Virus record (IMG/VR): IMGVR_UViG_3300044710_000064
Location: 1-64,000 of that record
DNA length: 64,000 nt
Reading direction: 5' to 3' (one strand)
From: a virus
Shown: positions 1-64,000 of the stretch, piece after piece
Numbering within the stretch: the stretch's first letter is position 1
Layout of the letters: each line of letters starts with the position of its first letter
Position numbers and translations under genes: made by a program
Notes under the pieces: model-generated
Told to the model about the DNA's origin: nothing
The model's database searches: none
Seen by the model: the letters and a program-made list of their open reading frames with translations, nothing else

Positions 1-255
1 AAGCCGCGCTGTCACAGTATACGGCAACCCGATGGTGGGTCTACCATCAGACGAACCGCTTAGACCCGCATCCCCCGAATGCTGGGTACTCGCAGCTGTC
101 TTCGTACCAATGGAAGGCCTGAAGACCCGCCAAGCCTGCTCGACTAGAGCGTAGATCGGGACACCGCTGTTTGCGCTCTCGACCAAGATTTCCTTGTGGA
201 CCCGAGGTGTCACCTTGAGATTTTTATTCGGCTTGTCTTCAACAGCTTCGGGCAT
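1..255 (-). CDS. Ribbon-helix-helix-like protein, partial
   Basis: An open frame runs from an ATG at 255 leftward off the window edge: 85 codons with no stop. GGAGAG lies a few bases upstream as a ribosome binding site. The N-terminal part (KVTPRVHKEILVESA, then a predicted helix) resembles a short DNA-binding ribbon-helix-helix protein; the rest is Ser/Gly/Thr-rich. It is divergent from the gene at 307 and shares a control region with it, which suits a regulator. The family call is by pattern only. Confidence 0.6.
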   Translation of the reverse strand, partial: MPEAVEDKPNKNLKVTPRVHKEILVESANSGVPIYALVEQAWRVFRPSIGTKTAASTQHSGDAGLSGSSDGRPTIGLPYTVTARL

Positions 256-267
256 GGATCTCTCCAA

Positions 268-283
268 AGATAGATTTATCTAT
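268..283. promoter_or_regulatory. Palindrome between divergent genes, candidate operator
   Basis: ATAGAT-TT-ATCTAT (270-283) is a perfect 6-bp inverted repeat with a 2-nt centre, between the start codons at 255 (minus) and 307 (plus). Downstream the motif ATCTTT/ATCTAT/ATCTT recurs to 306. The two flanking genes look like small DNA-binding proteins, so an autoregulatory operator is a reasonable inference. It is not proven. Confidence 0.4.
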
Positions 284-306
284 TGATCTTTTTATCTTTC
301 TATCTT

Positions 307-585
307 ATGATTCTGACTGTGCCGCAACACAATAACACTAACACACACACAACCCAGCCGGAACCCGAAGAAGAGGCGAAAGTGTCAGCGAAAGTACTGA
401 ACGAACGAGGGGATACAGAACTGACCCGTTTAACCGTGGAGATACCAACGGATTTGTGGGTGCGTTCAAAGTTGGTAATCGCCAAGTCTACCGAGAGGCT
501 GACGATGCGGGTGCTCATGTCTGAGGGACTTGAGATCCGGGTCTCTCAGATCGAGAAGGGTCTTGAGAAAGCAGGCGTGGCGTGA
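307..585 (+). CDS. Small ribbon-helix-helix-like protein
   Basis: 92 residues. The N terminus is low-complexity (Asn/Thr/Glu-rich). A beta strand plus two helices follows (LTRLTVEIPTDLWVRSKLV, then a helix ending near IEKGLEKAG), as in ribbon-helix-helix DNA-binding proteins. The frame opens at a TTG at 283, but ATG 307 is preferred. There is no Shine-Dalgarno in front of 307, so the message may be leaderless. The end overlaps the next gene's GTG start by 4 bp. Probably an early regulator. Confidence 0.55.
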   Translation: MILTVPQHNNTNTHTTQPEPEEEAKVSAKVLNERGDTELTRLTVEIPTDLWVRSKLVIAKSTERLTMRVLMSEGLEIRVSQIEKGLEKAGVA

Positions 586-902
586 AAACACAACTAGAAG
601 AAAAGTCCGTGACCATTCCCCAGCCGGAAGTACGCGAGGCTATCGACCTCACGCCGCGACTGGCCACTATCAACGAAATGCAGATCGCCGTCGAGCGCGA
701 GATTCAGATGATTCACGAAGGCGTGCTTCCGGTGGACAAAGGACGCGTCATCCAGGGAATGCGGCGGCTTCAGTATCGCGGTGTCGAGTTAAGTCTGAGT
801 GCGGCGCGGCTCGATCGGAGCTTGACGCAAACGGCGCTAAAGCAGTTTCGGTCTCTCCCTCCGGTGACCGAAGCACCAAAAGATGGAGGCGAAACCAAGT
901 GA
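582..902 (+). CDS. Hypothetical early protein
   Basis: 106 residues from a GTG at 582 that overlaps the previous stop (GTGA). Predicted mostly helical and charged (EMQIAVEREIQMIHEG, then RRLQYRGVELSLSAARLD). No family is recognised. The GTGA overlaps at both ends support it as a real member of the operon. Confidence 0.6.
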   Translation: MKTQLEEKSVTIPQPEVREAIDLTPRLATINEMQIAVEREIQMIHEGVLPVDKGRVIQGMRRLQYRGVELSLSAARLDRSLTQTALKQFRSLPPVTEAPKDGGETK

Positions 903-1273
903 AGCGGTCGGCCCAAACTTCGCAAGTTGATACTTTACGCAGCGGTAACATTGAACGCCTTGCGACCTCACAGGACGTGGCTGCTTTACGTGACAACACC
1001 GCATATTTCTCTACGCAGCAGCACCACCATACAGAGTTGGTTCGCTCGCAACAATGCGGCGAATTACGATCCCTCGGCTCCAGCTCCCATCAAGCGGCTG
1101 ATCCACACAGCGTCCGGTTCAATAAGGCGGCACCGCCAATCTCGACGCAATTTGACCCAGCGGCGAACTGGAATCCCATCGGACAACACATTATTTGGCG
1201 GCAAGATTATACTGCGCGTGATTATACGGCACGCAGCGGACGTGACACAGCGGTTGGATCGGATCGTATGTGA
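899..1273 (+). CDS. Hypothetical Gln/Ser-rich protein
   Basis: 124 residues if read from the GTG at 899, which overlaps the previous TGA as GTGA, the coupling seen one gene earlier. Composition is rich in Gln, Ser, Arg and His, and the C terminus carries a short duplication (DYTARDYTAR). Two other frames are also open here (927-1301 plus and a minus-strand frame), so the reading frame is chosen by start coupling only. No family is recognised. Confidence 0.4.
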   Translation: MKRSAQTSQVDTLRSGNIERLATSQDVAALRDNTAYFSTQQHHHTELVRSQQCGELRSLGSSSHQAADPHSVRFNKAAPPISTQFDPAANWNPIGQHIIWRQDYTARDYTARSGRDTAVGSDRM

Positions 1274-1339
1274 TTGCGCTGAACAAGACGGAGCGGCTTG
1301 ATTTGACAGCACGGGACTCCACAAAATAAGGCGGCAAAA

Positions 1340-2221
1340 ATGGACTCAAAACGAAAAACGGAGGCATTCACCTTCGAGGATCTGACAAAGCGCTACCAGG
1401 CTATGACTGTAGAAGTCTATGCCGAATGCGTGACGGTAACGGACATGGTCGGAGGGCAACCGGCGGGCGATAAAGAAATCGAAGCATTCGTCCGCCATCA
1501 GATGAAAGTCACTGACCCGCAAGCAGTCGCGGAAGAAGTGGCTCGGATCAAAGCGCACGAGTTGGGAACAGTGCGTCCGGTAGCTCCCGAAGGTGCAGAG
1601 CTTGACGTCACGGAAAAGAGCGCAGTGAATCTCATCCGTCGCGACGATCATGGTCCCTGGCTTGGCGATTGGATGGTCAAGGCCTGCATCAAGAACTCAA
1701 GCTCCAGGATTGGGATCTTCCGGCAGAAGATCGGGACCAAAGGCGACATGGCCGAGATGGGTCAAGTCCGAGCGGCTGGAGTTTCGTGCTTTGAGATTCC
1801 AGGGGCAGACAACCTGAACAGGATCTATCTCAGGAACTCCGCTGGAAATGGGCCGGCTCCGACCAATTTGGAAACCTTTCGCGGCAAGGTTTCAACTCCC
1901 AACGGGGCGCAAAGTATTCTTACGGTGGCCGAAGTTGCCGCGCCCGGAGCGCGCTTTGAATTCTCGTTCCGGTTCTTCGACGCAAAGACCACCATTGAAG
2001 ACGTCGCGGACATTTTCTCCGGCGCAATGATTATCGGCCTGGGGAGTGCCCGTTCTTTGGAGCGCGGCAAGTTTCGGATCGAACGGCTCACGGTGGCGTT
2101 CCCCGAAAGCAAAAGGGCGAAAAAGGAAGTCTCGAAAAAGGACTTGGATGCCGCTGCCGAGCGCGTTGAATCCGCCGTAGCCGAACCGCAACACGTGAAC
2201 GGAGAGGCGGCGCACGCATGA
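1340..2221 (+). CDS. Conserved phage protein with RAMP-like glycine loop
   Basis: 293 residues. An early MVGGQPAGDKEIEAFV block and a central LIRRDDHGPWLGDWMVKACI block are followed by a beta-rich half and a glycine loop, GLGSARSLERGKFRI, at 233-247. This matches a phage family I recall that ends in a GLGxxRxxGxGRF loop, and that loop resembles the one in RAMP (Cas5/Cas7/Csm3-type) folds. The last 45 residues are a charged helical tail. Function unknown; RNA binding is only a hypothesis. No other cas gene is nearby. Confidence 0.6.
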   Translation: MDSKRKTEAFTFEDLTKRYQAMTVEVYAECVTVTDMVGGQPAGDKEIEAFVRHQMKVTDPQAVAEEVARIKAHELGTVRPVAPEGAELDVTEKSAVNLIRRDDHGPWLGDWMVKACIKNSSSRIGIFRQKIGTKGDMAEMGQVRAAGVSCFEIPGADNLNRIYLRNSAGNGPAPTNLETFRGKVSTPNGAQSILTVAEVAAPGARFEFSFRFFDAKTTIEDVADIFSGAMIIGLGSARSLERGKFRIERLTVAFPESKRAKKEVSKKDLDAAAERVESAVAEPQHVNGEAAHA

Positions 2222-2253
2222 AAGTCTGGGTCGTATATGGAGCAATCGCATGA
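2218..2253 (+). CDS. 11-codon overlapping minigene
   Basis: ATG at 2218 overlaps the stop of the preceding gene (ATGA). Its own TGA overlaps the ATG of the next gene at 2250 (ATGA again). It encodes MKVWVVYGAIA. The double overlap would let terminating ribosomes pass coupling from one gene to the next. It may be a coupling device rather than a functional peptide. Confidence 0.3.
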   Translation: MKVWVVYGAIA

Positions 2254-2582
2254 CTCGCAGAACTTTATTCTCGCTTCTGTCTGCGCTACTTGGAGCGCTC
2301 CGTTTGAAATCTGCGGAAACTCCAAAGGCTACCGCAGTGGATGTCCAAAAGGATGCGCTTACGGTGCACTACCAAGTTTGCACCTGCGCAGAGGAGGCCG
2401 CTTTGTATTACGGCTCGATTGATATGTGGGGCCTCGCCTGCCACAACTGTCCCTACATTCGGTTCTCGTCCCTGACCTTCTCAAAAGCAGACAGAGTAGC
2501 TTTTAGCTTTAATCCGGCAGAGTTCCAACGCCTGCAAAACGGTGAGTGGGTGAGCCCGAAAGAAACGGAGCGTGGCGCATGA
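2250..2582 (+). CDS. Small exported protein, hypothetical
   Basis: 110 residues with a possible Sec signal: basic MTRR, then LFSLLSALLGALRL, with cleavage near SAE. The mature part contains CTC and LACHNCPY cysteine pairs that could bind metal or form disulfides. ATGA overlaps on both sides tie it to its neighbours. No family recognised. Confidence 0.55.
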   Translation: MTRRTLFSLLSALLGALRLKSAETPKATAVDVQKDALTVHYQVCTCAEEAALYYGSIDMWGLACHNCPYIRFSSLTFSKADRVAFSFNPAEFQRLQNGEWVSPKETERGA

Positions 2583-3082
2583 AACTCGCAATCCTGCTTT
2601 TTGCGACCGTCGCAACCTTCGGCGAGCCTCTGCTCACCTTCCCCATCGGCTCACCCGAAGACGTCCGGTTCTTCGACGAAGACTTGCTCGACGTCGGCCT
2701 GGAATTCCCACAAGAGCCGGGCGCCTACTTCGGGAACGCGCAACAGACGGTAATCTGCATCCCATCGCTACTCAATCCAGCGGATCAGGAATGCAGCACA
2801 AAGGCAGAGCCCTGGACCCAGCACTGGGTTGTGGGCGTGAGCGTACAGCCAACCGTGACAGTGCCACCCCACGCCCCCCCACCCGCCCCGCCGCCAGTTG
2901 TCACTACTCCCGAGCCCGTGATGCTCTGGCTGCTGCTGGTGATGATTGCCGCGATGGTGACCTGGAGACGGCAGCTTGGACGTAAGGTGAGGGAAACGAT
3001 CCGCCACTTCCTCTTTCGGTATTCCCGCACTTATCGGATATATCGGATTCGCGCGCGGCTGAGTGAGGCGAGTCATGGTTGA
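2579..3082 (+). CDS. Exported Pro-rich protein with PEP-CTERM-like segment
   Basis: 167 residues from ATG 2579, which overlaps the previous TGA. Residues 1-15 form a signal peptide (MKLAILLFATVATFG). A proline stretch (about 95-107) precedes TTPEP (109-113), a transmembrane helix (115-127) and WRRQ, the tripartite pattern of PEP-CTERM sorting signals. Unlike a classical PEP-CTERM, about 38 basic residues follow the WRR. It is probably an inner-membrane or envelope protein. The C-terminal frame overlaps the start of the next gene. Confidence 0.55.
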   Translation: MKLAILLFATVATFGEPLLTFPIGSPEDVRFFDEDLLDVGLEFPQEPGAYFGNAQQTVICIPSLLNPADQECSTKAEPWTQHWVVGVSVQPTVTVPPHAPPPAPPPVVTTPEPVMLWLLLVMIAAMVTWRRQLGRKVRETIRHFLFRYSRTYRIYRIRARLSEASHG

Positions 3083-3689
3083 GACAAATTGGGTATCGGA
3101 TAGCCGTGGCAATCAGTGCTCGGCGGAATATTTTGGATCGGAAGAGGCAGCGCGAAAAGCTCTCGATTCGCTTGAGGATTGCAATAATTGTGAGAACTGC
3201 TCCGACTGCTCCCGCTGCTCCCGCTGCTCCGACTGCTCCGGCTGCTCCGACTGCTCCGACTGCTCCGGCTGCTCCCGCTGCTCCGGCTGCTCCGACTGCT
3301 CCGACTGCTCCGGCTGCTCCCGCTGCTCCCGCTGCTCCGGCTTAAAAAACGCTGCTCCGGTGGAAACGGGAGAAAAACCGATTATCCCCATCGTGCCGGT
3401 AGTTAAAGATTTGCATCGCAAGATTTATGAAGGTGCGAGTCATCCGGGCGCGCTGGCAATGGATTCGTGGCACACCTGCGAAAAGACCCATTGCCGTGCT
3501 GGCTGGGTAATCGCCTTGGCTGGACCGGCCGGACGCGAACTCGAAAAGTTCTTTGATACGCCCTTGGCCGCGATGAAAATTTACGATGCCAGCTGCCCTG
3601 GTTACACGATCAATCCAGCGCGATTCTTTGACGATAACGATACGGCTTTGGCCGATATGAAAGCTCTCGCGGAGGCGAGCCATGGTTGA
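3075..3689 (+). CDS. Cys-Ser-X repeat protein with WHTCxxxHCRAGW domain
   Basis: 204 residues. Residues 42-89 are 16 consecutive Cys-Ser-Asp/Arg/Gly triplets. The C-terminal domain carries LAMDSWHTCEKTHCRAGW and later FFDDNDTALADMKALAE. Phage relatives that I recall place this domain after pentapeptide-type repeats, so the CSX array may replace a repeat helix. The cysteine spacing suggests metal binding or a solenoid. Start ATG 3075 overlaps the upstream gene by 8 bp. Function unknown. Confidence 0.65.
   Translation: MVETNWVSDSRGNQCSAEYFGSEEAARKALDSLEDCNNCENCSDCSRCSRCSDCSGCSDCSDCSGCSRCSGCSDCSDCSGCSRCSRCSGLKNAAPVETGEKPIIPIVPVVKDLHRKIYEGASHPGALAMDSWHTCEKTHCRAGWVIALAGPAGRELEKFFDTPLAAMKIYDASCPGYTINPARFFDDNDTALADMKALAEASHG
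3198..3341 (+). repeat. 16 tandem 9-bp units in the CSX gene
   Basis: Sixteen in-frame copies of TGCTCC(G/C)(A/G)C encode the Cys-Ser-X array. The variation is confined to the third codon of each unit, which alternates among Asp, Arg and Gly. Such an array can expand or contract by slippage in steps of three residues. Confidence 0.9.
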
Positions 3690-3840
3690 AGTCCGTTACG
3701 GAATTCCAACCCGCATCACTCTGACGGTAGAAGCGCTGGATCAAACCGATTGGCCAATATGGGCGCACGTCTGTGACTTGATCGAGACGATGTTCAAGCA
3801 TCCCGACCGAATCGAAATAAACTCACTGAGGATTGTATGA
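3682..3840 (+). CDS. Small hypothetical protein
   Basis: 52 residues starting MVEVRYGIPTRITLTVEALD, overlapping the previous gene by 8 bp and the next by 4 bp (ATGA at 3837). The overlaps on both sides support translation. No family recognised. Confidence 0.55.
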   Translation: MVEVRYGIPTRITLTVEALDQTDWPIWAHVCDLIETMFKHPDRIEINSLRIV

Positions 3841-4223
3841 CCCACATTCAAGAGCTGAAACAACCGATCCGCAAATGGCTCGCACTCTTTCCCGATGAAC
3901 GGCTGGCCGCTTTGTTTGCGCATGCGCAGGACGGGAAGCTGAAGTTTTGCAGTTGCTGTTGTCTTGCTGGAGCGATAAATGCCCCGCACGCGCTTTCGGA
4001 GGGTTTCGTTAGTGGATCAAATCATCTCTGGGACGCCCGTCATGACTATCCCGAGGCTGCACCAGCAGAGGGCGCATTCCTAGAAGTCGGTTTCTTGGGA
4101 CCCTTCAAGGATCGTCGGCGCTTTATCATTCCACTTATTCGCTCGGAGATGTGGCAACGGGAGCGCCGCAATCGCGCAACCGCGGACCTTGAAGAGAGCG
4201 AGATGGAGCACGCGCGCCGATGA
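3837..4223 (+). CDS. Hypothetical protein with Cys cluster
   Basis: 128 residues. A helical N terminus (IRKWLALFPDERLAALF) is followed by a KFCSCCCLAGAI cysteine cluster, and the C terminus is charged and helical. Start ATG overlaps the previous stop, and the end overlaps the HNH gene at 4220. No family recognised; the cluster may bind a metal. Confidence 0.6.
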   Translation: MTHIQELKQPIRKWLALFPDERLAALFAHAQDGKLKFCSCCCLAGAINAPHALSEGFVSGSNHLWDARHDYPEAAPAEGAFLEVGFLGPFKDRRRFIIPLIRSEMWQRERRNRATADLEESEMEHARR

Positions 4224-4672
4224 ACCCTAATCCCTTCACGCTCCTGAAGCGAACGCCCGTGAAAAAGCGCCGCTCGAAGCTTCGCCGCGGCCGAGTGGTA
4301 GACGTCCCATATCTCCGGTGGATGCATACGCACGGCTGCCTCGTTGAGGGGAAGCGTTCCCCTTGTATCGGAACAATCACCGTTCACCACTTCAGGGAGT
4401 TTGGTAATCCTAAAAACGACCGGCGCACGCTCACGCTTTGCCAGGGGCATCACCAGGAAGCTTTCGGTCCCGACTCCATCGAGAGACTCGGCAAGGCGAA
4501 GTGGCAGGCAAAGTTCGGCATCAACATCCAGCTTGAAATAGCCCGGTATAACGAGGCTTATGTGATCGAGACCCAGATGGTCTCCCCAGTCCCGAAGCCG
4601 GATGAGCCGGCGTACAAGCATGAAGCCGGGGTGACGCGCGAGCGGATGGAGTGGAAGGAGTTGTACGGATGA
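4220..4672 (+). CDS. DUF968/Ref-like HNH endonuclease
   Basis: 150 residues. The core reads CLVEGKRSPC, then TVHHFREFG, then RTLTLCQGHHQEAF. This paired Cys / HH / CxxxHH arrangement is that of small phage HNH nucleases of the DUF968 or RecA-dependent Ref type. A basic N terminus (KKRRSKLRRGR) would favour DNA contact. Likely role: nicking or processing DNA in recombination or packaging. Its position in the early recombination block fits. Confidence 0.65.
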   Translation: MNPNPFTLLKRTPVKKRRSKLRRGRVVDVPYLRWMHTHGCLVEGKRSPCIGTITVHHFREFGNPKNDRRTLTLCQGHHQEAFGPDSIERLGKAKWQAKFGINIQLEIARYNEAYVIETQMVSPVPKPDEPAYKHEAGVTRERMEWKELYG

Positions 4673-4899
4673 ACACCGTCTGCCAGGAATGCGCAGTGCG
4701 GTTTGAATCGAAGACTGGCCGAAGGAAATATTGCTCTGGAAGGTGCGCCGTGAGCGCATGGAGAAGGCAAAACCCAGAAGCTGAAGCCAATATTAAGAAT
4801 CGCCACTTGGCAACAAGAAAACGATATTCTCCAGCGGAAATGAAGCATCGTGATGCAAATATGTTCGCCGATTTACGAGAGCGAGGAATACTTGACTGA
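4669..4899 (+). CDS. Small zinc-finger protein
   Basis: 76 residues from ATG 4669, which overlaps the upstream TGA. The N terminus CQEC...KYCSGRCA is a four-cysteine zinc knuckle of the kind found in many small phage and transposon proteins. The rest is basic and helical. Probably a nucleic-acid or protein adaptor; function unknown. Confidence 0.6.
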   Translation: MNTVCQECAVRFESKTGRRKYCSGRCAVSAWRRQNPEAEANIKNRHLATRKRYSPAEMKHRDANMFADLRERGILD

Positions 4900-5108
4900 T
4901 GACTGCTCCACTCACCGGCATTTCCAACTCCGCCATCTATGCCGAAAAGGGTCATAACTTCTGCCGGTGCGGAAAGGCAAAGACGCCAGGGAAAACGTTT
5001 TGCAGGGAGTGTTATTACAAGCTCTCGCCAAAGATGCGGGATCGGCTTTATGAAAGTCATGGCTACTTGGAAACTTACCGCGAAGCCATTGCAATTCTAG
5101 ATAGCTAG
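4899..5108 (+). CDS. Small zinc-ribbon protein
   Basis: 69 residues, start sharing one base with the upstream stop (TGATG). CRCGKAKTPGKTFCRECY forms a CxC...CxxC zinc ribbon, followed by helix KLSPKMRDRLYE. Similar short proteins occur in many temperate phages beside recombination genes. Function unknown. Confidence 0.6.
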   Translation: MTAPLTGISNSAIYAEKGHNFCRCGKAKTPGKTFCRECYYKLSPKMRDRLYESHGYLETYREAIAILDS

Positions 5109-5134
5109 TTTTTGAAGAGGAAGGATACTTACTT

Positions 5135-6328
5135 ATGTCGAGCGAAGTTGTTCACATTCCACGCGGTGGAGACATTGTACGCGCGGAAGATTTCATGCCT
5201 TTGATGACCGTCGCCCAGGCGGTCAGCAAGAAGGAACAGATCAACGCATTTATCGCCGGCGTGATGACCGAAGGCGAAGACTACGGGCACATGCCCGGCG
5301 AGAACCGCAAGGAAAAGCGGAAAGTGCTCCTAAAGCCCGGCGCTGAAAAACTCTGCTCCATCTTTGGATTCGCGCCCCGCTATGAGGCCGAGCAGATCAT
5401 TGAAGACTGGACTGGCCGGGAGCATGGCGGAGAGCCGCTGTTCTACTACCGCTACAAATGCTCTCTCTATCGCGGCGATCGCTGCATGGGGGAAGCGGTC
5501 GGTTCGGCGAATTCCTGGGAAGCGAAACACCGATACCGATGGGTCGGAGCGGATCAGCTTCCGTCTGGAATCGACAAATCCAAGATGGTATCGAAAGGCA
5601 GCAAGCGTGTGACGTTCGAACCGCAGTTTGCCATCAAGGCTCGGGACACCACGGGGAGATATGGCAAGCCGGATTCCTATTGGGACAGTTTCGAGAAAGC
5701 CATCGCGGAGGGGGCCGCAACACAGGCCATCAAAAAGAGCCAAGCCGGAAAGGAAATGTCTGGCTGGGAAATGGAAATCGACCAAACCTTATACCGCCTT
5801 CCGAATCCGGACTCCGCCGATGTGGTGAACACCTGTCAGAAGATGGCACAGAAGCGCGCGCTGGTCGCCGCAGTCCTCATCGTTACGAATTGCTCCGACG
5901 CGTTCACGCAAGACCTGGAAGACGCGGTCGAAGAACCCAGTCACCAACGAAACACTCCCGACCAACAGGCGGACCTAGCTGAAAAGCGCGTAGCTGAGGA
6001 GAAAGCCAAGACCGAGTCCGAAACACCAAAGGAGCTGAAAGTCTTCTTCGAAGCCATCGACAAAGATCCATCACGGAGCGTGGAAGCCTTCGAGCATTTG
6101 CGAAATGCACTCGGAGAAAAGGGCGGAATCAACGGCGTGAAAGCCTACGACGCCCTGGAGCGTACCTTTACTTCCAAGTACCCGCGCGGCACGGCTGACA
6201 AGGGAGTTCTCAAGGGCCTGGTACGCCAACTCTGGGACGCGCTGCAAACGGTGATGATGCCTGAGCCGCCCAAGGACTCTTTCGATCAGCACATGAAGCA
6301 AGGCGAGCTTATCCCGGAGGCCAAATAA
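5135..6328 (+). CDS. Conserved phage protein, candidate recombination/annealing
   Basis: 397 residues. The conserved core has LLKPGAEKLCSIFGF, then YRYKCSLYRGD, ANSWEAKHRYRW and finally CQKMAQKRALVAAVL plus FTQDLED. I recall this block order from a widespread prophage family next to recombination genes. The KMAxKRAxVxA helix resembles the equivalent segment of ERF/Rad52-type annealing proteins. It sits just upstream of Gp157, a common neighbour of phage recombinases. Single-strand annealing is an inference. The C-terminal 130 residues are charged and variable. Confidence 0.55.
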   Translation: MSSEVVHIPRGGDIVRAEDFMPLMTVAQAVSKKEQINAFIAGVMTEGEDYGHMPGENRKEKRKVLLKPGAEKLCSIFGFAPRYEAEQIIEDWTGREHGGEPLFYYRYKCSLYRGDRCMGEAVGSANSWEAKHRYRWVGADQLPSGIDKSKMVSKGSKRVTFEPQFAIKARDTTGRYGKPDSYWDSFEKAIAEGAATQAIKKSQAGKEMSGWEMEIDQTLYRLPNPDSADVVNTCQKMAQKRALVAAVLIVTNCSDAFTQDLEDAVEEPSHQRNTPDQQADLAEKRVAEEKAKTESETPKELKVFFEAIDKDPSRSVEAFEHLRNALGEKGGINGVKAYDALERTFTSKYPRGTADKGVLKGLVRQLWDALQTVMMPEPPKDSFDQHMKQGELIPEAK

Positions 6329-6574
6329 GTGCCGGAAGAAAGAAGAGTTGATATCCACGACTGCCAGGATTGGCTACGCTCTGCTCCGCTCCAAGAGGTT
6401 CAGGAATTTGTGTGGTGGGCGCAAGGAGTTATTGACGGTAGGGTTGCAGCACAGCCAAAGCGAAAGACGCGGAGTGACGTCGGACAGAAGCGGCCACCCA
6501 ATCTGGAAATTCCATTCGACCGGGAGCAGGAGCAGATGCACGAGCCGATCGACTTGCGGGAGATCGCGAAATGA
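6329..6574 (+). CDS. Hypothetical protein
   Basis: 81 residues from a GTG immediately after the previous stop; ends with a 4-bp overlap into the Gp157 gene. One amphipathic helix (SAPLQEVQEFVWWAQGVIDG) and a charged tail. No family recognised. Confidence 0.55.
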   Translation: MPEERRVDIHDCQDWLRSAPLQEVQEFVWWAQGVIDGRVAAQPKRKTRSDVGQKRPPNLEIPFDREQEQMHEPIDLREIAK

Positions 6575-7320
6575 CTCCCACGACTGAGCGTCACGACCTC
6601 TCCCTCTTCGGCATAAAGCCCGAACTGATCGAGCTTCTAGAATTCCGCGAAGAGCTCATCGCTGATCCATCATTGCTCGGAGCGGAACGGGAAGAATCCC
6701 TCCAGGCAACTGAGGATCGCATCCGCGAATATGTGACGGCGGAAATCGAGAACGCCAACATTGCCCTGTACCTCCGGGAATTCGAAACGCGGGAGCAAGT
6801 CGCCATGGAGGAAAGCGCGCGGCAAAAGCTAAAAGCTAAAGCCTGGTCGGACAGGTACGAACGCCTGAAGATGCTTATCACGGCAGTAATGCTCCAGACT
6901 GGCCAGAAGCGTATCGAGGGAACCGGAGTAACGCTGAGTTTGCGGAAGTGCCCGGTCAGTGTGGATGTCGCCCAGCCGAATCTGGTGCCATCCGAGTTTA
7001 AGCGCGTCGAAGTGAGGATGAACTTAGCGCTGTGGGGAGAGATCCAGGCAGCGGCGGTAATGGGACGGCCAATCGCAAAGGAAGCCGCGGCAAAGATCCT
7101 CTCGGATGCCAAAGCCTACGATCCGGAGCCGATCAAGAGCGACATCGGAGACGTGCTTAAGAGCCAAGTCCAGTGCGATAAGTGCGAAGGAATCGGATAC
7201 GTGGTGGTCAGTCCGGGAGAGACGGAAGGCTGTAACGCATGTGGTGGAACTGGCAAAGTTACTGGTGCTGTGCCGGGTTGCAGATTGGTCTCTGACAAGA
7301 TGACGCTGCTGGTGAAATAA
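6571..7320 (+). CDS. Gp157-family protein with C-terminal zinc domain
   Basis: 249 residues. The body matches siphovirus Gp157: a long helical N-terminal half, then LKMLITAVMLQTGQKRIEG, VTLSLRKCPVSVDV and LVPSEFKRVEV. The Gp157 C terminus is followed by CDKCEGIGYV and CNACGGTGKV, a DnaJ-type CxxCxGxG zinc module not usual for the family. Gp157 is found near phage recombination genes and was first linked to phage resistance in Streptococcus thermophilus; its biochemistry is unsettled. Confidence 0.8.
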   Translation: MTPTTERHDLSLFGIKPELIELLEFREELIADPSLLGAEREESLQATEDRIREYVTAEIENANIALYLREFETREQVAMEESARQKLKAKAWSDRYERLKMLITAVMLQTGQKRIEGTGVTLSLRKCPVSVDVAQPNLVPSEFKRVEVRMNLALWGEIQAAAVMGRPIAKEAAAKILSDAKAYDPEPIKSDIGDVLKSQVQCDKCEGIGYVVVSPGETEGCNACGGTGKVTGAVPGCRLVSDKMTLLVK

Positions 7321-7324
7321 CCCA

Positions 7325-8182
7325 ATGCCGGAAACTCTTCTCATCTCCCAGATCCGCACAGATGGAGCAACGCAACCACGAGCCGAACTCGACTACGGAG
7401 TCATTGAAGAATACTCACAGGCGATGCGAGCGGGAGTTGTCTTTCCGCCAGTGGATGTTTTCTATGACGGATCGGAGTATTGGTTGGCGGATGGGTTCCA
7501 CCGACTAGCGGCCGCTGGGGGTGCGGAACTGGAACGGATTGCGACGACGATCCATCAAGGGACTCGCGAGCAGGCGCAGTGGTTTTCGTTTGGGGCAAAT
7601 GGACAGCATGGCCTTCGCCGGACCAATGCGGACAAACAGCGCGCAGTAAGAGCAGCCCTCGCACATCCCTTGAGTGCTGGCTTGAGTGACCGGGAAATCG
7701 GGCGCCATGTGGGAGTGGATCACAAAACGGTTGCAGCGGCCAAGCCGGCGAGTGGGGAAATTCCCCACCCCAAGAAATCATCCAATACAACAAAGATTGA
7801 TCCCGCGGTTCCCGAAGTTTCCGGGGCGGAGCCTGTTTATGAGGCAGGGCAAGGATCCACCGTCCCGGTCACCCGGGAAAAAGCTCCGGCACGCACTTAC
7901 CATGCAGACCCATCTACGCCAGAGGACCCACTCGACCAGGAGCCAGTAGAAGAGCCTCCATTCGAAGGAATCGCCGGTGCTGTCGAACTCATCATGGCCG
8001 CGCGGAGGATAGTCCGAGTCAGGCTGACCAATAACGAACGCCGATATCTCGCCTCGGATCTTCCCGGGAAGCAATTCATGCGGGAAGCGCGGGACCTTCT
8101 GTCCAAAGAGCTCGACGGCCTGGAATCGAATGACTTTACGCAAACCGTGGGTAAGCCGGTAGAGAAGGAGATGGTGCAGTGA
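7325..8182 (+). CDS. ParB/Srx-domain protein with HTH
   Basis: 285 residues. The N-terminal ParB-like fold is clear: QIRTDGATQPR, FPPVDVFYDG, then the core WLADGFHRLAAA, as in ParB nuclease-like domains. A winged or simple HTH follows (LSDREIGRHVGVDHKTVAAA), then a Pro/Glu-rich linker and a helical C terminus. It probably binds DNA as a regulator or plasmid-maintenance-like factor. No ParA partner is in the window, so partitioning is unproven. Confidence 0.75.
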   Translation: MPETLLISQIRTDGATQPRAELDYGVIEEYSQAMRAGVVFPPVDVFYDGSEYWLADGFHRLAAAGGAELERIATTIHQGTREQAQWFSFGANGQHGLRRTNADKQRAVRAALAHPLSAGLSDREIGRHVGVDHKTVAAAKPASGEIPHPKKSSNTTKIDPAVPEVSGAEPVYEAGQGSTVPVTREKAPARTYHADPSTPEDPLDQEPVEEPPFEGIAGAVELIMAARRIVRVRLTNNERRYLASDLPGKQFMREARDLLSKELDGLESNDFTQTVGKPVEKEMVQ

Positions 8183-8793
8183 TCGACGCCCGATTTGTCC
8201 CCTGCGAAAGCTGGCCCGGCCAAAAGACCCGCAACCGCAAGAAAGCTCCCTTCGGAGTAACGTACGCGCGGATGCTGGATGATTTGGAGCGGGAATTGAA
8301 GCACCTGGGCGCGCGCGATATCGTGATCCAAGCCTACTTCCGGCGTGAGGACATCCGCAACGATGGCTGGCCGCGCTCATCCGCTCCGAAGCCAACCGAT
8401 CCAGGGGTGATCGTTGGATTCACCAAGGCTAAGGGCGAAGAAATTTCATTTCCATGCGATACATACCTTAATTACGAGTCGAACCTTCGCGCCATCACAC
8501 TGACCTTGACGGCTCTCCGGGCGATTGATCGGTACGGCGTCACGCAGCACGGCGAGCAGTACAAGGGGTGGGCCAAGCTTCCGCCGGCCCCGGATCGGAT
8601 GAACAAGGGTGACGCTCTTCAATTCATTGTGCTGCACACGGGAATCTTCCCGTCAACTCGAGAGCTTCTCCAGGAAGCCTATCGAGTCGCTGCGCGAAAA
8701 CTTCACCCTGATACCGCCAATGGAAGTGACGGGCAGTTCATCATGCTGGGAAAAGCAAAGGCAACCATTGAGGAGGCGAATGGATGGCTATGA
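8179..8793 (+). CDS. Phage J-domain-like protein
   Basis: 204 residues. The N-terminal two thirds are a conserved phage fold of unknown role (LERELKHLGARDIVIQAYF). The C terminus, LLQEAYRVAARKLHPDTA, carries the HPD signature at 176-178 between two helices, as in DnaJ J-domains that stimulate Hsp70/DnaK. It may recruit host DnaK to replication complexes. Start and stop overlap neighbours by 4 bp. The chaperone role is inferred from the motif alone. Confidence 0.65.
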   Translation: MIDARFVPCESWPGQKTRNRKKAPFGVTYARMLDDLERELKHLGARDIVIQAYFRREDIRNDGWPRSSAPKPTDPGVIVGFTKAKGEEISFPCDTYLNYESNLRAITLTLTALRAIDRYGVTQHGEQYKGWAKLPPAPDRMNKGDALQFIVLHTGIFPSTRELLQEAYRVAARKLHPDTANGSDGQFIMLGKAKATIEEANGWL

Positions 8794-9158
8794 CCCGCAC
8801 CCGTGAAGGGAGGCTATTTGTAGCCCATTGCCGAGTGAGAACCACTCTCAAGAGAACCATAAAACCCAAGCTGGCCGAAGTATATGCAGTGATGAGTACG
8901 GTCGAATGGGACCCGAAACTGGAACTCGAATTCCACCTTCCGGATCGACGCGCTAAGAATTCTCTTGAGATTGAGTTTACTATCGATAGCCTGTGGGAAA
9001 AAGAGGAGAGCGCCGAAAAAGCTCTGATCCTTGCGACGGAACGCGGAAGAACGATAAGACGAAAGCTTAGAAAGTTGGGGGTTCTAAAAACGCGCCGGTG
9101 GATCAGCAAGTTGTCGGTATGGAATATCCCTTCAATTGAGGACACCCTATCCAAATGA
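8790..9158 (+). CDS. Hypothetical basic protein
   Basis: 122 residues from ATG 8790 (ATGA overlap; an ATG at 8784 is also in frame). It begins MTRTREGRL. The first 18 bases are identical to the start of the next gene at 9155. Strongly basic helices occur near the C terminus (RGRTIRRKLRKLGVLKTRRW). No family recognised. Confidence 0.5.
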   Translation: MTRTREGRLFVAHCRVRTTLKRTIKPKLAEVYAVMSTVEWDPKLELEFHLPDRRAKNSLEIEFTIDSLWEKEESAEKALILATERGRTIRRKLRKLGVLKTRRWISKLSVWNIPSIEDTLSK

Positions 9159-9418
9159 CCCGCACCCGTGAAATGGAACACACGCCCGACCCGCGCGAAC
9201 CGATCTTGGTTTGCGGACACGGACGGTGCGGCACTTCGATGTACTCATCGGAGATTGAGCGCCGGGCTATCGAGATCCTGAAAAGGCATGCGGAGTTTTC
9301 ACTGAAGTGCTTGGGGGACGCTCAAGCTGAGATTGCGTATCTCCAGAAGTGGAATGTTCGGATGGTAGCAGTGGTTGCGGTTTTGTTGGGAGTGATTGCA
9401 TGGATGGTGAGCCGATGA
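9155..9418 (+). CDS. Small C-tail-anchored membrane protein
   Basis: 87 residues beginning MTRTREM. Its first 18 bases duplicate those of the previous gene. A CGHGRCG motif is followed by a long helix and a C-terminal transmembrane segment (MVAVVAVLLGVIAWMV). Likely an inner-membrane-tethered protein; function unknown. Confidence 0.55.
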   Translation: MTRTREMEHTPDPREPILVCGHGRCGTSMYSSEIERRAIEILKRHAEFSLKCLGDAQAEIAYLQKWNVRMVAVVAVLLGVIAWMVSR

Positions 9419-9486
9419 AACCGAACAGTATTCGTCTCGTGCTGCCCTGGAGTGGCAGCACGGAGGGGGGTCGGGGATTCGAATGA
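9415..9486 (+). CDS. 23-codon overlapping minigene
   Basis: ATG 9415 overlaps the previous TGA, and its own TGA overlaps the ATG of the next gene at 9483. It encodes MKPNSIRLVLPWSGSTEGG and a few more residues. As with 2218-2253, it may serve mainly to pass on translational coupling. Confidence 0.3.
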   Translation: MKPNSIRLVLPWSGSTEGGRGFE

Positions 9487-9680
9487 CAGAACAAATGGCC
9501 TATGATGCTGGCGTTGATTGCGCCAAGAACGGTGCAAACACGACAAATTGCCACTTCACTATTTTTGCGACCCCAGAACTTACGGCAGCTTGGGAACGCG
9601 GCAAAACCGATGCCGAATTCATTAATAACAAGACGGCACGCGACGCTACTCCAGAGCGGCGCGAGACGGAGGAATTCTGA
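9483..9680 (+). CDS. Small hypothetical protein
   Basis: 65 residues: AYDAGVDCAKNG, then a helix with AWERGKTDAE. The A-x-x-x-G...W-x-x-G layout is shared with small ribosome-modulation-factor-like phage proteins, but the match is loose. Function unknown. Confidence 0.5.
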   Translation: MTEQMAYDAGVDCAKNGANTTNCHFTIFATPELTAAWERGKTDAEFINNKTARDATPERRETEEF

Positions 9681-9683
9681 GCA

Positions 9684-9941
9684 ATGAAGACCTTCGAAGA
9701 AGCGCTCTCCAGCCAAGTTAAACAGACAACTCCAGCGGGCTTAGAAGAAACGCAGAAAGAGTTTGCCGACACCCTAGGCCGCTATCGCTGTCTTGCCGAA
9801 GAAGCTGGCGATAGTCCGACCATTGGAATGTTCGCAATCATCTGGACGCGCATGGCAGAAGCGGAATCCGTAGAGGTTGCTTGTTTCAGCGCCTTCATGA
9901 CCGGATTGATTACGGGTATTGAAATGGAGAAAGCGGAGTAA
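9684..9941 (+). CDS. Hypothetical protein
   Basis: 85 residues, predicted all-helical (FEEALSSQVKQTTPAG, then a GMFAIIWTRMAEAESVEVAC helix). Shares its last base with the first base of the next start. No family recognised. Confidence 0.5.
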   Translation: MKTFEEALSSQVKQTTPAGLEETQKEFADTLGRYRCLAEEAGDSPTIGMFAIIWTRMAEAESVEVACFSAFMTGLITGIEMEKAE

Positions 9942-10141
9942 TGAACGCGCCTCTCAAGATCGTGACGACCGAGCGGCCGGCATATAAGCCCACGCTTCCA
10001 GCTCGGGAGCGTCGAGCCTATGCCGCCGCACACAAGATTGCGGTAACTGACTTGGTATTCCCAGAGTTTCCATGTCCAGGACGGCGGCAGACGTTGAAGG
10101 TAGATGAGATCGCAAGAATCATTCTCGAGGAGATGGCATGA
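9941..10141 (+). CDS. Hypothetical protein
   Basis: 66 residues with a basic N-terminal half (PTLPARERRAYAAAHKIAV) and the C-terminal helix DEIARIILEEM. Overlaps both neighbours. No family recognised. Confidence 0.5.
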   Translation: MNAPLKIVTTERPAYKPTLPARERRAYAAAHKIAVTDLVFPEFPCPGRRQTLKVDEIARIILEEMA

Positions 10142-10452
10142 GCGAGATGCAATCTGAAATCCAGGAAATGCTAGCCGCCTTTGGATTCATCATTGTCTCA
10201 ACCAATAGACCGGCAGACATCGGAGAGGAGCTCCACTTCATAACGGACCACTCACGCGGTGAAAAAGTCGCACGGTCCTTCCGGGTGATTGGATTGGCTA
10301 CTCCAGAAGAAATCAGTGAGGTCGGGAGAAAATTAGGCTTTGAGTTTACCGGCGATCTCAAAGGTGCCTACAAGGCGGTTCCTAGCATGCCTCAGAGCGC
10401 GAACGCAGAAGAGCCAGGGACATTAAAGACTGATGAGGGGAGCGCCAAATAA
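10138..10452 (+). CDS. Hypothetical protein
   Basis: 104 residues starting MSEMQSEIQEMLAAFGFII with a 4-bp ATGA overlap. The centre is a beta-strand-rich region (LHFITDHSRGEKVARSFRVI). No family recognised. Confidence 0.5.
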   Translation: MSEMQSEIQEMLAAFGFIIVSTNRPADIGEELHFITDHSRGEKVARSFRVIGLATPEEISEVGRKLGFEFTGDLKGAYKAVPSMPQSANAEEPGTLKTDEGSAK

Positions 10453-10622
10453 TGAAAAGCTTGGTGATGCTGGCCATAGGTATGTTCGCTGGATTCGTCT
10501 TGACGCACTCAATAGAGGGGGTCTGGAATCACAATACTCAAGAAGCTTTTGCGGCTGTACTGCTGATCCCATTGGCCTTTGGGGCCTGCATGGTTCACTT
10601 CGCAATGGAACCGATAAAATGA
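10452..10622 (+). CDS. 56-residue two-helix membrane protein
   Basis: ATG 10452 shares its A with the previous TAA; TGA at 10620-10622 overlaps the next ATG. Two hydrophobic segments, LVMLAIGMFAGFVL and AAVLLIPLAFGACMV, are separated by a polar loop. Small inner-membrane protein of unknown role. Confidence 0.55.
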   Translation: MKSLVMLAIGMFAGFVLTHSIEGVWNHNTQEAFAAVLLIPLAFGACMVHFAMEPIK

Positions 10623-10858
10623 TCCCACAAGAAAACGGAAACGAACCCTCCAAACAAATCGTGATCGTGAAGCCATGCTGCCCGAGCTGCAAACAATCGG
10701 AAGGCCCGGTAGTTTCGACTGCAGGAGCAGTCGTGGGGCCGCTTGTCTGTCAAGTATTCTTCTGCGGAAACTGCGGAGCAATCTACTCTGTTCAAATCAT
10801 TGCCAAGCAAGAAGAGGCGATCGTGAAGCCATCTTTGGTTATGCCGGGGAGGATGTAG
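10619..10858 (+). CDS. Small zinc-ribbon protein
   Basis: 79 residues from ATG 10619 (ATGA overlap). CCPSC and CGNCG pairs separated by about 30 residues make a classic zinc ribbon. Role unknown; small ribbons of this sort are common in phage early regions. Confidence 0.55.
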   Translation: MIPQENGNEPSKQIVIVKPCCPSCKQSEGPVVSTAGAVVGPLVCQVFFCGNCGAIYSVQIIAKQEEAIVKPSLVMPGRM

Positions 10859-11821
10859 GTGGGCATTACTTCAATCGAATGGACCGACCGCACGTGGAAT
10901 CCGGTGCGCGGCTGCTCGCGCGTCTCCCAGGGATGCGTCAACTGTTACGCAGAGCGGCAAGCGGCGCGGTTCGCCGGCGAAGGAGAGCCGTTCCATCAGT
11001 TCGTCGCGAAGGTTAATGGACATCCCGCCTGGACCGGCAAAGTAGAACTGGTAGAGAAGCACTTGGAAGATCCGCTGCACTGGCGCAAGCCCTGCAAGGT
11101 ATTCGTGAACTCGATGAGTGATCTGTTCCACGAGGCGCTCCTAGATGAGGCCATTGATCGCGTGTTCGCAGTAATGGCGCTATGCCCGCAGCATACGTTC
11201 CAGATTCTTACGAAGCGACCGGAGCGGATGCACGAGTATCTGTTGCGCCCCTACCGAACAGGTGATATCCAGGTGCATGTCAAAGAGCTTATCGACGTGC
11301 ATCATTTACCCGATGCGGTGAACCGCGTATTTTACGGGCGCGTGGAAGAAGCGAAAGCGCTGTTTGACCGCATACTGGCCGAGCCTGGCCCCTATCCTGA
11401 ATTCTCAGACACCGACATATGGCCGCTGCGAAATGTTTGGCTCGGCGTCTCAGTAGAAGATCAAGCCAACAAACATCGCATCGACATATTGCGCCAAGTT
11501 CCGGCTGCGGTGCGTTTCTTATCGATTGAGCCGTTGCTTGAGGACATCGGCAAATTGAACCTTGAAGGCATCCACTGGGTGATAGTGGGCGGAGAATCAG
11601 GACCAGGCGCGCGCCCACTTAGAGTTGAGTGGGTCCGGAGTATTCAGGCGCAGTGCAGGACCGCGGAGGTAGCGTGCTTCGTGAAGCAGCTCGGTGCTAA
11701 CCCGTTTGAGGGAGGGATGCCATTGCTGCTGGAGGACCGCAAAGGTGGCGACTGGGACGAATGGACTGTTGAATTGCGGGTGCGTGAATTTCCAAAAATT
11801 CTTGCGGAGGTCTCTGCTTGA
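10859..11821 (+). CDS. Phage Gp37/Gp68 family protein (DUF5131)
   Basis: 320 residues from a GTG at 10859. Diagnostic features: SIEWTDRTWNPVRGC near the N terminus with SQGCVNCYAE, a three-cysteine cluster likely to hold iron-sulfur; then FVNSMSDLFHEA, QILTKRPERM, RFLSIEPLLEDIG and WVIVGGESGPGARP. These are signatures of the phage Gp37/Gp68 (DUF5131) family, a predicted radical-SAM-like group. The substrate is unknown. It is not co-located here with a TcmP partner. It lies directly before the integrase. Confidence 0.85.
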   Translation: MGITSIEWTDRTWNPVRGCSRVSQGCVNCYAERQAARFAGEGEPFHQFVAKVNGHPAWTGKVELVEKHLEDPLHWRKPCKVFVNSMSDLFHEALLDEAIDRVFAVMALCPQHTFQILTKRPERMHEYLLRPYRTGDIQVHVKELIDVHHLPDAVNRVFYGRVEEAKALFDRILAEPGPYPEFSDTDIWPLRNVWLGVSVEDQANKHRIDILRQVPAAVRFLSIEPLLEDIGKLNLEGIHWVIVGGESGPGARPLRVEWVRSIQAQCRTAEVACFVKQLGANPFEGGMPLLLEDRKGGDWDEWTVELRVREFPKILAEVSA

Positions 11822-11883
11822 GCGCCAGCATCACATCCAACGGGCTAGCCCTGATTCGAAGTATGCTTTCCGAAGAGGAATGC

Positions 11884-13041
11884 ATGCCCCGAAAATATCA
11901 GAACCCTAAGTTGGAAGTTCGCCGAGATGTAGCCAGGCCCTTTTACTTCGTCCGTGTCAGCGTTAAGCGCATGACCGAGGATGGTCCGAAGCCAAAACGT
12001 AAAGTTGAGTTCATCGGATGGGTGGATGAGACGCCAAAGAAAGCCGCAATGAAGCGCCACGCGGAAATCCTGGAAGTAGTCAACGCGGGTCGAGTTCTGA
12101 TCCAATCCCAACTTCAGTTTAAGGACGTATGCACGCGGTTCCTTTCCGTCCGTCTTCCCCAGCTCGGAGTCTGTGCTCAAAAGAAGTACAAGACCCAGAT
12201 CGAGAGACACATACTTCCGGCCTTCGGGGAATTGAAGCTTTGCGACATTGATGGAGCGGCAGTGGAAGGCTGGTTGAACGCGAAGAAAGAAGCGGGGCTC
12301 GGATGGTGGACGAGAATTGACCTCAAGGGCGTTCTGTCAGCCATCTTCACCGCGGCGAGAGCTTGGAAGCTCTGGGACGGAGCAAACCCCACCGAGGGAG
12401 TGAGGATCGGCCGGAAGCGCCTGGTTCGAGAGAAGCGATTGCTCACGGTCGACGAACTTCGATTGCTGCTGGGTTCCTTGGCTGACCGTCCGAAGTTCAT
12501 CGTCCTGATAATCTTCGGTCTCGGATTGCGGATTAGTGAGACCTTGGGACTACGCTGGTCGGATATCGACTTCCAGGCGAAAACGATCACCATCCGGCGC
12601 CGCTGGCATCGGGGGGACCTGAGCGAAGAAAACGAGACCAAGACAGAAGCCTCGAACGCCACCATGCAGCTTGGGGCTTCGATGCTTCATGAATTCCAGA
12701 GCCGCGTCCCTCTGGACCGGCGGGACGGGTTCATATTTGTTGGGGACGATGGACACGTTCCGCCGGATGACAGAGATTTGCTGAGAGAAGAATTTCGTCC
12801 GGTGGTCAAGCGGCTGAAGCTCTACTACAGGGGATTCGGCTGGCACGCCTTTCGCCGGCAGAATATCACCTGGCGGCAGCAGATTGGCGGGGCTACTCCG
12901 CTAGAGGCCCAGCGCGCCGCGCGCCACGCCTCCCTGGACATGACCTACCTCTACACGCTTTCGGATGCGGAGCGGGAGACGGCTCAGCAACAAGCTATGT
13001 TTGACAAGTTGATGGAGATGCCGGAGGGACCGAAGCAATGA
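11884..13041 (+). CDS. int: Tyrosine recombinase, phage integrase
   Basis: 385 residues. ATG 11884 is chosen over the TTG at 11818 because GAAGAGGA precedes it. An N-terminal strand-rich arm-binding region (FYFVRVSVKR) and a SAM-like core-binding domain lead to the catalytic domain with R216 (GLRISET), H321-x-x-R324 (WHAFRR), H348 (ARHAS) and the nucleophile Tyr357 (TYLYT). It should catalyse site-specific integration at tRNA-Ala, since an attP core lies 960 bp downstream. The nuclease gene at 13038 overlaps its stop by 4 bp. Confidence 0.93.
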   Translation: MPRKYQNPKLEVRRDVARPFYFVRVSVKRMTEDGPKPKRKVEFIGWVDETPKKAAMKRHAEILEVVNAGRVLIQSQLQFKDVCTRFLSVRLPQLGVCAQKKYKTQIERHILPAFGELKLCDIDGAAVEGWLNAKKEAGLGWWTRIDLKGVLSAIFTAARAWKLWDGANPTEGVRIGRKRLVREKRLLTVDELRLLLGSLADRPKFIVLIIFGLGLRISETLGLRWSDIDFQAKTITIRRRWHRGDLSEENETKTEASNATMQLGASMLHEFQSRVPLDRRDGFIFVGDDGHVPPDDRDLLREEFRPVVKRLKLYYRGFGWHAFRRQNITWRQQIGGATPLEAQRAARHASLDMTYLYTLSDAERETAQQQAMFDKLMEMPEGPKQ

Positions 13042-13997
13042 GCGTCGTTGATAGATTCCTGTCAGGCAAAGCAAAGAGCATCCCCACCACTTACCGTAAG
13101 TGGCAACTTCGGTCCCGCTTTGAGGCTGAGGTGATCCACTATTTTCAGACGCGGTTGTTGCTGCCAGATGAGCAGATATTTTACGAGCCTAGAAGTTTTA
13201 GGGTTGACGGAACAGATTATTGCCCCGACTTCTTCATCCCAGCCCTGAGTCTGTGGATTGAAGTTCGGGGATATTCCGACGAAAAGGGTGAGGCTCAAAT
13301 AAGGGGATTCATAGAAGTTACTCGCAAGGAGGGCTGGGACTATCTTGTCGTTCGACCGGACGAATTTGGCTTCTCAAAGAGAGAGGCGGCTTACGGATTT
13401 CACGGCTCGAATCTTCTCATACGGCATTGCGGCGGAGGCTGCCCATGTATATTCATAGCGATATTCCCCGACGTGGCGGAGTGCCCAGCCTGTCGGCGGC
13501 ACCGAGAATTAGGGCCGGGAGTCCTTCCGAAAATAGAAGCCAGAAAAATCACCGACTGTGATTGGCCGGTGAGTCACTGTGACAAGAGATGGCCAAAAAA
13601 ACAATATACCGATACCTGGAAGAAGACTTGGGACCGTGAACGGTCGGGACCTGAGATTCACACTTTTGAAGAGCTCCTCAAGCGCAATCTGGATTGGTAC
13701 TTCGAAGGGCTTAAATATCGGCCCAGGGATGCATGGGGATCAGCGTGGAATGATTTAGTTAACGAAGTCTACGACCTCCCTTTGGTTCGCGCTCTCCTTG
13801 AGCGGCATATGGGAAGCGGGCGCGTTTCATCGATCTTTGAAGCTTTCTGCGACGTGCCCATTGAAGAGTTCGTGCAATTACTTGAGCTTCAAATACGGAA
13901 AGTAACTGGCACGGCTGTAGCACGGCGGCACGGGGATTATGATACCAGCAGAACTCCAGAGGACTCCCCCAAATCATTGGAGGAACAAAACTTATGA
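13038..13997 (+). CDS. Predicted PD-ExR nuclease beside integrase
   Basis: 319 residues. DYCPDFFIPALSLWIEVRGY has the spacing of a PD-(D/E)xK nuclease core, with Arg in place of the usual Lys (EVRG). A CxxC-type cluster (CGGGCPC, ECPACRRH) may bind zinc, and the C-terminal half is helical. It lies between integrase and attP, so it would be next to one junction in the prophage. Possibly a moron or defence gene, or a phage DNA-processing nuclease. The substrate is unknown. Confidence 0.6.
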   Translation: MSVVDRFLSGKAKSIPTTYRKWQLRSRFEAEVIHYFQTRLLLPDEQIFYEPRSFRVDGTDYCPDFFIPALSLWIEVRGYSDEKGEAQIRGFIEVTRKEGWDYLVVRPDEFGFSKREAAYGFHGSNLLIRHCGGGCPCIFIAIFPDVAECPACRRHRELGPGVLPKIEARKITDCDWPVSHCDKRWPKKQYTDTWKKTWDRERSGPEIHTFEELLKRNLDWYFEGLKYRPRDAWGSAWNDLVNEVYDLPLVRALLERHMGSGRVSSIFEAFCDVPIEEFVQLLELQIRKVTGTAVARRHGDYDTSRTPEDSPKSLEEQNL

Positions 13998-14164
13998 ATT
14001 GGTGGACCTGGTCGGGTTCGAACCGACGACCTCTTCCATGCCATGGAAGCGCAGGCGAACAACTTGCGAACCGCTCAGACCCAAAGGCGAGACTTAGCCT
14101 CCTGGCAAATGGATCGGAACGGAACGGCCGGCCGGGAAGTGGCACGAGCCACGTACTGGCACGG
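13907..14164. repeat. TGGCACGR repeats flanking attP, candidate arm sites
   Basis: TGGCACGG occurs at 13907-13914 and 14157-14164 and TGGCACGA at 14140-14147; a near copy CGGCACGG lies at 13926-13933. They fall on both sides of the 14000-14052 core, the arrangement expected of integrase arm-type sites. Binding is inferred. Confidence 0.4.
14000..14052 (-). other. attP: attP core: 3' part of tRNA-Ala(GGC)
   Basis: Read on the minus strand this is the 3' portion of a tRNA from about position 24 to the CCA end. The anticodon stem CTTCC/GGAAG has loop ATGGCAT (anticodon GGC). Then come a 5-nt variable loop, T stem GTCGG/CCGAC around TTCGAAC, the acceptor 3' strand with U70 (partner of the G3-U70 alanine identity pair), and ACCA. 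No D-arm or 5' acceptor strand follows, so this is not a functional tRNA. On integration it would restore the host gene's 3' end. The nearby integrase supports this. Confidence 0.88.
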
Positions 14165-14206
14165 ACTTCCGATAGACCTCCTGTAATTCACCCAAACCAG
14201 CAACTT

Positions 14207-14228
14207 TTTGGCGGGTATTTGGCAGGTA
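14207..14228 (+). repeat. Tandem 11-bp repeat downstream of attP
   Basis: TTTGGCGGGTA is followed directly by TTTGGCAGGTA, with one mismatch. It ends just before the start codon at 14232. It could be a second type of integrase or excisionase binding site, or an operator for the following gene. Confidence 0.35.
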
Positions 14229-14231
14229 CGC

Positions 14232-14678
14232 ATGCCTGAACTTTCAATCGTCCCCGTCTCCCTCGATGAGGCTAATGCCTTCGTGCGCGAGCACCACCGG
14301 CATCATGGCCCAGTACCGGGCGCGAAGTTCTGTATCGGGGTCGCGCTGGAAGATCGAATCGTAGGGGTTGCGATTGTCGGCAGGCCGGTCGCACGGATGT
14401 CAGATAACGGCTGGACCCTCGAAGTAAACCGCACCTGCACGGACGGAACAAAGAACGCCAACTCTATGCTCTACGGCGCTTGCCGCCGCGCGGCCTTCGC
14501 ACTAGGCTACCGAAAACTCATCACCTACACGCTGCCATCGGAGAGCGGCGATAGCCTTCGAGGGGCAGGCTGGAAGTGCCTTGGACAGGCAGGCGGTGGA
14601 AATTGGTCCCGCGTTTCAAGGCCGAGAGTTGATACGCATCCGACACAAACCAAATTGAGATGGGAGGCCCATGCCTGA
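14232..14678 (+). CDS. XF1762-family putative acyltransferase-like protein
   Basis: 148 residues from ATG 14232. Conserved blocks: ANAFVREHHRHHGP, GAKFCIGVALEDRIVGVAIVG, LEVNRTCTDGTKNANSMLYG and LITYTLPSESGDSLRGAGW. These are hallmarks of the XF1762 phage family, thought to have a GNAT-like fold. Substrate unknown. It is the first gene past attP and is phage-like, which argues that the tRNA fragment is attP and not a prophage end. Confidence 0.8.
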   Translation: MPELSIVPVSLDEANAFVREHHRHHGPVPGAKFCIGVALEDRIVGVAIVGRPVARMSDNGWTLEVNRTCTDGTKNANSMLYGACRRAAFALGYRKLITYTLPSESGDSLRGAGWKCLGQAGGGNWSRVSRPRVDTHPTQTKLRWEAHA

Positions 14679-14979
14679 ACAAAACCCCTCTTCCGATCCC
14701 ATTGTCATTGTCGAGCGCATCATGACGATGCACTGGGACATCTTCGCCTGTGACTGCTGGATTTGTAAAACGGGGAGGTTAGCGGGCTGCCGACCACGGG
14801 AAGAATACTTGCGGTGGAGGGGTCATTTCAACTGGGTCGATGCATTCCATCCAGGTCCGGAAATACTACCTCCAGCGAGACCAAAAGACGATTTCAGCGA
14901 ACGGCTCGAACGTATCGAGCAAAAACTAAACCAACTAATTCAGGAGGTATCCGAGCAGCCAAAGGAGAACAAAGCCTAG
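14671..14979 (+). CDS. Hypothetical protein with Cys motif and coiled tail
   Basis: 102 residues. HWDIFACDCWICKTGRLAGC carries four cysteines that could bind zinc, and WRGHFNWVDAFHP follows. The C-terminal DDFSERLERIEQKLNQLIQE is a short coiled coil. Overlaps the previous gene by 8 bp. No family recognised. Confidence 0.55.
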   Translation: MPEQNPSSDPIVIVERIMTMHWDIFACDCWICKTGRLAGCRPREEYLRWRGHFNWVDAFHPGPEILPPARPKDDFSERLERIEQKLNQLIQEVSEQPKENKA

Positions 14980-14980
14980 C

Positions 14981-15394
14981 ATGGCCACCACAACCGTCAA
15001 GTCGGAATCGCAGCAATTGACCGAGCAACTCATCGATCAGATTGCGGCGATGCTCGCCGAGCAGACCGACAACATTCAAACCGCACTCAATAACGCAACC
15101 AAGGAGATTTTGAAACAGATGGCAACGAACGCGGATGCACTTCAGACCCAACTAGCCACGGTCACTACCAACCTGACCGCCGTCTCTGGCTCACTAACCA
15201 CAATAAACACCGGGATTCAGAATCTCGATACTCTTATCACGACTTTGCAGCAGCAGATCGCGGCGGGGAGTTCGACCCTGAGCGCGTCTGACCAAGCGGC
15301 ACTAACAGCCGTGGTTAACGCTTCTTCGGCGCTGGCCACGCAAGCGGCAGCTATCAGCACAACACCGCCGGCAGCGCCGCCGGCGAGTTCATAG
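14981..15394 (+). CDS. Coiled-coil protein
   Basis: 137 residues, almost wholly heptad-like helix (LTEQLIDQIAAMLAEQTDNI onward) and ending in an Ala/Pro tail. The terminal codons contain a GC-rich inverted repeat (15366-15372 with 15379-15385) just before the structured region at 15395. No enzymatic motif. Possibly an oligomeric scaffold-like early protein; function unknown. Confidence 0.6.
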   Translation: MATTTVKSESQQLTEQLIDQIAAMLAEQTDNIQTALNNATKEILKQMATNADALQTQLATVTTNLTAVSGSLTTINTGIQNLDTLITTLQQQIAAGSSTLSASDQAALTAVVNASSALATQAAAISTTPPAAPPASS

Positions 15395-15997
15395 CGAGTT
15401 TACTGGCGTACCGGGGAGCCACGGATCGCATAATTCCCCTGTTAGCGGGCAAGCTGCCGTGCCGGTGAAATAGCTGGCGGAAAAATTCGGCTCAGGCCCT
15501 CGCGAAACGGTAGTGAGAGCGATCACGGGCGACGATCCGGTACGCCAGTAGCGATCTCCATGGAGCGCTACTATAACGGCGCGGCGATGCGGTTAAACCG
15601 GTCTTACTCGTTTTCGCCGGTATGTCGCGCTGGAAGTCGGACCGCTTCACTCTAACCGTGTGGTCCCGAGCGGTGGGGAAATCGGGCAAAGGTTCGGGCA
15701 ACAGGCGTCACGGGTTTTGCCGGCTGATACCGTTGCCCGTTGAAAGCGGCTCGCTTGCCCGGGGGGAGTTGGGTAGGCGAGTCGCCTGAAAATGTCTGCT
15801 GGCGTCGGTGGTATTGATCCGCTGGAACCCGGAAAGACTCCCGGCTCACGCGGTTTAGTCACTACGGTTAGTTCCGTAGAGCGAAACCCTCCGGATGAAG
15901 AGCATAGCCACTACCGGCAGGTTGCGAAGGCACGCCAGCGAGTTTTTCAAGGAGTGGGCGCTGGTTTACTTGCCATTTTCCGGCGCCCCAATTTTTA
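15395..15997 (+). ncRNA. Large structured non-coding RNA candidate
   Basis: A 616-bp stretch without a convincing gene folds into many nested, mostly perfect helices: 15401-15414 with 15537-15550 (14 bp); 15577-15586 with 15623-15632 (10 bp with wobbles) enclosing 15597-15601 with 15617-15621; 15639-15645 with 15660-15666; 15683-15689 with 15755-15761 enclosing 15695-15702 with 15732-15739; hairpin 15775-15787; and a 3' domain 15798-15805 with 15932-15939, 15806-15812 with 15910-15916, 15817-15821 with 15892-15896, 15852-15856 with 15884-15888 and hairpin 15862-15879. A terminator ends it. Size, phage context and architecture recall the ornate phage RNAs GOLLD and ROOL, but membership is untested. 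No own promoter was identified. Confidence 0.75.
15956..15997 (+). terminator. Intrinsic terminator of the structured RNA
   Basis: GGGCGC (15956-15961) pairs with GCGCCC (15983-15988) and is followed by CAATTTTTAG. Placed at the 3' end of the folded region and 14 bp before the next start codon, it defines a plus-strand transcript end. The 21-nt loop is longer than ideal, so read-through into 16011 is possible. Confidence 0.6.
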
Positions 15998-16010
15998 GAG
16001 AAGGAGTTTA

Positions 16011-16334
16011 ATGACCGACCTGTTACAGATTCTGCTCGACATGCGGAGCGGCCAAGTCGCGGCTGACTGCAATCTAAAATTCAACGAGGTTCTCAAGGCC
16101 GTGCTGGAAACAGGCGGCAAAGGGAAACTCACTATCGATCTATTGATCGCGCCTTCCAAGATGGGCATGGGCGGCGCGGTCGTAGAAGTCGAAACCACTC
16201 ACGAGTGCAAGATGAAAAAGCCCGAACTAGCAATCGGCAAGAGCTTTTTCTTCGTCATGCCGGACGGCACTCTAACCCGCGAAGATCCGGCTCAGGCCGC
16301 GATGTTCCAACAGCAACAGGAGTTCAAAAGATAG
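16011..16334 (+). CDS. Conserved phage protein next to DUF2303
   Basis: 107 residues with AGAAGGAG as ribosome binding site. An N-terminal helix (LLQILLDMRSGQVAADCNLKF) leads into strand-rich GKGKLTIDLLIAP and HECKMKKPELAIGKSFFFV. This small protein commonly precedes DUF2303 genes in phages. Function unknown. Confidence 0.6.
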   Translation: MTDLLQILLDMRSGQVAADCNLKFNEVLKAVLETGGKGKLTIDLLIAPSKMGMGGAVVEVETTHECKMKKPELAIGKSFFFVMPDGTLTREDPAQAAMFQQQQEFKR

Positions 16335-16336
16335 CT

Positions 16337-17170
16337 ATGCAAGACATCAATCCTAAAAGTCTCAATGAACTTGTCCGCCTGGGAACCGATGCCGCGAAGC
16401 CCCGCGAAGTTCCGGGAGGAAATATCCCCTACGCTCTGGTGCCAGAAGGCTTCACCCTTCAGACGCTGGAAAACTTCATCCACAACGAACACAACGCGAC
16501 TCCGGAGCGCGTTAAAGCTACCGTGTCTGTGTTGGACGCGGAGTCCTTCGTTGAATACTACACGCTTTTTAACGATCCGAATAGTCGCATGTTCGCCGAC
16601 GAGACCAATCTGAGTGTCACGGCGATTCTGGATTACCACGCGGCCGGAGAGGGAACGCCACGCTGGGGCCACCATCGGCTCAAGTTGGGACTGCGGAAGT
16701 CGGTCGAATGGGAACGCTGGACTGGCTCTAACGGAAAGCAGCTAACCCAGCAGCAATTTGCCGAATTCCTGGAGCAGAACTCACTTGACATAAGCTCTCC
16801 TTCGCCTGCCAGCATCGTGGAAGTGGCGCGCGATCTGGACGCCCACACCGAGGTCGAATTCGGGGCCGGTCAAAGAATGGAGAATGGGCAAGTCCGTTTC
16901 AGATACACGGAGCAGATCAAGGCCACCGTGGGCGGCGGTTCGATGGAGGTTCCGGAGCGATTCACGCTCAGCATATCCGTATTCATCGGCGGAACTCCGA
17001 TAGCGGTAGACGCGCTTCTGCGATTCCGGGTGAAGGACGGGAAACTCGTTCTGTGGTACACGCTCATTCGGCCCGAGCAGGCCACGCGAGACGCATTCCT
17101 GGCGATCCGCAACCAGATCGCGGACGTGCTGAAGCTCACCATCATCAACGGCACTCCCAACCAAGGCTAA
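16337..17170 (+). CDS. DUF2303 (YfdQ-like) protein
   Basis: 277 residues from ATG 16337. The family layout is clear: YALVPEGFTLQTLENF near the N terminus, VTAILDYHAAGEGTPRWGHH in the centre, then SIVEVARDLDAHTEVEFG and a beta-rich C terminus (PERFTLSISVFIGG). DUF2303/YfdQ proteins are common in early regions of temperate phages; their role is not established, though links to recombination or phage-DNA protection have been suggested. Paired with the gene at 16011. Confidence 0.82.
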   Translation: MQDINPKSLNELVRLGTDAAKPREVPGGNIPYALVPEGFTLQTLENFIHNEHNATPERVKATVSVLDAESFVEYYTLFNDPNSRMFADETNLSVTAILDYHAAGEGTPRWGHHRLKLGLRKSVEWERWTGSNGKQLTQQQFAEFLEQNSLDISSPSPASIVEVARDLDAHTEVEFGAGQRMENGQVRFRYTEQIKATVGGGSMEVPERFTLSISVFIGGTPIAVDALLRFRVKDGKLVLWYTLIRPEQATRDAFLAIRNQIADVLKLTIINGTPNQG

Positions 17171-17174
17171 CCCA

Positions 17175-17669
17175 GTGTTATACGGACGCACCAATGCGGA
17201 GAGCGCAAGCCCGGATGTCGGGACGATCTGGAACAAGGGCATGATGTCAAGCGTTCGGCAGGACTGGGCTACTCCGCGCACTCTTTTCGAGATGCTGTCG
17301 AAGGAGTTTCACTTCACTCTCGATGTGTGCGCGACTGCCGAGACTGCGGTTTGCGAGGAGTTCTTTTTTAGTGAGGCGCTGGAACGGCATTGGGTTCCAG
17401 TGGTCGATGGCTCGGTCTGGTGCAATCCACCATACGGTCGGAAGATTGGTGACTGGGTAGAAAAAGGCTATCGCGAATCAAGGGGCTACGGGACCGTGGT
17501 CATGCTGCTGCCCGCGCGCACGGACACTCAATGGTTTCACGACTACTGCCTGAAGGGTGAGATCCGCTTCCTGCGGGGGCGATTAAGTTTTGATGACCAG
17601 AAGAGGAAAAGCCGAGCGCCATTTCCGTCCATGCTGGTGATCTTTCGCGCAAGGGAGCAACCCGCATGA
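17175..17669 (+). CDS. dam: Phage DNA N6-adenine methyltransferase (Dam family)
   Basis: 164 residues from GTG 17175 (ATG 17241 is an alternative; the conserved part begins right after it). Signatures: QDWATPRTLFEML, LDVCAT, catalytic motif VWCNPPYG (N84-P-P-Y87) and VVMLLPARTDTQWFHDY. The family transfers a methyl group from S-adenosylmethionine to adenine N6, usually protecting phage DNA from restriction. No matching restriction enzyme is adjacent, as is normal for this solitary phage type. Confidence 0.88.
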   Translation: MLYGRTNAESASPDVGTIWNKGMMSSVRQDWATPRTLFEMLSKEFHFTLDVCATAETAVCEEFFFSEALERHWVPVVDGSVWCNPPYGRKIGDWVEKGYRESRGYGTVVMLLPARTDTQWFHDYCLKGEIRFLRGRLSFDDQKRKSRAPFPSMLVIFRAREQPA

Positions 17670-18043
17670 GCCTTCTCTCCGTTGCCGAATTCCGCGATCT
17701 ATCCAAGCCAAAGCGCTCGAAGTACGGGGTGGGACCGAAAGAATCCAGGACATACGGCGGTCGCGTGTATGATTCGGCCCTGGAGATGCGCTACGCCCAA
17801 CTGCTCGATACCTGGAAACTGGCTGGCGCGGTTAAGGCGTGGTGGCCGCAAGTTTGGTTTTTGCTGCATGCTCCGGGAGGGGTTAAAGTTGGCAGCTACA
17901 TTTTAGACTTCAAGGTGCTGTATGTGGATGGGCATCTGGAATACGTCGAGTGCAAAGGCCTTGATGCGCCCCTCGGGAAGTGGAAGAGAAAACACTGTGA
18001 AGCCGAGTACGGGATCAAGATCACAGTGGTGAAAAAGCTATGA
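17666..18043 (+). CDS. DUF1064 predicted PD-(D/E)xK nuclease
   Basis: 125 residues. KYGVGPKESRTYGGRVYDSALEMRYA marks DUF1064, and the nuclease core is VGSYILDFKVLYVDG (catalytic Asp) followed by LEYVECKG (E-x-K). It ends with a conserved KRKHCEAEYGIKI helix-strand. The family is thought to be a Holliday-junction or flap-type phage nuclease, positionally equivalent to RusA. Overlaps both neighbours by 4 bp. Confidence 0.82.
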   Translation: MSLLSVAEFRDLSKPKRSKYGVGPKESRTYGGRVYDSALEMRYAQLLDTWKLAGAVKAWWPQVWFLLHAPGGVKVGSYILDFKVLYVDGHLEYVECKGLDAPLGKWKRKHCEAEYGIKITVVKKL

Positions 18044-18222
18044 CTAAGCCGAAGGAAGTGATTGCCGGATGGATCATCACGATCAACGAAGAAGGCCGGA
18101 ACCTTTCGAAGTGGGAATTGGATTTCATGGATTCAGTGACGGAGCAGTTTGAGGAACGCGGCTCCGTCAGCGACAAGCAAGAGGAAATAATCGAGCGAAT
18201 CTACGCGGATAAAACTCCATGA
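18040..18222 (+). CDS. Small conserved phage protein
   Basis: 60 residues with INEEGRNLSKWELDFMDSVT and SDKQEEIIERIYA. This L-x-x-WE-x-x-F...S-x-x-Q-x-x-I-x-x-I pattern recurs in short proteins encoded near phage primase, nuclease or methylase genes. Function unknown; probably nucleic-acid linked. Confidence 0.6.
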   Translation: MTKPKEVIAGWIITINEEGRNLSKWELDFMDSVTEQFEERGSVSDKQEEIIERIYADKTP

Positions 18223-18443
18223 AACGCCCATCCAAACGCGAGCGCCTTCGCCGGCAACGCATTAGCGCGCAAGCCCAAACAATGGCGGCCACGAGAGAAG
18301 CCGGTCGCCGCGAAATGACCCGCAGAGCTTTGTACGGGCCGGATTACGCAGCTATGACAGAAGCTGAAGCCGAAATGGAATGGAGACTGAGGCGGGAAGC
18401 GTTTAGTGAGGAGTTGAGGAGAGGTGGGGAGGCGGGAAGGTGA
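18219..18443 (+). CDS. Small basic helical protein
   Basis: 74 residues, extremely Arg/Glu-rich (KRPSKRERLRRQRISAQAQT). ATGA overlap with the preceding gene. No family recognised; the charge suggests nucleic-acid binding. Confidence 0.5.
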   Translation: MKRPSKRERLRRQRISAQAQTMAATREAGRREMTRRALYGPDYAAMTEAEAEMEWRLRREAFSEELRRGGEAGR

Positions 18444-18446
18444 TTT

Positions 18447-18638
18447 ATGGACGATCTCGAAGATGACGAGATGCCGTACGGTTTGCAGGATTACGAGGAT
18501 GAGTTCGATGACGAGCGCGAGTTTACCGTCGAGGACGAATTCGAGGACGCCATGATGAACTGCGGAATGATGGAAAACGGCCTCTGCATGAAGGCAGGCT
18601 CCGAGGAGTGCGACTGGGAATGTCCATTTTCAAACTGA
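18447..18638 (+). CDS. Small acidic protein with conserved Cys motif
   Basis: 63 residues. A strongly acidic N-terminal half leads to MMENGLCMKAGSEECDWECP, matching the short phage motif G-x-C-x-x-AG(S/T)E-x-CxWxCP. The four cysteines probably bind zinc. Function unknown. Confidence 0.6.
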   Translation: MDDLEDDEMPYGLQDYEDEFDDEREFTVEDEFEDAMMNCGMMENGLCMKAGSEECDWECPFSN

Positions 18639-18736
18639 TGGCCCCGCGCGAATGGTTCTATCTCGGATTGCTGGCTTGTGCTGCAGCGCTGGGATTGCTG
18701 GCTTGTGTTGTGCTGAATCGGCTGTGGGGTTTGTGA
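18638..18736 (+). CDS. 32-residue membrane peptide
   Basis: ATG 18638 shares a base with the previous stop (TGATG). The protein is a single transmembrane helix, FYLGLLACAAALGLLACVVL. A 15-bp direct duplication in the DNA (GGATTGCTGGCTTGT, twice) makes the repeated GLLAC. Too small for firm assignment. Confidence 0.45.
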   Translation: MAPREWFYLGLLACAAALGLLACVVLNRLWGL

Positions 18737-18766
18737 TTTGGTTGTTGGAGATGAAAGGGGAAAGCA

Positions 18767-19000
18767 ATGAAGGGTTACATGGATTTGGGCGACATCCAGG
18801 AAGACAGCCGAATCGACATGATCGGACACCGCGCCGTGGATCACAAAGAAGTCGTTGGTTTTGTTGTCGAGAAAGACGGCGCCAAGGGCGACCGTTACAT
18901 CAAGAAGCTGAAGGAAAAGTTCCCGCAGATTTCCGTGATGGGCCGCTTCGACGGTCCGGTAGCCGACGTGGAAACAATCAAAGTCGGAGTTGTGCAATGA
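18767..19000 (+). CDS. Small hypothetical protein
   Basis: 77 residues with a good ribosome binding site (AAAGGGGAAAG). Contains KGDRYIKKLKEKFPQISVM and a C-terminal GPVADVETIKVG, a pattern I associate with short phage proteins of unknown function. ATGA overlap with the next gene. Confidence 0.5.
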   Translation: MKGYMDLGDIQEDSRIDMIGHRAVDHKEVVGFVVEKDGAKGDRYIKKLKEKFPQISVMGRFDGPVADVETIKVGVVQ

Positions 19001-19605
19001 GCATAGACAAAGTCGAGGGATTCATCGAAGTTGGCGAGAACGAATCCGGCGAGATCGTTATCAACATCCCGCCAAATCAGAAGCGGCGGGAACAGCACGC
19101 TACCAATTGCGCTTATCGCGGCGACCTCGACGAGCTTTGCAACTGCGGAGTCCAATTCTTCTCGCCAAACCAGGCACGCAATCTCGCGAACCTCCTGAAC
19201 AAGCACGCCAATGAAGCCGAGCGCGAAACGCGCCGCAAGGAAGAGGAGGCCCGGCGCAAAGCGGCGGAGGCCATTCCCGTTGACTACAACGCGCGCACGC
19301 TGCTGGATGGATCTCCGGTCACGGACGATCACCGCGAGATTGAGCCTGCCACAGGCATGCAGAAAAGCTACGTGGTCCTGAGCGCCGAAGAACGCGCTAA
19401 AGGCTTCGTGCGTCCGGTTCGCAGATCCTACAAGCACTTGAAGTGTGGAGCGGTCACGAGCATGGGGCAGGCGCTCGCGGAGACGTACGCCCGATGCCCA
19501 ACGTTCTACACCGGCACATATTGCGTGCAATGCTGCGACCATTTGCCCGTCGGCGAAGATGGCGAGTTCGTTTGGGTGGATGACGGGAGCAAGGTCGGAA
19601 CTTAG
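18997..19605 (+). CDS. Conserved zinc-binding phage protein
   Basis: 202 residues from ATG 18997. A helical Arg/Glu-rich centre is followed by SYVVLSAEERAKGFVRPVR, YKHLKCGAVTSMGQALAETY and TYCVQCCDHLPVGEDGEFVW. The last three blocks define a common phage family; KCG with CVQC probably bind zinc. Role unknown. Confidence 0.65.
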   Translation: MSIDKVEGFIEVGENESGEIVINIPPNQKRREQHATNCAYRGDLDELCNCGVQFFSPNQARNLANLLNKHANEAERETRRKEEEARRKAAEAIPVDYNARTLLDGSPVTDDHREIEPATGMQKSYVVLSAEERAKGFVRPVRRSYKHLKCGAVTSMGQALAETYARCPTFYTGTYCVQCCDHLPVGEDGEFVWVDDGSKVGT

Positions 19606-19919
19606 TGCCAATGGTCCTAATCCGTCATCTTCTACGCCCAACTGGAGTAATACCACTTGGAAAACGTGCGCTGTCTTTGACGGAGAATGTCATGGCGCAC
19701 GCGGCACGGATCGAGAGACGGGACCGGCTCAGGAAAAGGATCGCGCTGCACGTCCCAGAGCCGGAGCCAGAGCGAAAGCCGAGACTGCCTCCGCCGGTTC
19801 ATCACGGACCAATGCGAAGCGCGGCAGAACGGAGAGAGCGGATGTTTGAGGAGATGCGAATGCGGAATTCGAAGAGGTGGGCGAGGAGTGGGGCGTGGGC
19901 GGATCGGGAGGGGCTATGA
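19605..19919 (+). CDS. Basic hypothetical protein
   Basis: 104 residues from GTG 19605 (TAGTG overlap; ATG 19611 or 19692 are alternatives). Arg-rich and helical (RIERRDRLRKRIALHV; RRERMFEEMRMRNSKRW). No family recognised. Confidence 0.45.
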   Translation: MPMVLIRHLLRPTGVIPLGKRALSLTENVMAHAARIERRDRLRKRIALHVPEPEPERKPRLPPPVHHGPMRSAAERRERMFEEMRMRNSKRWARSGAWADREGL

Positions 19920-20134
19920 GCATTGAATGTCCTGAGTGTGAGCGAGATCTTCGCGGAGGTCACGATCCTGGTTGCTCTCGCGCATCAAAACGACCGAAGT
20001 GGCTAGATGGCTGGCTTGACTATCCGCACGGATCTTTATCTGAGAAGCAAGCCAGAGAAGTTTGCTGGTACGTGGTACGGCTGGAAGAATTAATTATCCA
20101 ATTGCACCGCGCTACTGGATGGAAGCCAGAATGA
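19916..20134 (+). CDS. Small zinc-knuckle protein
   Basis: 72 residues from ATG 19916 (ATGA overlap). CPECERDLRGGHDPGC is a compact CxxC...HxxxC zinc knuckle, followed by EKQAREVCWYVVRLEELIIQ. No family recognised. Confidence 0.5.
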   Translation: MSIECPECERDLRGGHDPGCSRASKRPKWLDGWLDYPHGSLSEKQAREVCWYVVRLEELIIQLHRATGWKPE

Positions 20135-20163
20135 GGGAGCGTCATGCATAATCGGGAGGTGCT

Positions 20164-20463
20164 ATGACAGCATGGGAGCAATCCCGCAAAGACTGGGATC
20201 ACACTTGGACGGACCTTGGCGGGAACGACGACTTGCGGAACTCAAACTGGCGGAATATTCGCTGTTCTGAATGCGGAAAGTTACGTGCTCAGACAGGAGT
20301 CGCTACCGAATATCGGGAATGGTGTTCCGTAAAGATTGAGCGTGAGATTCAAGCGGCCATCGATGAGACGGTGGAGCAGGTGGCGAAGATGGCAGAGGAG
20401 GATCATAAGTACGCACTCGCTCACGATATTCGAGCCCTTAAGAGTAAGGAGCCTCATGCCTGA
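20164..20463 (+). CDS. Hypothetical protein with Cys pair
   Basis: 99 residues, strong ribosome binding site (GGGAGGTGCT). WRNIRCSECGKLRAQTG has a CxxC pair, and a later cysteine plus acidic residues may complete a metal site. A helical C terminus overlaps the next gene by 8 bp. Function unknown. Confidence 0.5.
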   Translation: MTAWEQSRKDWDHTWTDLGGNDDLRNSNWRNIRCSECGKLRAQTGVATEYREWCSVKIEREIQAAIDETVEQVAKMAEEDHKYALAHDIRALKSKEPHA

Positions 20464-20668
20464 CGAGAACAACAGATTGAGCCCCGAACATACCGCCGAG
20501 CGTGTCCACTTCGGATCTTCAGAGCCTGAGTGGTTTCTGTACCTGAATGGTATCCACACGGGCTATTGGTACGAATATCACGACGGGCCACTGCCGAAGC
20601 GGTATGCGGTTTCTAGCGAGCGACGCACGTGCATCGAAGGACGAAGCGCTGGGAGTGGACATGCCTGA
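20456..20668 (+). CDS. Hypothetical protein in mosaic cluster
   Basis: 70 residues from ATG 20456, beginning MPDENNRLSPEHTAERVHFG. Its first 14 bases (ATGCCTGACGAGAA) are repeated at the start of the next gene at 20661. No family recognised. Confidence 0.45.
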   Translation: MPDENNRLSPEHTAERVHFGSSEPEWFLYLNGIHTGYWYEYHDGPLPKRYAVSSERRTCIEGRSAGSGHA

Positions 20669-21497
20669 CGAGAAGCGATGGATGAGCCGGGAGGAGCGGG
20701 AGGCGATACGTGAGAACTTGGAAGCTTACAGATCCAAAACACAGATCAAAGTATTGCTCGACTCCCACGACGCCTGCGAGCAAGAGCTTCGAGAGGCGCA
20801 AGCGATCATCACTTTCGTGTCTGACAAGTTGGCCGAAGCTGGTGGAACTCTTGATCCTAAATTAGCTCGCCAGATCGTGATGGATTTGCAAATCGACATC
20901 CGACAAGGCGGAGCTAATATCCTAACGTACTGGAAGGATGAGATATCCAGCCTGCGAGAGCAAGTCGCCGAACTGCAGCGGGATCGGGATAGGCTACGGG
21001 ACCTTGTGAGTTGTGGAGATACACAAGATCCAAATTGGTGCTATGTCTGTGACCGTCCCGCAAACGACTGTGTTTGTGGCAAAGATCCCAGTGGACCGTT
21101 ACCAAACTCTGCCTGTGTGAAGCACTGCCAAGAATGCGGAGAGCCCAACGGTAAGCACAAATCGAGTTGTCCCGCTAACTATGGCCCGATCTTCAAAACG
21201 TCAGGGGTAGACGCCGCGATGAAGGCGACCGACGAGGCTATCAAAATGACTAAAAGCTCCATGACATTGAACTTGAAACTCGATCTCGTGAAGGGAGTTG
21301 AAGGAAATTCTATCTACCTGAATGATTACCGGATCGCTGGTCCAAAGCCGTGGGGTGGTGGAACGGTACTCCAATCGTGGAGAGTCAAAGCCGCAAATGT
21401 ACTGAAGGTCCTGGAGGAAGATCCGCCAGCTAAGTCGGCATCAAGTACCCCACTTAGGGGGAATGTGAAGGCGACCGTCGAGGCGAAGGAGAAGTAA
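20661..21497 (+). CDS. Coiled-coil/zinc mosaic protein
   Basis: 278 residues from ATG 20661, which shares its opening 14 bases with 20456. A long coiled coil (ISSLREQVAELQRDRDRLRD) leads to a Cys-rich centre (CYVCDRPANDCVCG, CQECGEPNGKHKSSC), then the internal segment DAAMKATDEAIKM and finally the tail KATVEAKEK. Both of these come from the shared 3' DNA module of this cluster. It looks assembled by module shuffling; function unknown. Confidence 0.55.
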   Translation: MPDEKRWMSREEREAIRENLEAYRSKTQIKVLLDSHDACEQELREAQAIITFVSDKLAEAGGTLDPKLARQIVMDLQIDIRQGGANILTYWKDEISSLREQVAELQRDRDRLRDLVSCGDTQDPNWCYVCDRPANDCVCGKDPSGPLPNSACVKHCQECGEPNGKHKSSCPANYGPIFKTSGVDAAMKATDEAIKMTKSSMTLNLKLDLVKGVEGNSIYLNDYRIAGPKPWGGGTVLQSWRVKAANVLKVLEEDPPAKSASSTPLRGNVKATVEAKEK

Positions 21498-21498
21498 G

Positions 21499-21687
21499 AT
21501 GGACCGTGCGAAAATCATCTACTTATACGAACTGTATCGTGAATCCCGAATATCCGAGGACGTACCGAACGTGCCGTTTCTAAGTCTGAGCCCACGAGAA
21601 CAGATTGCGTGGGGCAAGTTTTGCAGAGACGTGGATAGGGAATATAGGTTTGCTCTAGCCCGCACCGCCGAGGCGAAGGAGAAGTGA
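21499..21687 (+). CDS. Small mosaic-cluster protein
   Basis: 62 residues: MDRAKIIYLYELYRESRI, then a helix and the shared tail RTAEAKEK. A start 1 bp after the previous stop and a TGATG junction with the next gene support translation. No family recognised. Confidence 0.5.
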   Translation: MDRAKIIYLYELYRESRISEDVPNVPFLSLSPREQIAWGKFCRDVDREYRFALARTAEAKEK

Positions 21688-22223
21688 TGGAACGCGAAAA
21701 GGTTTACAAAGCCATTGATTCCGAGCGATGTTTTCAGGACCGCAAATGGGGAACGGTTGAGAAGCACCCTCACGAAGTCGGCGGCTGGATCACGCTGATG
21801 GACAAACTGCTGCACGATGCCAAGACAGCGTGGGCGACATCTGACGGTGACGTCGGCGCTCTTAGAGAAATTCGCAAGGTAATCGCCGTAGGAGTAGCGT
21901 GTTGCGAGCAACACGGCGTTGATGAACGCTGGATTCACACGGATATTAAAGGCGAAGGCAGGAGGCCCGCGTTATGGCTGACGATCCAAAGCAGAGAATT
22001 GCAGAACTATCGAGGTTCGATCGATACAGGCAATCTGGCTGCGACTGGTGCGCCAAACATCTGGCTGGCGATGATCGGGTTACGGACGTTCTGGAGCAAT
22101 CGCATCCAAGGTTGGTTCATAAGGTATATCCCCCGCATGTCGATACACCATTCAGCCAATATTTGGAATGCACTGCTCCACTGTCAGTTTACGAGTGGAG
22201 CGAGCAGAGAATTGCAGAACTAG
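21687..22223 (+). CDS. Conserved phage protein with out-of-frame extension
   Basis: 178 residues from ATG 21687. The first 90 residues (EREKVYKAIDSERCFQDRKW, GGWITLMDKLLHDA, LREIRKVIAVGVACCEQHGV) match a small phage family of about 90-120 residues. The frame then runs on for some 250 bp inside the next gene in another phase. This suggests its native 3' end was lost when the 21974 module was joined on. Confidence 0.5.
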   Translation: MEREKVYKAIDSERCFQDRKWGTVEKHPHEVGGWITLMDKLLHDAKTAWATSDGDVGALREIRKVIAVGVACCEQHGVDERWIHTDIKGEGRRPALWLTIQSRELQNYRGSIDTGNLAATGAPNIWLAMIGLRTFWSNRIQGWFIRYIPRMSIHHSANIWNALLHCQFTSGASRELQN

Positions 22224-22522
22224 AGGAAGCGCTGCGGAGGGCTGAGGAAAGCTTAAATTGCGCCAATATCAACTTTGACAGGGTCAGTTGGCTGTGTACG
22301 CGACTGAAGGAGCACGTGACGGTGCTAGAAAAGGCGCTGCGAATGTTATCCAACGCAGCCACTTCGTTCATACATCTAGATGAGATATGGAACACTACAA
22401 GCTCTAACATCAAGGTCTTCGCTGGCATAATATCGAAATCCCAGCAGGCTCTCGCCCACCCCACAGCGCCACATGCCGCTACTGCCGCGATGAAGGCGAC
22501 CGCCGAGGCGAAGGATTTATGA
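21974..22522 (+). CDS. Mosaic coiled-coil protein
   Basis: 182 residues opening MADDPKQRIAEL, identical at DNA level to the start of 22916. It has a middle stretch of unrelated sequence, a second QRIAELEEALRRAEE coiled-coil block, and the shared tail KATAEAKD. The same module appears twice within one gene. Role unknown; resembles the Ea22-like mosaic proteins of enterobacterial phages in style, not in sequence. Confidence 0.5.
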   Translation: MADDPKQRIAELSRFDRYRQSGCDWCAKHLAGDDRVTDVLEQSHPRLVHKVYPPHVDTPFSQYLECTAPLSVYEWSEQRIAELEEALRRAEESLNCANINFDRVSWLCTRLKEHVTVLEKALRMLSNAATSFIHLDEIWNTTSSNIKVFAGIISKSQQALAHPTAPHAATAAMKATAEAKDL

Positions 22523-22737
22523 GTAAGCCTACGAATTGGCCCGAAGGTGTCCCCTATATAGATCCCGCTGTACGACATGTCGGGATAAGCACGCTACGTC
22601 TGATGCACGCAACTGCTGTCGCTCGACTTGAAGGAATTTTAGTTATTAGAGACGGAGACGAGCCGATAGGCGTTCTGATGCCTTATGCGATTTATTTGGA
22701 AATGCAGCGGACCGCCGAGGCGAAGGAGAAAGTATGA
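22519..22737 (+). CDS. Phd/YefM-like antitoxin-type protein, orphan
   Basis: 72 residues. VGISTLRLMHATAVARLEG, then ILVIRDGDEPIGVLMPYAIY, follows the Phd/YefM pattern of a helix and an I-x-R-x-G-x-P-x-x-V-L-x-P-x-x-x-Y strand-turn-strand. The C terminus is the shared RTAEAKEK module. No toxin gene is adjacent, so it may act as a stand-alone repressor or as an anti-toxin decoy. The fold call is tentative. Confidence 0.45.
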   Translation: MSKPTNWPEGVPYIDPAVRHVGISTLRLMHATAVARLEGILVIRDGDEPIGVLMPYAIYLEMQRTAEAKEKV

Positions 22738-22910
22738 AACAACTCGCTCTATTAGCCGCTATAATGCTGTATGTGGCTACACCGCCCCACGCAGATAAAG
22801 AAGCGTTTGGAAGGTTTCGATACGTAGATGGGGTATTGATAGGTCTAGCTATTGGGCTACCCGATCGCCGAATTGCAACCGACATGCCAGTGTATCCAGA
22901 GGCCAAGTAA
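22734..22910 (+). CDS. 58-residue exported protein
   Basis: ATG 22734 overlaps the previous stop. A signal peptide (MKQLALLAAIMLYVATPPHA) is followed by about 38 residues. Function unknown. Confidence 0.5.
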   Translation: MKQLALLAAIMLYVATPPHADKEAFGRFRYVDGVLIGLAIGLPDRRIATDMPVYPEAK

Positions 22911-22915
22911 AAGTT

Positions 22916-23503
22916 ATGGCTGACGATCCAAAGCAGAGAATTGCAGAACTAGAAGAAGCGCTGCACTGTCCGAATTGCGGCAAGGAAATCATGGAAGTCA
23001 CCAAGAAGGTCCTGGACACTGTCTGCGAGGACTGCTATATGGGCGACTATCAGTCAATGCGTACCGAAATCGCCACACTCCGAGCGGCGGCGCGAGAACT
23101 AGAAGAAGCGCTACGGAGGGCCGAGGCGCGATTAGCAGAGATTGAGTCCGCGCTGATTTACATAGACCAAGCTTTATTGCTAGATAGATTCGCGGCCCTT
23201 CGCGCAACTGCTCAGGTCTGTATCGATGGTAGCTATGCTTGCCGTCTCGGTACGCTGCGTACTGCATTCTCCAAAGCAAAACAGGCTGGAGGGGTATTCA
23301 AAGGTGCGGGAATATTGGAGGCGCGCGTGAAGGTACTCGAAGAGGCACTGAAAAAAGCGGCAATCTTAATTGAGACTGATCCAGATTGCACCGAGTGGCT
23401 ATACGCCTGGCAGCGAAGACATATTTCTGAGAAAATACGCGTCCTCGCCCAGCCCATGGCACCACAGGAGGCGAGCGAGACGAAAGCGCCACGCCAGCCA
23501 TAG
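22916..23503 (+). CDS. Mosaic zinc/coiled-coil protein
   Basis: 195 residues opening MADDPKQRIAELEEAL, then CPNCGKEIM and VCEDCYMGDY (zinc ribbon), then repeated RELEEALRRAEARLAE coiled coil. The first 35 bases duplicate the start of 21974. It is the last member of the shuffled cluster. Function unknown. Confidence 0.5.
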   Translation: MADDPKQRIAELEEALHCPNCGKEIMEVTKKVLDTVCEDCYMGDYQSMRTEIATLRAAARELEEALRRAEARLAEIESALIYIDQALLLDRFAALRATAQVCIDGSYACRLGTLRTAFSKAKQAGGVFKGAGILEARVKVLEEALKKAAILIETDPDCTEWLYAWQRRHISEKIRVLAQPMAPQEASETKAPRQP

Positions 23504-23518
23504 TTCCCGTCTCCCGCA

Positions 23519-24241
23519 ATGCCCGAACTCCTCGAAGGCAAGCCCTTCAATCCCTACGGACGTTTCTATAACGCCTGGGTCCCAACACAACTTCTCCAAT
23601 CAGTAGAAATCTCAGACGGTGCCAAGCTGGCCTACGGACTCCTTCGAAAGTTCGCCGGCAAAGACGGAGCCTGCTTTCCCCTTCAATCCACGCTCGCGCG
23701 AGAACTCGGCTGCAAAACCAGAACGGTCAACAAGTACATTAAGGAGCTCAAGGGTTCCAAGTTGATCGAAGTGAAGCGCCGCGGCCGTGGGCGCTCGCTC
23801 TCATACGTCTTCCTGTGGAAAAAGGAGTTGAATTCCGGTCAATTGTTTCTGCCTGGTAAGCAGGACGATGTAAGTCTGACACGCACAAACGTGCAAGACG
23901 TAAGCGGTTCAGGAAGCGGATCACTAAATTGGAACAGTAGTAGTAGGGCCTGTGGAAATGTGGAAATCTCAGGCGATCACCCCTCGGGCGAGGCTATCGC
24001 AGAGAATCAGGAAGAGGAGGGAAGTTCAGAACGATCGGGGGAGTCACTACCAGAGGAAGTGCAGGTTAATCCGAGGCAGGGTAAAAACGGGGACGCTGCG
24101 GGGCCAAAGCTGGCGCGGGCTGGGTGGAATGTGGTAATGCTAGGGAATCAGACCCCTCAGGATACCGATGTCAAGGCTGGGCTAGAAATGCGAAATACGA
24201 TAAAGGAGTTGGCTCAGATGAAAAAGATTACAAACCGATGA
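23519..24241 (+). CDS. HTH protein, candidate replication initiator
   Basis: 240 residues. The N-terminal 100 residues form a winged-helix domain of the HTH_36 type (FYNAWVPTQLLQSVEISDGA, LAYGLLRKFAGKDGACFP, LARELGCKTRTVNKYIKELK). This is the usual N-terminal domain of phage and plasmid replication initiators of the DnaD/RepA type. The rest is Gly/Ser/Glu-rich and apparently disordered. As no polymerase or helicase is visible, host replisome recruitment is a plausible inference. Confidence 0.65.
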   Translation: MPELLEGKPFNPYGRFYNAWVPTQLLQSVEISDGAKLAYGLLRKFAGKDGACFPLQSTLARELGCKTRTVNKYIKELKGSKLIEVKRRGRGRSLSYVFLWKKELNSGQLFLPGKQDDVSLTRTNVQDVSGSGSGSLNWNSSSRACGNVEISGDHPSGEAIAENQEEEGSSERSGESLPEEVQVNPRQGKNGDAAGPKLARAGWNVVMLGNQTPQDTDVKAGLEMRNTIKELAQMKKITNR

Positions 24242-24459
24242 TGACCGGAGCGGACTGGGTGCTGTGGAAAGGCATTTGTGTTTTCTTGGCTGGTATTTTC
24301 AGCTTGTCCTACGGCTGGCTCCAAATGAGTTACGCGCGTGGCAATTTGCGGCGTGGTGGGTGGTTCGCTATTTGCGGAGCGATTCTGACTTTCTGCGGAA
24401 CTCTGATGATTCTCTCGTGGGAGGGAAACCGCATCATGAATCTAAAAACCTTCCTCTGA
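24238..24459 (+). CDS. Two-helix membrane protein
   Basis: 73 residues (ATG 24238 or 24241, overlapping the previous stop). Two transmembrane helices, LWKGICVFLAGIFSLSYGWL and FAICGAILTFCGTLMILSW, are separated by a basic loop. It is the last plus-strand gene before the convergent late region. Could be holin-like, but this is size and topology only. No clear terminator lies in the 16 bp between convergent genes. Confidence 0.5.
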   Translation: MMTGADWVLWKGICVFLAGIFSLSYGWLQMSYARGNLRRGGWFAICGAILTFCGTLMILSWEGNRIMNLKTFL

Positions 24460-24475
24460 TTGGAACATATTTTCA

Positions 24476-24859
24476 TCATTCGACTCGATCTAGCTTCTCT
24501 TCGGCATGCGACGTAACCGTAGGCCCGATCGCCGTATTCGGCCAATACATCTTGTTCTGGAAGAAACTAGTTCCGCTGGCCGCGAGGATGTGAAATGACC
24601 GATAAGCCCAGATATACCATGGACTGCTCTCCTGGGTGGGCTCAGGCATGCCGGTCACGAGTGCCGAGAAAATGTACCATCCGACGAATATCCAGAACCA
24701 GACATCTTTGGTCATCCCGGTAGGGGTCAGATCAATGGCCGGTGCCGTCACTGGAATGTTGACCTTTTCCTGGGCCAGCATCACCACGGCGAGAACTGCG
24801 CTGAGCATAAGTGCTCTTACGCTGCCTAGCTTTATCAAAGCCTTTACATGATTGGCCAT
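24476..24859 (-). CDS. Late membrane protein
   Basis: 127 residues from ATG 24859. Hydrophobic segments near residues 13-28 (VRALMLSAVLAVVML) and 52-68 (WFWIFVGWYIFSALV), plus a Trp/Tyr-rich stretch. Last gene of the late operon and part of a run of membrane proteins likely to serve lysis. No family recognised. Confidence 0.5.
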   Translation of the reverse strand: MANHVKALIKLGSVRALMLSAVLAVVMLAQEKVNIPVTAPAIDLTPTGMTKDVWFWIFVGWYIFSALVTGMPEPTQESSPWYIWAYRSFHILAASGTSFFQNKMYWPNTAIGPTVTSHAEEKLDRVE

Positions 24860-24902
24860 TGGGTTCGCTCGTTCTCTTTTCGGGATATCGGGATTCGGAC
24901 AG

Positions 24903-25280
24903 CTACCGCTTGGTTTTTGGCTTGGGGCCACGTAGGGTCGCCGCGCTGATCTGATCATCCGTGGGAGCCAGGCCCGTCGCTTCCTGGACCAACTGTTTGA
25001 GTTTCACTATTATATCGAGCGCTTCACTCAGACGCCCGTCCACGCGCTGGTAGATTTCCTTCTGTCCAGCGTCAAGCGCCTCGAGCCTCTCCGTAACCCG
25101 CGATCCAGACTCGAGCAGCGCTGTGCGAACGTCTTCAGCCTTGGTCGCGACCTGCTCAACCTGCTTCGCCACCTCTTCGGCCGCTTGCCTCGCAAACCGC
25201 CGTGTTACGGTTGCGGTGACAATTGGCCCAATGAGCGCCACGCCTCCGGTGATGAAGGCAACTGTGATGAGATCGCTCAT
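24903..25280 (-). CDS. Membrane-anchored coiled-coil protein
   Basis: 125 residues. An N-terminal transmembrane helix (LITVAFITGGVALIGPIVTA) is followed by a long coiled coil (EEVAKQVEQVATKAEDV and onward) and a basic tail. This topology is shared by holin-like and spanin-like phage proteins. Shares a base with the next gene at 25280, so the two are coupled. Confidence 0.55.
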   Translation of the reverse strand: MSDLITVAFITGGVALIGPIVTATVTRRFARQAAEEVAKQVEQVATKAEDVRTALLESGSRVTERLEALDAGQKEIYQRVDGRLSEALDIIVKLKQLVQEATGLAPTDDQISAATLRGPKPKTKR

Positions 25281-25573
25281 TAGGTTGGGGAATCCTTCGG
25301 GGTAGCTTCAGTCTTGGGAGCTTCCTGGTGAAGTGTCGCACTGACATCAAGGCTCGACTTGTCTGAGATCGGCAAGCTTGGCGGAGTGTCCTTTGGCTTC
25401 AGGCGCGTGAAGAAGGAACCGGCGAAACCAGTCACCAGGCCTGAGAGCACAGTGAAAAGAGCCGCATCGTCCTTAAACCAGATCTTCGCCGCGAACAAGG
25501 CGCCGGTGAAGAACACCATGCCTGCGAGCAGCAGCAGGAGGACGCGGTCAAGCTTTTCAGCGTGGTCATCCAT
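25280..25573 (-). CDS. Holin-like membrane protein
   Basis: 97 residues with two transmembrane helices (VLLLLLAGMVFFTGALFAA; TVLSGLVTGFAGSFF) and a polar C terminus, typical of small holins in length and topology. Its position among late membrane proteins supports the idea; sequence family not recognised. Confidence 0.5.
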   Translation of the reverse strand: MDDHAEKLDRVLLLLLAGMVFFTGALFAAKIWFKDDAALFTVLSGLVTGFAGSFFTRLKPKDTPPSLPISDKSSLDVSATLHQEAPKTEATPKDSPT

Positions 25574-25576
25574 CGT

Positions 25577-25783
25577 TTACGGTCCTCTGTGCCATAACGG
25601 GGCCGACAAACCCGGTCCCAGCAAGCCCACTAAACTGAGAAGCCAGAGGATCGCTCCCAGGGCCAGCACGACGATAATGATCGTGCGAAACGGCTCCACG
25701 ACGTGAGGCAGGACATATCGGCTAAATAGCCACCAGGCCAGTGCCAACACCAGCAGCACAACCACGATCTGAATAATGCTCAT
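25577..25783 (-). CDS. Thivi_2564-like small membrane protein
   Basis: 68 residues: IIQIVVVLLVLALAWWLFSR, then TIIIVVLALGAILWLLSLVG. The layout (helix, short loop with Pro, helix ending WLL) is that of the Thivi_2564 family of small membrane proteins found in many bacteria and phages. Probably part of the lysis cassette. Confidence 0.6.
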   Translation of the reverse strand: MSIIQIVVVLLVLALAWWLFSRYVLPHVVEPFRTIIIVVLALGAILWLLSLVGLLGPGLSAPLWHRGP

Positions 25784-25785
25784 TT

Positions 25786-26034
25786 TTAAATCTCCTCTGT
25801 CTTTGACTTTGGCAACTTATTCATCTTCCTCAAAAAGTAATCCCGCGTCAGTTCTACTGCCGAGCGAACGTGTCGCTTTAAATATAAATTCTCGATGTGA
25901 GCTTCCACTGTATTAACTGCGATGCCGAGTATCACGGCTATCTCTTTTCGAGCCTTGCCCATCACCATCAACCCCTCTATTTCGAGCTCTCGCGGCGTCA
26001 AAACTTCAACATAACCACATCGAGGGCATTTCAT
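25786..26034 (-). CDS. LuxR-type HTH protein with N-terminal Cys pair
   Basis: 82 residues. CPRCGY at the N terminus may bind metal. LTPRELEIEGLMVMGKARKE, then IAVILGIAVNTVEAHIENLY is a full LuxR/GerE helix-turn-helix. It lacks any receiver or ligand domain. It sits in the lysis region behind a perfect 8-bp inverted repeat (26057-26088). Likely a DNA-binding regulator of late genes or of the host; target unknown. Confidence 0.75.
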   Translation of the reverse strand: MKCPRCGYVEVLTPRELEIEGLMVMGKARKEIAVILGIAVNTVEAHIENLYLKRHVRSAVELTRDYFLRKMNKLPKSKTEEI

Positions 26035-26056
26035 GATCTCTGAAAGTTGACAGTTT

Positions 26057-26088
26057 GGACCTCCACTTTTGGTTATTCGCGGAGGTCC
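26057..26088. repeat. Perfect inverted repeat upstream of the LuxR-type gene
   Basis: GGACCTCC (57-64) and GGAGGTCC (81-88) are perfectly complementary with a 16-nt loop. No T-run follows on either strand, so it is not a standard terminator. It may be an operator or an RNA hairpin controlling 26034. Confidence 0.5.
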
Positions 26089-26095
26089 GGCCTGC

Positions 26096-26437
26096 TCACT
26101 GCGCCTTTACTGTTAACCCTGTCGGCGCGGTAGTGGTAGTAGGAATGACTGCCGTAACCTGATTCGAGTAGCCACTTTCCTCAGCGCCGACGAGCGCTGT
26201 CACCACGTAATAATAAGTGGTCGCCGCTGAGACCGTCGAATCTACGTACGTTGTCGAAGGTGAAAGCGGAGTCGTGGTGATGAGCGTGTAGGGACCGCCC
26301 GAAACCGCGGCTCGATACACGTTGTTGCCGGTGATCCCCGGCGTGACGGATTGCGTCCAATTAAGCGTGGCTTCGTGCTGCGTCTGGGCGAAAGTCACAG
26401 AGCAGAAAAGTGCAAGAGCGAGAAGTACTTTGGTCAT
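26096..26437 (-). CDS. Secreted fibronectin type III protein
   Basis: 113 residues. Signal peptide MTKVLLALALFCSVTFA followed by QTQ. Then one fibronectin III domain: HEATLNWTQSVTPGITG, NNVYRAAVSGGPYTLI, TTYVDSTVSAATTYYYVVTA. FnIII domains decorate many phage structural proteins, but a free secreted one is unusual. May be a surface adhesin. Confidence 0.7.
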   Translation of the reverse strand: MTKVLLALALFCSVTFAQTQHEATLNWTQSVTPGITGNNVYRAAVSGGPYTLITTTPLSPSTTYVDSTVSAATTYYYVVTALVGAEESGYSNQVTAVIPTTTTAPTGLTVKAQ

Positions 26438-26701
26438 TTATTTATCCTTTGCTGTCGCGGATGCGACGTTCGAACAATCGGTTTGGTCCGCCCCGGCGCA
26501 GACCTTATAGCTATAGACATCGCCGACTTTGAAGATAGTCGCGTCGTCTGTGTAGGTTTCAGCACTCAATTGAACGTTGGCTATTTTTGACCACGTTCCT
26601 TTCGGCCCCTCACGCCAGATATGGCCTATGGCAGTTTCGCTGCCAGACCATTGCCAGGCGAGCAGGAACGAGAAAAGCAAACCGGCGATTTTCTGTTTCA
26701 T
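26438..26701 (-). CDS. Secreted small protein, partial FnIII-like
   Basis: 87 residues with signal peptide (KIAGLLFSFLLAWQWSG). The C-terminal ETYTDDATIFKVGDVYSYKV plus SNVASATA resembles the last strands of a fibronectin III domain. Adjacent to the FnIII gene and perhaps derived from it. Confidence 0.5.
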   Translation of the reverse strand: MKQKIAGLLFSFLLAWQWSGSETAIGHIWREGPKGTWSKIANVQLSAETYTDDATIFKVGDVYSYKVCAGADQTDCSNVASATAKDK

Positions 26702-26886
26702 GTCTTCTGTTCTCCTTTCGATGTTGCGATGCTGACTTGCCAGCTATGCCCCGGCCCGAGAGCCTGACGGTAATCCTCGCCGTGGTTACCGCGCGCGTAT
26801 CTAGGGAACCTAGATAGAAATCGCTCCGTCAGCAAACGCACCTGCTTTTCCAGACTGAGAATTCGCAACTCGCGCGATTCGGGCAA
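26698..26886 (-). CDS. Small hypothetical protein
   Basis: 62 residues, N-terminal helix (ELRILSLEKQVRLLTERFL), then polar. Overlaps the next gene by 4 bp. No family recognised. Confidence 0.4.
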   Translation of the reverse strand: MPESRELRILSLEKQVRLLTERFLSRFPRYARGNHGEDYRQALGPGHSWQVSIATSKGEQKT

Positions 26887-26903
26887 TTGATTTGTGGAGA
26901 ACT

Positions 26904-28661
26904 TCAGACCGAATAGTTTCCGGTTCCTGATCCCAGGCTTTGGGTGAGACCTAATCCGATATCAAGACCGCTGGTGTTTTTGGGTGATGCGAAGAAAAGC
27001 CAACTTCCAACGGCAGCCCCGGTATTGAGCAAGAAGGGACCTTGAAAAGAAACTATCCAGCCGTAAGGCGGATTCGGATCCAAGAACAGCGCGAACAGAC
27101 TCGCCTTCAATGGCGGTCGATAACTCGAAAAGCTGTAAAGCGTCTGCGTTAAAGTTGCGAAGATCCTCGGCGGCGTCCAGTTGCCAGGCCCAAGACGTTG
27201 CGAGCGCCATATGACAGCGACCGAGGAAAGATACGGATCATTGACGCCGAACCAAAACAAATTCAACAAACCGGTGACCGGGTCCACGGCAAGGTTCATC
27301 GTGTAATCTTGCATGCCGATGGAACTTGCAATCAAGAACGAACCTACGAAGTCGTCCATGCTCCCCACTGCAACTTGGTTCGTTGCATCGCCCACGTATT
27401 CTCTTGAGTAGGAGCCGCCTGAGATTATGTCCACAGCTGCGTAGCGGCCCGACGTTTTAACGGGCATAGCGCAACCGGCTGACGGACTAGAAAAACACGA
27501 GGGCGGTCCGCCGAAACACGCGTTATATCTGAAAGGAGAATACTCAGGACTTCCCGAAGTGGCCGTTTGCAGTATCGGAGTTCCGATCCCGTTGTTGTAT
27601 GCAAAGCCGTCATCGACAATGCCGAAGGTACCCGTGTCGGGTCCAGCCACGATACTGCAATCCCGGTACATAAACGTCGGAGATGTACCGCTAGGTATGC
27701 CGAAATTTAAGTACGGATCGTTGGGGGATGGCCCATTCGCGCTGGGTCCGTCGCCAGCGTACGTAACAACCCCGCCAACGATCTTCTTTCCCCAGATTAA
27801 AAAATATACGAGCAGCGGGCTCGACGTGAAGCAGTACACGTTGCCGAGAGAATCTGAAGCTATACCGTCTGGAATTCCAGGTTGATAGTACATCGTGCCG
27901 TCGGTCGCCGCCTTGACGCCGAAAATTCCGTCGATGTACGTGCTTCCCATGTTCGTGGCTGTTCCCATCGACGGCCTCAAAAGCGTGGTGGCTGAACCGA
28001 CGCCGGAGACGTTGTTCCAATATCCGGCCTGCTCTTCGTAATGGTCAACAGTGCTTCCGTCTATCCACAACACACCTCTGATGTTGTATCCCATCAAAGC
28101 GTGAACGGTGTTGTCATCGGTCGCCGTCATGAAGATTCTCGCAAACCCGCCGATGCATTCTCTTCCGTCGCCAGCGACCTTCGGGAAGACCGGCCAATGG
28201 ACGCCGCCGCTGAGATTCAAAACGGTGTGAGTCGCGCCCGTCGCAGCCGTGTAATCCCAGCGCTTCGTGGAAAAGTTGAATCTGGACAGCGACAGGCCAT
28301 ATGCATAAGCAGTATCCCCGCCCCCACCGTGCGAAGGTGGCGGATAAGACATCCCGGACAACACCGTTTTACTAGATGCCCAGAGCACGTAGGCGTAGTT
28401 TCGAGACGGTGTCAGGCAAGCCCCGTAGTTTCCGATGATGTCTGAAACGCTGTTGTCGGAACGCGGCCTGTTTGGGTTGGAGGTTAGATCCGCCACCGTC
28501 CAGTTGATTCCGTCAAGGCTCGTTCGCATCGACGGAAATCCGCCGCCGCTGACAGTTGGACCAAACGCCCAGAACTGACCATTAATCTTCCAGACGCCTT
28601 GGACCGTTGGCATCGCATCCGGAGGTGGGCCCGAGGGCGTCGAGTAAATATAGCTCGGCAA
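26904..28661 (-). CDS. Tail fibre-like protein with Asp-box-like repeats
   Basis: 585 residues from a TTG at 28661. Gly/Ser/Tyr-rich and beta-rich. RTSLDGINWTV is an Asp-box-like SxDGxxW motif, and aromatic turns (GQFWAFGPTV, ARIFMTATDDNT, LNLFWFGVNDP) recur as in beta-propellers. Its place after the tail tip supports a fibre or receptor-binding role. Confidence 0.55.
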   Translation of the reverse strand: MPSYIYSTPSGPPPDAMPTVQGVWKINGQFWAFGPTVSGGGFPSMRTSLDGINWTVADLTSNPNRPRSDNSVSDIIGNYGACLTPSRNYAYVLWASSKTVLSGMSYPPPSHGGGGDTAYAYGLSLSRFNFSTKRWDYTAATGATHTVLNLSGGVHWPVFPKVAGDGRECIGGFARIFMTATDDNTVHALMGYNIRGVLWIDGSTVDHYEEQAGYWNNVSGVGSATTLLRPSMGTATNMGSTYIDGIFGVKAATDGTMYYQPGIPDGIASDSLGNVYCFTSSPLLVYFLIWGKKIVGGVVTYAGDGPSANGPSPNDPYLNFGIPSGTSPTFMYRDCSIVAGPDTGTFGIVDDGFAYNNGIGTPILQTATSGSPEYSPFRYNACFGGPPSCFSSPSAGCAMPVKTSGRYAAVDIISGGSYSREYVGDATNQVAVGSMDDFVGSFLIASSIGMQDYTMNLAVDPVTGLLNLFWFGVNDPYLSSVAVIWRSQRLGPGNWTPPRIFATLTQTLYSFSSYRPPLKASLFALFLDPNPPYGWIVSFQGPFLLNTGAAVGSWLFFASPKNTSGLDIGLGLTQSLGSGTGNYSV

Positions 28662-28663
28662 GG

Positions 28664-29248
28664 TTAGTCCTGCGAAATAACAACCCGCACTTGAACATCA
28701 CCCGTTGAGGCAAATGTTGGAGTCCCGCGTGCAATGAGAATTCCATAAAGCGTCGTCCCGGTCGCCAGCACAAATCTGAGATCGAGAAGGCCCTGTCCCA
28801 AACCTCCTCCCGAATTCGCGCCGGTCCAGGCGTTGACGGACACGAAGCCGATGGATCGCACACGATCCGCCGCGTTCAGAGCGAGGAGGGTCTTGTCCGT
28901 GACAGTAGTCGCCGTAGGATCGGAATCAAAGAACCACACGTCGAATTGGGTCTGGTTGTTTGAAGCATCGGTAATCAGAACCGAATTGATAATGCCGCCG
29001 GTTTTTGCCGTTACTCCATCGGGTACTGTCCGGATCGCACCCGCGAATGTCAGAAGCCCTCCGACGCAATTCCCAGAAGCATAAGCTGAGCTCGCCGTGA
29101 CGGTCTGAACCTGAGACAGACAGACCTTGAGCTGGCTTGTGTTCGCGACGTCATCAACGATGTGGTGTGGGTAGGTATTTCCACCGATGATGCTGACCCA
29201 CAGCGGCACAATGGTGCCGGTGCCGTCGCGAACCTGTAAGATGGACAC
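28664..29248 (-). CDS. Virion-associated protein, hypothetical
   Basis: 194 residues, beta-rich, beginning MSILQVRDGTGTIVPLWVSI. The FDVWFFDSDPTATTVTDKTL and GILIARGTPTFASTGDVQVR blocks are those of a small phage structural protein often found between fibre genes. Function unknown, possibly a fibre connector. Confidence 0.55.
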   Translation of the reverse strand: MSILQVRDGTGTIVPLWVSIIGGNTYPHHIVDDVANTSQLKVCLSQVQTVTASSAYASGNCVGGLLTFAGAIRTVPDGVTAKTGGIINSVLITDASNNQTQFDVWFFDSDPTATTVTDKTLLALNAADRVRSIGFVSVNAWTGANSGGGLGQGLLDLRFVLATGTTLYGILIARGTPTFASTGDVQVRVVISQD

Positions 29249-29263
29249 TGAAGTTTTCCTTTT

Positions 29264-31108
29264 CTAGTGCTGATACCAGGACAGAAGGGTTACTGCGGGA
29301 GCGAGACTTGACTGATTGGCATCGCATGCAAAGCCGACCTGGTTAGGTGAAGCGAGGTAGTCTGTTCGAGAAATGCTGAATACCTGATAGAAATTCTGCC
29401 CATCTGCCGAACCGTAGAACTTGAAGTTTGTTCCGTCATCTTTGACCTGCATCCAGGCGAGAGAACTTGGAGGGAAATCGTATTGAGAAGTCAAAGAATA
29501 ACTGGCGCTGAAAGAAGTCGCGCTCGCGTACTTCGCGACGTTCAAGCTGTTGTAGCCGGTGTTCGACGACAAATAGAACACCACCATCTTACCCGTCCCT
29601 GAATCCCGGAAGACCAGCGAAGCCGTTGGAGTATGAGCGCTGCCAGTAGGTGAAAGTTGGGGAAGTAAAGCAACGGTAATGAAGTAAGGAGTCGAGGGAG
29701 CGGTGATTACCCGCGCGTTGATGTCTACCCCGGAGTTCGATTCGCACTGAAGGAATATCCCGCCGTTCGAAGTGCTCATTGAGGCCGCGTTCTGATTCAC
29801 CCAGGACCAACTCGGAGTTGTCGGATCGACCATTGGAAAGACGGGACCCCAGGGGACCCAGACATTACTTGCGCAGCGGAAAACGTAAAAGCTGTTGGTC
29901 GGAAACTCAAGATCGCCGTTAGTGCAGGTTCCGGGATAAGAGCCTGACGCGTTTGAGTTCGTGACGTTGCCGCCGGCAAGACCTGAAGGCACTGCGCCAT
30001 ACTGCACGGTGATTGTGACGTTTGGAGTTCCGACGCTGCCGGTTGTCACAACTTGGTAATCTACAAGGTCACCTTGCGCAGCCGTCGCGGTGTGGGTGAC
30101 GTCGTCGCAGGTTGTGGCAGATGCACCCGACACAGTACAAGTGAGAGATGTGCTCGAACCGGCGTCGCGAAACGTCACGGCGACTGAGTTCCCACCACCT
30201 GGTGCCGCGCTGAGTTTGACGTACATCGCGCCGATCGTTGCAGCCGTAGGACTCGGAGCACTGACGGTAGCCTCAGTTGAGTTCGGAGCGGCATTCCCAA
30301 AGATCGGCGCATATTGAGTTCCCGAGAGAGTCGGCGCCGCGGCGTAGTAAGAAGCCACCCCACCGGAACCTGCGGCGTAAGTCAGCGCGCCAGTGCTATT
30401 GACGCCCGTGGCGAACTGACCAGGACCCGCAGTCGAAGGCTGCACGTCGCGTGCCGCGCCGTCGTCTGACGTGCAGGAAAGTCCACGAATCGTCACTCCA
30501 TCCGAGGCGACTTCGAACTCCTGCGTTGTTCTGACGTTCAACGTGGGCGAAACTACACATATGTGGGTAACGCTGCCACCTGCGACAGTGTAGCCCGTGA
30601 CTGCTCTTCCTCCCGTACCGTCCTGAAGGAAGGTTAAAGAGAAGTGCTGCCCGGCTTGAGGGTGCGTGAAGGTGACGCTCGTTACGTTAGCCGTCATCGC
30701 GGCCATCTCGCAGCGGTTGCAGGTTGACAAGTCAAACGTCGGAGTAGCGCTGAAACTCATCGGCGCGGGCGCCGGACCGGCGAAACTCTTCGACGCACTG
30801 AGTTGCCCCGTCGAGCCATTTTGGATCAGGTTAGAATTCCCGATCGCGCTCGAACCGGTCCACAGCGAGAAGGTATTGGCCGCACCGCTTCCCGTCACAC
30901 CGCTGATAGAGGTAAAGGGATTCTCAACAATCCCCGCGATGCAGATTCGGTATGTCCCATCCGTGATGAGATAGACGTTCCCGGTGCCCGAGCAAGAGCC
31001 GGGAGCGCTCGCCTGAGGGGGCCCGGCGGTATGCCAATTAGGATCTCCGCGGCCTTGCGAAAACACACTTGGAGAAATCAGGACCAGCAATAGCGCAAGT
31101 TTTTTCAT
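29264..31108 (-). CDS. Tail fibre-like protein with signal peptide
   Basis: 614 residues. It opens with a Sec-type signal (MKKLALLLVLISPSVFSQG). The middle is a Thr/Ser/Gly-rich beta region. The last 200 residues (WSWVNQNAASMSTSNGGIFL, LAWMQVKDDGTNFKFYGSAD, NQVGFACDANQ) form a concanavalin/LamG-like jelly-roll typical of phage fibre tips. A signal peptide on a fibre gene is odd: it would export the protein to the periplasm or surface. Confidence 0.6.
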   Translation of the reverse strand: MKKLALLLVLISPSVFSQGRGDPNWHTAGPPQASAPGSCSGTGNVYLITDGTYRICIAGIVENPFTSISGVTGSGAANTFSLWTGSSAIGNSNLIQNGSTGQLSASKSFAGPAPAPMSFSATPTFDLSTCNRCEMAAMTANVTSVTFTHPQAGQHFSLTFLQDGTGGRAVTGYTVAGGSVTHICVVSPTLNVRTTQEFEVASDGVTIRGLSCTSDDGAARDVQPSTAGPGQFATGVNSTGALTYAAGSGGVASYYAAAPTLSGTQYAPIFGNAAPNSTEATVSAPSPTAATIGAMYVKLSAAPGGGNSVAVTFRDAGSSTSLTCTVSGASATTCDDVTHTATAAQGDLVDYQVVTTGSVGTPNVTITVQYGAVPSGLAGGNVTNSNASGSYPGTCTNGDLEFPTNSFYVFRCASNVWVPWGPVFPMVDPTTPSWSWVNQNAASMSTSNGGIFLQCESNSGVDINARVITAPSTPYFITVALLPQLSPTGSAHTPTASLVFRDSGTGKMVVFYLSSNTGYNSLNVAKYASATSFSASYSLTSQYDFPPSSLAWMQVKDDGTNFKFYGSADGQNFYQVFSISRTDYLASPNQVGFACDANQSSLAPAVTLLSWYQH

Positions 31109-31112
31109 CGGA

Positions 31113-34100
31113 TCAAATGACGGGGATGTACTGAGAATTGTCGGGAGAGTTGGAATTGAAATTCATCTGACCAAGCGGGACTCCGGCTCCTGCGGTGTTG
31201 CCCGTTCCGGGAATGGTCCCGCTTCCAGTTATGGAACTCGTCCCCGGAACCGTCAGACTCGGAACCGGCGTGACGATCGCAGTCTGGAGAATGGCCGAAT
31301 ATGTCCCACTTCCATCCCCACTCACCTGGTTGAATTGCAGCCTGTCGTTTCGGTTGAAGGTTATGGGATTCGACGCGAATGCGGCAGTTCCTATTTGACC
31401 TGTCGAGCCGGCCGGAATCTTGACGGGCGCCGGGAAGATAGAAGCCGTGACGTTCGTCTGCCGGTTCGTCCAGATAATGTCGATATATTCGTCAATGGCG
31501 GGAGTATCGAGTATCTCAAAGACCAGATCGATAGCGACGGAATTGTTCCGCACATTGACAGGAAGGAATCTGGCGCTTCCAGTCGAATCCCACACGCCCC
31601 AAGTGTAGGGGCGGTCGAGTTGCAAACCTCCCGTTCCGTAGATGTAGATCATTCGGAACGGAGCGTCGAGCTCGCCGGGCTCGACATTATTCACGTCCAC
31701 CGTGAAACCACCGAGCATCATTTGCTGCCGCTGATAATTAGCGACGGGAAAGACGATCTTAGAAAGAGTTCCTAGGACGCTGTTCTTAATCGGGGTCGAA
31801 TCGACCGAACTTCTCCATGCTCGTTCTTCCACTACCCAGATCGAATCGGCTCCCAGTTGAATGGGCTGGTCGAGCGTCCAACTGATGTTGTTATTTGCAA
31901 CGATCTGGGCGGTTTGTCCCCTGTTCGTGCCGGCAATGACACGGATGATTTCGCCCACTTCAAAGTTCGTGATCAGGCCCGTGTGAGGTTTTGTTGGATT
32001 GGTCGCGTTCGAAAGACCTGCGTCCGTGATGAGGTTGGGATTACCGGAGTTATCGTAGCCCTGGAAACAGACCACGAAAGTATCCCCGGCCGTTGGGACT
32101 TGAGCGTTGGTGTAGAACTTCGGAACCCCTCCGCCTTGCAGCATGGAAGCATCCCGATCAAGCGTGAATGTTCCGGTGGAAGGATCAAATCCAGTGATAG
32201 TGAAATTCTGAAACGGCGTCGAGCCATTCAGCCTTCCGATGATCATGAGCGGTCGGCCTTCCCAGTTGTCCTGCCCCGCCACGTCAACGCATTCCGATGA
32301 AACGATCTGGTTTCCGCTTACCGTGTCTATCGCAGCTCCGAGCACTCCTCCGTGAATCAGGATCTTGCCTTTGATCCGAACCTTTTGAACGTTGGAATTC
32401 GGGAGTGCCCATGTGGTTCGCGCAGGTTTGTAGGTTCTTACGAAAATGGCCTGGTAGCTGATATTCACCGGAGCGTACGAGTTGCCGTTCGGAGACAGGG
32501 TGCCTGTCTGGGCTTCGGTGATTTGATCGTCCAATCCTCCATTGACGACTCCAATGAACATCACGTAGCTAGTGATTCCGGTCACCTGTGGCCAGTCGAT
32601 ATTGCCGATGGTGAACGAATAGACTCCCTGGATGATGATGAGATCCGATGGTGGGGTTACTTGCCCAGTCGTGTCATTCTTTCCGCAGACCGCAACGCTG
32701 TAGGTTGGACCCGGCCCAAGCCCCGGCGTCCCTCCGCCGCTCTTTACGAACCCTTTCTTGATTTCGGGGGGAACACAATTCGGAATGTACTGATTGATCG
32801 GTTGGTTTCCTGTGATGACGACGTTTACTTGGATCGTTCCGTCTCCCAAGACCTGATAGGATTGCGCGGTGTCGAAGGTGTACTCCGATGGATAAACTGC
32901 GTCAGTCGAAAGAGCTTGAACGTAGTACGGTGACCATTGTCCGAGAGGTTCGGGGTAATAAAGAATCGGAAGCGGTTGCGGTAAGACATCTTGCGGTTTC
33001 GGCCCCGCAACGAGATCGTACATCGACGGCGTAACCGTCTTCGCCTGGATGGTGATCGACCAGTCTTTATGGAGTGTCCATTTCTGAATTCGAAAATGAC
33101 TCGTGGTCGAATCCCAGACAAGCCCGGCTCCGCTAACGTCTCCGGTTGGAGTCGTGAGACGGAAAGCATTCCACGCATCGACGTCGTAACCTCCCGGAAC
33201 ATCCGGGTGGGTCATCGACACAACTTGGCCGGCCTCGGTCTCTAATGCCAGAATGGTTGTCTTCCAGGTAGCTTTGCGCGCGGCCGAGAACTCGCGGAAC
33301 TGATTCGTGGTGTCGAAGGCCTGTCTGATCCCCCCAACTTCTTCTCGGGTTCTGGTTGCCGCAAGTCTCAGGCCCTGTGAAAGCGTGCAGCATCCCACGA
33401 TATGTTGACTAGCCGTGAGAGGAGAACCGCCGCGGTTGAAGTAGTTTGCGTGATCCTTGTCGTAATATTCCGCCGTGTTGGCTTGGTATTGATAGGCTTG
33501 ATCCGCGTAATTGATGATGAGCCGTTCAAAGTTCGCTTCGATGGGGCTCAGGGTCAAAGACCGAAAGAGAATATTTCCGAGCGTGAAGGCTGAAACAGCA
33601 CTGGCATTTTCACGAATCCCGAATTTGATGGTCCCGAACTCGAAGATGAAGAACCCGAGCGCACACGCGAGGATTTCCGTGAGTTGATCCCGCAAGGGTT
33701 TCTGTTGGGACAGGATTCCCTGAAACTGAAACTGAGTTTCGAAAGTCGTTATGTCTCCGACCAAAGGATGTACGGGCTTGTCTGCTATCTCTCCAGTAGC
33801 CGTTCCGTCTCCCGCGTAGAGTGATGGAAGATTCAGGAAAGCAACGGCAGCGGTCAGATTACGCTGCATGCTCAATGCCCGGATGTAGGTATTCGCCGCT
33901 ACCCAGAAAGGATTTGTGAGGCCGGCGTAATTGGTTCCCGTGGGATTCGCGGCGTTGTAAACGAGCCCCTGCAATCCCTGGGCGATAGGAACGGTCATGG
34001 AGTGCTGCTCCGGAATGGTCGGGTTTATTCCGCTGGGCTTTGCATACCGAAGTTCAACGAAAGCTGTACCCGCCGCCGTCTGCGGTCCCCATACCGAATA

Positions 34101-35777
34101 AGTTGGATTCGAACCCGGAGCGGTTTGCCCGAGACTGAAACTTGGCGAAGTCGGGTTGGCGAAGTCGTCCACGTAGGACAATGGTTGCGGATCGGCGCCC
34201 GGCACTTCGCGAAGTCCCAGATCGACGCTCGTCTTCACGTTCAATTGCGAATCTACGGAGAAGCCTTGCGGAGGAAAGCCGTCTCCTAAGGGAGCAACGA
34301 TGTATTTGTATCCGTCCGCATTGGTGTAAACCGACCAGCCTTCGTAAAGGCCAAGGGGGCCCGCTCCGACAATTCCGATCATGTCGAAGAAGTCGCCTTC
34401 GTCTCGAACATCTGCTACGACGGCGTTGACAAAAAATGCTTTCCCTGGATTTTGCCCTTGATCACCACCGCTCGCTGGGCCCGCCGATCCGTCATTGCAC
34501 CAAATATCCGCTAGCGCATTGCCCCACATGCTGTCGGAAACCAGAGAAGTCGCTGTAACGAGATTGCGATTGAACCCCGCAAATCCCGTTGCGTTGTTCA
34601 GGATGTTGACGCCCTGCGGTTGCGCGGGATGTCCCCCAAAGAAACCGAGTTTCTCAGGAACTCTCTGGCTCGTCAAAAGCGGCGACATGCCGTGAGCCTG
34701 ACACCCATTGGCACTATCGAAATAGTAATCGCACGAGTTTCTATCAGCCGCGAACGTCACGCCCGCCGAACTCGTGCCGGTCTGAATTGAGCCCTGGGTC
34801 GAGAAGGGACACCACACCCCATCATCGAAAGTCTTCCAGCATTGCCGGGAGATCGTCCGATTCGGGTACAGCATGTTGACCTGGTAGAGGCCGTCTGTAC
34901 ACTGAACCGTGAATTGCGCCGAGCCGTCATGGACGAAATTGATGATTGAGCCCTTCCAGAGCTGAAGGATGGTTTGACTCTGGACGTGGTAAAGGCAAAG
35001 GTCAATCGAGGCGTACTTCAGATCCGTGTCATTCGCTAATTGGCCCATGACCCGGTCCGCGTTTCCAAAAGTGAACTGGACGTTATCCGCCGGTGTTCCT
35101 CGCATGGGATCGGCGATGCTCTGCGTCATGATGACGTCGGAGCCCGGTTCTCCCAGTCCGATGATTCGCGGAAGATAGAGCTGAGTCCCGACCGTGCAAC
35201 GTCGGTCCGACAAATAGATGTCTGGCACAGCAGTTTCTCTGACGCGGATATGAATCAGCGGGATGATTTGCTGGACTTGGGAAAGGAGCGCCGCCTGCAA
35301 GGTGGAATTGGGAAAACGGAGGCAGGTAGCAGCGACGGGATAGACCGGAGCCGAGAGAGGGTTTGGACACTCAATGAAATTGAAGCCGGATTGACAGGCA
35401 TTCGCGAGTTCGGAAACTGAGAGCGGCTGAGTTTCGAAGATGACCGTGTAAGGCGAGGTTGCGTGATCGGATTGCGGCGCGTTGTAGGTGAAGGTCTGGA
35501 AGGAGCCCTCGACGGCTTCGAAGAACTCGAACAGGTTCGAGCGGTCCGTGCGGCTGATGACCTGTTTTCGAAAGGGAAATTTCCTGGGGCCAATCCCTAC
35601 TTGGAAACGCTGATAGGAGAGCGTTGCCGCTTCACCGAATCTGTGTTCAATGATCGGCCACGGTCTATCCATTCCATAGCCGAAGTCTGAGACCATGCGC
35701 GAAGACACGGATAGCGGCCACGTCAAACCACTGGCGACGGGAACCGGGACCGCGATTCTGCCGATGGTATCCGGCAT
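31113..35777 (-). CDS. Tail tip / central fibre protein, 1554 residues
   Basis: The N-terminal 100 residues resemble DUF2460-type tail proteins (LSYQRFQVGIGPRKFPFRKQ, NLFEFFEAVEGSFQTFTYNA). A DUF2163/BR0599-like part follows (LWKGSIINFVHDGSAQFTVQ, ISRQCWKTFDDGVWCPF with paired cysteines). Later parts hold FnIII-like beta modules and a Ser/Thr/Gly C terminus. This fusion appears to combine several baseplate-hub functions with the host-contact protein, like lambda J. ATG 35777 lies within the first moron promoter. Confidence 0.7.
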   Translation of the reverse strand: MPDTIGRIAVPVPVASGLTWPLSVSSRMVSDFGYGMDRPWPIIEHRFGEAATLSYQRFQVGIGPRKFPFRKQVISRTDRSNLFEFFEAVEGSFQTFTYNAPQSDHATSPYTVIFETQPLSVSELANACQSGFNFIECPNPLSAPVYPVAATCLRFPNSTLQAALLSQVQQIIPLIHIRVRETAVPDIYLSDRRCTVGTQLYLPRIIGLGEPGSDVIMTQSIADPMRGTPADNVQFTFGNADRVMGQLANDTDLKYASIDLCLYHVQSQTILQLWKGSIINFVHDGSAQFTVQCTDGLYQVNMLYPNRTISRQCWKTFDDGVWCPFSTQGSIQTGTSSAGVTFAADRNSCDYYFDSANGCQAHGMSPLLTSQRVPEKLGFFGGHPAQPQGVNILNNATGFAGFNRNLVTATSLVSDSMWGNALADIWCNDGSAGPASGGDQGQNPGKAFFVNAVVADVRDEGDFFDMIGIVGAGPLGLYEGWSVYTNADGYKYIVAPLGDGFPPQGFSVDSQLNVKTSVDLGLREVPGADPQPLSYVDDFANPTSPSFSLGQTAPGSNPTYSVWGPQTAAGTAFVELRYAKPSGINPTIPEQHSMTVPIAQGLQGLVYNAANPTGTNYAGLTNPFWVAANTYIRALSMQRNLTAAVAFLNLPSLYAGDGTATGEIADKPVHPLVGDITTFETQFQFQGILSQQKPLRDQLTEILACALGFFIFEFGTIKFGIRENASAVSAFTLGNILFRSLTLSPIEANFERLIINYADQAYQYQANTAEYYDKDHANYFNRGGSPLTASQHIVGCCTLSQGLRLAATRTREEVGGIRQAFDTTNQFREFSAARKATWKTTILALETEAGQVVSMTHPDVPGGYDVDAWNAFRLTTPTGDVSGAGLVWDSTTSHFRIQKWTLHKDWSITIQAKTVTPSMYDLVAGPKPQDVLPQPLPILYYPEPLGQWSPYYVQALSTDAVYPSEYTFDTAQSYQVLGDGTIQVNVVITGNQPINQYIPNCVPPEIKKGFVKSGGGTPGLGPGPTYSVAVCGKNDTTGQVTPPSDLIIIQGVYSFTIGNIDWPQVTGITSYVMFIGVVNGGLDDQITEAQTGTLSPNGNSYAPVNISYQAIFVRTYKPARTTWALPNSNVQKVRIKGKILIHGGVLGAAIDTVSGNQIVSSECVDVAGQDNWEGRPLMIIGRLNGSTPFQNFTITGFDPSTGTFTLDRDASMLQGGGVPKFYTNAQVPTAGDTFVVCFQGYDNSGNPNLITDAGLSNATNPTKPHTGLITNFEVGEIIRVIAGTNRGQTAQIVANNNISWTLDQPIQLGADSIWVVEERAWRSSVDSTPIKNSVLGTLSKIVFPVANYQRQQMMLGGFTVDVNNVEPGELDAPFRMIYIYGTGGLQLDRPYTWGVWDSTGSARFLPVNVRNNSVAIDLVFEILDTPAIDEYIDIIWTNRQTNVTASIFPAPVKIPAGSTGQIGTAAFASNPITFNRNDRLQFNQVSGDGSGTYSAILQTAIVTPVPSLTVPGTSSITGSGTIPGTGNTAGAGVPLGQMNFNSNSPDNSQYIPVI

Positions 35778-35793
35778 GGACTATGCTTGAGGA
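35773..35793 (+). promoter_or_regulatory. Moron promoter 1
   Basis: GGCAT (73-77), 4 nt, TATGCT (82-87), 6 nt, then ATG at 35794. TATGCT is a good -10 hexamer. A start about 7 nt downstream gives a leaderless or near-leaderless message. No convincing -35. The same layout occurs at 36080 and 36405. Confidence 0.65.
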
Positions 35794-36012
35794 ATGGAAC
35801 TGCTGTACATCATAGTAATTCTTCTTTGTGCCGTCCCTTGTATTTGGGGAATCAACTTGATTGTTAATCACCGTTATGCTCGGGGAAGCATTCTGGTGCT
35901 GCTCTCGTGCGGCGTTGTTGCGAGCGTCTACAGTTCCCTTCTGTTTGGGGACCCTTTGTTCTGGCGTGCTCTGTGGTTTGCCTTTAGTGGTAGGGGTAAT
36001 CCATATCGCTGA
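35794..36012 (+). CDS. Moron 1: small membrane protein
   Basis: 72 residues with two transmembrane helices (YIIVILLCAVPCIWGINLIV; LVLLSCGVVASVYSSLLFG). It is encoded on the strand opposite the tail genes, right beside the tail-tip start, behind its own TATGCT promoter. It might alter the host envelope, for example in superinfection exclusion. Function unknown. Confidence 0.6.
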   Translation: MELLYIIVILLCAVPCIWGINLIVNHRYARGSILVLLSCGVVASVYSSLLFGDPLFWRALWFAFSGRGNPYR

Positions 36013-36041
36013 CTTTACGGTGGAAGTAGCAGCCCCACCTT

Positions 36042-36079
36042 AAACCTCAATCAACTCCAGACCAGTAGTGCTTCTTCCA
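36042..36079. repeat. 38-bp direct repeat, copy 1
   Basis: Matches 36597-36634 at 35 of 38 positions. On the minus strand it encodes GRSTTGLELIEV and a stop, a near copy of the C-terminal region of the tail protein at 36571 (GRSTTGLELVEV). It is a duplicated fragment left outside any gene. Confidence 0.85.
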
Positions 36080-36100
36080 GGCATCAGCTATGCTGGCGTT
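36080..36100 (+). promoter_or_regulatory. Moron promoter 2
   Basis: GGCAT (80-84), CAGC, TATGCT (89-94), GGCGTT, then ATG 36101: identical element order and spacing to promoters 1 and 3. Confidence 0.65.
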
Positions 36101-36277
36101 ATGAGCAATGGATGGGTCATAGCCGTGATTTGTTTTTGCACTGTAGGCGCATTCACCGGACTAGCCACCGCTTCGGGTGCGACTACGCAAGAATTAAAAA
36201 CCGTCGGGGCTGCTGTCGAATGGCTTTCGGTCGGATTTCTCTTGGCATTCGGTCTGTGGGGAATACTTGATAGATAG
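36101..36277 (+). CDS. Moron 2: small membrane protein
   Basis: 58 residues with two transmembrane helices (WVIAVICFCTVGAFTGLATA; EWLSVGFLLAFGLWGIL) joined by TTQELKTVGAAV. It has its own promoter and no ribosome binding site, so it is probably leaderless. Function unknown. Confidence 0.6.
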   Translation: MSNGWVIAVICFCTVGAFTGLATASGATTQELKTVGAAVEWLSVGFLLAFGLWGILDR

Positions 36278-36282
36278 TTGGG

Positions 36283-36399
36283 CTAAGGAAGCTCGCGCCA
36301 GTGCTTGACGCCTTCAATCAGAAGAACGACGACGAGCTCTAGCGCAAGGATGAGAACCGTTCCGCCGATCACGCGCGCTACCGTCAGAACTGTTTTCAT
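36283..36399 (-). CDS. 38-residue membrane peptide of the tail operon
   Basis: ATG 36399, TAG at 36283-36285. It encodes one basic-start transmembrane helix (TVLTVARVIGGTVLILALEL, then VVVLLIEG) and ends HWRELP. It lies between tail genes on the late strand and back-to-back with moron 3. Role unknown. Confidence 0.5.
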   Translation of the reverse strand: MKTVLTVARVIGGTVLILALELVVVLLIEGVKHWRELP

Positions 36400-36404
36400 G
36401 ATCA

Positions 36405-36425
36405 GGCATCGGTTATGCTTGAGGA
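36405..36425 (+). promoter_or_regulatory. Moron promoter 3
   Basis: GGCAT (405-409), CGGT, TATGCT (414-419), TGAGGA, then ATG 36426. The TATGCTTGAGGAATGG stretch is identical to promoter 1. Confidence 0.65.
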
Positions 36426-36623
36426 ATGGCGGAGAAACAGGAGGCGTTGAGCGTTGCGTCTCTTACTCAGGCCCTGAAAAAACTGGAAAGACTCGCGCTT
36501 AAATCAGGACGACCCTTATTTATCGATTCCAATCAGGCACTAAGTGATTTACAGGAACGCGCCCAAAGGTTCATGGTGGCAAGAGCAACCCGTCCGAAAC
36601 CTCAACTAACTCCAGACCCGTAG
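36426..36623 (+). CDS. Moron 3: small helical protein
   Basis: 65 residues (VASLTQALKKLERLALKSGR, then QALSDLQERAQRFM), mostly helical and basic. Its last codons lie in the 38-bp repeat and overlap the end of the convergent tail gene at 36571 by 53 bp. TGAGGA in front of the ATG could also serve as a ribosome binding site. Function unknown. Confidence 0.5.
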   Translation: MAEKQEALSVASLTQALKKLERLALKSGRPLFIDSNQALSDLQERAQRFMVARATRPKPQLTPDP

Positions 36624-37020
36624 TGCTTCTTCCAATATCCACTCGCTCTGTCCAACTTCCTCGAAAGAAAACACACACACGTCCCTGCACCGAATCTCCC
36701 GTGGGATCGTAGTTCGATCCGACTTGCGCTGTTGGTAAAGCGTCCATCGGATTGTAGAAATAAAACGGAATCAATCCACCCATCTGCTGCTCGAAGAAGT
36801 TCCGCAAGGTGATGAGTGCCGCTGCGTTGAGCCGCTTCGATTGCTTCCAGGTTCGCGTGGATTGCGCAGGATTCACGGTATCGGTGATAAGCGAGCGCTC
36901 GGTTGTTCCGTCGTGATATTGCTGAGCGAGCATTGGGTAGACCCGAGTTTCAACGAAGGCGGTGCAGAGGGACTGGGGCAAGACTCCGGAGGGAACTGCG
37001 AGGGCAAGGTTGCCAGGCAC
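36571..37020 (-). CDS. DUF2460-like tail protein
   Basis: 149 residues. ERSLITDTVNPAQSTRTWKQ, LNAAALITLRNFFEQQMGGL and IPFYFYNPMDA parallel the DUF2460-like N terminus of the 1554-residue tail-tip protein, so both belong to the distal tail. It lies directly after the tape measure gene, the usual place of a distal tail or baseplate hub protein. The 3' end contains copy 2 of the 38-bp repeat. Confidence 0.65.
   Translation of the reverse strand: MPGNLALAVPSGVLPQSLCTAFVETRVYPMLAQQYHDGTTERSLITDTVNPAQSTRTWKQSKRLNAAALITLRNFFEQQMGGLIPFYFYNPMDALPTAQVGSNYDPTGDSVQGRVCVFFRGSWTERVDIGRSTTGLELVEVSDGLLLPP
36597..36634. repeat. 38-bp direct repeat, copy 2
   Basis: The in-gene copy, within the 3' ends of both the tail gene (minus) and moron 3 (plus). 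Together with 36042-36079 it brackets a 517-bp segment carrying moron 2, the 38-residue membrane peptide and most of moron 3. Confidence 0.85.
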
Positions 37021-37021
37021 G

Positions 37022-40000
37022 TTAGCTGATAATCAACCCCGACTGCAAAATTGTCGCCTGGTTGGGCTGCCGTCCATCACTATACGCTTGTGCCTGACTC
37101 CACTGAGTCTGCACCATTGAAGGCGTCACGAACATCCCTGTCATGGCGTCCCCAGCATTCTTTCCATCGAAGTGCAAGGATACTTGCATCGTTCCGCCGC
37201 CGGGAGAACCCGGTGAACCTGCTGGTGATCCTCCGCCGGTCGGCGTACTGGCATTAGGATATTGCGTGGTGGCATAGCCTCCAGCCACGGGAAGATTTGA
37301 GGCTTGGGTGAAGGCTTGACCGTACATGTAAGTCGGAGCTTGGTAGAGAGTGCCGCCTTGTTCTTGCAGGACTCCGCCGCTTGGCGTTGTAGCGCTTAGC
37401 GGAATCTTCTGGCCTGTGCCCGCCGCGTAGACTCCGAGCATCTGCCGGACTTCGGGCGACGTGACCGCGATTGCAACGTTATGTCCGAACTGCTGGTTTG
37501 CTATATCGACAATCCGTTGTGCTTCGGCGTGGTCGATGTTGACGTGGTAGGTCCGCATCACCAACCGCTCAGCTTCTTTCCATTGAGGTTCGACGCCGGC
37601 CACGAGTTCACCGAGGCCGATACCGAAACCGGCCGCTGCTCCTATGGCCGCGCCGAGAGGACCGCCGATCTGCTCGCCAATGAGCGCGCCGCCCGCCGTG
37701 CCTTCCAAAATTCCGACGCCGGTCCCCGCATTCCTGCCAAGCAAACCTTGCTGGGCAAGGAACATTCCCGCCGCGCCGCCCGCCGGGCTGCCAGCAATAC
37801 CTTGAATCGCGCCAGTGAATCCAGAGGCTTCAGAGAAGTCACCAGATTGCGCGCCTATTTGCGATGTTGTGTTCCATTCGCCGTCACCCTTGTAGCCGAT
37901 CGAGGATTGAAGGCTCGCGAGAGGATTGAAGCCGCCGAAGGAAGGACCGGTTGTGTTGCCACCGGTAATCGGTCCGTTCGGACCACGCTCAAATCCGCCC
38001 GCATCATATGTTCCGCCTGGAATTGGAATTCCGGAAGTACCAAATAACCCGCCGCCGCGCGTTCCGCCGCCGAAGATCGTCCCAAGCAAGCCCCCGCGAC
38101 CGCCCTGGCCGAATAACGCGGGGAGGATGCCGGAGGCGACCGAGGGCTGGTAGGCCGGGGCCGAGACTTGTGGAATTCCGAACGCCTGACCGGGACCACT
38201 CGCTAACTCCGTGGGTATCGGGCTTGCATTATAGGCGACCGCACTGCCCTGGCTGACTGCGGCTCCGTAATCTGCCGTGGTCTGAGATTCAGCTGTAGTG
38301 AAATATGGCGTGCCGGCCAGCTGGGCAATTCCGGAAGTTGCCCCGAAGAATGAAAGTGGCGCGCTCGTATCTGGTGAAGCCGGAGAAGCTACGGAAGCCC
38401 CGAAGAAAGACAGATCGGCGCTGGTATTCGGCGCGGTTCCCAGGTCAGGAGACGGACCCGAAGGAGCCGAGGTGAAATATGAAGGCGCTGGAGATTCGAA
38501 CGACGGAACCTGGTCGATTGTTGAACCTGTCCGATTGATGAGCCCGGAAGGCAGCCGCGCTACTTCGGGCGAATAGGCCGTCAGGCTCACTGGAGACGCG
38601 CTCGGCTGATAGGAAACCGGCGAGAATCGCGCTGTGATGTCGGACGTTGCAGACGGCGGATTATAGAACCCCGATGTCAGCAGATGGGAAATTGTGCTAA
38701 CCGTCGGGGACAATTCAGTCGGAAGAGGACTGGGGCTGTAAGAAACTGGACTGAAAGTTGAAGCGACAGAGAAAGGACTCGGAGTAATTCCGCGTATTGG
38801 GACATTGCTACGCCCAACCAGTAATTGTTCCGGCGTGAGGCCTTCCTGCTCTGGCGAACCGATCGCCGCATGCATTTTGGTCAGAGTGGTTGCCAGATCG
38901 GGATTGCGCGACTCGAGAGCTGTAATGAAAGATCGGAACGTATTCTCCGTATCTGATCCACGCGAGAGCGGCAACTCCGCTTGACCGGCGACGAGCCTAG
39001 GAATCAGTTCATCCGCCGCAGACGGTTCATCGTAACCCGCATATTTGGTCAGTTGTTGCGTGTTGTAATCAACAAAAGTCTTGGGAAGCAGTTTATTAAG
39101 CGCCCCAATATCCTGATCTTGAAGTAACGCATGGGTTCCTTCGTGCAGCATCACGCGCGCGGCGCCATATGTATAGTCTTCGGGCTCGTAGTCTTGGCGG
39201 AGTTGCTTCGAGTAGAGGTTGATGAAGTCCGGAAGACCTTCTTCTGGCGCGAAGTATTGGCCTTCAGTGCCCGGCGTCGCCCCTTTTGGTGCTCTCGGTC
39301 GCTGAAACACCGGAGTGTTTGTGTATTTCAGGTATCCCAAGAAATCTTGGGCATCAGTTCCGTGTGCCCATTGGGGTAACCCAGTCGGAGTAATCGCGTA
39401 GCCGGATTCTTGCAGGGAAGGCATCGTGTCCGAACTGGCGTGAGGCGCGTGGAATCCCGATGCAAGTAGGCGAGTAACTGTGCTGGTCTCGGAAGGAACT
39501 GCAGCCTGACCGGAGGGCTTCTCGGCCTCTGATGCGATGCGGGACAGATTCCCAATAGGTCCGCCCACGCTCGAAGAGGATCCTCCCGAACTGGAAACGC
39601 TCGGAATCGAGACTCCTGAAGTAGAAATACCCGCCGGGGCGGCGAGGGCCGGAACGCCAAGCCCTGAGCCGATCACCTGGGAAAGGTAATAGGTCATGGC
39701 CGTATTTTGATTTTGGGCCACGACAGATGCTGTCAATCCCATTAGCAGCGGCGATTGATCCTGGGTTGGCTTCTGGGCCCCGTACGCCCGGGCTGCATCC
39801 CGCAGGAGCTGGGTAAGCTCGGCCGGGAGAACCGCTTCACCCTGATGAACCAGAGCCATTTGTGTCTCGGGAACCAGGCCGCCGGTTTGATAAGCAGGTG
39901 TTGACCGGGCTGGCTGCGCAATGTCCTGTACGGGCGCCGCGTGGAATCCCAGAGAAGCTCTTACTTCAGGAGACCTTGCCGCGATCGACACATGGTGGCC

Positions 40001-43000
40001 GTACTTTTCATTCGCGATATCGGCGATATGCTGGCCTTCAGCATGGCCGATGCTGATCCCGTAGAGCTTCTTTACCACCCGCTCAGCTTCGTGCCATTGC
40101 GGTTCAATGCCTTTGTGGATTGCCAGCGCGGCGAGGCCGATTTCGCCAGCAGTTCCGGCTTGGCTTTGGGCGATAGCCTGTAATGCTCCGACCGGTCCGG
40201 AGGCTTCCGAATGCTGCCCGGACCGGGAAGTATCCCATTGACCTGAGCCTTTGTAGCCAATGAGCTTCTCGAGCTGCTGAAGCAGTCCGCCAGTGGCGCC
40301 TTGGGTTTGCAAGGCCTGGGTTAGTACTGCGGGAATGACGGCTTCGCCCTGGTGGACTAAAGCTACCTGTGTTTCTGGAATTAGTCCACCGTCCTCGTAG
40401 GCCGGCAGCCCCGCGGCTAATCCAGGGGGAATCGAAACCGACCCTGCGAGGTAGTTTCCGGTCTGAAGCTGGGAACCGATTGGGCTTTGGACCGTGGCCA
40501 CGGGCCCGGGAGGAACCAACATGTGGGCCAATCCGGCCGGCGTATGCGAACCAGCCACTGCTGGAAGAGTTGCCGCCAGAGCAAGGACTGCGGCGCGCAG
40601 TTTGTCCATCGCGGTAGTGTTTAGGTCGAGCGGCCGGGAATCCTGATCCTGCTTTCCAAATAGCCCGTGGAATGCTCCCGCGATTCCGCCCTGTCCATCC
40701 GGTCCATAGATCACGGGTCGGAGGGCTTGCCCGGTCAGTTGTCCTAAGCCTTCTGTGATCGGCTTCAAGGTTGCCGACTTCAGCATCTCGGTAAGTTCTT
40801 TACCGAAGTGTTGGGGATGCGTGAAAAGCGTTTCAAAGAGCTTGCTGGCTGAATGTGCGATAGAGTCGATCTGCTCTTTTTCTTGCTGGGCTATTCGCTC
40901 ATTATCTGCCTGGATAGCTTTGTTGGCTTCGATGACCAACTTCATCCGGGCTTCTTCGGATTCCGTGGCTGTCCGGATTTCCAGGTTCTTCTGATCCAGC
41001 GTCCTGTTTCGTTCGAGCGCTGCAACTTGGAGGTTGTAATCGCTTTGCCGGATGACTTTCGAATTGAGCAGGATCTGGAGTTCCGAAAGTTCTTTTTGGT
41101 AAGTGGAGTTTATGCCCGCCAGTTCGAGATTCTCGCGCTTGGTGAGAAACGTCTCTTCGATCGTGAGCTTTTGCTGTTCGACGGTCAGCTTACCAGTAAG
41201 ATCATCGGCTTTCACCAACTCCAGCATCTTCAGTTGCGAATCCTTCGAGGCTGTGGCCTGAAGAAGTTCCTGCTCGCCGGTCTTCGTGCCGGTTAATTCG
41301 AGCTGGTGACCGGCCTGAAGAATCGCTCCTGTCTGGGCATGAGTCCGCGCCGTGAGAAGCGCGTCCTGCTGTGTGGCTGAAGCGGCCGCACGAGTCACTA
41401 GGTCCGCGTGAGACTGATCGATCAGGCGTTTCCCTTCTTCGCGGAAACGAATCTCAAATTCCTGATTGATCTGCCCGATGAGTTCTTTGGATTTCCCGTA
41501 TTGCTCAATCGCAATGGCTCTTTCGGCGCGAAGTTTTTCCGATCCGGTCAGTTCGGAGAGTTGGGCTTGCCGCAGTGCGGCTGCCACGGCTTTCTGAGCC
41601 GCTTCGAGTTCTGCCGTTGCGGCCTTTTCCTTGTCAATCGCCTCAATGCGTTGCTGAGCACTGACATACTGCTGAAGGGCCAAAGCCTCGCCGGCATAGC
41701 CGCCCTGGAATTGTGCGGCAGGAACCAGCTTGCCGTAGTCCTTGGATGTCTGGTCGCTTACAAAAAGCTGTTTCTGGAGTTCCGAGACCTTCTCTTGCAA
41801 CGTAGATTCGTTGTCGCCCTTGCCGCCAAGATAGTATTGCGTGCCAGTGGGAGCAAGTTTCTGAACGCTCTGAACGAATGCGGCTTCCGATTGTGGACCC
41901 GGACCGGCTCCGAGTTCGCCCGCCCGTTGATTCAGGGCCGCTTCCGCATCGAAAGGCTCCTCATTGAAAGCGATTCCGGCATTTCGATTTCCTGTCAGCT
42001 TGTCAATTGCTCCGGTGACAATCCCCAGGGACGTACCGGCGAGCCCCGGAACTTCCCGAAGCGTGCTCCAGACCGATCCGAATGCGCGGGCGAAATTATT
42101 CCCTACGCTCGTGCTCCAAGCTGAAATTGTATCACCCAATCCGACAAAGCTTTCTTTCAGCGAATCGAGATCTCGTTTGAATTGTGTGATGTTTTCGCGG
42201 TCCACCTTGCTGAAGGCAAGTCCCCACTCGTTCACGCGCTGGATGTTTTCCGCTAGTCGGTCATTAAGCAATGGAAGATATTTATCCGCATCACTGCCAA
42301 AAGCCTGAAAAGCCTTTTGTGCCCGCTCAACCGGGTCCTGAATTTCGCCCAACTTCTTGAATTGCTCGGCAAGTTGAGCCGCACCCCCGGCGTTCTTCGC
42401 AGCCTGGTCAAGAAAATCAGGAGCGAAACCCGCACGCGAAGTAGCGAAGCCCAGAGCCGCTACTTCGGGATAGGCTAAACCAGATTTGGCTGATTGGATG
42501 GCTTGCTTCTCGAGAAGTTGCCCGCGTTCGTAGGTGAGTTTGACGATCTTTTCGAGTGCGGCGACCGCCGCGATGCTCCCGGCGACGTCGATAGCCGCCC
42601 CAAGTCCGCCTTTGAGGCCAGCGAATGCGGTTTCAGTGGCCCTTGCCGTATTCCGGACGCCTTCCAGCCCCTTTTCGAGTACCGAGGAATCTTCCGCAGT
42701 TTGTGTGAAGACTTTCTTTCCTACTACCACGGCACCGGTCAATTCCAAGAATCCGGCAGTGGCGCGAGCTGCACCGCGAAAGATAGCTTCGAGCGCCCTG
42801 CCACCGGAATTGGCCATTCTTTCGACGTCCGATAGGATCCTCTCGAAAGCAGACCGGTGAGCGTCGGCCATCCGCTCCAGTTGTTTGGATTGCTGTTGCC
42901 AGGCATCTCCAAGTTGCTGATTGGTTCTGATCCCACGGTCCCGTGTAGTGTCCAAGCTCGCATTTATCTTGGCGAGGCTCTCCTGTGTGGGCTTTTCGTC

Positions 43001-43036
43001 TATGACGATTACGACAGGGTCGAGTTCGTTAGCCAT
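37022..43036 (-). CDS. Tail tape measure protein, 2004 residues
   Basis: The N-terminal third has long helices and hydrophobic stretches (EAIFRGAARATAGFLELTGA), then coiled coil (LQILLNSKVIRQSDYNLQV). From about residue 840 it becomes Pro/Ser/Gly-rich. A block with EPQWxEAERxV and HAExQxIxDIANxxxGHxVxIA occurs twice, near 925-1035 and 1710-1875, and PETQ(V/M)ALVHQGEAV twice. HEGTH at 1298-1302 is an HEXXH zincin signature. Known rule: about 0.15 nm of tail per residue, so up to about 300 nm, probably less because of the non-helical middle. Confidence 0.85.
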   Translation of the reverse strand: MANELDPVVIVIDEKPTQESLAKINASLDTTRDRGIRTNQQLGDAWQQQSKQLERMADAHRSAFERILSDVERMANSGGRALEAIFRGAARATAGFLELTGAVVVGKKVFTQTAEDSSVLEKGLEGVRNTARATETAFAGLKGGLGAAIDVAGSIAAVAALEKIVKLTYERGQLLEKQAIQSAKSGLAYPEVAALGFATSRAGFAPDFLDQAAKNAGGAAQLAEQFKKLGEIQDPVERAQKAFQAFGSDADKYLPLLNDRLAENIQRVNEWGLAFSKVDRENITQFKRDLDSLKESFVGLGDTISAWSTSVGNNFARAFGSVWSTLREVPGLAGTSLGIVTGAIDKLTGNRNAGIAFNEEPFDAEAALNQRAGELGAGPGPQSEAAFVQSVQKLAPTGTQYYLGGKGDNESTLQEKVSELQKQLFVSDQTSKDYGKLVPAAQFQGGYAGEALALQQYVSAQQRIEAIDKEKAATAELEAAQKAVAAALRQAQLSELTGSEKLRAERAIAIEQYGKSKELIGQINQEFEIRFREEGKRLIDQSHADLVTRAAASATQQDALLTARTHAQTGAILQAGHQLELTGTKTGEQELLQATASKDSQLKMLELVKADDLTGKLTVEQQKLTIEETFLTKRENLELAGINSTYQKELSELQILLNSKVIRQSDYNLQVAALERNRTLDQKNLEIRTATESEEARMKLVIEANKAIQADNERIAQQEKEQIDSIAHSASKLFETLFTHPQHFGKELTEMLKSATLKPITEGLGQLTGQALRPVIYGPDGQGGIAGAFHGLFGKQDQDSRPLDLNTTAMDKLRAAVLALAATLPAVAGSHTPAGLAHMLVPPGPVATVQSPIGSQLQTGNYLAGSVSIPPGLAAGLPAYEDGGLIPETQVALVHQGEAVIPAVLTQALQTQGATGGLLQQLEKLIGYKGSGQWDTSRSGQHSEASGPVGALQAIAQSQAGTAGEIGLAALAIHKGIEPQWHEAERVVKKLYGISIGHAEGQHIADIANEKYGHHVSIAARSPEVRASLGFHAAPVQDIAQPARSTPAYQTGGLVPETQMALVHQGEAVLPAELTQLLRDAARAYGAQKPTQDQSPLLMGLTASVVAQNQNTAMTYYLSQVIGSGLGVPALAAPAGISTSGVSIPSVSSSGGSSSSVGGPIGNLSRIASEAEKPSGQAAVPSETSTVTRLLASGFHAPHASSDTMPSLQESGYAITPTGLPQWAHGTDAQDFLGYLKYTNTPVFQRPRAPKGATPGTEGQYFAPEEGLPDFINLYSKQLRQDYEPEDYTYGAARVMLHEGTHALLQDQDIGALNKLLPKTFVDYNTQQLTKYAGYDEPSAADELIPRLVAGQAELPLSRGSDTENTFRSFITALESRNPDLATTLTKMHAAIGSPEQEGLTPEQLLVGRSNVPIRGITPSPFSVASTFSPVSYSPSPLPTELSPTVSTISHLLTSGFYNPPSATSDITARFSPVSYQPSASPVSLTAYSPEVARLPSGLINRTGSTIDQVPSFESPAPSYFTSAPSGPSPDLGTAPNTSADLSFFGASVASPASPDTSAPLSFFGATSGIAQLAGTPYFTTAESQTTADYGAAVSQGSAVAYNASPIPTELASGPGQAFGIPQVSAPAYQPSVASGILPALFGQGGRGGLLGTIFGGGTRGGGLFGTSGIPIPGGTYDAGGFERGPNGPITGGNTTGPSFGGFNPLASLQSSIGYKGDGEWNTTSQIGAQSGDFSEASGFTGAIQGIAGSPAGGAAGMFLAQQGLLGRNAGTGVGILEGTAGGALIGEQIGGPLGAAIGAAAGFGIGLGELVAGVEPQWKEAERLVMRTYHVNIDHAEAQRIVDIANQQFGHNVAIAVTSPEVRQMLGVYAAGTGQKIPLSATTPSGGVLQEQGGTLYQAPTYMYGQAFTQASNLPVAGGYATTQYPNASTPTGGGSPAGSPGSPGGGTMQVSLHFDGKNAGDAMTGMFVTPSMVQTQWSQAQAYSDGRQPNQATILQSGLIIS

Positions 43037-43039
43037 TTG

Positions 43040-43453
43040 CTAGGATGCGATTCTCAGGAACGAACGGACAATCGTGTTGAGCGCGGCGATAAAATTCCGC
43101 CGGTCAGATGGCGAGACTCCAAACTGCTTAGAGCGGGCGTTATTAATCGCCGCAATCCGTGCCGCCCGCGCATCGGTGAATCCTACGCTGATCTGGCCAG
43201 GCAGAGTTTGCAGTGGTTGAAGCGCCTGTAGGGTTTGCCCGGTCAATGTCCAGTCGCGAATCGGATTCAATCCCCTTCGTGCTTTCAATCCCGCGTACCC
43301 TCCAAGCTTTCCTCTGCCGCTCAATCGCGGCGCCGGGTTATCGTTTACATCCAGACCTCGTTTGATGCGCGTTCGGATAGAAGTTGCAAGCACCCCGGCG
43401 AGGAAATGGGCATTCTCGCCTGAGACGGGAACATATTGGAAGTGTTTAGCCAT
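43040..43453 (-). CDS. Tail completion-like protein
   Basis: 137 residues. GENAHFLAGVLATSIRTRI, RGKLGGYAGLKARRGLNPIR, DWTLTGQTLQALQ and INNARSKQFGVSPSDRRNF are typical of a conserved basic protein in siphovirus tail or head-tail clusters. It lies between the chaperone and tape measure genes. Exact role uncertain. Confidence 0.6.
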   Translation of the reverse strand: MAKHFQYVPVSGENAHFLAGVLATSIRTRIKRGLDVNDNPAPRLSGRGKLGGYAGLKARRGLNPIRDWTLTGQTLQALQPLQTLPGQISVGFTDARAARIAAINNARSKQFGVSPSDRRNFIAALNTIVRSFLRIAS

Positions 43454-43467
43454 GCTTTAATAAACTC

Positions 43468-43791
43468 ATGGGAGCAATCAACCCGCGAGATCCCTTCCGA
43501 CTGGAATTCGGAACGGAAACTTTTGAGTATTACGAGAGAATGCGCCGGGCCCTTCAGGCGATGGACGGCTGGCCATTTCGGTCTGATCAGTTAACACTGA
43601 CTACCGAGCGATGCTCTTGTGGCGCGTTTCGCGCGGCCTTGACTATTGGCGAATGGACGCTTACGGCATGTCGAGCGATGCTAATGGGTGAAGCAGAAGG
43701 AGGACCGGAGGCACACGTATATGGTCCCCAGCCGCCGAAACTCCCGCATTTACCGTCCATGACTTTAGAATTCAAATCGAAGACCCTTTAG
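43468..43791 (+). CDS. Moron 4: hypothetical protein
   Basis: 107 residues on the strand opposite the tail genes. SDQLTLTTERCSCGAFRAAL and LTACRAMLMGEAEGGPEAHV; cysteines may bind metal. Upstream is CATGCT and an AT-rich TAATAA just before the ATG, with no ribosome binding site, so a divergent leaderless start is likely. It ends by overlapping 43788 by 4 bp tail to tail. Function unknown. Confidence 0.5.
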   Translation: MGAINPRDPFRLEFGTETFEYYERMRRALQAMDGWPFRSDQLTLTTERCSCGAFRAALTIGEWTLTACRAMLMGEAEGGPEAHVYGPQPPKLPHLPSMTLEFKSKTL

Positions 43792-44896
43792 CCACTGGAT
43801 CTCTGCCTCATTCGCTCAAGCCGCGCTTGATCTTCTTGCTGCTGACGTTGCTCGATCTCTAAATTCCGCCGTTCTTCCCGCAACACTCGCAAAGCTTTAA
43901 CTTCTTCGACGGTCACTTCAGACCAAGGGATTTGAAAATCAGCCACAACGCTATCGAGTCGAAGCGCTCTGTCAAGAAGTCGACCTGCTGGCGAATTCTC
44001 CCGGTGAAAATCTAGCTCTTCGAGGGGACACATTGAACATCGTTCCGTAGTTCCCGGATCTCCGCCACACGCGGGACACCCTCCCGCACAGTGCGGATCG
44101 GCTTGCCATACACAAGAGCATCGAATGCATTTGACGCGATTCGCACGCCAGCAGTCATCCGGGCCGACGTCTCCCCCAAGACAAAGTGACGTTGCCCGTA
44201 ATAGCCGGTGAATGAGGAGCCGAAGTGGAACAGGATCGGGCCACTCCGGACCTAGAAGTTTGGGACTTGTTCGGCTTCGAGTTCATCCAGGGCCGACATG
44301 AGTTCGATCACGACGGCGGATTTGTGGTGCGGAGGAACGTCTTTGGGTTCTGGATCTGCGTAGCCCTTCACTTCCGCTGCAACGCTATCATACAGCTCGA
44401 TAGCCGGACCGATGCGATACCGGACCTCTTGCTTCCCGCGCGGCATGTCCGTTATCGCGAGAGATGGAACTCTCCGATAAAAGGCGATGTCTTTTTCAGT
44501 CGGCATCTTGATGAAGTGAACCGTTTCACCGAAGGGCGTTTTTACTGTCACATGGTATTGCTCGCCGTCCCGCTCGCACGCCGTGACATCGCACAGCAGA
44601 AGCCTTGCGATTGCTTTCGCCGCTTCGTACTGATCGAACTCGTCTCCTCCCGCGTCAAGCCGGAGTTTGGAAAAAAGGGCGAACTCCGCCTCATAGTTGG
44701 GGACAAACGTGGATTCAGATTTACCGCGACCGAGAGGAGTCCGGAGGGATCGCTGGGAGGCGATGCGGTCGAGGACTTCTTGCGAGCTTGGCAATCGCAG
44801 GACTGCCGTTTTTGGCGGGTTGAGGTTTTTAATGAGGACGCCTCTTACTTTGGCGCCAGATTCTAGAGTGACTTCAGGAAGTTCTCCGTAGGGCAC
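43788..44896 (-). CDS. GT-type tail chaperone fusion by -1 frameshift
   Basis: Ribosomes slipping -1 at CCCAAAC (44264-44258) leave the 214-residue G frame two codons before its TAG. They continue in a frame open to 43788, giving about 369 residues. The added part has CWRANRVKCIRC, HCAGGCPACGG and CSMCPLEE, a cysteine-rich likely zinc region, then long helices (VEEVKALRVLREERRNLEIE). No ATG, GTG or TTG opens this frame before the internal ATG 44033, so frameshifting is the natural way to express it. Equivalent to lambda G/GT by position. Confidence 0.75.
44252..44896 (-). CDS. G-type tail assembly chaperone
   Basis: 214 residues from a GTG at 44896. Begins PYGELPEVTLESGAKVRGVL; the mid part is helical (FDQYEAAKAIARLLLCDVTA) and the C terminus reads ELMSALDELEAEQVPNF. 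It lies between the tail tube and tape measure genes, the position of lambda gpG, which keeps the tape measure soluble. The stop is used when no frameshift occurs. Confidence 0.65.
   Translation of the reverse strand: MPYGELPEVTLESGAKVRGVLIKNLNPPKTAVLRLPSSQEVLDRIASQRSLRTPLGRGKSESTFVPNYEAEFALFSKLRLDAGGDEFDQYEAAKAIARLLLCDVTACERDGEQYHVTVKTPFGETVHFIKMPTEKDIAFYRRVPSLAITDMPRGKQEVRYRIGPAIELYDSVAAEVKGYADPEPKDVPPHHKSAVVIELMSALDELEAEQVPNF
44258..44264 (-). promoter_or_regulatory. Slippery heptamer for -1 frameshift
   Basis: Minus-strand C_CCA_AAC fits X_XXY_YYZ exactly (XXX=CCC, YYY=AAA, Z=C), in phase with the G frame, followed by TTC TAG. The -1 frame is open for 158 further codons. A downstream stimulatory structure was not mapped. 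Confidence 0.75.
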
Positions 44897-45092
44897 TGGA
44901 CTTTTCTCCTTGCTGGACTGGACTTCGAGCCTGGAAAGCTTTCCAGATCTCGTTCAACTTTCGGCTGAATGCTGCATTGATAAGGCTCTTGGCTGGACGG
45001 CTTTGCGAGTCCGGGAGAAACGCTTCAGCCATAGTGAGCATTTCTCCCTGGAGTTCGCGTACTGATTTCTCAACTTCTTCGTGACAGGACAA
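44874..45092 (-). CDS. Small hypothetical tail-region protein
   Basis: 72 residues from a TTG at 45092, helical and charged (EEVEKSVRELQGEMLTMAEA; KLNEIWKAFQARS). Overlaps the G gene by 23 bp. No family recognised. Confidence 0.45.
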   Translation of the reverse strand: MSCHEEVEKSVRELQGEMLTMAEAFLPDSQSRPAKSLINAAFSRKLNEIWKAFQARSPVQQGEKSSALRRTS

Positions 45093-45096
45093 AAGG

Positions 45097-45477
45097 CTAG
45101 TTCTCGCAGATCAGATACTCAAGCTGGCAACTCGCGACTAGGGCCAGCGCGGCCGGCGCCGACACGGACGCAGCGAACCTGAACAAAGCGAACTCTCCGG
45201 GTTGTATGTCAAGCAAAGGGGTTCCGGAAACAGCGTTCAGGATGCGGATAATGTTGGTGACATCGTTGTTTATCAAGAAAGACCATCCAACTGACCCGAG
45301 CCCGCCGAGCGAGATTGCGGTTCCTCCCGCGGTGGTGGGGATTGTTTGCGTTTCATTGATAAAATTGCTGCCATTCAGCGTGAATGACTTCGAGGCAATC
45401 GACAGTGATCTGGCGGCGATGGTCGGTGTCGCGACCTGAAGCGTTCCATTCACCGTGATAGCGTTGGCAGTTGACAT
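45097..45477 (-). CDS. Hypothetical tail-associated protein
   Basis: 126 residues, beta-rich (AITVNGTLQVATPTIAARSL; FLINNDVTNIIRILN; LALVASCQLEYLICEN). Lies between tube protein and chaperones. May decorate the tail tube; no family recognised. Confidence 0.5.
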   Translation of the reverse strand: MSTANAITVNGTLQVATPTIAARSLSIASKSFTLNGSNFINETQTIPTTAGGTAISLGGLGSVGWSFLINNDVTNIIRILNAVSGTPLLDIQPGEFALFRFAASVSAPAALALVASCQLEYLICEN

Positions 45478-45517
45478 ATTTGATTTCTCCTTTAGGGAAG
45501 TCGAGTTTTGGAAAAGA

Positions 45518-46516
45518 TTATTGAGCCAGGCCGGTCAATCCGCACTGTGCGGTAACCGTCAAAATTCCGTTGACGCTGTTGTACTGCGGAGCTCCGACGA
45601 CATGCACCGCAACAATCCCATCCGCCTCGGTGTTTTCGACCATTTGGAAGGACATTTGCTGCCAGGTGAAGGTGACTGTATGGGTCCCGTCGTATGTCAG
45701 GGTCAGTACAGCCGTGCCGGTAGTTTGCGCAACCAACTTCGTGTACTCTGTCGAGTTGTGCAAAAGACGCGCCGTAAAATCAAGCGTCGGAACGCGCACG
45801 CCGATTTCCTGACGCCCTCGGACGGCCGCTCCGTTTTGGAGTCCCGAGCCAGGGAAGTAACCGGCATTGAGCAGAAGGTTATTTTTCCAGCCCATGTTGC
45901 CCGAGAGAATCGTCTTTGCTGCAACGTAGTCAGTCCCGTTGATCGTGAGCGCCATGGACTGAGAGAGCATGTAGTGCTCTGTGATGGCTCCGCCCAACGT
46001 GACGCCGGAGGGTGAAGTCAGCAACCCAGTGCCGGCAAAGTTGCAGGTCACCTTAGCCGACTGGCGGCCTGGTCCATAATTGAAAGCGAGGTTAAAATCT
46101 TCTACCGAGCAGCCGATGAGAAGATTGTCGATCGCGCTCCCGCCACCTTCTGCGACTTGCTCCACCACACTGAAATAGGGGTTTTCGAGCGTTGTCGCGG
46201 GGTTCGTCGGGGTGATGGTGTAAGTTCCCGAGGCGAAGACGACATTGCCGAGTCCATAGGCGGCGGCCCAAGTCAGAAATTCGGCGGAGGCGAATTTGTC
46301 AATCCGGTTCGCCACGGTGTAGGCGGTCGGATAAACGGTCTGGATGAACTCGTTTCCTTTGCCGATTTCATCCTTGTCCGTCTCAGTGCCAAATTTCGGC
46401 GTGGTGAGGTCCATGTTATTCTTCTTGACCTGAATGAACGTGGAACTCGCGGTCGAGATGTTGGTCTGCTTGTTCAGCCCGAGACCAAAGTTTAACTGCT
46501 GTACTCTTGAGGGCAT
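45518..46516 (-). CDS. Major tail tube protein
   Basis: 332 residues, strongly beta (ASGTYTITPTNPATTLENPY; HTVTFTWQQMSFQMVENTEA). It follows the head-tail connector genes and precedes the chaperones, the fixed location of the siphovirus tube protein. TFIQVKKNNMDLTTPKFGTE near the N terminus is like known tube proteins. Length is at the upper end, suggesting an added surface domain. Confidence 0.7.
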   Translation of the reverse strand: MPSRVQQLNFGLGLNKQTNISTASSTFIQVKKNNMDLTTPKFGTETDKDEIGKGNEFIQTVYPTAYTVANRIDKFASAEFLTWAAAYGLGNVVFASGTYTITPTNPATTLENPYFSVVEQVAEGGGSAIDNLLIGCSVEDFNLAFNYGPGRQSAKVTCNFAGTGLLTSPSGVTLGGAITEHYMLSQSMALTINGTDYVAAKTILSGNMGWKNNLLLNAGYFPGSGLQNGAAVRGRQEIGVRVPTLDFTARLLHNSTEYTKLVAQTTGTAVLTLTYDGTHTVTFTWQQMSFQMVENTEADGIVAVHVVGAPQYNSVNGILTVTAQCGLTGLAQ

Positions 46517-46519
46517 CGG

Positions 46520-46684
46520 TTATCCTTTCACCGGAGCTGGCTTCAGGGCGGTAGGTTCCGCCGGTTTCACTTCGGGAGTTACCTGTATCCAGCCCTGAAT
46601 CATCAAGGGGTGGAAGATCGCGGGATCGTCTTCGATCTCTTCCGGCTTAGCGTTGCCCGGAGGTTTCATCAGAATCTTTGCCAT
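46520..46684 (-). CDS. 54-residue hypothetical protein
   Basis: ATG 46684, TAA at 46520-46522. MAKILMKPPGNAKPEEIEDD, then FHPLMIQGWIQV and a Pro/Lys tail. Fills the gap between tube and terminator genes with tight spacing on both sides, so it is likely real. Confidence 0.5.
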   Translation of the reverse strand: MAKILMKPPGNAKPEEIEDDPAIFHPLMIQGWIQVTPEVKPAEPTALKPAPVKG

Positions 46685-46685
46685 G

Positions 46686-47171
46686 TCAGTTGTCTCCGTA
46701 TTCAGGAAAAATGAAATTCGCTACGAAATAGTCGAGACCATCCTGGTCCTGGTGGTGAACGATCGAGGGAAGCGGGTTTACGAGGTCCAACTCTCCGGGG
46801 ATAAGTTGCACGCTGCGAATGTTGCCGGGCTCAAAGGCATTGCCGAGCGTTCCGTTGATAATGAGCCACCAGAGATTCCCCGGCCCCGTTGGAGTGCTGG
46901 AGTTCGCGACGTTCCCGGATTTGATGTAGAGGTCGATTTGGTGCTTCCACCAGATGGTCCCGTTGAACGGGCCGCCCTGGCTTGCTTTCCAGACCACGAG
47001 AATCCCAGGCGTCGGAATTTCATAAATCTTTTTCGCAAGCGGAACATCGTCCCCACCTTCGAAAACAAAGGGAACGACGCGGGTTGGGTCATTGTTCAAT
47101 GCCGCGACAAGGGATTCGATGGACTGAAGCGCCGTCGCAACGGTGTTTACGACCAACTCGGGATTGAGCAC
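46686..47171 (-). CDS. Tail terminator-like protein
   Basis: 161 residues: VVNTVATALQSIESLVAALN, TPGILVVWKASQGGPFNGTI, WWLIINGTLGNAFEPGNIRS. Alpha-beta pattern and position just before the tube gene fit a tail terminator or neck protein. Sequence-based family not certain. Confidence 0.55.
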   Translation of the reverse strand: MLNPELVVNTVATALQSIESLVAALNNDPTRVVPFVFEGGDDVPLAKKIYEIPTPGILVVWKASQGGPFNGTIWWKHQIDLYIKSGNVANSSTPTGPGNLWWLIINGTLGNAFEPGNIRSVQLIPGELDLVNPLPSIVHHQDQDGLDYFVANFIFPEYGDN

Positions 47172-47172
47172 A

Positions 47173-47514
47173 TCAGTTCTTGCGGAGCTTCAAAGTCGCC
47201 GAGCCTTCAACGTCGATGTCGAGATCAAAGACGCTATACTGCACTGCGTTGATGACGAGCAAATCGCCCTTCTTGGGTTGCACGGTTAGATCGGCGAGGC
47301 GGATGAAGAATCGAACGACAGTGACGCCCGGTGGGAGACTGCCCGGAATGTAATCTTCAGCCAGGGCCGGATCTTCGAAGATTCCCGTGATGGGAATTCC
47401 GCCCCACAGCACGTTGTCCCCTGGCGTGGTCTGCGGGTAGTGCACGGCCGCGACTCCGAACGTCGAGATACACAGCGTGTCGAGGTTGTCTACGAGAGTT
47501 TGGTACACGCTCAT
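47173..47514 (-). CDS. Head-tail joining-like protein
   Basis: 113 residues, beta-barrel-like (TVVRFFIRLADLTVQPKKGD; YSVFDLDIDVEGSATLKLRK). The pattern of a conserved ...KGD..... strand and position between capsid and tail genes fit phage head-tail stopper proteins. Followed 1 bp later by the terminator-like gene. Confidence 0.6.
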   Translation of the reverse strand: MSVYQTLVDNLDTLCISTFGVAAVHYPQTTPGDNVLWGGIPITGIFEDPALAEDYIPGSLPPGVTVVRFFIRLADLTVQPKKGDLLVINAVQYSVFDLDIDVEGSATLKLRKN

Positions 47515-47528
47515 GTTATTCTGTGACT

Positions 47529-47619
47529 GGCGCGGAACAGACGTGGAAGAGGATGGCTTAATTCACGCATTTGCAAAAATGCGGCTCGTTGGTTCGAATC
47601 CAACCGTAGCGACCGCGCC
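47529..47619 (+). tRNA. tRNA-Cys-like sequence with broken acceptor stem
   Basis: The body fits tRNA numbering: T44, D stem GAA/TTC with A14, GG18-19 and A21 equivalents, anticodon stem CGCAT/ATGCG with GCA in the loop, a 4-nt variable loop, T stem GTTGG/CCAAC and loop TTCGAAT. Abnormal points: the anticodon loop is 8 nt (or 6 with a 6-bp stem); only 3 of 7 acceptor pairs form (ACG/CGT); an extra perfect 7-bp clamp GGCGCGG/CCGCGCC lies outside. Degenerate or derived tRNA; function doubtful. It lies on the strand opposite the late genes. Confidence 0.45.
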
Positions 47620-47621
47620 AT

Positions 47622-47918
47622 TTAATTGCCCACGATCTTGAAATCGTTCTCGAAAATCTGCCCGCTGGTTCCGTTCGCTATCACTTTTCCCAGATACGTT
47701 TGCCCTGCCTCAATGCCCGAGACCATGATTTGCGAAGAGGTCGCGGTGTCCCCCTGATTACTCAGGGTTGGGACCGGGGTGGTATCGAGCACGGGTTCGA
47801 GAGTCCAGATTGCCGGACCAACGATGGTGTCTGAAGTGTATTGCTGCTGGTAAGTGCGTTTTTCACCAGGATGCTGAGTCCAGTAATTCGAGGGACTCTG
47901 ATTTGTGGACGGGGTCAC
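47622..47918 (-). CDS. Hypothetical virion-region protein
   Basis: 98 residues, N terminus polar, then beta-strand IWTLEPVLDTTPVPTLS and AGQTYLGKVIANGTSGQIF. Possibly an Ig-like or decoration domain. Overlaps the next gene by 4 bp. Confidence 0.45.
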   Translation of the reverse strand: MTPSTNQSPSNYWTQHPGEKRTYQQQYTSDTIVGPAIWTLEPVLDTTPVPTLSNQGDTATSSQIMVSGIEAGQTYLGKVIANGTSGQIFENDFKIVGN

Positions 47919-48295
47919 TGGCCGACCATCGTCCCCATGACCGTGGTTGAACTAGCGGACCATTTAATACAGCCAGTGAATCGAATCGGCCCGCTCATGA
48001 TGAGAGGATTCCCCGCAGTTCCGACCGCTGGGATGGTGGTCGCGTTCAGGAGCTTGAATGGCGTTGCTTGGCAGTCCTGGATTGTCACGGTATGCACAGA
48101 TGAATCCGTGTTTGAGATCACGATATTGTTCGTCGTGACGGAGCGATTCAGGTTCGGGAAGCTTGCGCCTTGATCTGGTGTCGGGATAGTAAGTGTCGGC
48201 GGTAATGCTGTACCCGCTACGGTCCAGCCGACGATTCCGGACAGGCTCGAAGCGATAAGGCTGCCGAGGATGAGAATCGATATAACCTTCAGCAT
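47915..48295 (-). CDS. Exported or membrane-anchored beta protein
   Basis: 126 residues from ATG 48295. A hydrophobic N-terminal segment (MLKVISILILGSLIASSLSG) acts as a signal or anchor, followed by beta-rich sequence (VHTVTIQDCQATPFKLLNAT). Its place among head genes is unexpected for an exported protein. Confidence 0.5.
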   Translation of the reverse strand: MLKVISILILGSLIASSLSGIVGWTVAGTALPPTLTIPTPDQGASFPNLNRSVTTNNIVISNTDSSVHTVTIQDCQATPFKLLNATTIPAVGTAGNPLIMSGPIRFTGCIKWSASSTTVMGTMVGQ

Positions 48296-48305
48296 CGCTC
48301 CCTCA

Positions 48306-48776
48306 TTAAGTGGTGATGACGCGGTACGCCATGATGCACTTCGCCGTTCCATTTCCTGCGGCGAAGACGGCACTCCCATTGGTGATGTCAATGCCGTCGG
48401 CGAGTGGCGGGGCGAAATTGGCGGTTGGGTCGAGATAGTAAAGGTACGTTCCCGGCGTGGCCTCGGTCACCACGCTAGCCGGCACGGTTGAGGCGAATGG
48501 GGCAATGGAAGTGTTGGTGTGGTACTGAAGATTGACCGTTCCGCCACCCGTGAAAGCCGCCGATCCCGCATACATGATGAATGCGAAGTAGACGGGGATT
48601 ATCGCTTGGCCGGTGGGCGGGGCGGGGAATATCGTAATCGCCGTTGTATGCATCGATTCAAGTTGCGCGGCGGTGAGCGGGAAACTGAGGACCTTGAACG
48701 TTTCCTCGATGTGATAGTTCTGAGGCATGAACGACTTCGCGGGAACCCGCGGACTGTAATCTTTGACGTAGCTCAT
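48306..48776 (-). CDS. Head-region structural protein
   Basis: 156 residues: NYHIEETFKVLSFPLTAAQL, IIPVYFAFIMYAGSAAF, VNLQYHTNTSIAPFASTV. All-beta and conserved-looking, probably a capsid decoration or head fibre component by position. Not identified further. Confidence 0.5.
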   Translation of the reverse strand: MSYVKDYSPRVPAKSFMPQNYHIEETFKVLSFPLTAAQLESMHTTAITIFPAPPTGQAIIPVYFAFIMYAGSAAFTGGGTVNLQYHTNTSIAPFASTVPASVVTEATPGTYLYYLDPTANFAPPLADGIDITNGSAVFAAGNGTAKCIMAYRVITT

Positions 48777-48788
48777 GTGATCTCCTTT

Positions 48789-49058
48789 TTATTTCTTCTT
48801 CCGCTTCGGATGTTCGGGTTCTGGTTCCGGCGGCGCTTCGATGACAGGCGCTATCCGGCGTTGCTCATAGAACTGCCGCATACGGATTCGATTGTTACTC
48901 AGGCTTTGAGGGAGAGGACTTCCGGGTTCGTAAGTCTGCCCCTCCCAGAACAACGCGAGTCGGGTCACGACAAATTCCGGCTTGCCCCAGCGGATGAGTT
49001 TCTCCCACGGGACAAGCGAGTAAGGAATTCGAGTCGGAGTTTGAAGCGCGGTTGCCAT
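48789..49058 (-). CDS. Hypothetical head protein
   Basis: 89 residues with a Pro/Glu/Lys-rich C terminus (PPEPEPEHPKRKKK). Shares one base with the capsid gene stop. Could be a neck or adaptor protein; not recognised. Confidence 0.45.
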   Translation of the reverse strand: MATALQTPTRIPYSLVPWEKLIRWGKPEFVVTRLALFWEGQTYEPGSPLPQSLSNNRIRMRQFYEQRRIAPVIEAPPEPEPEHPKRKKK

Positions 49059-50071
49059 TAGGCGATCACGGAGCCGATGTATCCGCCGAGGTCGGCCGAG
49101 ACTTGCTTGTGGGCATAGGCCGCATCCATCTCAACGCGAGTGGATTCGATCCAGGGCATGTAGAAGGACTTGACACGGGTTCCTTGGGTGCTGGCACCGA
49201 AATATCCGGACCAGGCGAAGGTGTATCCGCATCCGGGTGTCATGATGCCGGGAGCGCTGGGGGTATAGACCAGAAGCATGGCCTTGTTGCCGATGAAGGC
49301 GTTCGTTTCGAGATTGGTCGAAACGCCGGGAGCCTGCGGGGCCTGCTCCACCGAAGTGTTCTGGATGGCATCCATCACTAGAACTTCGTCAAGCTCGAAA
49401 AGTGACGCCATGACAGCCAGTGTTACTTTGGCCGGCTGCGGAGCGGTTTGACCGTACTTTACGCGGTCAACAAAATCTGGATGATCACAGAGAGTGTCAA
49501 ATACCGGGCGCCCGAGAATCATTTTGTTTGGCCGGAAAGTCCCCGTCAATTGAACTGTTCTCTTTAAATTTCTGACGTCAATAATCGGCGTCGATGCAGG
49601 ATCATTCCACTGAAGGACCTGAGTTGAAGACGGACCGCTGGAGACGCCAGTCCAGTTATTTGTCCAGACGGCGCCGAAGAACTTACTTGCCCAATCAACT
49701 TCGCGCGAGATTCGCGCCTGCATCGAAAGAAAAGAAGTAGTTTCAAGATCTGGCTGAAGGACACTATCCGAATTGGCGCGTACCTGATCCGGAATGTCTT
49801 TGTGAAGGCTCCACACGTCGCACAGATAGGACCCGCTGTTATCGAGGTTGTATCCGGAACCCGCAGATTCCGCGCCGGGTGCACGCTTCTTCATTTGGTT
49901 GCGATTGAAGTCGCCGCGGTTATAGGTGTAGTACACGTCCGAAATCTTTTGGACGGGCACGATGGGAAACACGCGCTCAGCCACGAACGCTGAAGCTTCC
50001 TGCAAATACATGTTCGACAGGTTCGTGAGCGGCACATTGACATGGACATCAGAGAGTGTCGGTTGGGGCAT
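49058..50071 (-). CDS. Major capsid protein (HK97-like)
   Basis: 337 residues. NLSNMYLQEASAFVAERVFP, VDWASKFFGAVWTNNW, FRPNKMILGRPVFDTLCDHP and FVDRVKYGQTAPQ are the signatures of a phage major capsid family with the HK97 fold. Gene order protease/scaffold, decoration, capsid agrees. No N-terminal delta domain is apparent, consistent with a separate scaffold. Confidence 0.85.
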   Translation of the reverse strand: MPQPTLSDVHVNVPLTNLSNMYLQEASAFVAERVFPIVPVQKISDVYYTYNRGDFNRNQMKKRAPGAESAGSGYNLDNSGSYLCDVWSLHKDIPDQVRANSDSVLQPDLETTSFLSMQARISREVDWASKFFGAVWTNNWTGVSSGPSSTQVLQWNDPASTPIIDVRNLKRTVQLTGTFRPNKMILGRPVFDTLCDHPDFVDRVKYGQTAPQPAKVTLAVMASLFELDEVLVMDAIQNTSVEQAPQAPGVSTNLETNAFIGNKAMLLVYTPSAPGIMTPGCGYTFAWSGYFGASTQGTRVKSFYMPWIESTRVEMDAAYAHKQVSADLGGYIGSVIA

Positions 50072-50111
50072 TGACTAAAGTTCTCCTTGAAATTGATTTG
50101 TGCGCGCTCTA

Positions 50112-50489
50112 TTAGAAGCTCGCGTTCGAACGCAGAATTTCAACAGCGATTACCACGACGGAAGCGGGGTTGCCGTTGGCTTCGAGGGCCTTGGCGACGG
50201 CGGTCCCGGAAGCGTGAAGCTTGAACGTGCTTCCGGTATCGACTTCGAGTAGCGACCCGATGACGACGTTATTCGAGGCTGAGATTGCCGCCTTCGAGAT
50301 GCCGTCATAAGCGTAGGCACCTGCCTGATTCGCTACGGGCTTGTCCTGAAGGATGCCGTCCATGTTAGCCGCGGCAGTCGAAAGGACAAGGTTGCCGGAA
50401 GAGTTGATCGTCACCGCGTAATACTGATTGCTCGACAGATTCGAGTTGGCGGGTGCGGAGCGCAGATGTAGTTCTTGTTCAACAGCCAT
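50112..50489 (-). CDS. Capsid decoration protein (DUF2190-like)
   Basis: 125 residues: QYYAVTINSSGNLVLSTAAA, MDGILQDKPVANQAGAYAYD and GSLLEVDTGSTFKLHASGTA. Small beta-rich protein between scaffold and capsid, as lambda D or DUF2190 decoration proteins are. It would cap the expanded head. Confidence 0.65.
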   Translation of the reverse strand: MAVEQELHLRSAPANSNLSSNQYYAVTINSSGNLVLSTAAANMDGILQDKPVANQAGAYAYDGISKAAISASNNVVIGSLLEVDTGSTFKLHASGTAVAKALEANGNPASVVVIAVEILRSNASF

Positions 50490-50522
50490 GTGAATTGATC
50501 TCCTTGATTAGTGTTTTCGAGC

Positions 50523-51290
50523 CTAGTATTGGGTCTTCATGTAGCTAGTGGTTAATTCTGAACCCAATCCCATTGAGCCCATGCGCTGCGAGAGAGCGGC
50601 AAGATATGCCTTTTTTTGCTTGGAAGCTGACATCATTTCCGGCCGTTCATCAAGATAGGCCTCGTATAGGCCGGGGTTCGCTTTGAGCAATTGAGCGTAT
50701 GCCTCGGCCTTCGAGAGCCTGCCGCCGGAATTCAGCGCCAATGTCTGAGCCTGAAGTTCCATCTTGTCGAGAGCGGAGACTGCTCCTATCGCAACTCCGA
50801 AATTGGCACCCACGGGATTCTTCTCGGATTCAGCAGAGCGTAATTTAAGTAGCTCGGCTTGGACCCTCGTCGCGGAGAAGTCTTTACCGATAAATTCGGC
50901 TGCGAGATTTGGGAAACCAGCGAGGGTGCACAGATTGGCAATGAGTTGCGTCTCAGCCTTCACGGCCTTCTTGGCGTCTTCCTTCTTTTTCTCGTCGTCT
51001 TCGTTGTCTTCGTCATCATCCTCGTCGTCGTCCTCGGGTTCGGTCTTGGTGGCGGCCATGGCCTTCTTTCCCTTCTTGGTCTTCTTCGACTTTTCCTTGC
51101 CGTCCTCTTCGGGTGCCGCGGCTCCGCAATTCGAGCAAAACTTATCAGCCGAGTGCATGGAATCGCCGCACGAGTCGCAGGTCATTGTGTCCCCGTCATC
51201 GGCCCTAATCCCTGTGGCAACTGCTTGTGGTTGGGTAGCGACGGTCGCTCCGGTTACGGCAGCGATCGCCAAGTCATCATTCTTAGGCAT
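50523..51290 (-). CDS. Nested capsid scaffold protein
   Basis: An in-frame ATG at 51290 (residue 312 of the protease gene) is preceded by AAGGAGGGCATT, a near-ideal ribosome binding site. It would yield 255 residues: a zinc ribbon (CDSCGDSMHSADKFCSNCG), a very acidic/basic tract, and a helical C terminus. This is the lambda C/Nu3 arrangement, in which the scaffold shares the protease's C-terminal part. Confidence 0.7.
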   Translation of the reverse strand: MPKNDDLAIAAVTGATVATQPQAVATGIRADDGDTMTCDSCGDSMHSADKFCSNCGAAAPEEDGKEKSKKTKKGKKAMAATKTEPEDDDEDDDEDNEDDEKKKEDAKKAVKAETQLIANLCTLAGFPNLAAEFIGKDFSATRVQAELLKLRSAESEKNPVGANFGVAIGAVSALDKMELQAQTLALNSGGRLSKAEAYAQLLKANPGLYEAYLDERPEMMSASKQKKAYLAALSQRMGSMGLGSELTTSYMKTQY

Positions 51291-52223
51291 AATGCCCTCC
51301 TTGTTTTCTGCGGCGATCGCCGCGGGAAGTTGTGAAACTGATTTAGCTGAAAACATTCCTGAGCCAGGCGCTACCTTCTGGGTGATTGCGTTGAGCGCGT
51401 CTTCGAAGGTTCCGACTTCATCACCTAAGCCGACATCCACCGCGCCTTGGGCGAAGTACACAGCAGCCTCGGTATCGCGGATGGCTTGCGGTTTAACGTT
51501 GCGGTTCCGCGCGACGGCTTCCACGAACATTTCGTATTCGCGGTCTACTTCCGTTTGAGCGTCGGACTTGGCGGTTTTACCCAGCGGTTCATGGGGATTA
51601 CCGTCCACTTTCTTTTTCCCTGCGTGGATATAAGTGAAGGCGAGACCTGCTTTGTCATCCAAGCGCGATTGGTCGACGTGCAGAGCAAAGACCCCGATGG
51701 AACCAAGTGCCCCGGTCCGGGTTACGAACACTTTGTCAGCCGCACTCGCGATGGCATAGGCTGCCGACATGGCTCCGTCGTTTGCGATTGCGTAAATAGG
51801 TTTTTCGCCACGGAGGGAATAGATGAGATCGTTCAAGTCGAACATTCCGTGCGTTTCTCCGCCGGGCGAGTCGACGTCGAGCAATACTCCTCGTACAGTT
51901 GAATCCCCGCACGCATCGCTCACCTGCCGGGAGATTCTTTCGTAGGTGCTGTTTCCGCTCATAGCCCAAAGTCCGCTCGCTTTTTTCATCAGCGTCCCTT
52001 GGATGGGGATAACAGCAATGCCTTCGTCAGTGACTTTGTAGGATTTTCGGTCTGAAGGTTCCGACCAATCCCCCGCCATCAAGCCGAATTCTTTGACATT
52101 CTCTGCATTCCAATCGAGATTGAGCCGGGGCCCAATGCCATGCAGGATGGCTTCGAGCTTTTCCGGACGAATAGCCAGGGGCGTATCGAAGATCCGGGAT
52201 TGCAGATGGGTGAGGAATTTCAT
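50523..52223 (-). CDS. S49 capsid maturation protease (with scaffold domain)
   Basis: 566 residues from ATG 52223 (overlapping the previous stop). SppA/S49 features: VRGVLLDVDSPGGETHG, catalytic Ser153 in NDGAMSAAYAIAS, TGALGSIGVFALHVD, and the partner Lys in HAGKKKVDGNPHEPL (203-205). From about 312 on it is the scaffold with a zinc ribbon (about 345-365) and an acidic run. It should process the scaffold and head proteins during capsid maturation. Confidence 0.85.
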   Translation of the reverse strand: MKFLTHLQSRIFDTPLAIRPEKLEAILHGIGPRLNLDWNAENVKEFGLMAGDWSEPSDRKSYKVTDEGIAVIPIQGTLMKKASGLWAMSGNSTYERISRQVSDACGDSTVRGVLLDVDSPGGETHGMFDLNDLIYSLRGEKPIYAIANDGAMSAAYAIASAADKVFVTRTGALGSIGVFALHVDQSRLDDKAGLAFTYIHAGKKKVDGNPHEPLGKTAKSDAQTEVDREYEMFVEAVARNRNVKPQAIRDTEAAVYFAQGAVDVGLGDEVGTFEDALNAITQKVAPGSGMFSAKSVSQLPAAIAAENKEGIMPKNDDLAIAAVTGATVATQPQAVATGIRADDGDTMTCDSCGDSMHSADKFCSNCGAAAPEEDGKEKSKKTKKGKKAMAATKTEPEDDDEDDDEDNEDDEKKKEDAKKAVKAETQLIANLCTLAGFPNLAAEFIGKDFSATRVQAELLKLRSAESEKNPVGANFGVAIGAVSALDKMELQAQTLALNSGGRLSKAEAYAQLLKANPGLYEAYLDERPEMMSASKQKKAYLAALSQRMGSMGLGSELTTSYMKTQY

Positions 52224-52474
52224 TGAACTCCGATTCCCCGTTGTCGTTCGTGCCAGAGCGGCCATTGATAGCGATGCGTACCCCAAATGACCGTAACTAC
52301 TGGCGGGATATTCAGCTGTTGGCCTTCCGAAGTCCGCTGAATTCGGAGCCCGCAATTGATCTTTCTACTCAAGCGCAATGTCGCCTGAATGTAGATTCGA
52401 GAGTCTATTTCCCATTCGTATCGGGCGATGGCCAGAACGAGGCTAAAGTCCCAAATGTTCAGCACTAGCTTCAT
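52220..52474 (-). CDS. Small protein between portal and protease
   Basis: 84 residues, overlapping the portal stop by 4 bp and the protease start by 4 bp. Beta-rich (RIYIQATLRLSRKINCGLRI; VVTVIWGTHRYQW). Translational coupling on both sides supports it. No family recognised. Confidence 0.5.
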   Translation of the reverse strand: MKLVLNIWDFSLVLAIARYEWEIDSRIYIQATLRLSRKINCGLRIQRTSEGQQLNIPPVVTVIWGTHRYQWPLWHERQRGIGVQ

Positions 52475-54114
52475 TGCGGCCTCTCGGTAATCGGTTCTCC
52501 GTGGATTGAAGGAGCAAGCGCATTGGTCGCCGCTTCTTCTTCGCTGTCCTGTGTGGGAGCGGCAGTAGTCGGAGTCTCGGGCTGAGTCTCGCGGCCGATC
52601 AGCACCTTGTTCGGATCGCTGTCATAGATGGTTCCGAGGTCAGCCGCACGTTGACGCTCTACCGCTTGCTCGTTGTCCACCGTCTCAGGATCAAGACCGG
52701 ATTCTCTGACCACGCGGGCACGGGAAGTAAATCCGCACCGGACGCTTGTTTGTGCTGCCTGGACTTCTTTCAGCGGATCGACCCACTGCCAGCCAGGTGA
52801 GACCCATTCGCAGTTCTCGAAGTCATAGGGATTATCAAAGTAGGCATTTCCGAGTTTCAAGGCTCCCGAGAGCACCGCTTCTTTCATCCACCGCTGTTTT
52901 ACTGGCTCGCAGAATTGATGAACGATGACGTTGTACTGAAACTGCTCGCAGGCCCGCCGGAATTCGAGAAGCCCGGCCCGGATTGAGGAGTAGTTGACGC
53001 CTCCCAGATCCATAGTGACCTGCTCGTAGGTCATGTTTATGCCGGCGGCGAATTTGTGGGCTTGCGTGCTTATGAAGCTTGAGAAGTCCCCCGCCTGGGG
53101 CAACGAGGGAAACGTGATTCCCTCGCCGGGGAATAACTGCTGCATGGTTCCCGGTTCGAGTTTGATTACATTGGTGCCGATATCTTGCTGTGGAACGAAC
53201 GGCGGATTCAGCGGATCTTCCAGGCCGGGCGAAGTTGGATAGTTGGGCGCCGGAGTCATGACCTGATCTTCGGGAGCTGGCTTAGTGATGAACCCGGCGA
53301 ACATGGCAGCTACTTTCTTGCGCACTAACTCGGCGTCAGAATATTGTTCGAGCTCGTAGAGGAGAGCGAGCACGGCGGTCATGTGCGGCTCGCCCCGGAG
53401 TTGTCCGATCCGAAGAGGCTTATAGATGTGGCGGATTTCCTCCGCCGGAATCTCGACATACTGAAGTCCCGACAACGGATAGAACATTGTTTCGCCGGGA
53501 TGCTCTTTATAGAAGTGGTAAGCGACCCTTCTTCCGTCCGAATCGAATTCGATTCCGCACCGGACCATGTTCTTGAAATCGCCGGGGAGAATATTCAGGA
53601 AGACCGGTAACTGCTCGCCTTCCATCAACTGAAGTTGCAGAGGAATGAAGAGCCGATCTTTTGCCGGTCTCAACCGATACCGGCTGAATACTTCGCCACC
53701 TTCGAAGATTTCCCTCGCCGCTAAAGCCTGGAGTCCGTAGAAATCAGATTGTCCCGACCAATCGGCTTGCCTCGTCCATTGCGCCCAGGCCTGTTGGATC
53801 TTGACTCGCACATTCGGATCAGGATGCTGCCAGTGCGGTTGAATTCCCGACCCGATGACATTCGATTCAAACTTGTCAATTGCGCTTCTCGCCCACGGGT
53901 TATTCCGGACCGCATCCCGGCTTCTCGACCGAAGCTGATCGAGGTTTCCCCATAAGAGGGTTGAAGGGCCGAGGCGAGTGGTGTACCAGCCCTGGGCCCT
54001 TCTTCCTGTACCACCAGCGTCGTAAGGGTACGCCGAAGCCCGTCTCTTAAGAATGGGTGGAGGCTCGTGACCCGATTGGCGGTACAACGTCAGAAATGAT
54101 TCGATTTGAGGCAC
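52471..54114 (-). CDS. Portal protein, lambda type
   Basis: 547 residues from a GTG at 54114. RDAVRNNPWARSAIDKFESN, VIGSGIQPHWQ, FEGGEVFSRYR, PLQLQLMEGEQLP and IRHIYKPLRIGQLRGEPHMT are lambda-portal-family blocks. It forms the dodecameric DNA entry ring at one capsid vertex. It lies between gpW-like and protease genes, as in lambda. The C-terminal tail is Glu/Thr/Pro-rich. Confidence 0.9.
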   Translation of the reverse strand: MPQIESFLTLYRQSGHEPPPILKRRASAYPYDAGGTGRRAQGWYTTRLGPSTLLWGNLDQLRSRSRDAVRNNPWARSAIDKFESNVIGSGIQPHWQHPDPNVRVKIQQAWAQWTRQADWSGQSDFYGLQALAAREIFEGGEVFSRYRLRPAKDRLFIPLQLQLMEGEQLPVFLNILPGDFKNMVRCGIEFDSDGRRVAYHFYKEHPGETMFYPLSGLQYVEIPAEEIRHIYKPLRIGQLRGEPHMTAVLALLYELEQYSDAELVRKKVAAMFAGFITKPAPEDQVMTPAPNYPTSPGLEDPLNPPFVPQQDIGTNVIKLEPGTMQQLFPGEGITFPSLPQAGDFSSFISTQAHKFAAGINMTYEQVTMDLGGVNYSSIRAGLLEFRRACEQFQYNVIVHQFCEPVKQRWMKEAVLSGALKLGNAYFDNPYDFENCEWVSPGWQWVDPLKEVQAAQTSVRCGFTSRARVVRESGLDPETVDNEQAVERQRAADLGTIYDSDPNKVLIGRETQPETPTTAAPTQDSEEEAATNALAPSIHGEPITERPQ

Positions 54115-54225
54115 CGGAAAAAGACCGCCTCCGTCCGCAGATCAAGAACGGAGGCGGTAGAGGAGGAAGAATCTTAACCAATGAGGAGCAGCATCGAAAA
54201 CCGTCTGAACAAGATATACTGAACC

Positions 54226-54462
54226 ATGTCTGTGAAGATCACGCGATATTCAAGCCCGGCGGACATGCGCAAAGCCGCACACCGAATTGCCCTTCAGCAA
54301 GAAACGTTTCTATTGGAAATGGCACAAGCCATCAAAGAATGGCGCAAGGAAGAGCCGGAGTCTGAGGCAGCCATGGAGATCGAGGACGCGACAATATCTG
54401 CATTGAAGACTTGCCGGGAGCTGAAAAAAGTCAGCGCTTCCAAATTCACCCGGCTAAAATAA
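54226..54462 (+). CDS. Moron 5: small helical protein
   Basis: 78 residues, mostly helical (ADMRKAAHRIALQQETFLLE; AMEIEDATISALKTCRELKK). TATACT lies 5 nt before the ATG, so this too is probably a promoter-linked leaderless gene opposed to the late operon. The 111-bp gap before it holds only this promoter. It stops 4 bp before the gpW-like gene's stop. Function unknown. Confidence 0.5.
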   Translation: MSVKITRYSSPADMRKAAHRIALQQETFLLEMAQAIKEWRKEEPESEAAMEIEDATISALKTCRELKKVSASKFTRLK

Positions 54463-54466
54463 ACTG

Positions 54467-54679
54467 TCAATTTCCAAAACCTTTATCGGTGTACACTCGA
54501 AGTTGGCGGCAGGGTATCGTGCCATTTGCTGCCGCGACTTCGACAACTGCGAGTGCGCGCGCTTTCAGCAAGTCATCCATGGAGCGATAGGTGACGTCAC
54601 GATTCTGGAAGCGGACTCGCGTTACGCCGGACTTGATGGCCGTGTCGAGGGCATCGATATCAGCTTGTGACCAGGCCAT
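54467..54679 (-). CDS. gpW-like head-tail joining protein
   Basis: 70 residues: WSQADIDALDTAIKSGVTRV, RFQNRDVTYRSMDDLLKARA. This is the compact pattern of lambda gpW-type proteins, which bind under the portal to seal packaged DNA and accept the tail. Position between terminase and portal is exactly that of gpW in lambda. Confidence 0.75.
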   Translation of the reverse strand: MAWSQADIDALDTAIKSGVTRVRFQNRDVTYRSMDDLLKARALAVVEVAAANGTIPCRQLRVYTDKGFGN

Positions 54680-54685
54680 GGTGCG

Positions 54686-54838
54686 TTATTCGGCGTACCG
54701 ATAGAACCGAAAGCATCCCCAGTCATGGGACTTCCAATCTGCGGCTTGATACGAATCGACCTGGTGCCATTTGCGCCAGTCGCGCAGAATCGCGAATCCG
54801 AACCGCCCGAGCCTACAGGGTCCAACCAGGAAAAACAT
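54686..54838 (-). CDS. 50-residue Trp/Arg-rich protein
   Basis: ATG 54838, TAA at 54686-54688. MFFLVGPCRLGRFGFAILRD followed by WRKWHQVDSY and CFRFYRYAE. Aromatic and basic. It fills the terminase-gpW gap, and spacing suits a real gene. No family recognised. Confidence 0.45.
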   Translation of the reverse strand: MFFLVGPCRLGRFGFAILRDWRKWHQVDSYQAADWKSHDWGCFRFYRYAE

Positions 54839-54858
54839 GCTTGCCAAACTCGTGGAAT

Positions 54859-56760
54859 TCAAATCTCAAACCTCGCCCTGATCGGTCGCTGTGGCTGAGC
54901 CTGCCGGGGTGGTGCGGGAGTATTCGCTATCCGAGCCTTCATCGCTTCCGCCCGGCCTTCCAGTTCTCGCCACTGCTCATCTTTGAATCGGTCCAACCCC
55001 ACCACGTAAGCGGCCGCCCGTGCATAGATCCTACAATCGAGCGCTTCGTTACGCGGCCTGGTCTTCTGCCACTCTGGTTTCGGAAAACCCTTCTCGTACC
55101 GGGTCACCAATTGCTCGGCAGTTAGCTGCTGGAAGAACTCGGCGTCGTACGGCGGAAAATGACAGAACCCTGGTGGATAGATCTCGCCCCTGTCCAATTC
55201 CTCGTCGGTCGGCATGCTCAACATCAGCCATCCGTAAAGCTCCGACTTCAGCAATCCTGTAGCGACGGGCCATATCTTTAGACCGTTTGCAATTCGTTTC
55301 CCGCCAATGGTGACGTCCACGGGCTTTGGATGAGCGACAGGTATATTGCCGCGAGGGCGCCCGTCAACCGCGATTGCCCTGCCGCCCTGAGCCCGGACCC
55401 AAGCGTAAACGTCATTCGTGGCATATCCGCTATCAACGGCCATCTTCGCGATAGGAAGTTGCAGGCCAGACTCATGAGGAAAGGTCTCATTGAGCAGGAC
55501 CGCAAGCCTTCGCCAGACCTCCGGCTGTTGAGGATTCCCGTCCAAAACCCTGTAATCGATCGACCATGATTCTTTCCCGCGTCCCCAGGCCACGATCTCG
55601 GCTTGGAGGTAGGTCTTTTGAACGTCCACTCCCGCAGTAAGAAACAAGCCATTCCACGGAACGTTACCCCGTTCATACCGCTCTCGTCGAGCTCTTTCGT
55701 ACAAGAGTTCATCCGCCGGCGCCTCGCCTTTGCCGGTCCAGTTTTCGGCTAGCGACGTATTGACGAAGGTTTGCAGGTCTCCCGGATTGTCCTTCTTTGA
55801 AAGGAAGTCTAGAACGATGTCCCGAAGCATTTTCCAGGGGCTGTAAAGCTCCGAAATCCAGAACCCTGCTACGCCGGCAAAGACCGCTTGGGCTCTCCAC
55901 TCGCACTTCTCTACGGCTGCCCAACGTTCGGCATCGTCCCAGCCGGCATCGCAAAATTCGCAATGATAGAGAGCCGTCGCCGCTCGTTGCTCGAAGCTCA
56001 GGCTTTTGGAATTGTCCCAGCGGACCTGGCTTTCGAACTTCCGCATCAGGGATTGAAACGCCCCGCAATGCGGACACGGCACGAAGCATTCCCGCTGATC
56101 CGATTGTTCGTAGGCCCGATCGATCTCCGACGCCAAGAATGTGGGGGAGCATGTCAGAACTTCCTTCGCCCGGTGACGAAAGGTTGCCAGTCGTTTTCTG
56201 GCAAGGGCCAGCGGGTTGCCTTCCAAGGTCGGTTTGTACTTGTCGATCTCGTCGGCAAACAGAAAACGGATGGCCCGCCTGGCCACGTTCCGCGGCGAGC
56301 CCGTGCCGGCGATCGCCAGCAATCCCCCGGGAAACAACTTCTCCGTAATGGTGCTGTCTGAGCTCCGGGTCTTCGATTCCGAGAAGAGGCCCCGTAAAAC
56401 TGGGGTATCCCGGATCATGGGTGCGATTCGTTCCTTCGAGAAGTCTTTGGCGTCGGTATCCCCCGGCTGCAGGAGAAGCATGGGGCCCGGATCTTGATGG
56501 GCGAAATACCCGATGGCGTTCTCGATTGTGACCGATTTCAGCATCTGGGTGGCTGATTTGATCACCACCCGGCGGACGCGAGGATCCGAAACCGCGTCCA
56601 TGGGTTCCCGCTGAAAGGCTAAGGTCGTCCAAGGTCCTGGTTTGGCAGAGGCTTCCGGGCTCAGATGACGATACCGGTTCGCCCATTCCGACATGGTGAG
56701 AACCGGCGGCGGCGCCCAAAGCCGGCGCAATCGCTGTTCGAGCACTTCCCTGGAGATCAT
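54859..56760 (-). CDS. Terminase large subunit, GpA family
   Basis: 633 residues. N-terminal GpA signature MSEWANRYRHLSPEASAKPG, a deviant Walker A (SATQMLKS, 69-76), LLLQPGDTDAKDFSKERIAP, Walker B FLFADEID (D170, E171), and a zinc-like CPHCG...CEFCDAGW region. The C-terminal half holds the nuclease (KMAVDSGYATNDVYAWV). ATP-driven motor that cuts and packages DNA into the prohead. Overlaps the small subunit gene by 4 bp. Confidence 0.92.
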   Translation of the reverse strand: MISREVLEQRLRRLWAPPPVLTMSEWANRYRHLSPEASAKPGPWTTLAFQREPMDAVSDPRVRRVVIKSATQMLKSVTIENAIGYFAHQDPGPMLLLQPGDTDAKDFSKERIAPMIRDTPVLRGLFSESKTRSSDSTITEKLFPGGLLAIAGTGSPRNVARRAIRFLFADEIDKYKPTLEGNPLALARKRLATFRHRAKEVLTCSPTFLASEIDRAYEQSDQRECFVPCPHCGAFQSLMRKFESQVRWDNSKSLSFEQRAATALYHCEFCDAGWDDAERWAAVEKCEWRAQAVFAGVAGFWISELYSPWKMLRDIVLDFLSKKDNPGDLQTFVNTSLAENWTGKGEAPADELLYERARRERYERGNVPWNGLFLTAGVDVQKTYLQAEIVAWGRGKESWSIDYRVLDGNPQQPEVWRRLAVLLNETFPHESGLQLPIAKMAVDSGYATNDVYAWVRAQGGRAIAVDGRPRGNIPVAHPKPVDVTIGGKRIANGLKIWPVATGLLKSELYGWLMLSMPTDEELDRGEIYPPGFCHFPPYDAEFFQQLTAEQLVTRYEKGFPKPEWQKTRPRNEALDCRIYARAAAYVVGLDRFKDEQWRELEGRAEAMKARIANTPAPPRQAQPQRPIRARFEI

Positions 56761-57353
56761 GCCGCATTCGTTTCACTCAACGCGCTCAATGCTTTCCGGA
56801 CTTCATTGTCGATAATGGCCTGACATTCCAGGACGGAGGTGATAACAGCAACCCGCGGCGCCACTTCGTTCGCGAGCAGGAGAAGCCGGCCGCGCGCCGA
56901 ACTGATCATGTTTGCGATGAGCTTTTCGACTTCAGCGACCAGCATTACCTCACCCTTCCGTTTGGCGAGGTCAAGCTCCTTCTCGAGAACCTTGAGCCAT
57001 TGGGTTCGGCGGGTAGCTTCGTAGAGAGATTCCGGATCCGCTTTCGAGGAACTCTTACCGGGACCCTTCCGGAGCTTCTCAGCCGGCTGGACCGCCGGTT
57101 TGGGTTCGACCGAAGGGCGCCGCTGCCGATGATCGACGTTCACATCCCAGACGGCTCTCACCTTCTCCAGGTCGAAACTGCCGTCCGGTTCTCGTGGAAT
57201 CCGACCCTTCCGAGCAGCCTTATTGATGGCCGTGTGGGAAACCCCGAGCTCGGCGCCAATCTCTCGGGAGGTCATGACAGGCGGTTTCCAAGGTTTCCAG
57301 CCAAACTGGAAACCCGGTTTCCAAGCATGTAGCTGACGGGGTTCCGCAAACAT
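56757..57353 (-). CDS. Terminase small subunit, Nu1-like
   Basis: 198 residues from ATG 57353 (57398 and 57275 are alternatives). A HTH (MTSREIGAELGVSHTAINKA) and GRIPREPDGSFDLEKVRAVW match the Nu1-type DNA-binding domain. A charged linker and a long helical oligomerisation region (EVMLVAEVEKLIANMISSAR) follow. It should recognise the packaging site, and iterated GGTTTCCA sites sit in its own 5' coding region. Confidence 0.75.
   Translation of the reverse strand: MFAEPRQLHAWKPGFQFGWKPWKPPVMTSREIGAELGVSHTAINKAARKGRIPREPDGSFDLEKVRAVWDVNVDHRQRRPSVEPKPAVQPAEKLRKGPGKSSSKADPESLYEATRRTQWLKVLEKELDLAKRKGEVMLVAEVEKLIANMISSARGRLLLLANEVAPRVAVITSVLECQAIIDNEVRKALSALSETNAA
57283..57323. repeat. Iterated GGTTTCCA sites, candidate packaging site
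   Basis: GGTTTCCA occurs at 57283-57290, 57292-57299 and 57316-57323, with its inverse TGGAAACC at 57307-57314. All lie in the start of the small terminase gene, where many phages keep cos or pac elements. They encode repeated Trp-Lys-Pro residues, so a coding cause is also possible. Confidence 0.5.
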
Positions 57354-57408
57354 TTTACCTGCCTGCAGGGGAGGGCCAGGGGAAGGACCCGAAAACAATA
57401 GGAAGGCC

Positions 57409-59508
57409 TCATAAAGCGTTCAGTATCCTGGCCGACCCGTCAACGCTGACAAAGGATCGGGAGCCGTCCACAATCGCGAGACAGCGTATTGAGCAGTCAA
57501 CCGGCACAAGCATTCGAATCGGCCCTGTGCCCGTACCGGTGAATTGCGCGTAGATCCAGTTCGCCAAGCCCTGGAGCGTATCCGCGATAGCGCTTAGTGT
57601 CCGCGAAACCATGCGATAAACTGATGCCGGCTGGCTTGGAAGTTGCCCGGGTGTGCTCCTTGACGTCGCCCTGGCTATGGTGACGCTGCCGATAAGTAGG
57701 CTTGCGGTGAAGGAGAGCACATAGGCGCCAGACCGAGCGATCGCAGCGATGCCGTTGAAACTAATCGTCGTAGCAGACGCTGCCAGGCCAGTAAGCCTTG
57801 CGCTTGCTCCGCCGAACAACGGGTGCGATCCGCTTGTCGCATGCACCGTAGATTTTGCGGTCGAACCTGCTTGCCCCGCGGTCGCTCCCAAGGCAGTTCG
57901 GTCAGTCGCGCCGGCTCGCTGTGCGCCGAACAATCCGGCGGCCGAAGCCGAAGACCTGCTGCCCGATCGAGTGACGTTCCCACCTGCCGCTAATGTTGAA
58001 CTAGAATTAGACCTATCGGTACCTCGCAGAGTGGTGGCGGCGAATGCAGCAAGCGAGGCTCCGAGGCTCAGAATGTAAAGTGATCCTCCCTTAATGGCTA
58101 CAAGAGCGCCAGAAAAGGCAGACTCAACGGCCGCAATCGCATGAGACGTCAGCTTACTCACTCCACCCATTAGTGATGCGCTCGAAGCTACGCCTGACCG
58201 AGAGGTTTGAGTTCCCCGCGATCCCATCATTTGAACCGTTGCAGACGAGATCGCGTGGCTTATGAATCGTATGAATGAGCCAAAGAATGAACCAGAAAGT
58301 GCGGCTTCGCTTCGGCCAGTCTGTTTGGAAGCTGTCACTTGGAACGATCCAGTTGATGCAGGAGTGGTCTTCGCCATTGCTTGCGAATCGATTGCGCTCA
58401 TGTCTGCCATTGAAGCCGGCCGAGTTTCTAACATCACTCGGGATGTGATTCCGCTGGGTGTCGTGGTGTTCCCACTCGAAGACCTAGACTCACTGCGCAA
58501 AGTGCTCGCTGCTAGCGCCAAGACCGAAGCCGCGACCGTAAATGTATAGGTGACTGCAGTCTTAGCCACCGTTAAAACCGCATTGAAGGCGTTGGCCACT
58601 GCGGCAACACCATGGGATGTGACGCGATTTGTCGAGGTAGCAAAAGAACTAGCCGCCGCAGTCACGGTATGGGCGACCGCTGAGCCGCGCGCGCCAGCGA
58701 ACAAACTGGACGCCGCAGACGCAACGAAGCCAGTCATCTTGGATAAATTTGCACCCGCCGTTAGTGTCGCGGCGGTAGCAACATTGCCCACCGATTTTAC
58801 GATACCGGCGGCGAAAGCAGCGCTTGACGTGGCCATGCTAACCAAGCCAGCCGTCTTGCTGCTAATTGCGGCCATCATCGCCGTTGCTGCGGTTTGAAAA
58901 AATGAGATCAGCTTGAAACTGGTCGCGCCAAATAGCGAAGTTTTGCTCGTGTTGCTATGGCTGGTAGCGAAACCGCCGAGAACGGCACGAATAGCGATCG
59001 TCGCGGCCTGGGCAACATTCCCGGTCGACCTCAAGATGTTGGCACCGAACATTCCATTGGAGGCCGCGCTCACAACTCCTGTGGTTTTCGTGCCAATTGC
59101 GGCCATCGTCGGCGCTGCAGCCGTTTCGAATAGCGACGTCAATTTGGCCCCGACTGCGCCGAACAATGAGGTGCCGCTCGCTGCGTTGTGGCTCGTGGAA
59201 AACCCGCCAAGATGGGCAATGCCGGCGGCTGCACTTGCATTTCCCGATCGGCCTGTCAGTTTTAGCCAGGCTGCCGCGCATGTCGATTGGATTGCCGTCA
59301 AAGCGCGCGCGGTGAAGCGCGTTGAAGTTGCTGATGGGGCGAGCGCCCTAGCCGTTTTTGAGGATGAGGTATTCGCCAACCTAGCAGCATTCAGATTCTG
59401 CGCACTCGCGGAAGCCGACAGGTAATAAGCTGAGCCTGTAAGCTTTAGGCCGGATTCAATGATCGGATTCCCACGAACTCTGCGAGCTTGGTAAATACGG
59501 CCGATCAT
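57409..59508 (-). CDS. Ala/Ser/Thr-rich tandem-repeat protein
   Basis: 699 residues of low complexity. Two tandem units of about 77 residues (101-177 and 178-255) share GGF(S/A)TSH, TSLFGA, KL(T/I)S, MAAI, K(T/A)xG and GNVA(Q/T)AAT; degenerate copies continue. Hydrophobic alanine helices recur. No homologue recognised. It follows secreted fibre-like genes and precedes terminase. Could be a surface fibre or a decayed repeat protein; the opposite strand also has open frames, so the frame is less certain. Confidence 0.5.
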   Translation of the reverse strand: MIGRIYQARRVRGNPIIESGLKLTGSAYYLSASASAQNLNAARLANTSSSKTARALAPSATSTRFTARALTAIQSTCAAAWLKLTGRSGNASAAAGIAHLGGFSTSHNAASGTSLFGAVGAKLTSLFETAAAPTMAAIGTKTTGVVSAASNGMFGANILRSTGNVAQAATIAIRAVLGGFATSHSNTSKTSLFGATSFKLISFFQTAATAMMAAISSKTAGLVSMATSSAAFAAGIVKSVGNVATAATLTAGANLSKMTGFVASAASSLFAGARGSAVAHTVTAAASSFATSTNRVTSHGVAAVANAFNAVLTVAKTAVTYTFTVAASVLALAASTLRSESRSSSGNTTTPSGITSRVMLETRPASMADMSAIDSQAMAKTTPASTGSFQVTASKQTGRSEAALSGSFFGSFIRFISHAISSATVQMMGSRGTQTSRSGVASSASLMGGVSKLTSHAIAAVESAFSGALVAIKGGSLYILSLGASLAAFAATTLRGTDRSNSSSTLAAGGNVTRSGSRSSASAAGLFGAQRAGATDRTALGATAGQAGSTAKSTVHATSGSHPLFGGASARLTGLAASATTISFNGIAAIARSGAYVLSFTASLLIGSVTIARATSRSTPGQLPSQPASVYRMVSRTLSAIADTLQGLANWIYAQFTGTGTGPIRMLVPVDCSIRCLAIVDGSRSFVSVDGSARILNAL

Positions 59509-59510
59509 GG

Positions 59511-61160
59511 TTAGTGAAACGCCACCACCATTACACTGTTGCTTGATGCATTCTGCTGTGCCGTCCAGCCAAAGTTGATCTGTGTGGTGTTGCCCGACCA
59601 GTAATGCGCTGCGACATCGCCATTGGTCATATCGTTTGCATCACCGCCGCAGACACCTGCTGTCGTCACCGTGCAGGCATTCGTCAGAGTAGGGCCTGGA
59701 TAATCCAGGACTACGCCAGTCGGCTGCGAACTGGTCAAGTAAGGGCCGTTTCCGGCCGACCCTATCGCGATGAACAGATCGGCGGAATTCCCAGGCGTTG
59801 CAAGGGGTAAGCCAGTACATGTGACATCGCTGCCCGAAGTTCCTTGGCAATTCCCTGCGCCCGTGCCCGTGCTTATGGCGTTAAAGACGGCGCTGGAAGT
59901 TACCTGAGTGCTTCCGCTCCCCGCGCTAAAGCCGGTATCAAGAGCCGTGACATTCGTGCAGTAGAATCTGATGAGATCCACATTCGCGCCGCCGCTTACC
60001 GTGGTTACCACAAATGTGTTCGGGTTAGAGATCGTGACCCCCAGGGAGTAGAACACTTTCGGGTTACCGCCGCCATTCGAGACGGCCGTGTACGTGTCGC
60101 TGTTGCTATCCGTAATAGAGCTGAGGCTCGCCGCGTCGTCGGTTATGATGACGCCAGTTGTGTTCGTCGGGCACCCTACATTGGTGACCAGCGTGATCGC
60201 GCCACCCGTCATGGTCGCAGAGGACACTAGAACAGCTTTGCCGGCCGATGGAGCTGAACCACCCGAACCAGGCTTGAAAGCCGCCGCCATGATCGTGAAG
60301 GAATCATGTGTTGACTGAGAAATTGTTAATTGCGGGGTGAAGGTCGTGCCGGTCGCACTGCAGTAAAATTCGGCGTGGCCCGCGTAGGTAGACTCGTCAA
60401 CCAGTGTGCAGTTGGAAGGCACCGTGATCGAATTCCAGATGTCTGAATAGTCAATGTTGCCGAAGATTGTTTCGTCGTCCACCTCAACATAAACGAGGTC
60501 GCCGATTACCACCGTGAGCGCCGTACCAGAGATATTAGGCGCAGTATTGTTGACCGGGACCACGGCGGTCTTGCACGAACTTGTACGGAGGGCGCTCGTG
60601 GTGGCCACATTGTAAAAGTTTCCAATGTTGAAGTATGAATCACTAATCTTATCCGGGTGCGTTTCCGTAACCTGCGTTACTCCAGACGCCGGCGGCACAA
60701 AGTTAGCGGAGTAGTAAATGCCGTGATCGGCTCCGTTTGCCACTGCCAAGCCAGCGTCTTTGCAGCCAGAGCCAGCGGTGAATACCGCGTTCCACGTATT
60801 GCCGGTGCCGTTATCCGTAAAGGTTGGAGCGCACGGCGCTGTACACGAATGCGGATAGCCGTTTCCGGTCGTCGGGTTGTTTGGCCATGCACCCGACATA
60901 ATGACAAGTGATCCAGATGTGACCGCGTGAGGAGAACCAGCGGGATCAAGCGCAAAGACGTTCCCGTTCACTCCCGTGGTTGAGCCACCTCTTCCCTTGT
61001 CGGTGATGTTGTTCCCAAAAAATTGGTTTAGGGTTGGCGTGCCCGCGCTCGAAACGACCCCGAGTTTGTGCTTCTTTCTGAAAAGCACATCCTCGATCGG
61101 GTCCTGTGGAACGAGTGCTAGCCCTATCAGCATGAGGCTGAGAATGGAAAAGAAATTCAC
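59511..61160 (-). CDS. Secreted virion-like beta protein
   Basis: 549 residues. N-terminal signal or anchor (FFSILSLMLIGLALVPQDP), then Thr/Ser/Gly/Asn-rich beta sequence with paired cysteines (PHSCTAPCAP; GCPTNTTG). Contains jelly-roll-like blocks (NTWNAVFTAGSGC; SFTIMAAAFKPGSGGSAPS). Probably an extracellular or tail adhesin. Confidence 0.5.
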   Translation of the reverse strand: MNFFSILSLMLIGLALVPQDPIEDVLFRKKHKLGVVSSAGTPTLNQFFGNNITDKGRGGSTTGVNGNVFALDPAGSPHAVTSGSLVIMSGAWPNNPTTGNGYPHSCTAPCAPTFTDNGTGNTWNAVFTAGSGCKDAGLAVANGADHGIYYSANFVPPASGVTQVTETHPDKISDSYFNIGNFYNVATTSALRTSSCKTAVVPVNNTAPNISGTALTVVIGDLVYVEVDDETIFGNIDYSDIWNSITVPSNCTLVDESTYAGHAEFYCSATGTTFTPQLTISQSTHDSFTIMAAAFKPGSGGSAPSAGKAVLVSSATMTGGAITLVTNVGCPTNTTGVIITDDAASLSSITDSNSDTYTAVSNGGGNPKVFYSLGVTISNPNTFVVTTVSGGANVDLIRFYCTNVTALDTGFSAGSGSTQVTSSAVFNAISTGTGAGNCQGTSGSDVTCTGLPLATPGNSADLFIAIGSAGNGPYLTSSQPTGVVLDYPGPTLTNACTVTTAGVCGGDANDMTNGDVAAHYWSGNTTQINFGWTAQQNASSNSVMVVAFH

Positions 61161-61161
61161 T

Positions 61162-62304
61162 TTACTCGGAAATGTTCTTGATTTCCAGCCAGCGGAACGT
61201 GACGTTGATCGTTCCGCCCGTAAGCGCCGCGTTGCCGAGATTCACGCAAACACCTTGACCGGTTCCGATCAGTATCTGGGGTTTCAATCGCCCATTCCAA
61301 ATGAAAAGATCATCAGGAACCGTGGAGGCAGAAACCAAAAATGCTGTATATGCTTGATGAATTGTGCCGACTGAAGCGCCGGCGGTCGGCCCCGTTCCCG
61401 TGTAGCTGACCGGCGTTGTGCTTGCGGCCGCGTAGTTGGTTACATCCCCGCGGACCGCAGTCATGTTGGCGGAAGTTCCGCCACTTTCCGCAGCGGAGTG
61501 CCGGATAAGCTGCACATTGACTAAGCCAGCAGTCGTCTGAATCCCGCTGACATCTGCCTCGTAGAGGAGTACGGTGTTGGTTGAATTGCCATAAATGCAG
61601 GCGTTGTCCGTGGTACTGGATGCCGCGAAATTGGCGCTGGCTTCGTAACTCGCCGGTCGAAGCCCTGGGATCAAGCTGGTCCAAAGCGTACCATCCGTTC
61701 CCACATTGAGCGCGGCATCCCGGCCTTGAGTTTCTGCCGAGCCATTGGACGGATCGGTTTGGATAATGCCGGGGAGTTCTCCGAGGCGATTAGTTCCCGC
61801 CGCCGCGCCGTTGTTCGAAAGTGCGCCATTCACGTTGGGAGTATTGGCCACCGTGACCGGCAGGGCAACTGCATAACAGACGCAGGTCGCGTAGGGCGTC
61901 ACATTTGCGGTGCCCGTGATAGCTGTCGTCAACTTCAAAACGAGCTTGTAAGCGCCCGCCATGTAAATCAGAAATTGCTTGTTCGTCGATGCCTGCAAAG
62001 TGTAGGGCATCGAGACTTGAGCATATGTCGAACTCGTCGGATCGACGACCTGCCACGCTTGCAGGTTTACGAGGTTTCCGTCTCCTGGATCAGCTTGAAA
62101 CTGAATCGCGCCGCCTGTTAGCGTCGTCGTCTGATCGAGGGTTACCAGCACGTGAGTGCCGGATGCCGCCTGGGCGAGTGTTTGCGTGGTGTTATTGGAG
62201 GTCGACGATGTCCAAACTGCTCCCGTATAGGGCGTGTTGCCGCACCCGGAAGCTTGCGCAAAGACAACCGAAGCGCCGAGCAAAATGAGAACGAGCAGCT
62301 TCAC
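61162..62304 (-). CDS. Secreted virion-like protein
   Basis: 380 residues with a clear signal peptide (MKLLVLILLGASVVFAQASG). Beta-rich body with ALPVTVANTPNVNGALSNNG, a motif often seen in phage structural proteins, and a C-terminal LIGTGQGVCVNLGNAALTGG, then TFRWLE. A phage surface protein with an export signal. Confidence 0.55.
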   Translation of the reverse strand: MKLLVLILLGASVVFAQASGCGNTPYTGAVWTSSTSNNTTQTLAQAASGTHVLVTLDQTTTLTGGAIQFQADPGDGNLVNLQAWQVVDPTSSTYAQVSMPYTLQASTNKQFLIYMAGAYKLVLKLTTAITGTANVTPYATCVCYAVALPVTVANTPNVNGALSNNGAAAGTNRLGELPGIIQTDPSNGSAETQGRDAALNVGTDGTLWTSLIPGLRPASYEASANFAASSTTDNACIYGNSTNTVLLYEADVSGIQTTAGLVNVQLIRHSAAESGGTSANMTAVRGDVTNYAAASTTPVSYTGTGPTAGASVGTIHQAYTAFLVSASTVPDDLFIWNGRLKPQILIGTGQGVCVNLGNAALTGGTINVTFRWLEIKNISE

Positions 62305-62305
62305 C

Positions 62306-62800
62306 TTATTCGATCCACTTGGCGTAGCAGATCGTGTTGACGCTCGAGCCGAAAGTCACGCGGATGCGTCCGAACTTCCCAGCGCGCACCTTGAATTCCT
62401 CACCCTGGGTAAATGGAAAGACGTACTGATTTGTCGGAGCGATAAGTTGGATATCGCCGTTTCGCACCGTTGTGATTGAGCCTTCCGAGCTTGAGGTGTA
62501 ACCCGATGCCGATGTGCCCAGCGTTAAGAGACTCGCGTCGTCGTTCGCGTCTCCGAATTTGGTGATATCGGCCGCAGCATAAGCCGTCACTGTGGCCGCA
62601 ACGTCAGTTTCGATCAATTCGACAACGCCGGGTGTTGCCGCGGCCGATCCATCGAAAGAGATTCCCCATTCGGTTATCAGGATTGAGGTATTGGACGGAG
62701 GCGCAAGCTGAAGAAGCGTCTTAATCGACGTTCCGGTAGCGATCTTGGCAAAAGCAGCCGTGGTCTGCATCGGCCCGTTGAACGCTTTGAAGATTTTCAT
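62306..62800 (-). CDS. Phage structural protein, hypothetical
   Basis: 164 residues. The C terminus, TNQYVFPFTQGEEFKVRAGK and FGRIRVTFGSSVNTICYAKW, and the centre GISFDGSAAATPGVVELIET are typical of small beta-sandwich virion proteins found with fibre genes. Lies 1 bp from the 61162-62304 gene. Role unknown. Confidence 0.55.
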   Translation of the reverse strand: MKIFKAFNGPMQTTAAFAKIATGTSIKTLLQLAPPSNTSILITEWGISFDGSAAATPGVVELIETDVAATVTAYAAADITKFGDANDDASLLTLGTSASGYTSSSEGSITTVRNGDIQLIAPTNQYVFPFTQGEEFKVRAGKFGRIRVTFGSSVNTICYAKWIE

Positions 62801-62824
62801 CGAATCGAGATCAACGCTGTAAAA

Positions 62825-64000
62825 CTACTTGCATTGAATCTGGGATAGCCGTCCAACCGTGCACGTTTCGCCGAGAATGCCAGTCCAGTTGACAGTGGGC
62901 CAGACGAGGGAAGCGGCCTTCACCACCCCATTGAGAAGCGTCGAGTTGACGCCAAGATAGGACAGGATCGGCAGCATTGCCGTGATGTTGGATTGCAGCC
63001 GGGCGATCGTTGCGGCATCATTCGCCGAGTTTATCTGTGCGGCCGTGAGTTGCTGAAAATACTGCAACCAGATAGTCGTCCACGTGGTCAGTTCCTGACT
63101 GAATTGAGAGCCGAGTTCAACGGAATTGGCATATTCGCCGGGCCAGAAGGTCAGCACATCAGGAGTCGTGTCTACATAATTGCCGCTCTGCAGCCCCTTC
63201 GCCAACCATTCGAGCGCCAAGCCGGCCGTGCCCATCAAAATATTCGTCCCGTTCCAATTCAAATTGTTATTGAGGTAAGAAAGCGAGTAGGCCCAATCGA
63301 TTGGATAGGTCCCCTTTGCCATCCCGTTGCCGTCATTGAGGATCAGTTGTAGCTGGTACCACGCAAACGAAAGATAAACGTGCGCCGCGGCTGTTCCATT
63401 AGCAAGCCCAGGGGATGGACGGGGAACATCGGCCATGAATGGCGAACCCATAAATGGCATGTTGCTGAACCAAGCTCGGCTAGCAGCCTTAGGTCCGAAT
63501 GCAACACTTGCCGTGGACTCCAGACCGAATTCCTGGTTCAGTTCCCACTGTTTGACTTCAGACCAAAGTCGATAGGAATAAAATTCAGCTACATACGTTG
63601 AGTTTTGCCATTGCGGCGAAGTTGCAGGAAGCTGAACCTGCGCGCGAAACGCCCAGTCATCTGCCAGCCAATAAGCAAAATCCCCGGACTTAATGGCAGC
63701 AGCATAAGCTGCGGAAGTCCCAGGCGCCAAATCCGCGCGAGTTTTGAGGTAGTTCTTGTACAAAGAACTAGAGGTCCACAAAGCGGCGCCGAAGCCATCG
63801 AGAGGATGAACGATGGGAAGCCAACGATTCCAAGTCGGAAGTTGAAGCGCAATCGGTGTTTCTCGAGCGTTGAGGTAAGAGCCTGCCGCCAAGACGGTCG
63901 GAGGTCCTGTCAATGTCAGGTACGGCAGCATCGCCGCATCATTAGGAAGCACCGCGTTCAATCCCGCACCGGCCGCCCAATTTGTGACTGGCTTAGAATC
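62825..64000 (-). CDS. Hypothetical protein, partial at right edge
   Basis: At least 391 codons. A TTG at 63961 is possible, but the frame stays open to the window end (DSKPVTNWAAGAGLNAVLPN), so the true start is outside. Trp/Tyr-rich helices (AFRAQVQLPATSPQWQ; LSFAWYQLQLILNDGNG; LTTWTTIWLQYFQQLTAAQI) suggest a carbohydrate-binding or all-helical enzyme-like fold. Family not recognised. First visible member of the late operon. Confidence 0.55.
   Translation of the reverse strand, partial: DSKPVTNWAAGAGLNAVLPNDAAMLPYLTLTGPPTVLAAGSYLNARETPIALQLPTWNRWLPIVHPLDGFGAALWTSSSLYKNYLKTRADLAPGTSAAYAAAIKSGDFAYWLADDWAFRAQVQLPATSPQWQNSTYVAEFYSYRLWSEVKQWELNQEFGLESTASVAFGPKAASRAWFSNMPFMGSPFMADVPRPSPGLANGTAAAHVYLSFAWYQLQLILNDGNGMAKGTYPIDWAYSLSYLNNNLNWNGTNILMGTAGLALEWLAKGLQSGNYVDTTPDVLTFWPGEYANSVELGSQFSQELTTWTTIWLQYFQQLTAAQINSANDAATIARLQSNITAMLPILSYLGVNSTLLNGVVKAASLVWPTVNWTGILGETCTVGRLSQIQCK

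Follow-up and report, generated by a model that had tools for sequence, protein, structure and literature searches.

A gene-free segment of a temperate soil phage as a candidate large structured RNA

To our knowledge, very few classes of large structured phage RNA have been described, and their functions are not established. ROOL and GOLLD RNAs are frequently, not obligatorily, encoded close to tRNA genes, and homo-oligomeric RNA nanocages and helices backed by covariation among homologues are further characters of these two families. ROOL is a phage-encoded, multi-domain, non-coding RNA of about 600 nt without established function, and GOLLD is a large structured RNA found in phages and prophages and characterized by a conserved 3' domain (PMC12286853). 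A third large RNA, OLE, occurs mostly in extremophilic Bacillota (PMC12054373). The present analysis was carried out on a window of 64,000 nucleotides, which spans positions 1-64000 of a virus record 69,059 bases in length and in which a segment free of genes was considered as a candidate RNA of this kind. As in the case of ROOL and GOLLD, the segment is carried by a phage, as indicated by the portal, head, integrase and initiator genes of the window. Vicinity to tRNA genes is not shared with them, no tRNA being detected by ARAGORN in the window.

The phage carrying the segment is temperate and originates from soil. The window codes for a lambda-type portal, a head-maturation protease, a major head protein, an integrase, a Mom-like protein and an O-like replication initiator, and this gene set is that of a temperate tailed phage. 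The following features locate the segment in the window:

11818-13041: integrase, 2.4 kb from the segment
14981-15394, + strand: upstream gene, coding for a 137-aa coiled-coil-like protein without assigned function; the segment begins right after its stop codon
15395-15999, + strand: candidate large structured RNA, whole segment, from the upstream stop codon to the downstream RBS
16011-16334, + strand: downstream gene, phrog_204 protein without assigned function, preceded by the RBS GAAGGAG
16337-17170, + strand: DUF2303 protein (phrog_210)
23519-24241: O-like replication initiator
around 50-57 kb: head-packaging genes
52471-54114, - strand: lambda-type portal

The host is likely a member of the Acidobacteriota, because the top portal relative among genome contigs belongs to a Bryobacteraceae MAG (49%) and DUF2303 relatives (37-39%) were found in 3 of the 399 genomes of the class of this MAG. 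One of these three relatives adjoins DUF5131 and phrog_204, which are both present in this phage as well. The DUF5131 protein of the phage (10859-11821; Pfam E 1.5e-86) also gave strong scores with the PADLOC candidate-defence models PDC-M41B and PDC-M30B. The Mom-like protein, of the XF1762 family, is encoded at 14208-14678, and over 131 bases its gene shares about 75% identity with acetyltransferase genes from prophages of Mycobacterium abscessus.

A gap of 616 nt (15395-16010) separates the upstream stop codon at 15394 from the phrog_204 start at 16011. Genes were called with a codon-plus-RBS model trained on the early module, and no coding ORF was retained inside the gap by model score. 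The codon scores of the segment were negative in all six frames and its six small ORFs gave no match of note in Pfam, PHROG or phage tblastn searches. The orphan ORFs of the segment measure 55-71 aa; the least bad coding candidate, a 68-aa ORF at 15792-15998, has neither RBS nor detected homologue. These results are in agreement with an earlier sequence-only reading of this DNA, which had described the segment as gene-free; protein coding through it is supported neither by codon usage, in any of the six frames, nor by protein comparison. The same reading had presented it as the only long gene-free stretch of the genome. This is correct for the early module, where the segment is the largest gap and the runner-up measures 310 nt, but not for the late module, where gaps of 798, 522 and 505 nt remain with this gene model and show no special folding.

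Folding of the + strand gave a series of confident helices arranged as a 5' domain, three hairpins, a 3' domain and a terminator-like hairpin:

15400-15551, + strand: 5' domain, closing helix 15400-15415/15536-15551 (mean pair probability 0.95) with a perfect 14-bp Watson-Crick core, 15401-15414/15537-15550
15424-15429/15519-15524, + strand: inner helix GAUCGC/GCGAUC of the 5' domain (mean pair probability 1.0)
15456-15491, + strand: hairpin of the 5' domain with loop GAAAUA
15577-15632, + strand: hairpin domain with a 10-bp helix, 15577-15586/15623-15632, including 3 G-U pairs (mean pair probability 0.95), and an inner 4-bp helix
15695-15739, + strand: hairpin of 8 bp, CGGGCAAC/GUUGCCCG, with inner GUCA/UGAU (mean pair probability 0.93)
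15746-15785, + strand: unbroken 17-bp hairpin GCGGCUCGCUUGCCCGG/UUGGGUAGGCGAGUCGC, arms 15746-15762/15769-15785, 5 G-U pairs and a 6-nt loop (mean pair probability 0.98)
15787-15949, + strand: 3' domain, three helices with mean pair probabilities of 0.91, 0.89 and 0.69; closing helices UGAAAA/UUUUCA (15787-15792/15944-15949) and GCUGGCGU/ACGCCAGC (15798-15805/15932-15939), inner hairpin CUACGG/CCGUAG at 15862-15879
15956-15996, + strand: terminator-like hairpin GGGCGCUGG/CCGGCGCCC, then CAAUUUUU, directly before the phrog_204 RBS

All the helices listed by the sequence-only reading were found letter for letter, but one of them, the 7-bp helix 15683-15689/15755-15761, is absent from both the MFE and the centroid structures. 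Its 3' arm is occupied by the 17-bp hairpin, the best-folding feature of the segment, which that reading had overlooked, so that the 7-bp helix is unlikely to form in the same fold. The terminator announced at the 3' end corresponds to a hairpin (15956-15988) with a 9-bp stem and a 15-nt loop followed by the U-run CAATTTTTA; the element is nevertheless terminator-like only, as a terminator scan made no call at 15956-15996. No sigma-70-type promoter match was found, and confident partners are assigned to only about 48% of the bases; both points weigh against the structured-RNA reading. CTGGCGT/ACGCCAG recurs in the helices that close the 5' and 3' domains, and a pairing across the domains could be drawn between 15403-15412 and 15929-15938 (9 of 10 pairs), which may reflect a switch, a duplication or chance.

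The abundance of complementary stretches claimed for the segment was borne out by comparison with 200 dinucleotide shuffles. The perfect 14-bp helix was reached in none of them and the best helix with G-U pairs allowed (17 bp) in two. When helices of at least 10 bp with G-U pairs allowed were counted, 13 were found on the + strand and 6 on the - strand, for a shuffle mean of 7.0; 13 were reached in 6 of the 200 shuffles. The fold of the 605 nt of the + strand has an energy of -261.8 kcal/mol (z = -2.9 to -3.7), whereas that of the - strand departs less from the shuffles (z = -2.1 to -2.5), and windows of 200 nt within the segment gave mixed z-scores, from -0.8 to -3.15. Folding scores of -2.5 to -4 occur in the coding DNA of this phage too, and folding energy alone is therefore no proof of a structured RNA. 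The coding stretch 60500-61200, for example, reaches z -3.95 (605 nt, + strand) and -3.48 (200 nt, - strand). The confident + strand helices contain about 18 G-U pairs; since such pairs are mismatches in a DNA inverted repeat, they fit an RNA and not a repeat acting as DNA. The lack of genes, the significant long helices and these G-U pairs make a structured RNA on the + strand plausible.

The explanation that we tentatively prefer is that the segment encodes a phage-borne, structured noncoding RNA, read from the + strand and acting in trans. Such an RNA would measure roughly 550-600 nt, would be co-transcribed with the early genes or start at a promoter within the upstream gene, and would end at the 3' hairpin. 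Its stable domains, five or six in number, would follow one another along the chain: first a 5' domain with a closing helix of 15-16 bp, then three hairpin domains, next a 3' domain with closing helices of 6+8 bp, and last the terminator-like hairpin at the 3' end. By analogy with ROOL and GOLLD (PMC12286853), it might act as a folded RNA, possibly bound to protein or self-associating. The anatomy is interesting, and the case for a function of the putative RNA is weak.

The search for known families was negative. No Rfam family matched at the gathering score in the 64 kb, and with permissive filters at E<=10 only three short and irrelevant matches were obtained in 14500-16800. Covariance models of GOLLD, ROOL, OLE, HEARO and group I and II introns gave no match in this region even at E<=10, and the suggestion that the segment belongs to GOLLD or ROOL was abandoned. 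Homologous intergenic regions in related phages, which the sequence-only reading had proposed as material for a covariation test, were found neither by blastn nor by covariance models derived from this one sequence (R1 for the 5' domain, R2 for the 3' domain), two approaches that strongly diverged RNAs escape. With blastn, phages, plasmids, the records of the viral portal relatives and those of the DUF2303 relatives all failed to yield a homologue of the segment. Several hundred Acidobacteriota genomes were searched with the segment DNA and with R1 and R2: blastn gave short scattered matches in one genome sample and none at 1e-4 in another, and the two models matched themselves plus weak, chance-like sequences. 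Among these, L121 lies upstream of a host gene and has broken outer helices, and L344-L350 lie inside open reading frames; they were rejected as chance, since isolated, dispersed and weak matches of this sort are to be anticipated in a search of hundreds of genomes. In viral contigs, the pattern GGTGAAATAGCTGGCGG (4 matches) and the gapped pattern GTTTAGTCA-N-AGCGAAAC (28 matches) were chance-like as well, mostly in apparently coding DNA. In the relative phage G002, the 468-nt folded gap L017:4397-4864 was also discarded as a different intergenic region, located between - strand genes and without homology to the segment. This gap is itself gene-free (z -3.5) and contains a GC-rich hairpin resembling a terminator, besides several short inverted repeats.

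The gene pair phrog_204-DUF2303 is widespread, and in relatives that possess the same downstream genes the segment is missing. The gap upstream of phrog_204 has a median of 64 nt over 64 viral loci, and in L260, the nearest relative detected (phrog_204 63% and DUF2303 47% identical), a coding gene abuts phrog_204 at the place of the segment. Compared with these relatives, the segment therefore looks like an insertion confined to its own lineage.

This synteny bears on two other explanations, both of which we consider unlikely, to the same degree. In the first one, the segment would be a long structured 5' leader controlling in cis the phrog_204-DUF2303-Dam operon, the hairpin before the RBS being an attenuator or a translation switch and the remainder a sensing or antitermination domain. 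The position of the terminator-like hairpin and its U-run immediately upstream of the RBS and start of phrog_204 is compatible with this role, as is the orientation of the segment, which is co-directional with the operon and lies on the same strand as every early gene. However, relatives with the same operon do without such a leader, no riboswitch or leader family of Rfam was matched, and a leader of 600 nt would be long. In the second one, the segment would be a neutral or degenerate insertion, such as a non-autonomous mobile element or the remains of a gene, with functionless helices. Its lineage-specific character, the persistence of the orphan ORFs and the failure to find homologues all agree with this proposal. 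In addition, the 9-bp direct repeat AGCGAGTTT is present near both segment ends (15393-15401 and 15937-15945) and the inverted CTGGCGTACC/GGCACGCCAG adjoin it, a possible trace of insertion, or chance. On the other hand, AGCGAGTTT was rejected as a target-site duplication, because the inverted ends are out of line with it and the segment has no second copy, either within the record or among the collections searched. Moreover, Pfam, PHROG and phage tblastn searches revealed no protein remnant, the helix lengths exceed those of the shuffles, and useless DNA tends to be lost by phages. A DNA element active in double- or single-stranded form (replication origin, attachment or packaging site) would account for inverted repeats clustered in non-coding DNA and for a perfect Watson-Crick 14-bp helix, but it is highly improbable given the many G-U pairs, the absence of iterons (only two-copy short repeats), a GC content of 0.60 above the 0.55 of the genome, and the distant positions of the initiator, integrase and head-packaging genes.

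Returning to the trans-acting RNA, a further step would be to regard it as representing a new class among the large multi-domain RNAs of phages, folded and trans-acting or self-assembling, unrelated in sequence to ROOL and GOLLD and present in Acidobacteriota phages. We hold this to be doubtful; at present the segment is one orphan sequence, a lead and not a class. If true, RNAs of this type would have arisen repeatedly, one more class having appeared independently in a host group that has received little study. Compared with OLE, the segment has a similar length of about 600 nt and a fold predicted to be elaborate as well, whereas OLE is not from phages and its model is not matched. Compared with GOLLD, it is likewise large, phage-borne and predicted to be structured, but it is shorter than GOLLD, which often exceeds 800 nt, its window is devoid of tRNAs, and the GOLLD model fails to recognize it. 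The resemblance to ROOL extends to the length of about 600 nt, the multi-domain predicted fold, the phage origin and the non-coding character; the segment differs from it by the lack of a model match at E<=10, of a tRNA island and of detected relatives. As judged from the predicted fold, the segment would thus be like ROOL and GOLLD in kind while not being a member of either.

Follow-up and report, generated by a model that had tools for sequence, protein, structure and literature searches.

We conclude that programmed -1 frameshifting at the heptamer CCCAAAC very probably yields two products in this phage, G and a 369-aa GT tail assembly chaperone, like the pair of phage lambda. The window, by which we mean the whole 64,000-nt stretch that was analysed, comes from a 69-kb virus contig. 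A sequence-only reading of it had proposed a frameshift joining G and GT, and by the comparative data this is very probably the correct interpretation. At the sequence level, comparison with relatives establishes the site, its phase, its conservation, the coding of the -1 frame, the excess of predicted folding and the gene order. The names G and T are assigned by position and mechanism.

On the minus strand, the 3' end of the G gene reads GTC CCA AAC TTC TAG, confirming that CCCAAAC is in phase near the G stop (Table 1). The sequence-only reading had placed the heptamer two codons before the stop, which is correct if the AAC codon is meant, while the end of the heptamer itself is one codon off, a single sense codon (TTC) lying between it and the stop. 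Its description of the site as canonical holds for the X XXY YYZ form and needs qualifying for the second codon: E. coli favours sites ending in AAG, and codons such as AAC are termed mammalian-like in the cited part of PMC5009743. By that account a site with AAC as second codon is a poor one in E. coli, which counts against the reading. The -1 frame is open from stop to stop over 164 codons (43788-44282, minus strand), and the 158 open codons claimed earlier are obtained when counting starts at the AAA of the heptamer and includes the stop. As had also been stated, none of ATG, GTG or TTG occurs in the T frame upstream of the ATG at 44033; ATT codons are found at 44213 and 44126. The predicted GT protein consists of 213 aa of G and 156 added aa. 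With 10 copies of CCCAAAC in the window and 8.7 expected, the bare heptamer is meaningless alone and the case for the site rests on comparison. What goes beyond chance is that CCCAAAC is kept at this exact place in all 38 contigs described below.

Table 1. Features of the window that bear on the G-T junction and its surroundings.
Feature	Coordinates	Strand	Details and basis
G, putative tail assembly chaperone	44252..44896	-	214-aa ORF with GTG start; ORF list, homologues with the same junction, tube upstream
Slippery heptamer C_CCA_AAC	44258..44264	-	in phase for X XXY YYZ
Zero-frame stop TAG of G	44252..44254	-	
Predicted stem-loop	44215..44253	-	9-bp stem 44249-44241/44228-44220, plus 3 outer pairs
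T, -1-frame extension	43788..44261	-	157 aa counted from heptamer AAA
Cys-rich part of T	44025..44183	-	C27, C37, C45, C48, C62, C65, C75, C78 (P0001 numbering)
137-aa gene in the gap between T and tape measure	43040..43453	-	homologues in L002, L003, L006
Tape measure protein, 2004 aa	37022..43036	-	PHROG tape-measure family, E 1.7e-7
Putative tail tube	45518..46516	-	1 of 6 aligned relatives matches Phage_tube_2, E 3.7e-7

Used singly as queries, the G and T sequences gave no match in viral contigs or in INPHARED (50,697 phage records). We went round these failed searches by way of the capsid protein and then of G and T profiles. The capsid search returned 35 viral loci, three of which (L002, L003 and L006) carry G and T homologues at 36-44% identity to those of the window; in all three, CCCAAAC has the phase that it has in the window. 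Profile scans, performed with peptide patterns free of the heptamer, found 12 loci for T and 32 loci for G on partly overlapping contigs, and removal of repeated contigs left 38, namely the window and 37 related contigs. In every one of them CCCAAAC occupies identical codons one codon 5' of the G stop, and T lies in the -1 frame. Across the contigs there are 34 different junction contexts, and their G proteins comprise 36 unique sequences, with a mean pairwise identity of 0.70 and a minimum of 0.36 (36-55% between the window and the others); many of the 38 rows are close kin, and therefore 38 of 38 is not a count of independent cases. Conservation of the heptamer in relatives had been proposed earlier as a check, and it extends from the viral contigs to the junctions of 6 of 6 loci in Acidobacteriota MAGs. 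Among 78 conserved columns of G, the sole codons without synonymous variation are GAC CCA AAC at its end; CCA makes up 15% of Pro codons and AAC 72% of Asn codons.

The location between tail tube and tape measure, on which the earlier assignment had leaned, agrees with both the flank matches and the gene order of relatives. Of 46 loci examined, 44 have a tail tube gene upstream of G, the remaining 2 having no upstream DNA, and an ORF of more than 450 aa lies downstream in 32 of the 46, the remainder being partly short contigs. In the window, ORF 45518-46516 itself had no tail-tube match in the profile search, and two small ORFs occupy the interval between it and G. Several other observations concern this neighbourhood. 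A 107-aa ORF on the plus strand (43468-43791) is convergent with T, shares 4 nt with its end and had no match among PHROG and Pfam profiles. The tape measure (37022-43036, minus strand) carries a zincin-like HExxH motif (HEGTH) at residue 1298 (39131-39145, minus strand), and holds one stretch twice, one copy starting with GIEPQWHEAERVV (residue 976) and the other with GVEPQWKEAERLV (residue 1814). Further upstream, a zinc-ribbon-like CxxC...CxxC stretch (51098-51179, minus strand) lies inside ORF 50523-52355, which we read from its sequence as protease- or scaffold-like.

We considered that the frameshift might be genuine and that G and GT might have another tail or host function rather than tail assembly. 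Pfam and PHROGs profiles applied to 26 G and 25 T members gave no credible match to a known tail-chaperone family, and the lone match named tail assembly chaperone (phrog_4075) had an E of 0.4 in one of the 25 T members. Structure models had a mean pLDDT of 88 for G and 86 for T, and the predicted fold of G is mixed alpha/beta. At E up to 0.001, the fold search found no match for G in the PDB or for T in the PDB and BFVD; the matches listed for G and T included no tail chaperone, and a second look gave a best Z of 5.0 for each. The missing family matches and the mixed fold speak for another function. Against it, the order tube, G, T, tape measure is maintained in relatives together with a -1 frameshift, and the G/GT arrangement is widespread in long-tailed phages even though such genes share little sequence across phages (PMC5009743, in the part cited). 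We therefore regard a function outside tail assembly as unlikely. Within G itself, the predicted order of strands and helices looks repeated, and the two halves compared as profiles gave a local E of 0.0044 (probability 7.8%) and a global E of 0.38; the halves may represent an internal duplication.

The cysteine-rich character ascribed to T was evident, with 10 Cys within the T frame of the window. Eight of the cysteines are invariant in the 32 clade rows that reach them, and C45, C48, C62 and C65 form a CxxC...CxxC arrangement. Zinc-ribbon profiles matched the T of many relatives weakly (HypA in 22 of 25, best E 2.1e-4), and the T of the window matched no zinc-ribbon profile. The extension resembles a zinc finger, and from the cysteine pattern we infer that T may bind zinc and is probably stabilised by it.

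The sequences also bear on whether T is a separate protein, made from the ATG at 44033, from a non-standard start or by reinitiation past the G stop, with the heptamer coincidental. That ATG is present, and the T frame of many relatives contains a TTG near +48 or a GTG at +66. These positions are not shared: no start is common to all, 9 of 38 contigs, the window among them, have no ATG, GTG or TTG within 100 nt of the site, and the Met at 44033 is absent from all other alignment rows. Conservation of T sets in at the first codon past the site (KLLAPDEWP), ahead of any such start, and T is not limited to the 44033 start that had been named as the competing possibility. In six contigs (L037, L038, L039, L048, L049 and L062), which represent five distinct junctions because L038 and L039 have the same one, a -1-frame stop lies directly 5' of the heptamer, and consequently the T frame can be entered there only at the heptamer or later. 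A separate T would also leave the invariant CCA AAC codons unexplained, and we consider it very unlikely.

A predicted stem-loop follows the site. In the window, the stem begins 8 nt past the heptamer and has a predicted energy of -17.4 kcal/mol. Against dinucleotide shuffles its z was -2.78, better than 197 of 200, for a stretch that was picked after the fold had been seen. We also compared, across the clade, the 45 nt starting nine bases into the T frame with synonymous-codon resampling (n = 33). The mean z was -2.35, with negative values in 31 of 33 and values below -1 in 27 of 33, and stretches from codon 5 on had a mean z of -0.67 to +0.31. The window alone was weak in this test (z -0.93), and L037 and L077 had no folding signal in it. 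The codons that form the stem are uniform (CCG in 31 of 33, GAG in 28 of 28, CCT in 28 of 33, CTC in 29 of 31 and CGG in 30 of 33), and L055, which has an insertion, and L062 have other stable hairpins at roughly equal distance. RNAalifold on a MAFFT alignment gave 9 pairs and no covariation, and a hand-written 15-pair stem gave slight covariation (0.090 against 0.073 shuffled; 4 of 500). Because covariation is negligible to slight, the stem-loop rests on synonymous resampling and codon uniformity. An Rfam search of 43400-45200 gave one match, at chance level.

The phage is a soil phage, and its closest known prophage relatives are in Acidobacteria. A search of 84,980 genomes with the G profile gave six loci, spread over four MAGs whose titles place every one of them in Acidobacteriota (Bryobacterales, Solibacteraceae and 'Acidobacteriia'), where phyla beyond Acidobacteriota were covered by one peptide-pattern scan, which distant kin can escape. 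Two of these loci have the G of a viral contig (L084 that of L070, and L085 that of L072), and L086 has an assembly gap within G. A T profile search of the genome contigs gave no match. G matches occurred in 41 of 257 genomes of one host's order and in 3 of 396 genomes of a phylum sample, that host counted. An acidobacterium is the likely host of the window itself. We also considered that the hosts might lack queuosine in tRNA-Asn; this found no support, because the TGT family exceeded its cut-off in all 9 host genomes tested, as it also did in archaeal controls.

A more distant set consists of 65 distinct prophage junctions, 7 fragmentary G matches that fall short of the G end being left out. 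Beyond the G stop, 62 of the 65 keep an open -1 frame over 100 codons or more, and 1 of the 65 keeps an open +1 frame of that length; among the exceptions, L109 and L148 are apparently truncated at contig ends and L106 is broken. A strict in-phase XXXYYYZ heptamer is present at 50 junctions (CCCAAAC 34, AAATTTT 10, GGGAAAC 4, GGGTTTC 1, AAAAAAC 1). Imperfect heptamers, in classes set after the sequences were seen, account for 13 (AAGTTTT 7, CCCGGAA 5, AACTTTT 1), and L146 and L155 have neither kind; both groups weigh against the frameshift reading. The heptamers sit 0 to 24 nt 5' of the G stop. Compared with synonymous resampling, folding after the site was in excess in this set too, with a mean z of -1.67 at the best offset (n = 62) and means of -0.39 to +0.20 further on, starting at codon 6. 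With a pattern likewise set after the sequences were seen, a Shine-Dalgarno-like pentamer lies 4-12 nt upstream at 49 of 65 junctions. Synonymous resampling predicts 31.7 such junctions, and 84 of 2470 background windows have such a pentamer. Neither T nor G of this set had a useful match in INPHARED or PHROGs. Exactly four Cys and one CxxC are found in 39 of the 65 T domains, and eight Cys with two CxxC in 6, for example L095; the middle ribbon is thus not restricted to the window's clade. That the two frames are instead joined by transcriptional slippage, or that a sequencing error accounts for the frame break, is extremely unlikely: some distant junctions do contain a run of five T, but CCCAAAC has no long homopolymer, the bacterial slippage runs described in the cited part of PMC5009743 are 9 A or T, and the frame relation is repeated across all 38 clade contigs and at 62 of the 65 distant junctions.

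For a quick tree we took 101 G proteins, of which 43 came from the window's clade and host loci and 58 from the distant set, excluded C-terminal residues, and placed the heptamers on the result; the 7 distant loci with the weakest G matches are outside it. Parsimony required 12 changes of motif type against 26.4 with shuffled labels, and strongly supported branches alone force fewer. AAATTTT and AAGTTTT are intermixed inside small clades, and CCCGGAA has one origin on the tree. Two near relatives, L150 (GAC CCA AAC TTC TGA) and L128 (GAC GCA AAT TTT TAG), can be aligned codon by codon. The sequences suggest that a slippery site can shift by one codon via an overlapping intermediate.

Apart from this family, we scanned 15 further capsid-relative loci for G/T-like pairs. 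One of them, L036, holds an unrelated G/T-like ORF pair (15354-16402) with an in-phase GGGAAAC at 15989. In 13 of the 15, the first large ORF after the capsid gene is 490-528 aa and, by its size only, could be a tail sheath.

Taken together, programmed frameshifting at CCCAAAC would work as follows. Most ribosomes would read G and end at 44254-44252. A minority would slip by -1 on C_CCA_AAC, with tRNA-Pro moving onto CCC and tRNA-Asn onto AAA, and the downstream stem-loop and the close stop would aid slippage. The slipped ribosomes would continue into T and produce the 369-aa GT fusion. The binding partner of lambda G is the tape measure, and that of lambda T is the tube protein (PMC5009743); by analogy, G would coat the tape measure protein, and delivery of tail-tube subunits to it would fall to the Cys-rich T part of GT. 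In this scheme we infer the occurrence and frequency of the shift as well as the protein contacts.

It is quite possible, if short of probable, that these loci represent an Acidobacteriota-linked tail-chaperone family (found here only in phages and prophages linked to that phylum) in which one orthologous -1 site has been rebuilt repeatedly and a zinc-stabilised T recruits the tube. Under this reading, CCCAAAC, GGGAAAC, GGGTTTC, AAATTTT and AAAAAAC would alternate with the imperfect CCCGGAA, AAGTTTT and AACTTTT, the stimulator would be a stem-loop alone or a stem-loop with a Shine-Dalgarno-like element, and the T module would have the middle ribbon in some lineages and be missing it in others. 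If true, the family would be a natural experiment on the slippery sites that bacterial ribosomes tolerate. A homologous site traceable across about 100 loci in a little-studied phylum is unusual. The added interest lies in slippery-site turnover and in the Cys-rich T domain, which offers an opening to probe a zinc-dependent role in tail assembly.

Frameshifting in tail chaperone genes is well established in phages, which makes the finding as such expected biology, and Xu, Hendrix and Duda reportedly surveyed these genes in 2004. The G/T family described here is unfamiliar; a search of literature titles, with most subscription journals outside it, turned up no description of the family. The location between tube and tape measure, a heptamer ending the first gene and a C-terminal extension in the -1 frame are all shared with lambda gpG/gpGT, although no sequence kinship was detected and the fold matches listed included no tail chaperone. 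The heptamer of the window ends in AAC, which lambda's own heptamer is not known to do. The window's T is rich in Cys and contains a zinc-ribbon-like pair, features that lambda T is not known to share. As in E. coli dnaX, the heptamer is followed by a stem-loop, and the distant relatives add an upstream Shine-Dalgarno-like element, but the shift here would lengthen the product and that of dnaX shortens it (PMC5009743, in the part cited). In contrast to dnaX, the 24 nt upstream are free of the listed Shine-Dalgarno-like strings in 36 of the 38 clade contigs. CCCGGAA, found at 5 distant junctions with one origin on the tree, exemplifies the hypothetical 'threetwotwo' class of PRFect, and AAGTTTT resembles its 'twoonefour' class, an assignment made from the class name alone (PMC10885494, in the part cited); our junctions thus lend comparative support to slippery motifs that PRFect called hypothetical. 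Haloarchaeal viruses with g-t frameshifts include HCTV-1, -2 and -5. The first triplet of their sites differs from that of the window and their hosts are archaeal, but an AAC second codon like that of the window is present in both HCTV-1 (G_GGA_AAC) and HCTV-2 (A_AAA_AAC), according to the cited passages of PMC5009743.
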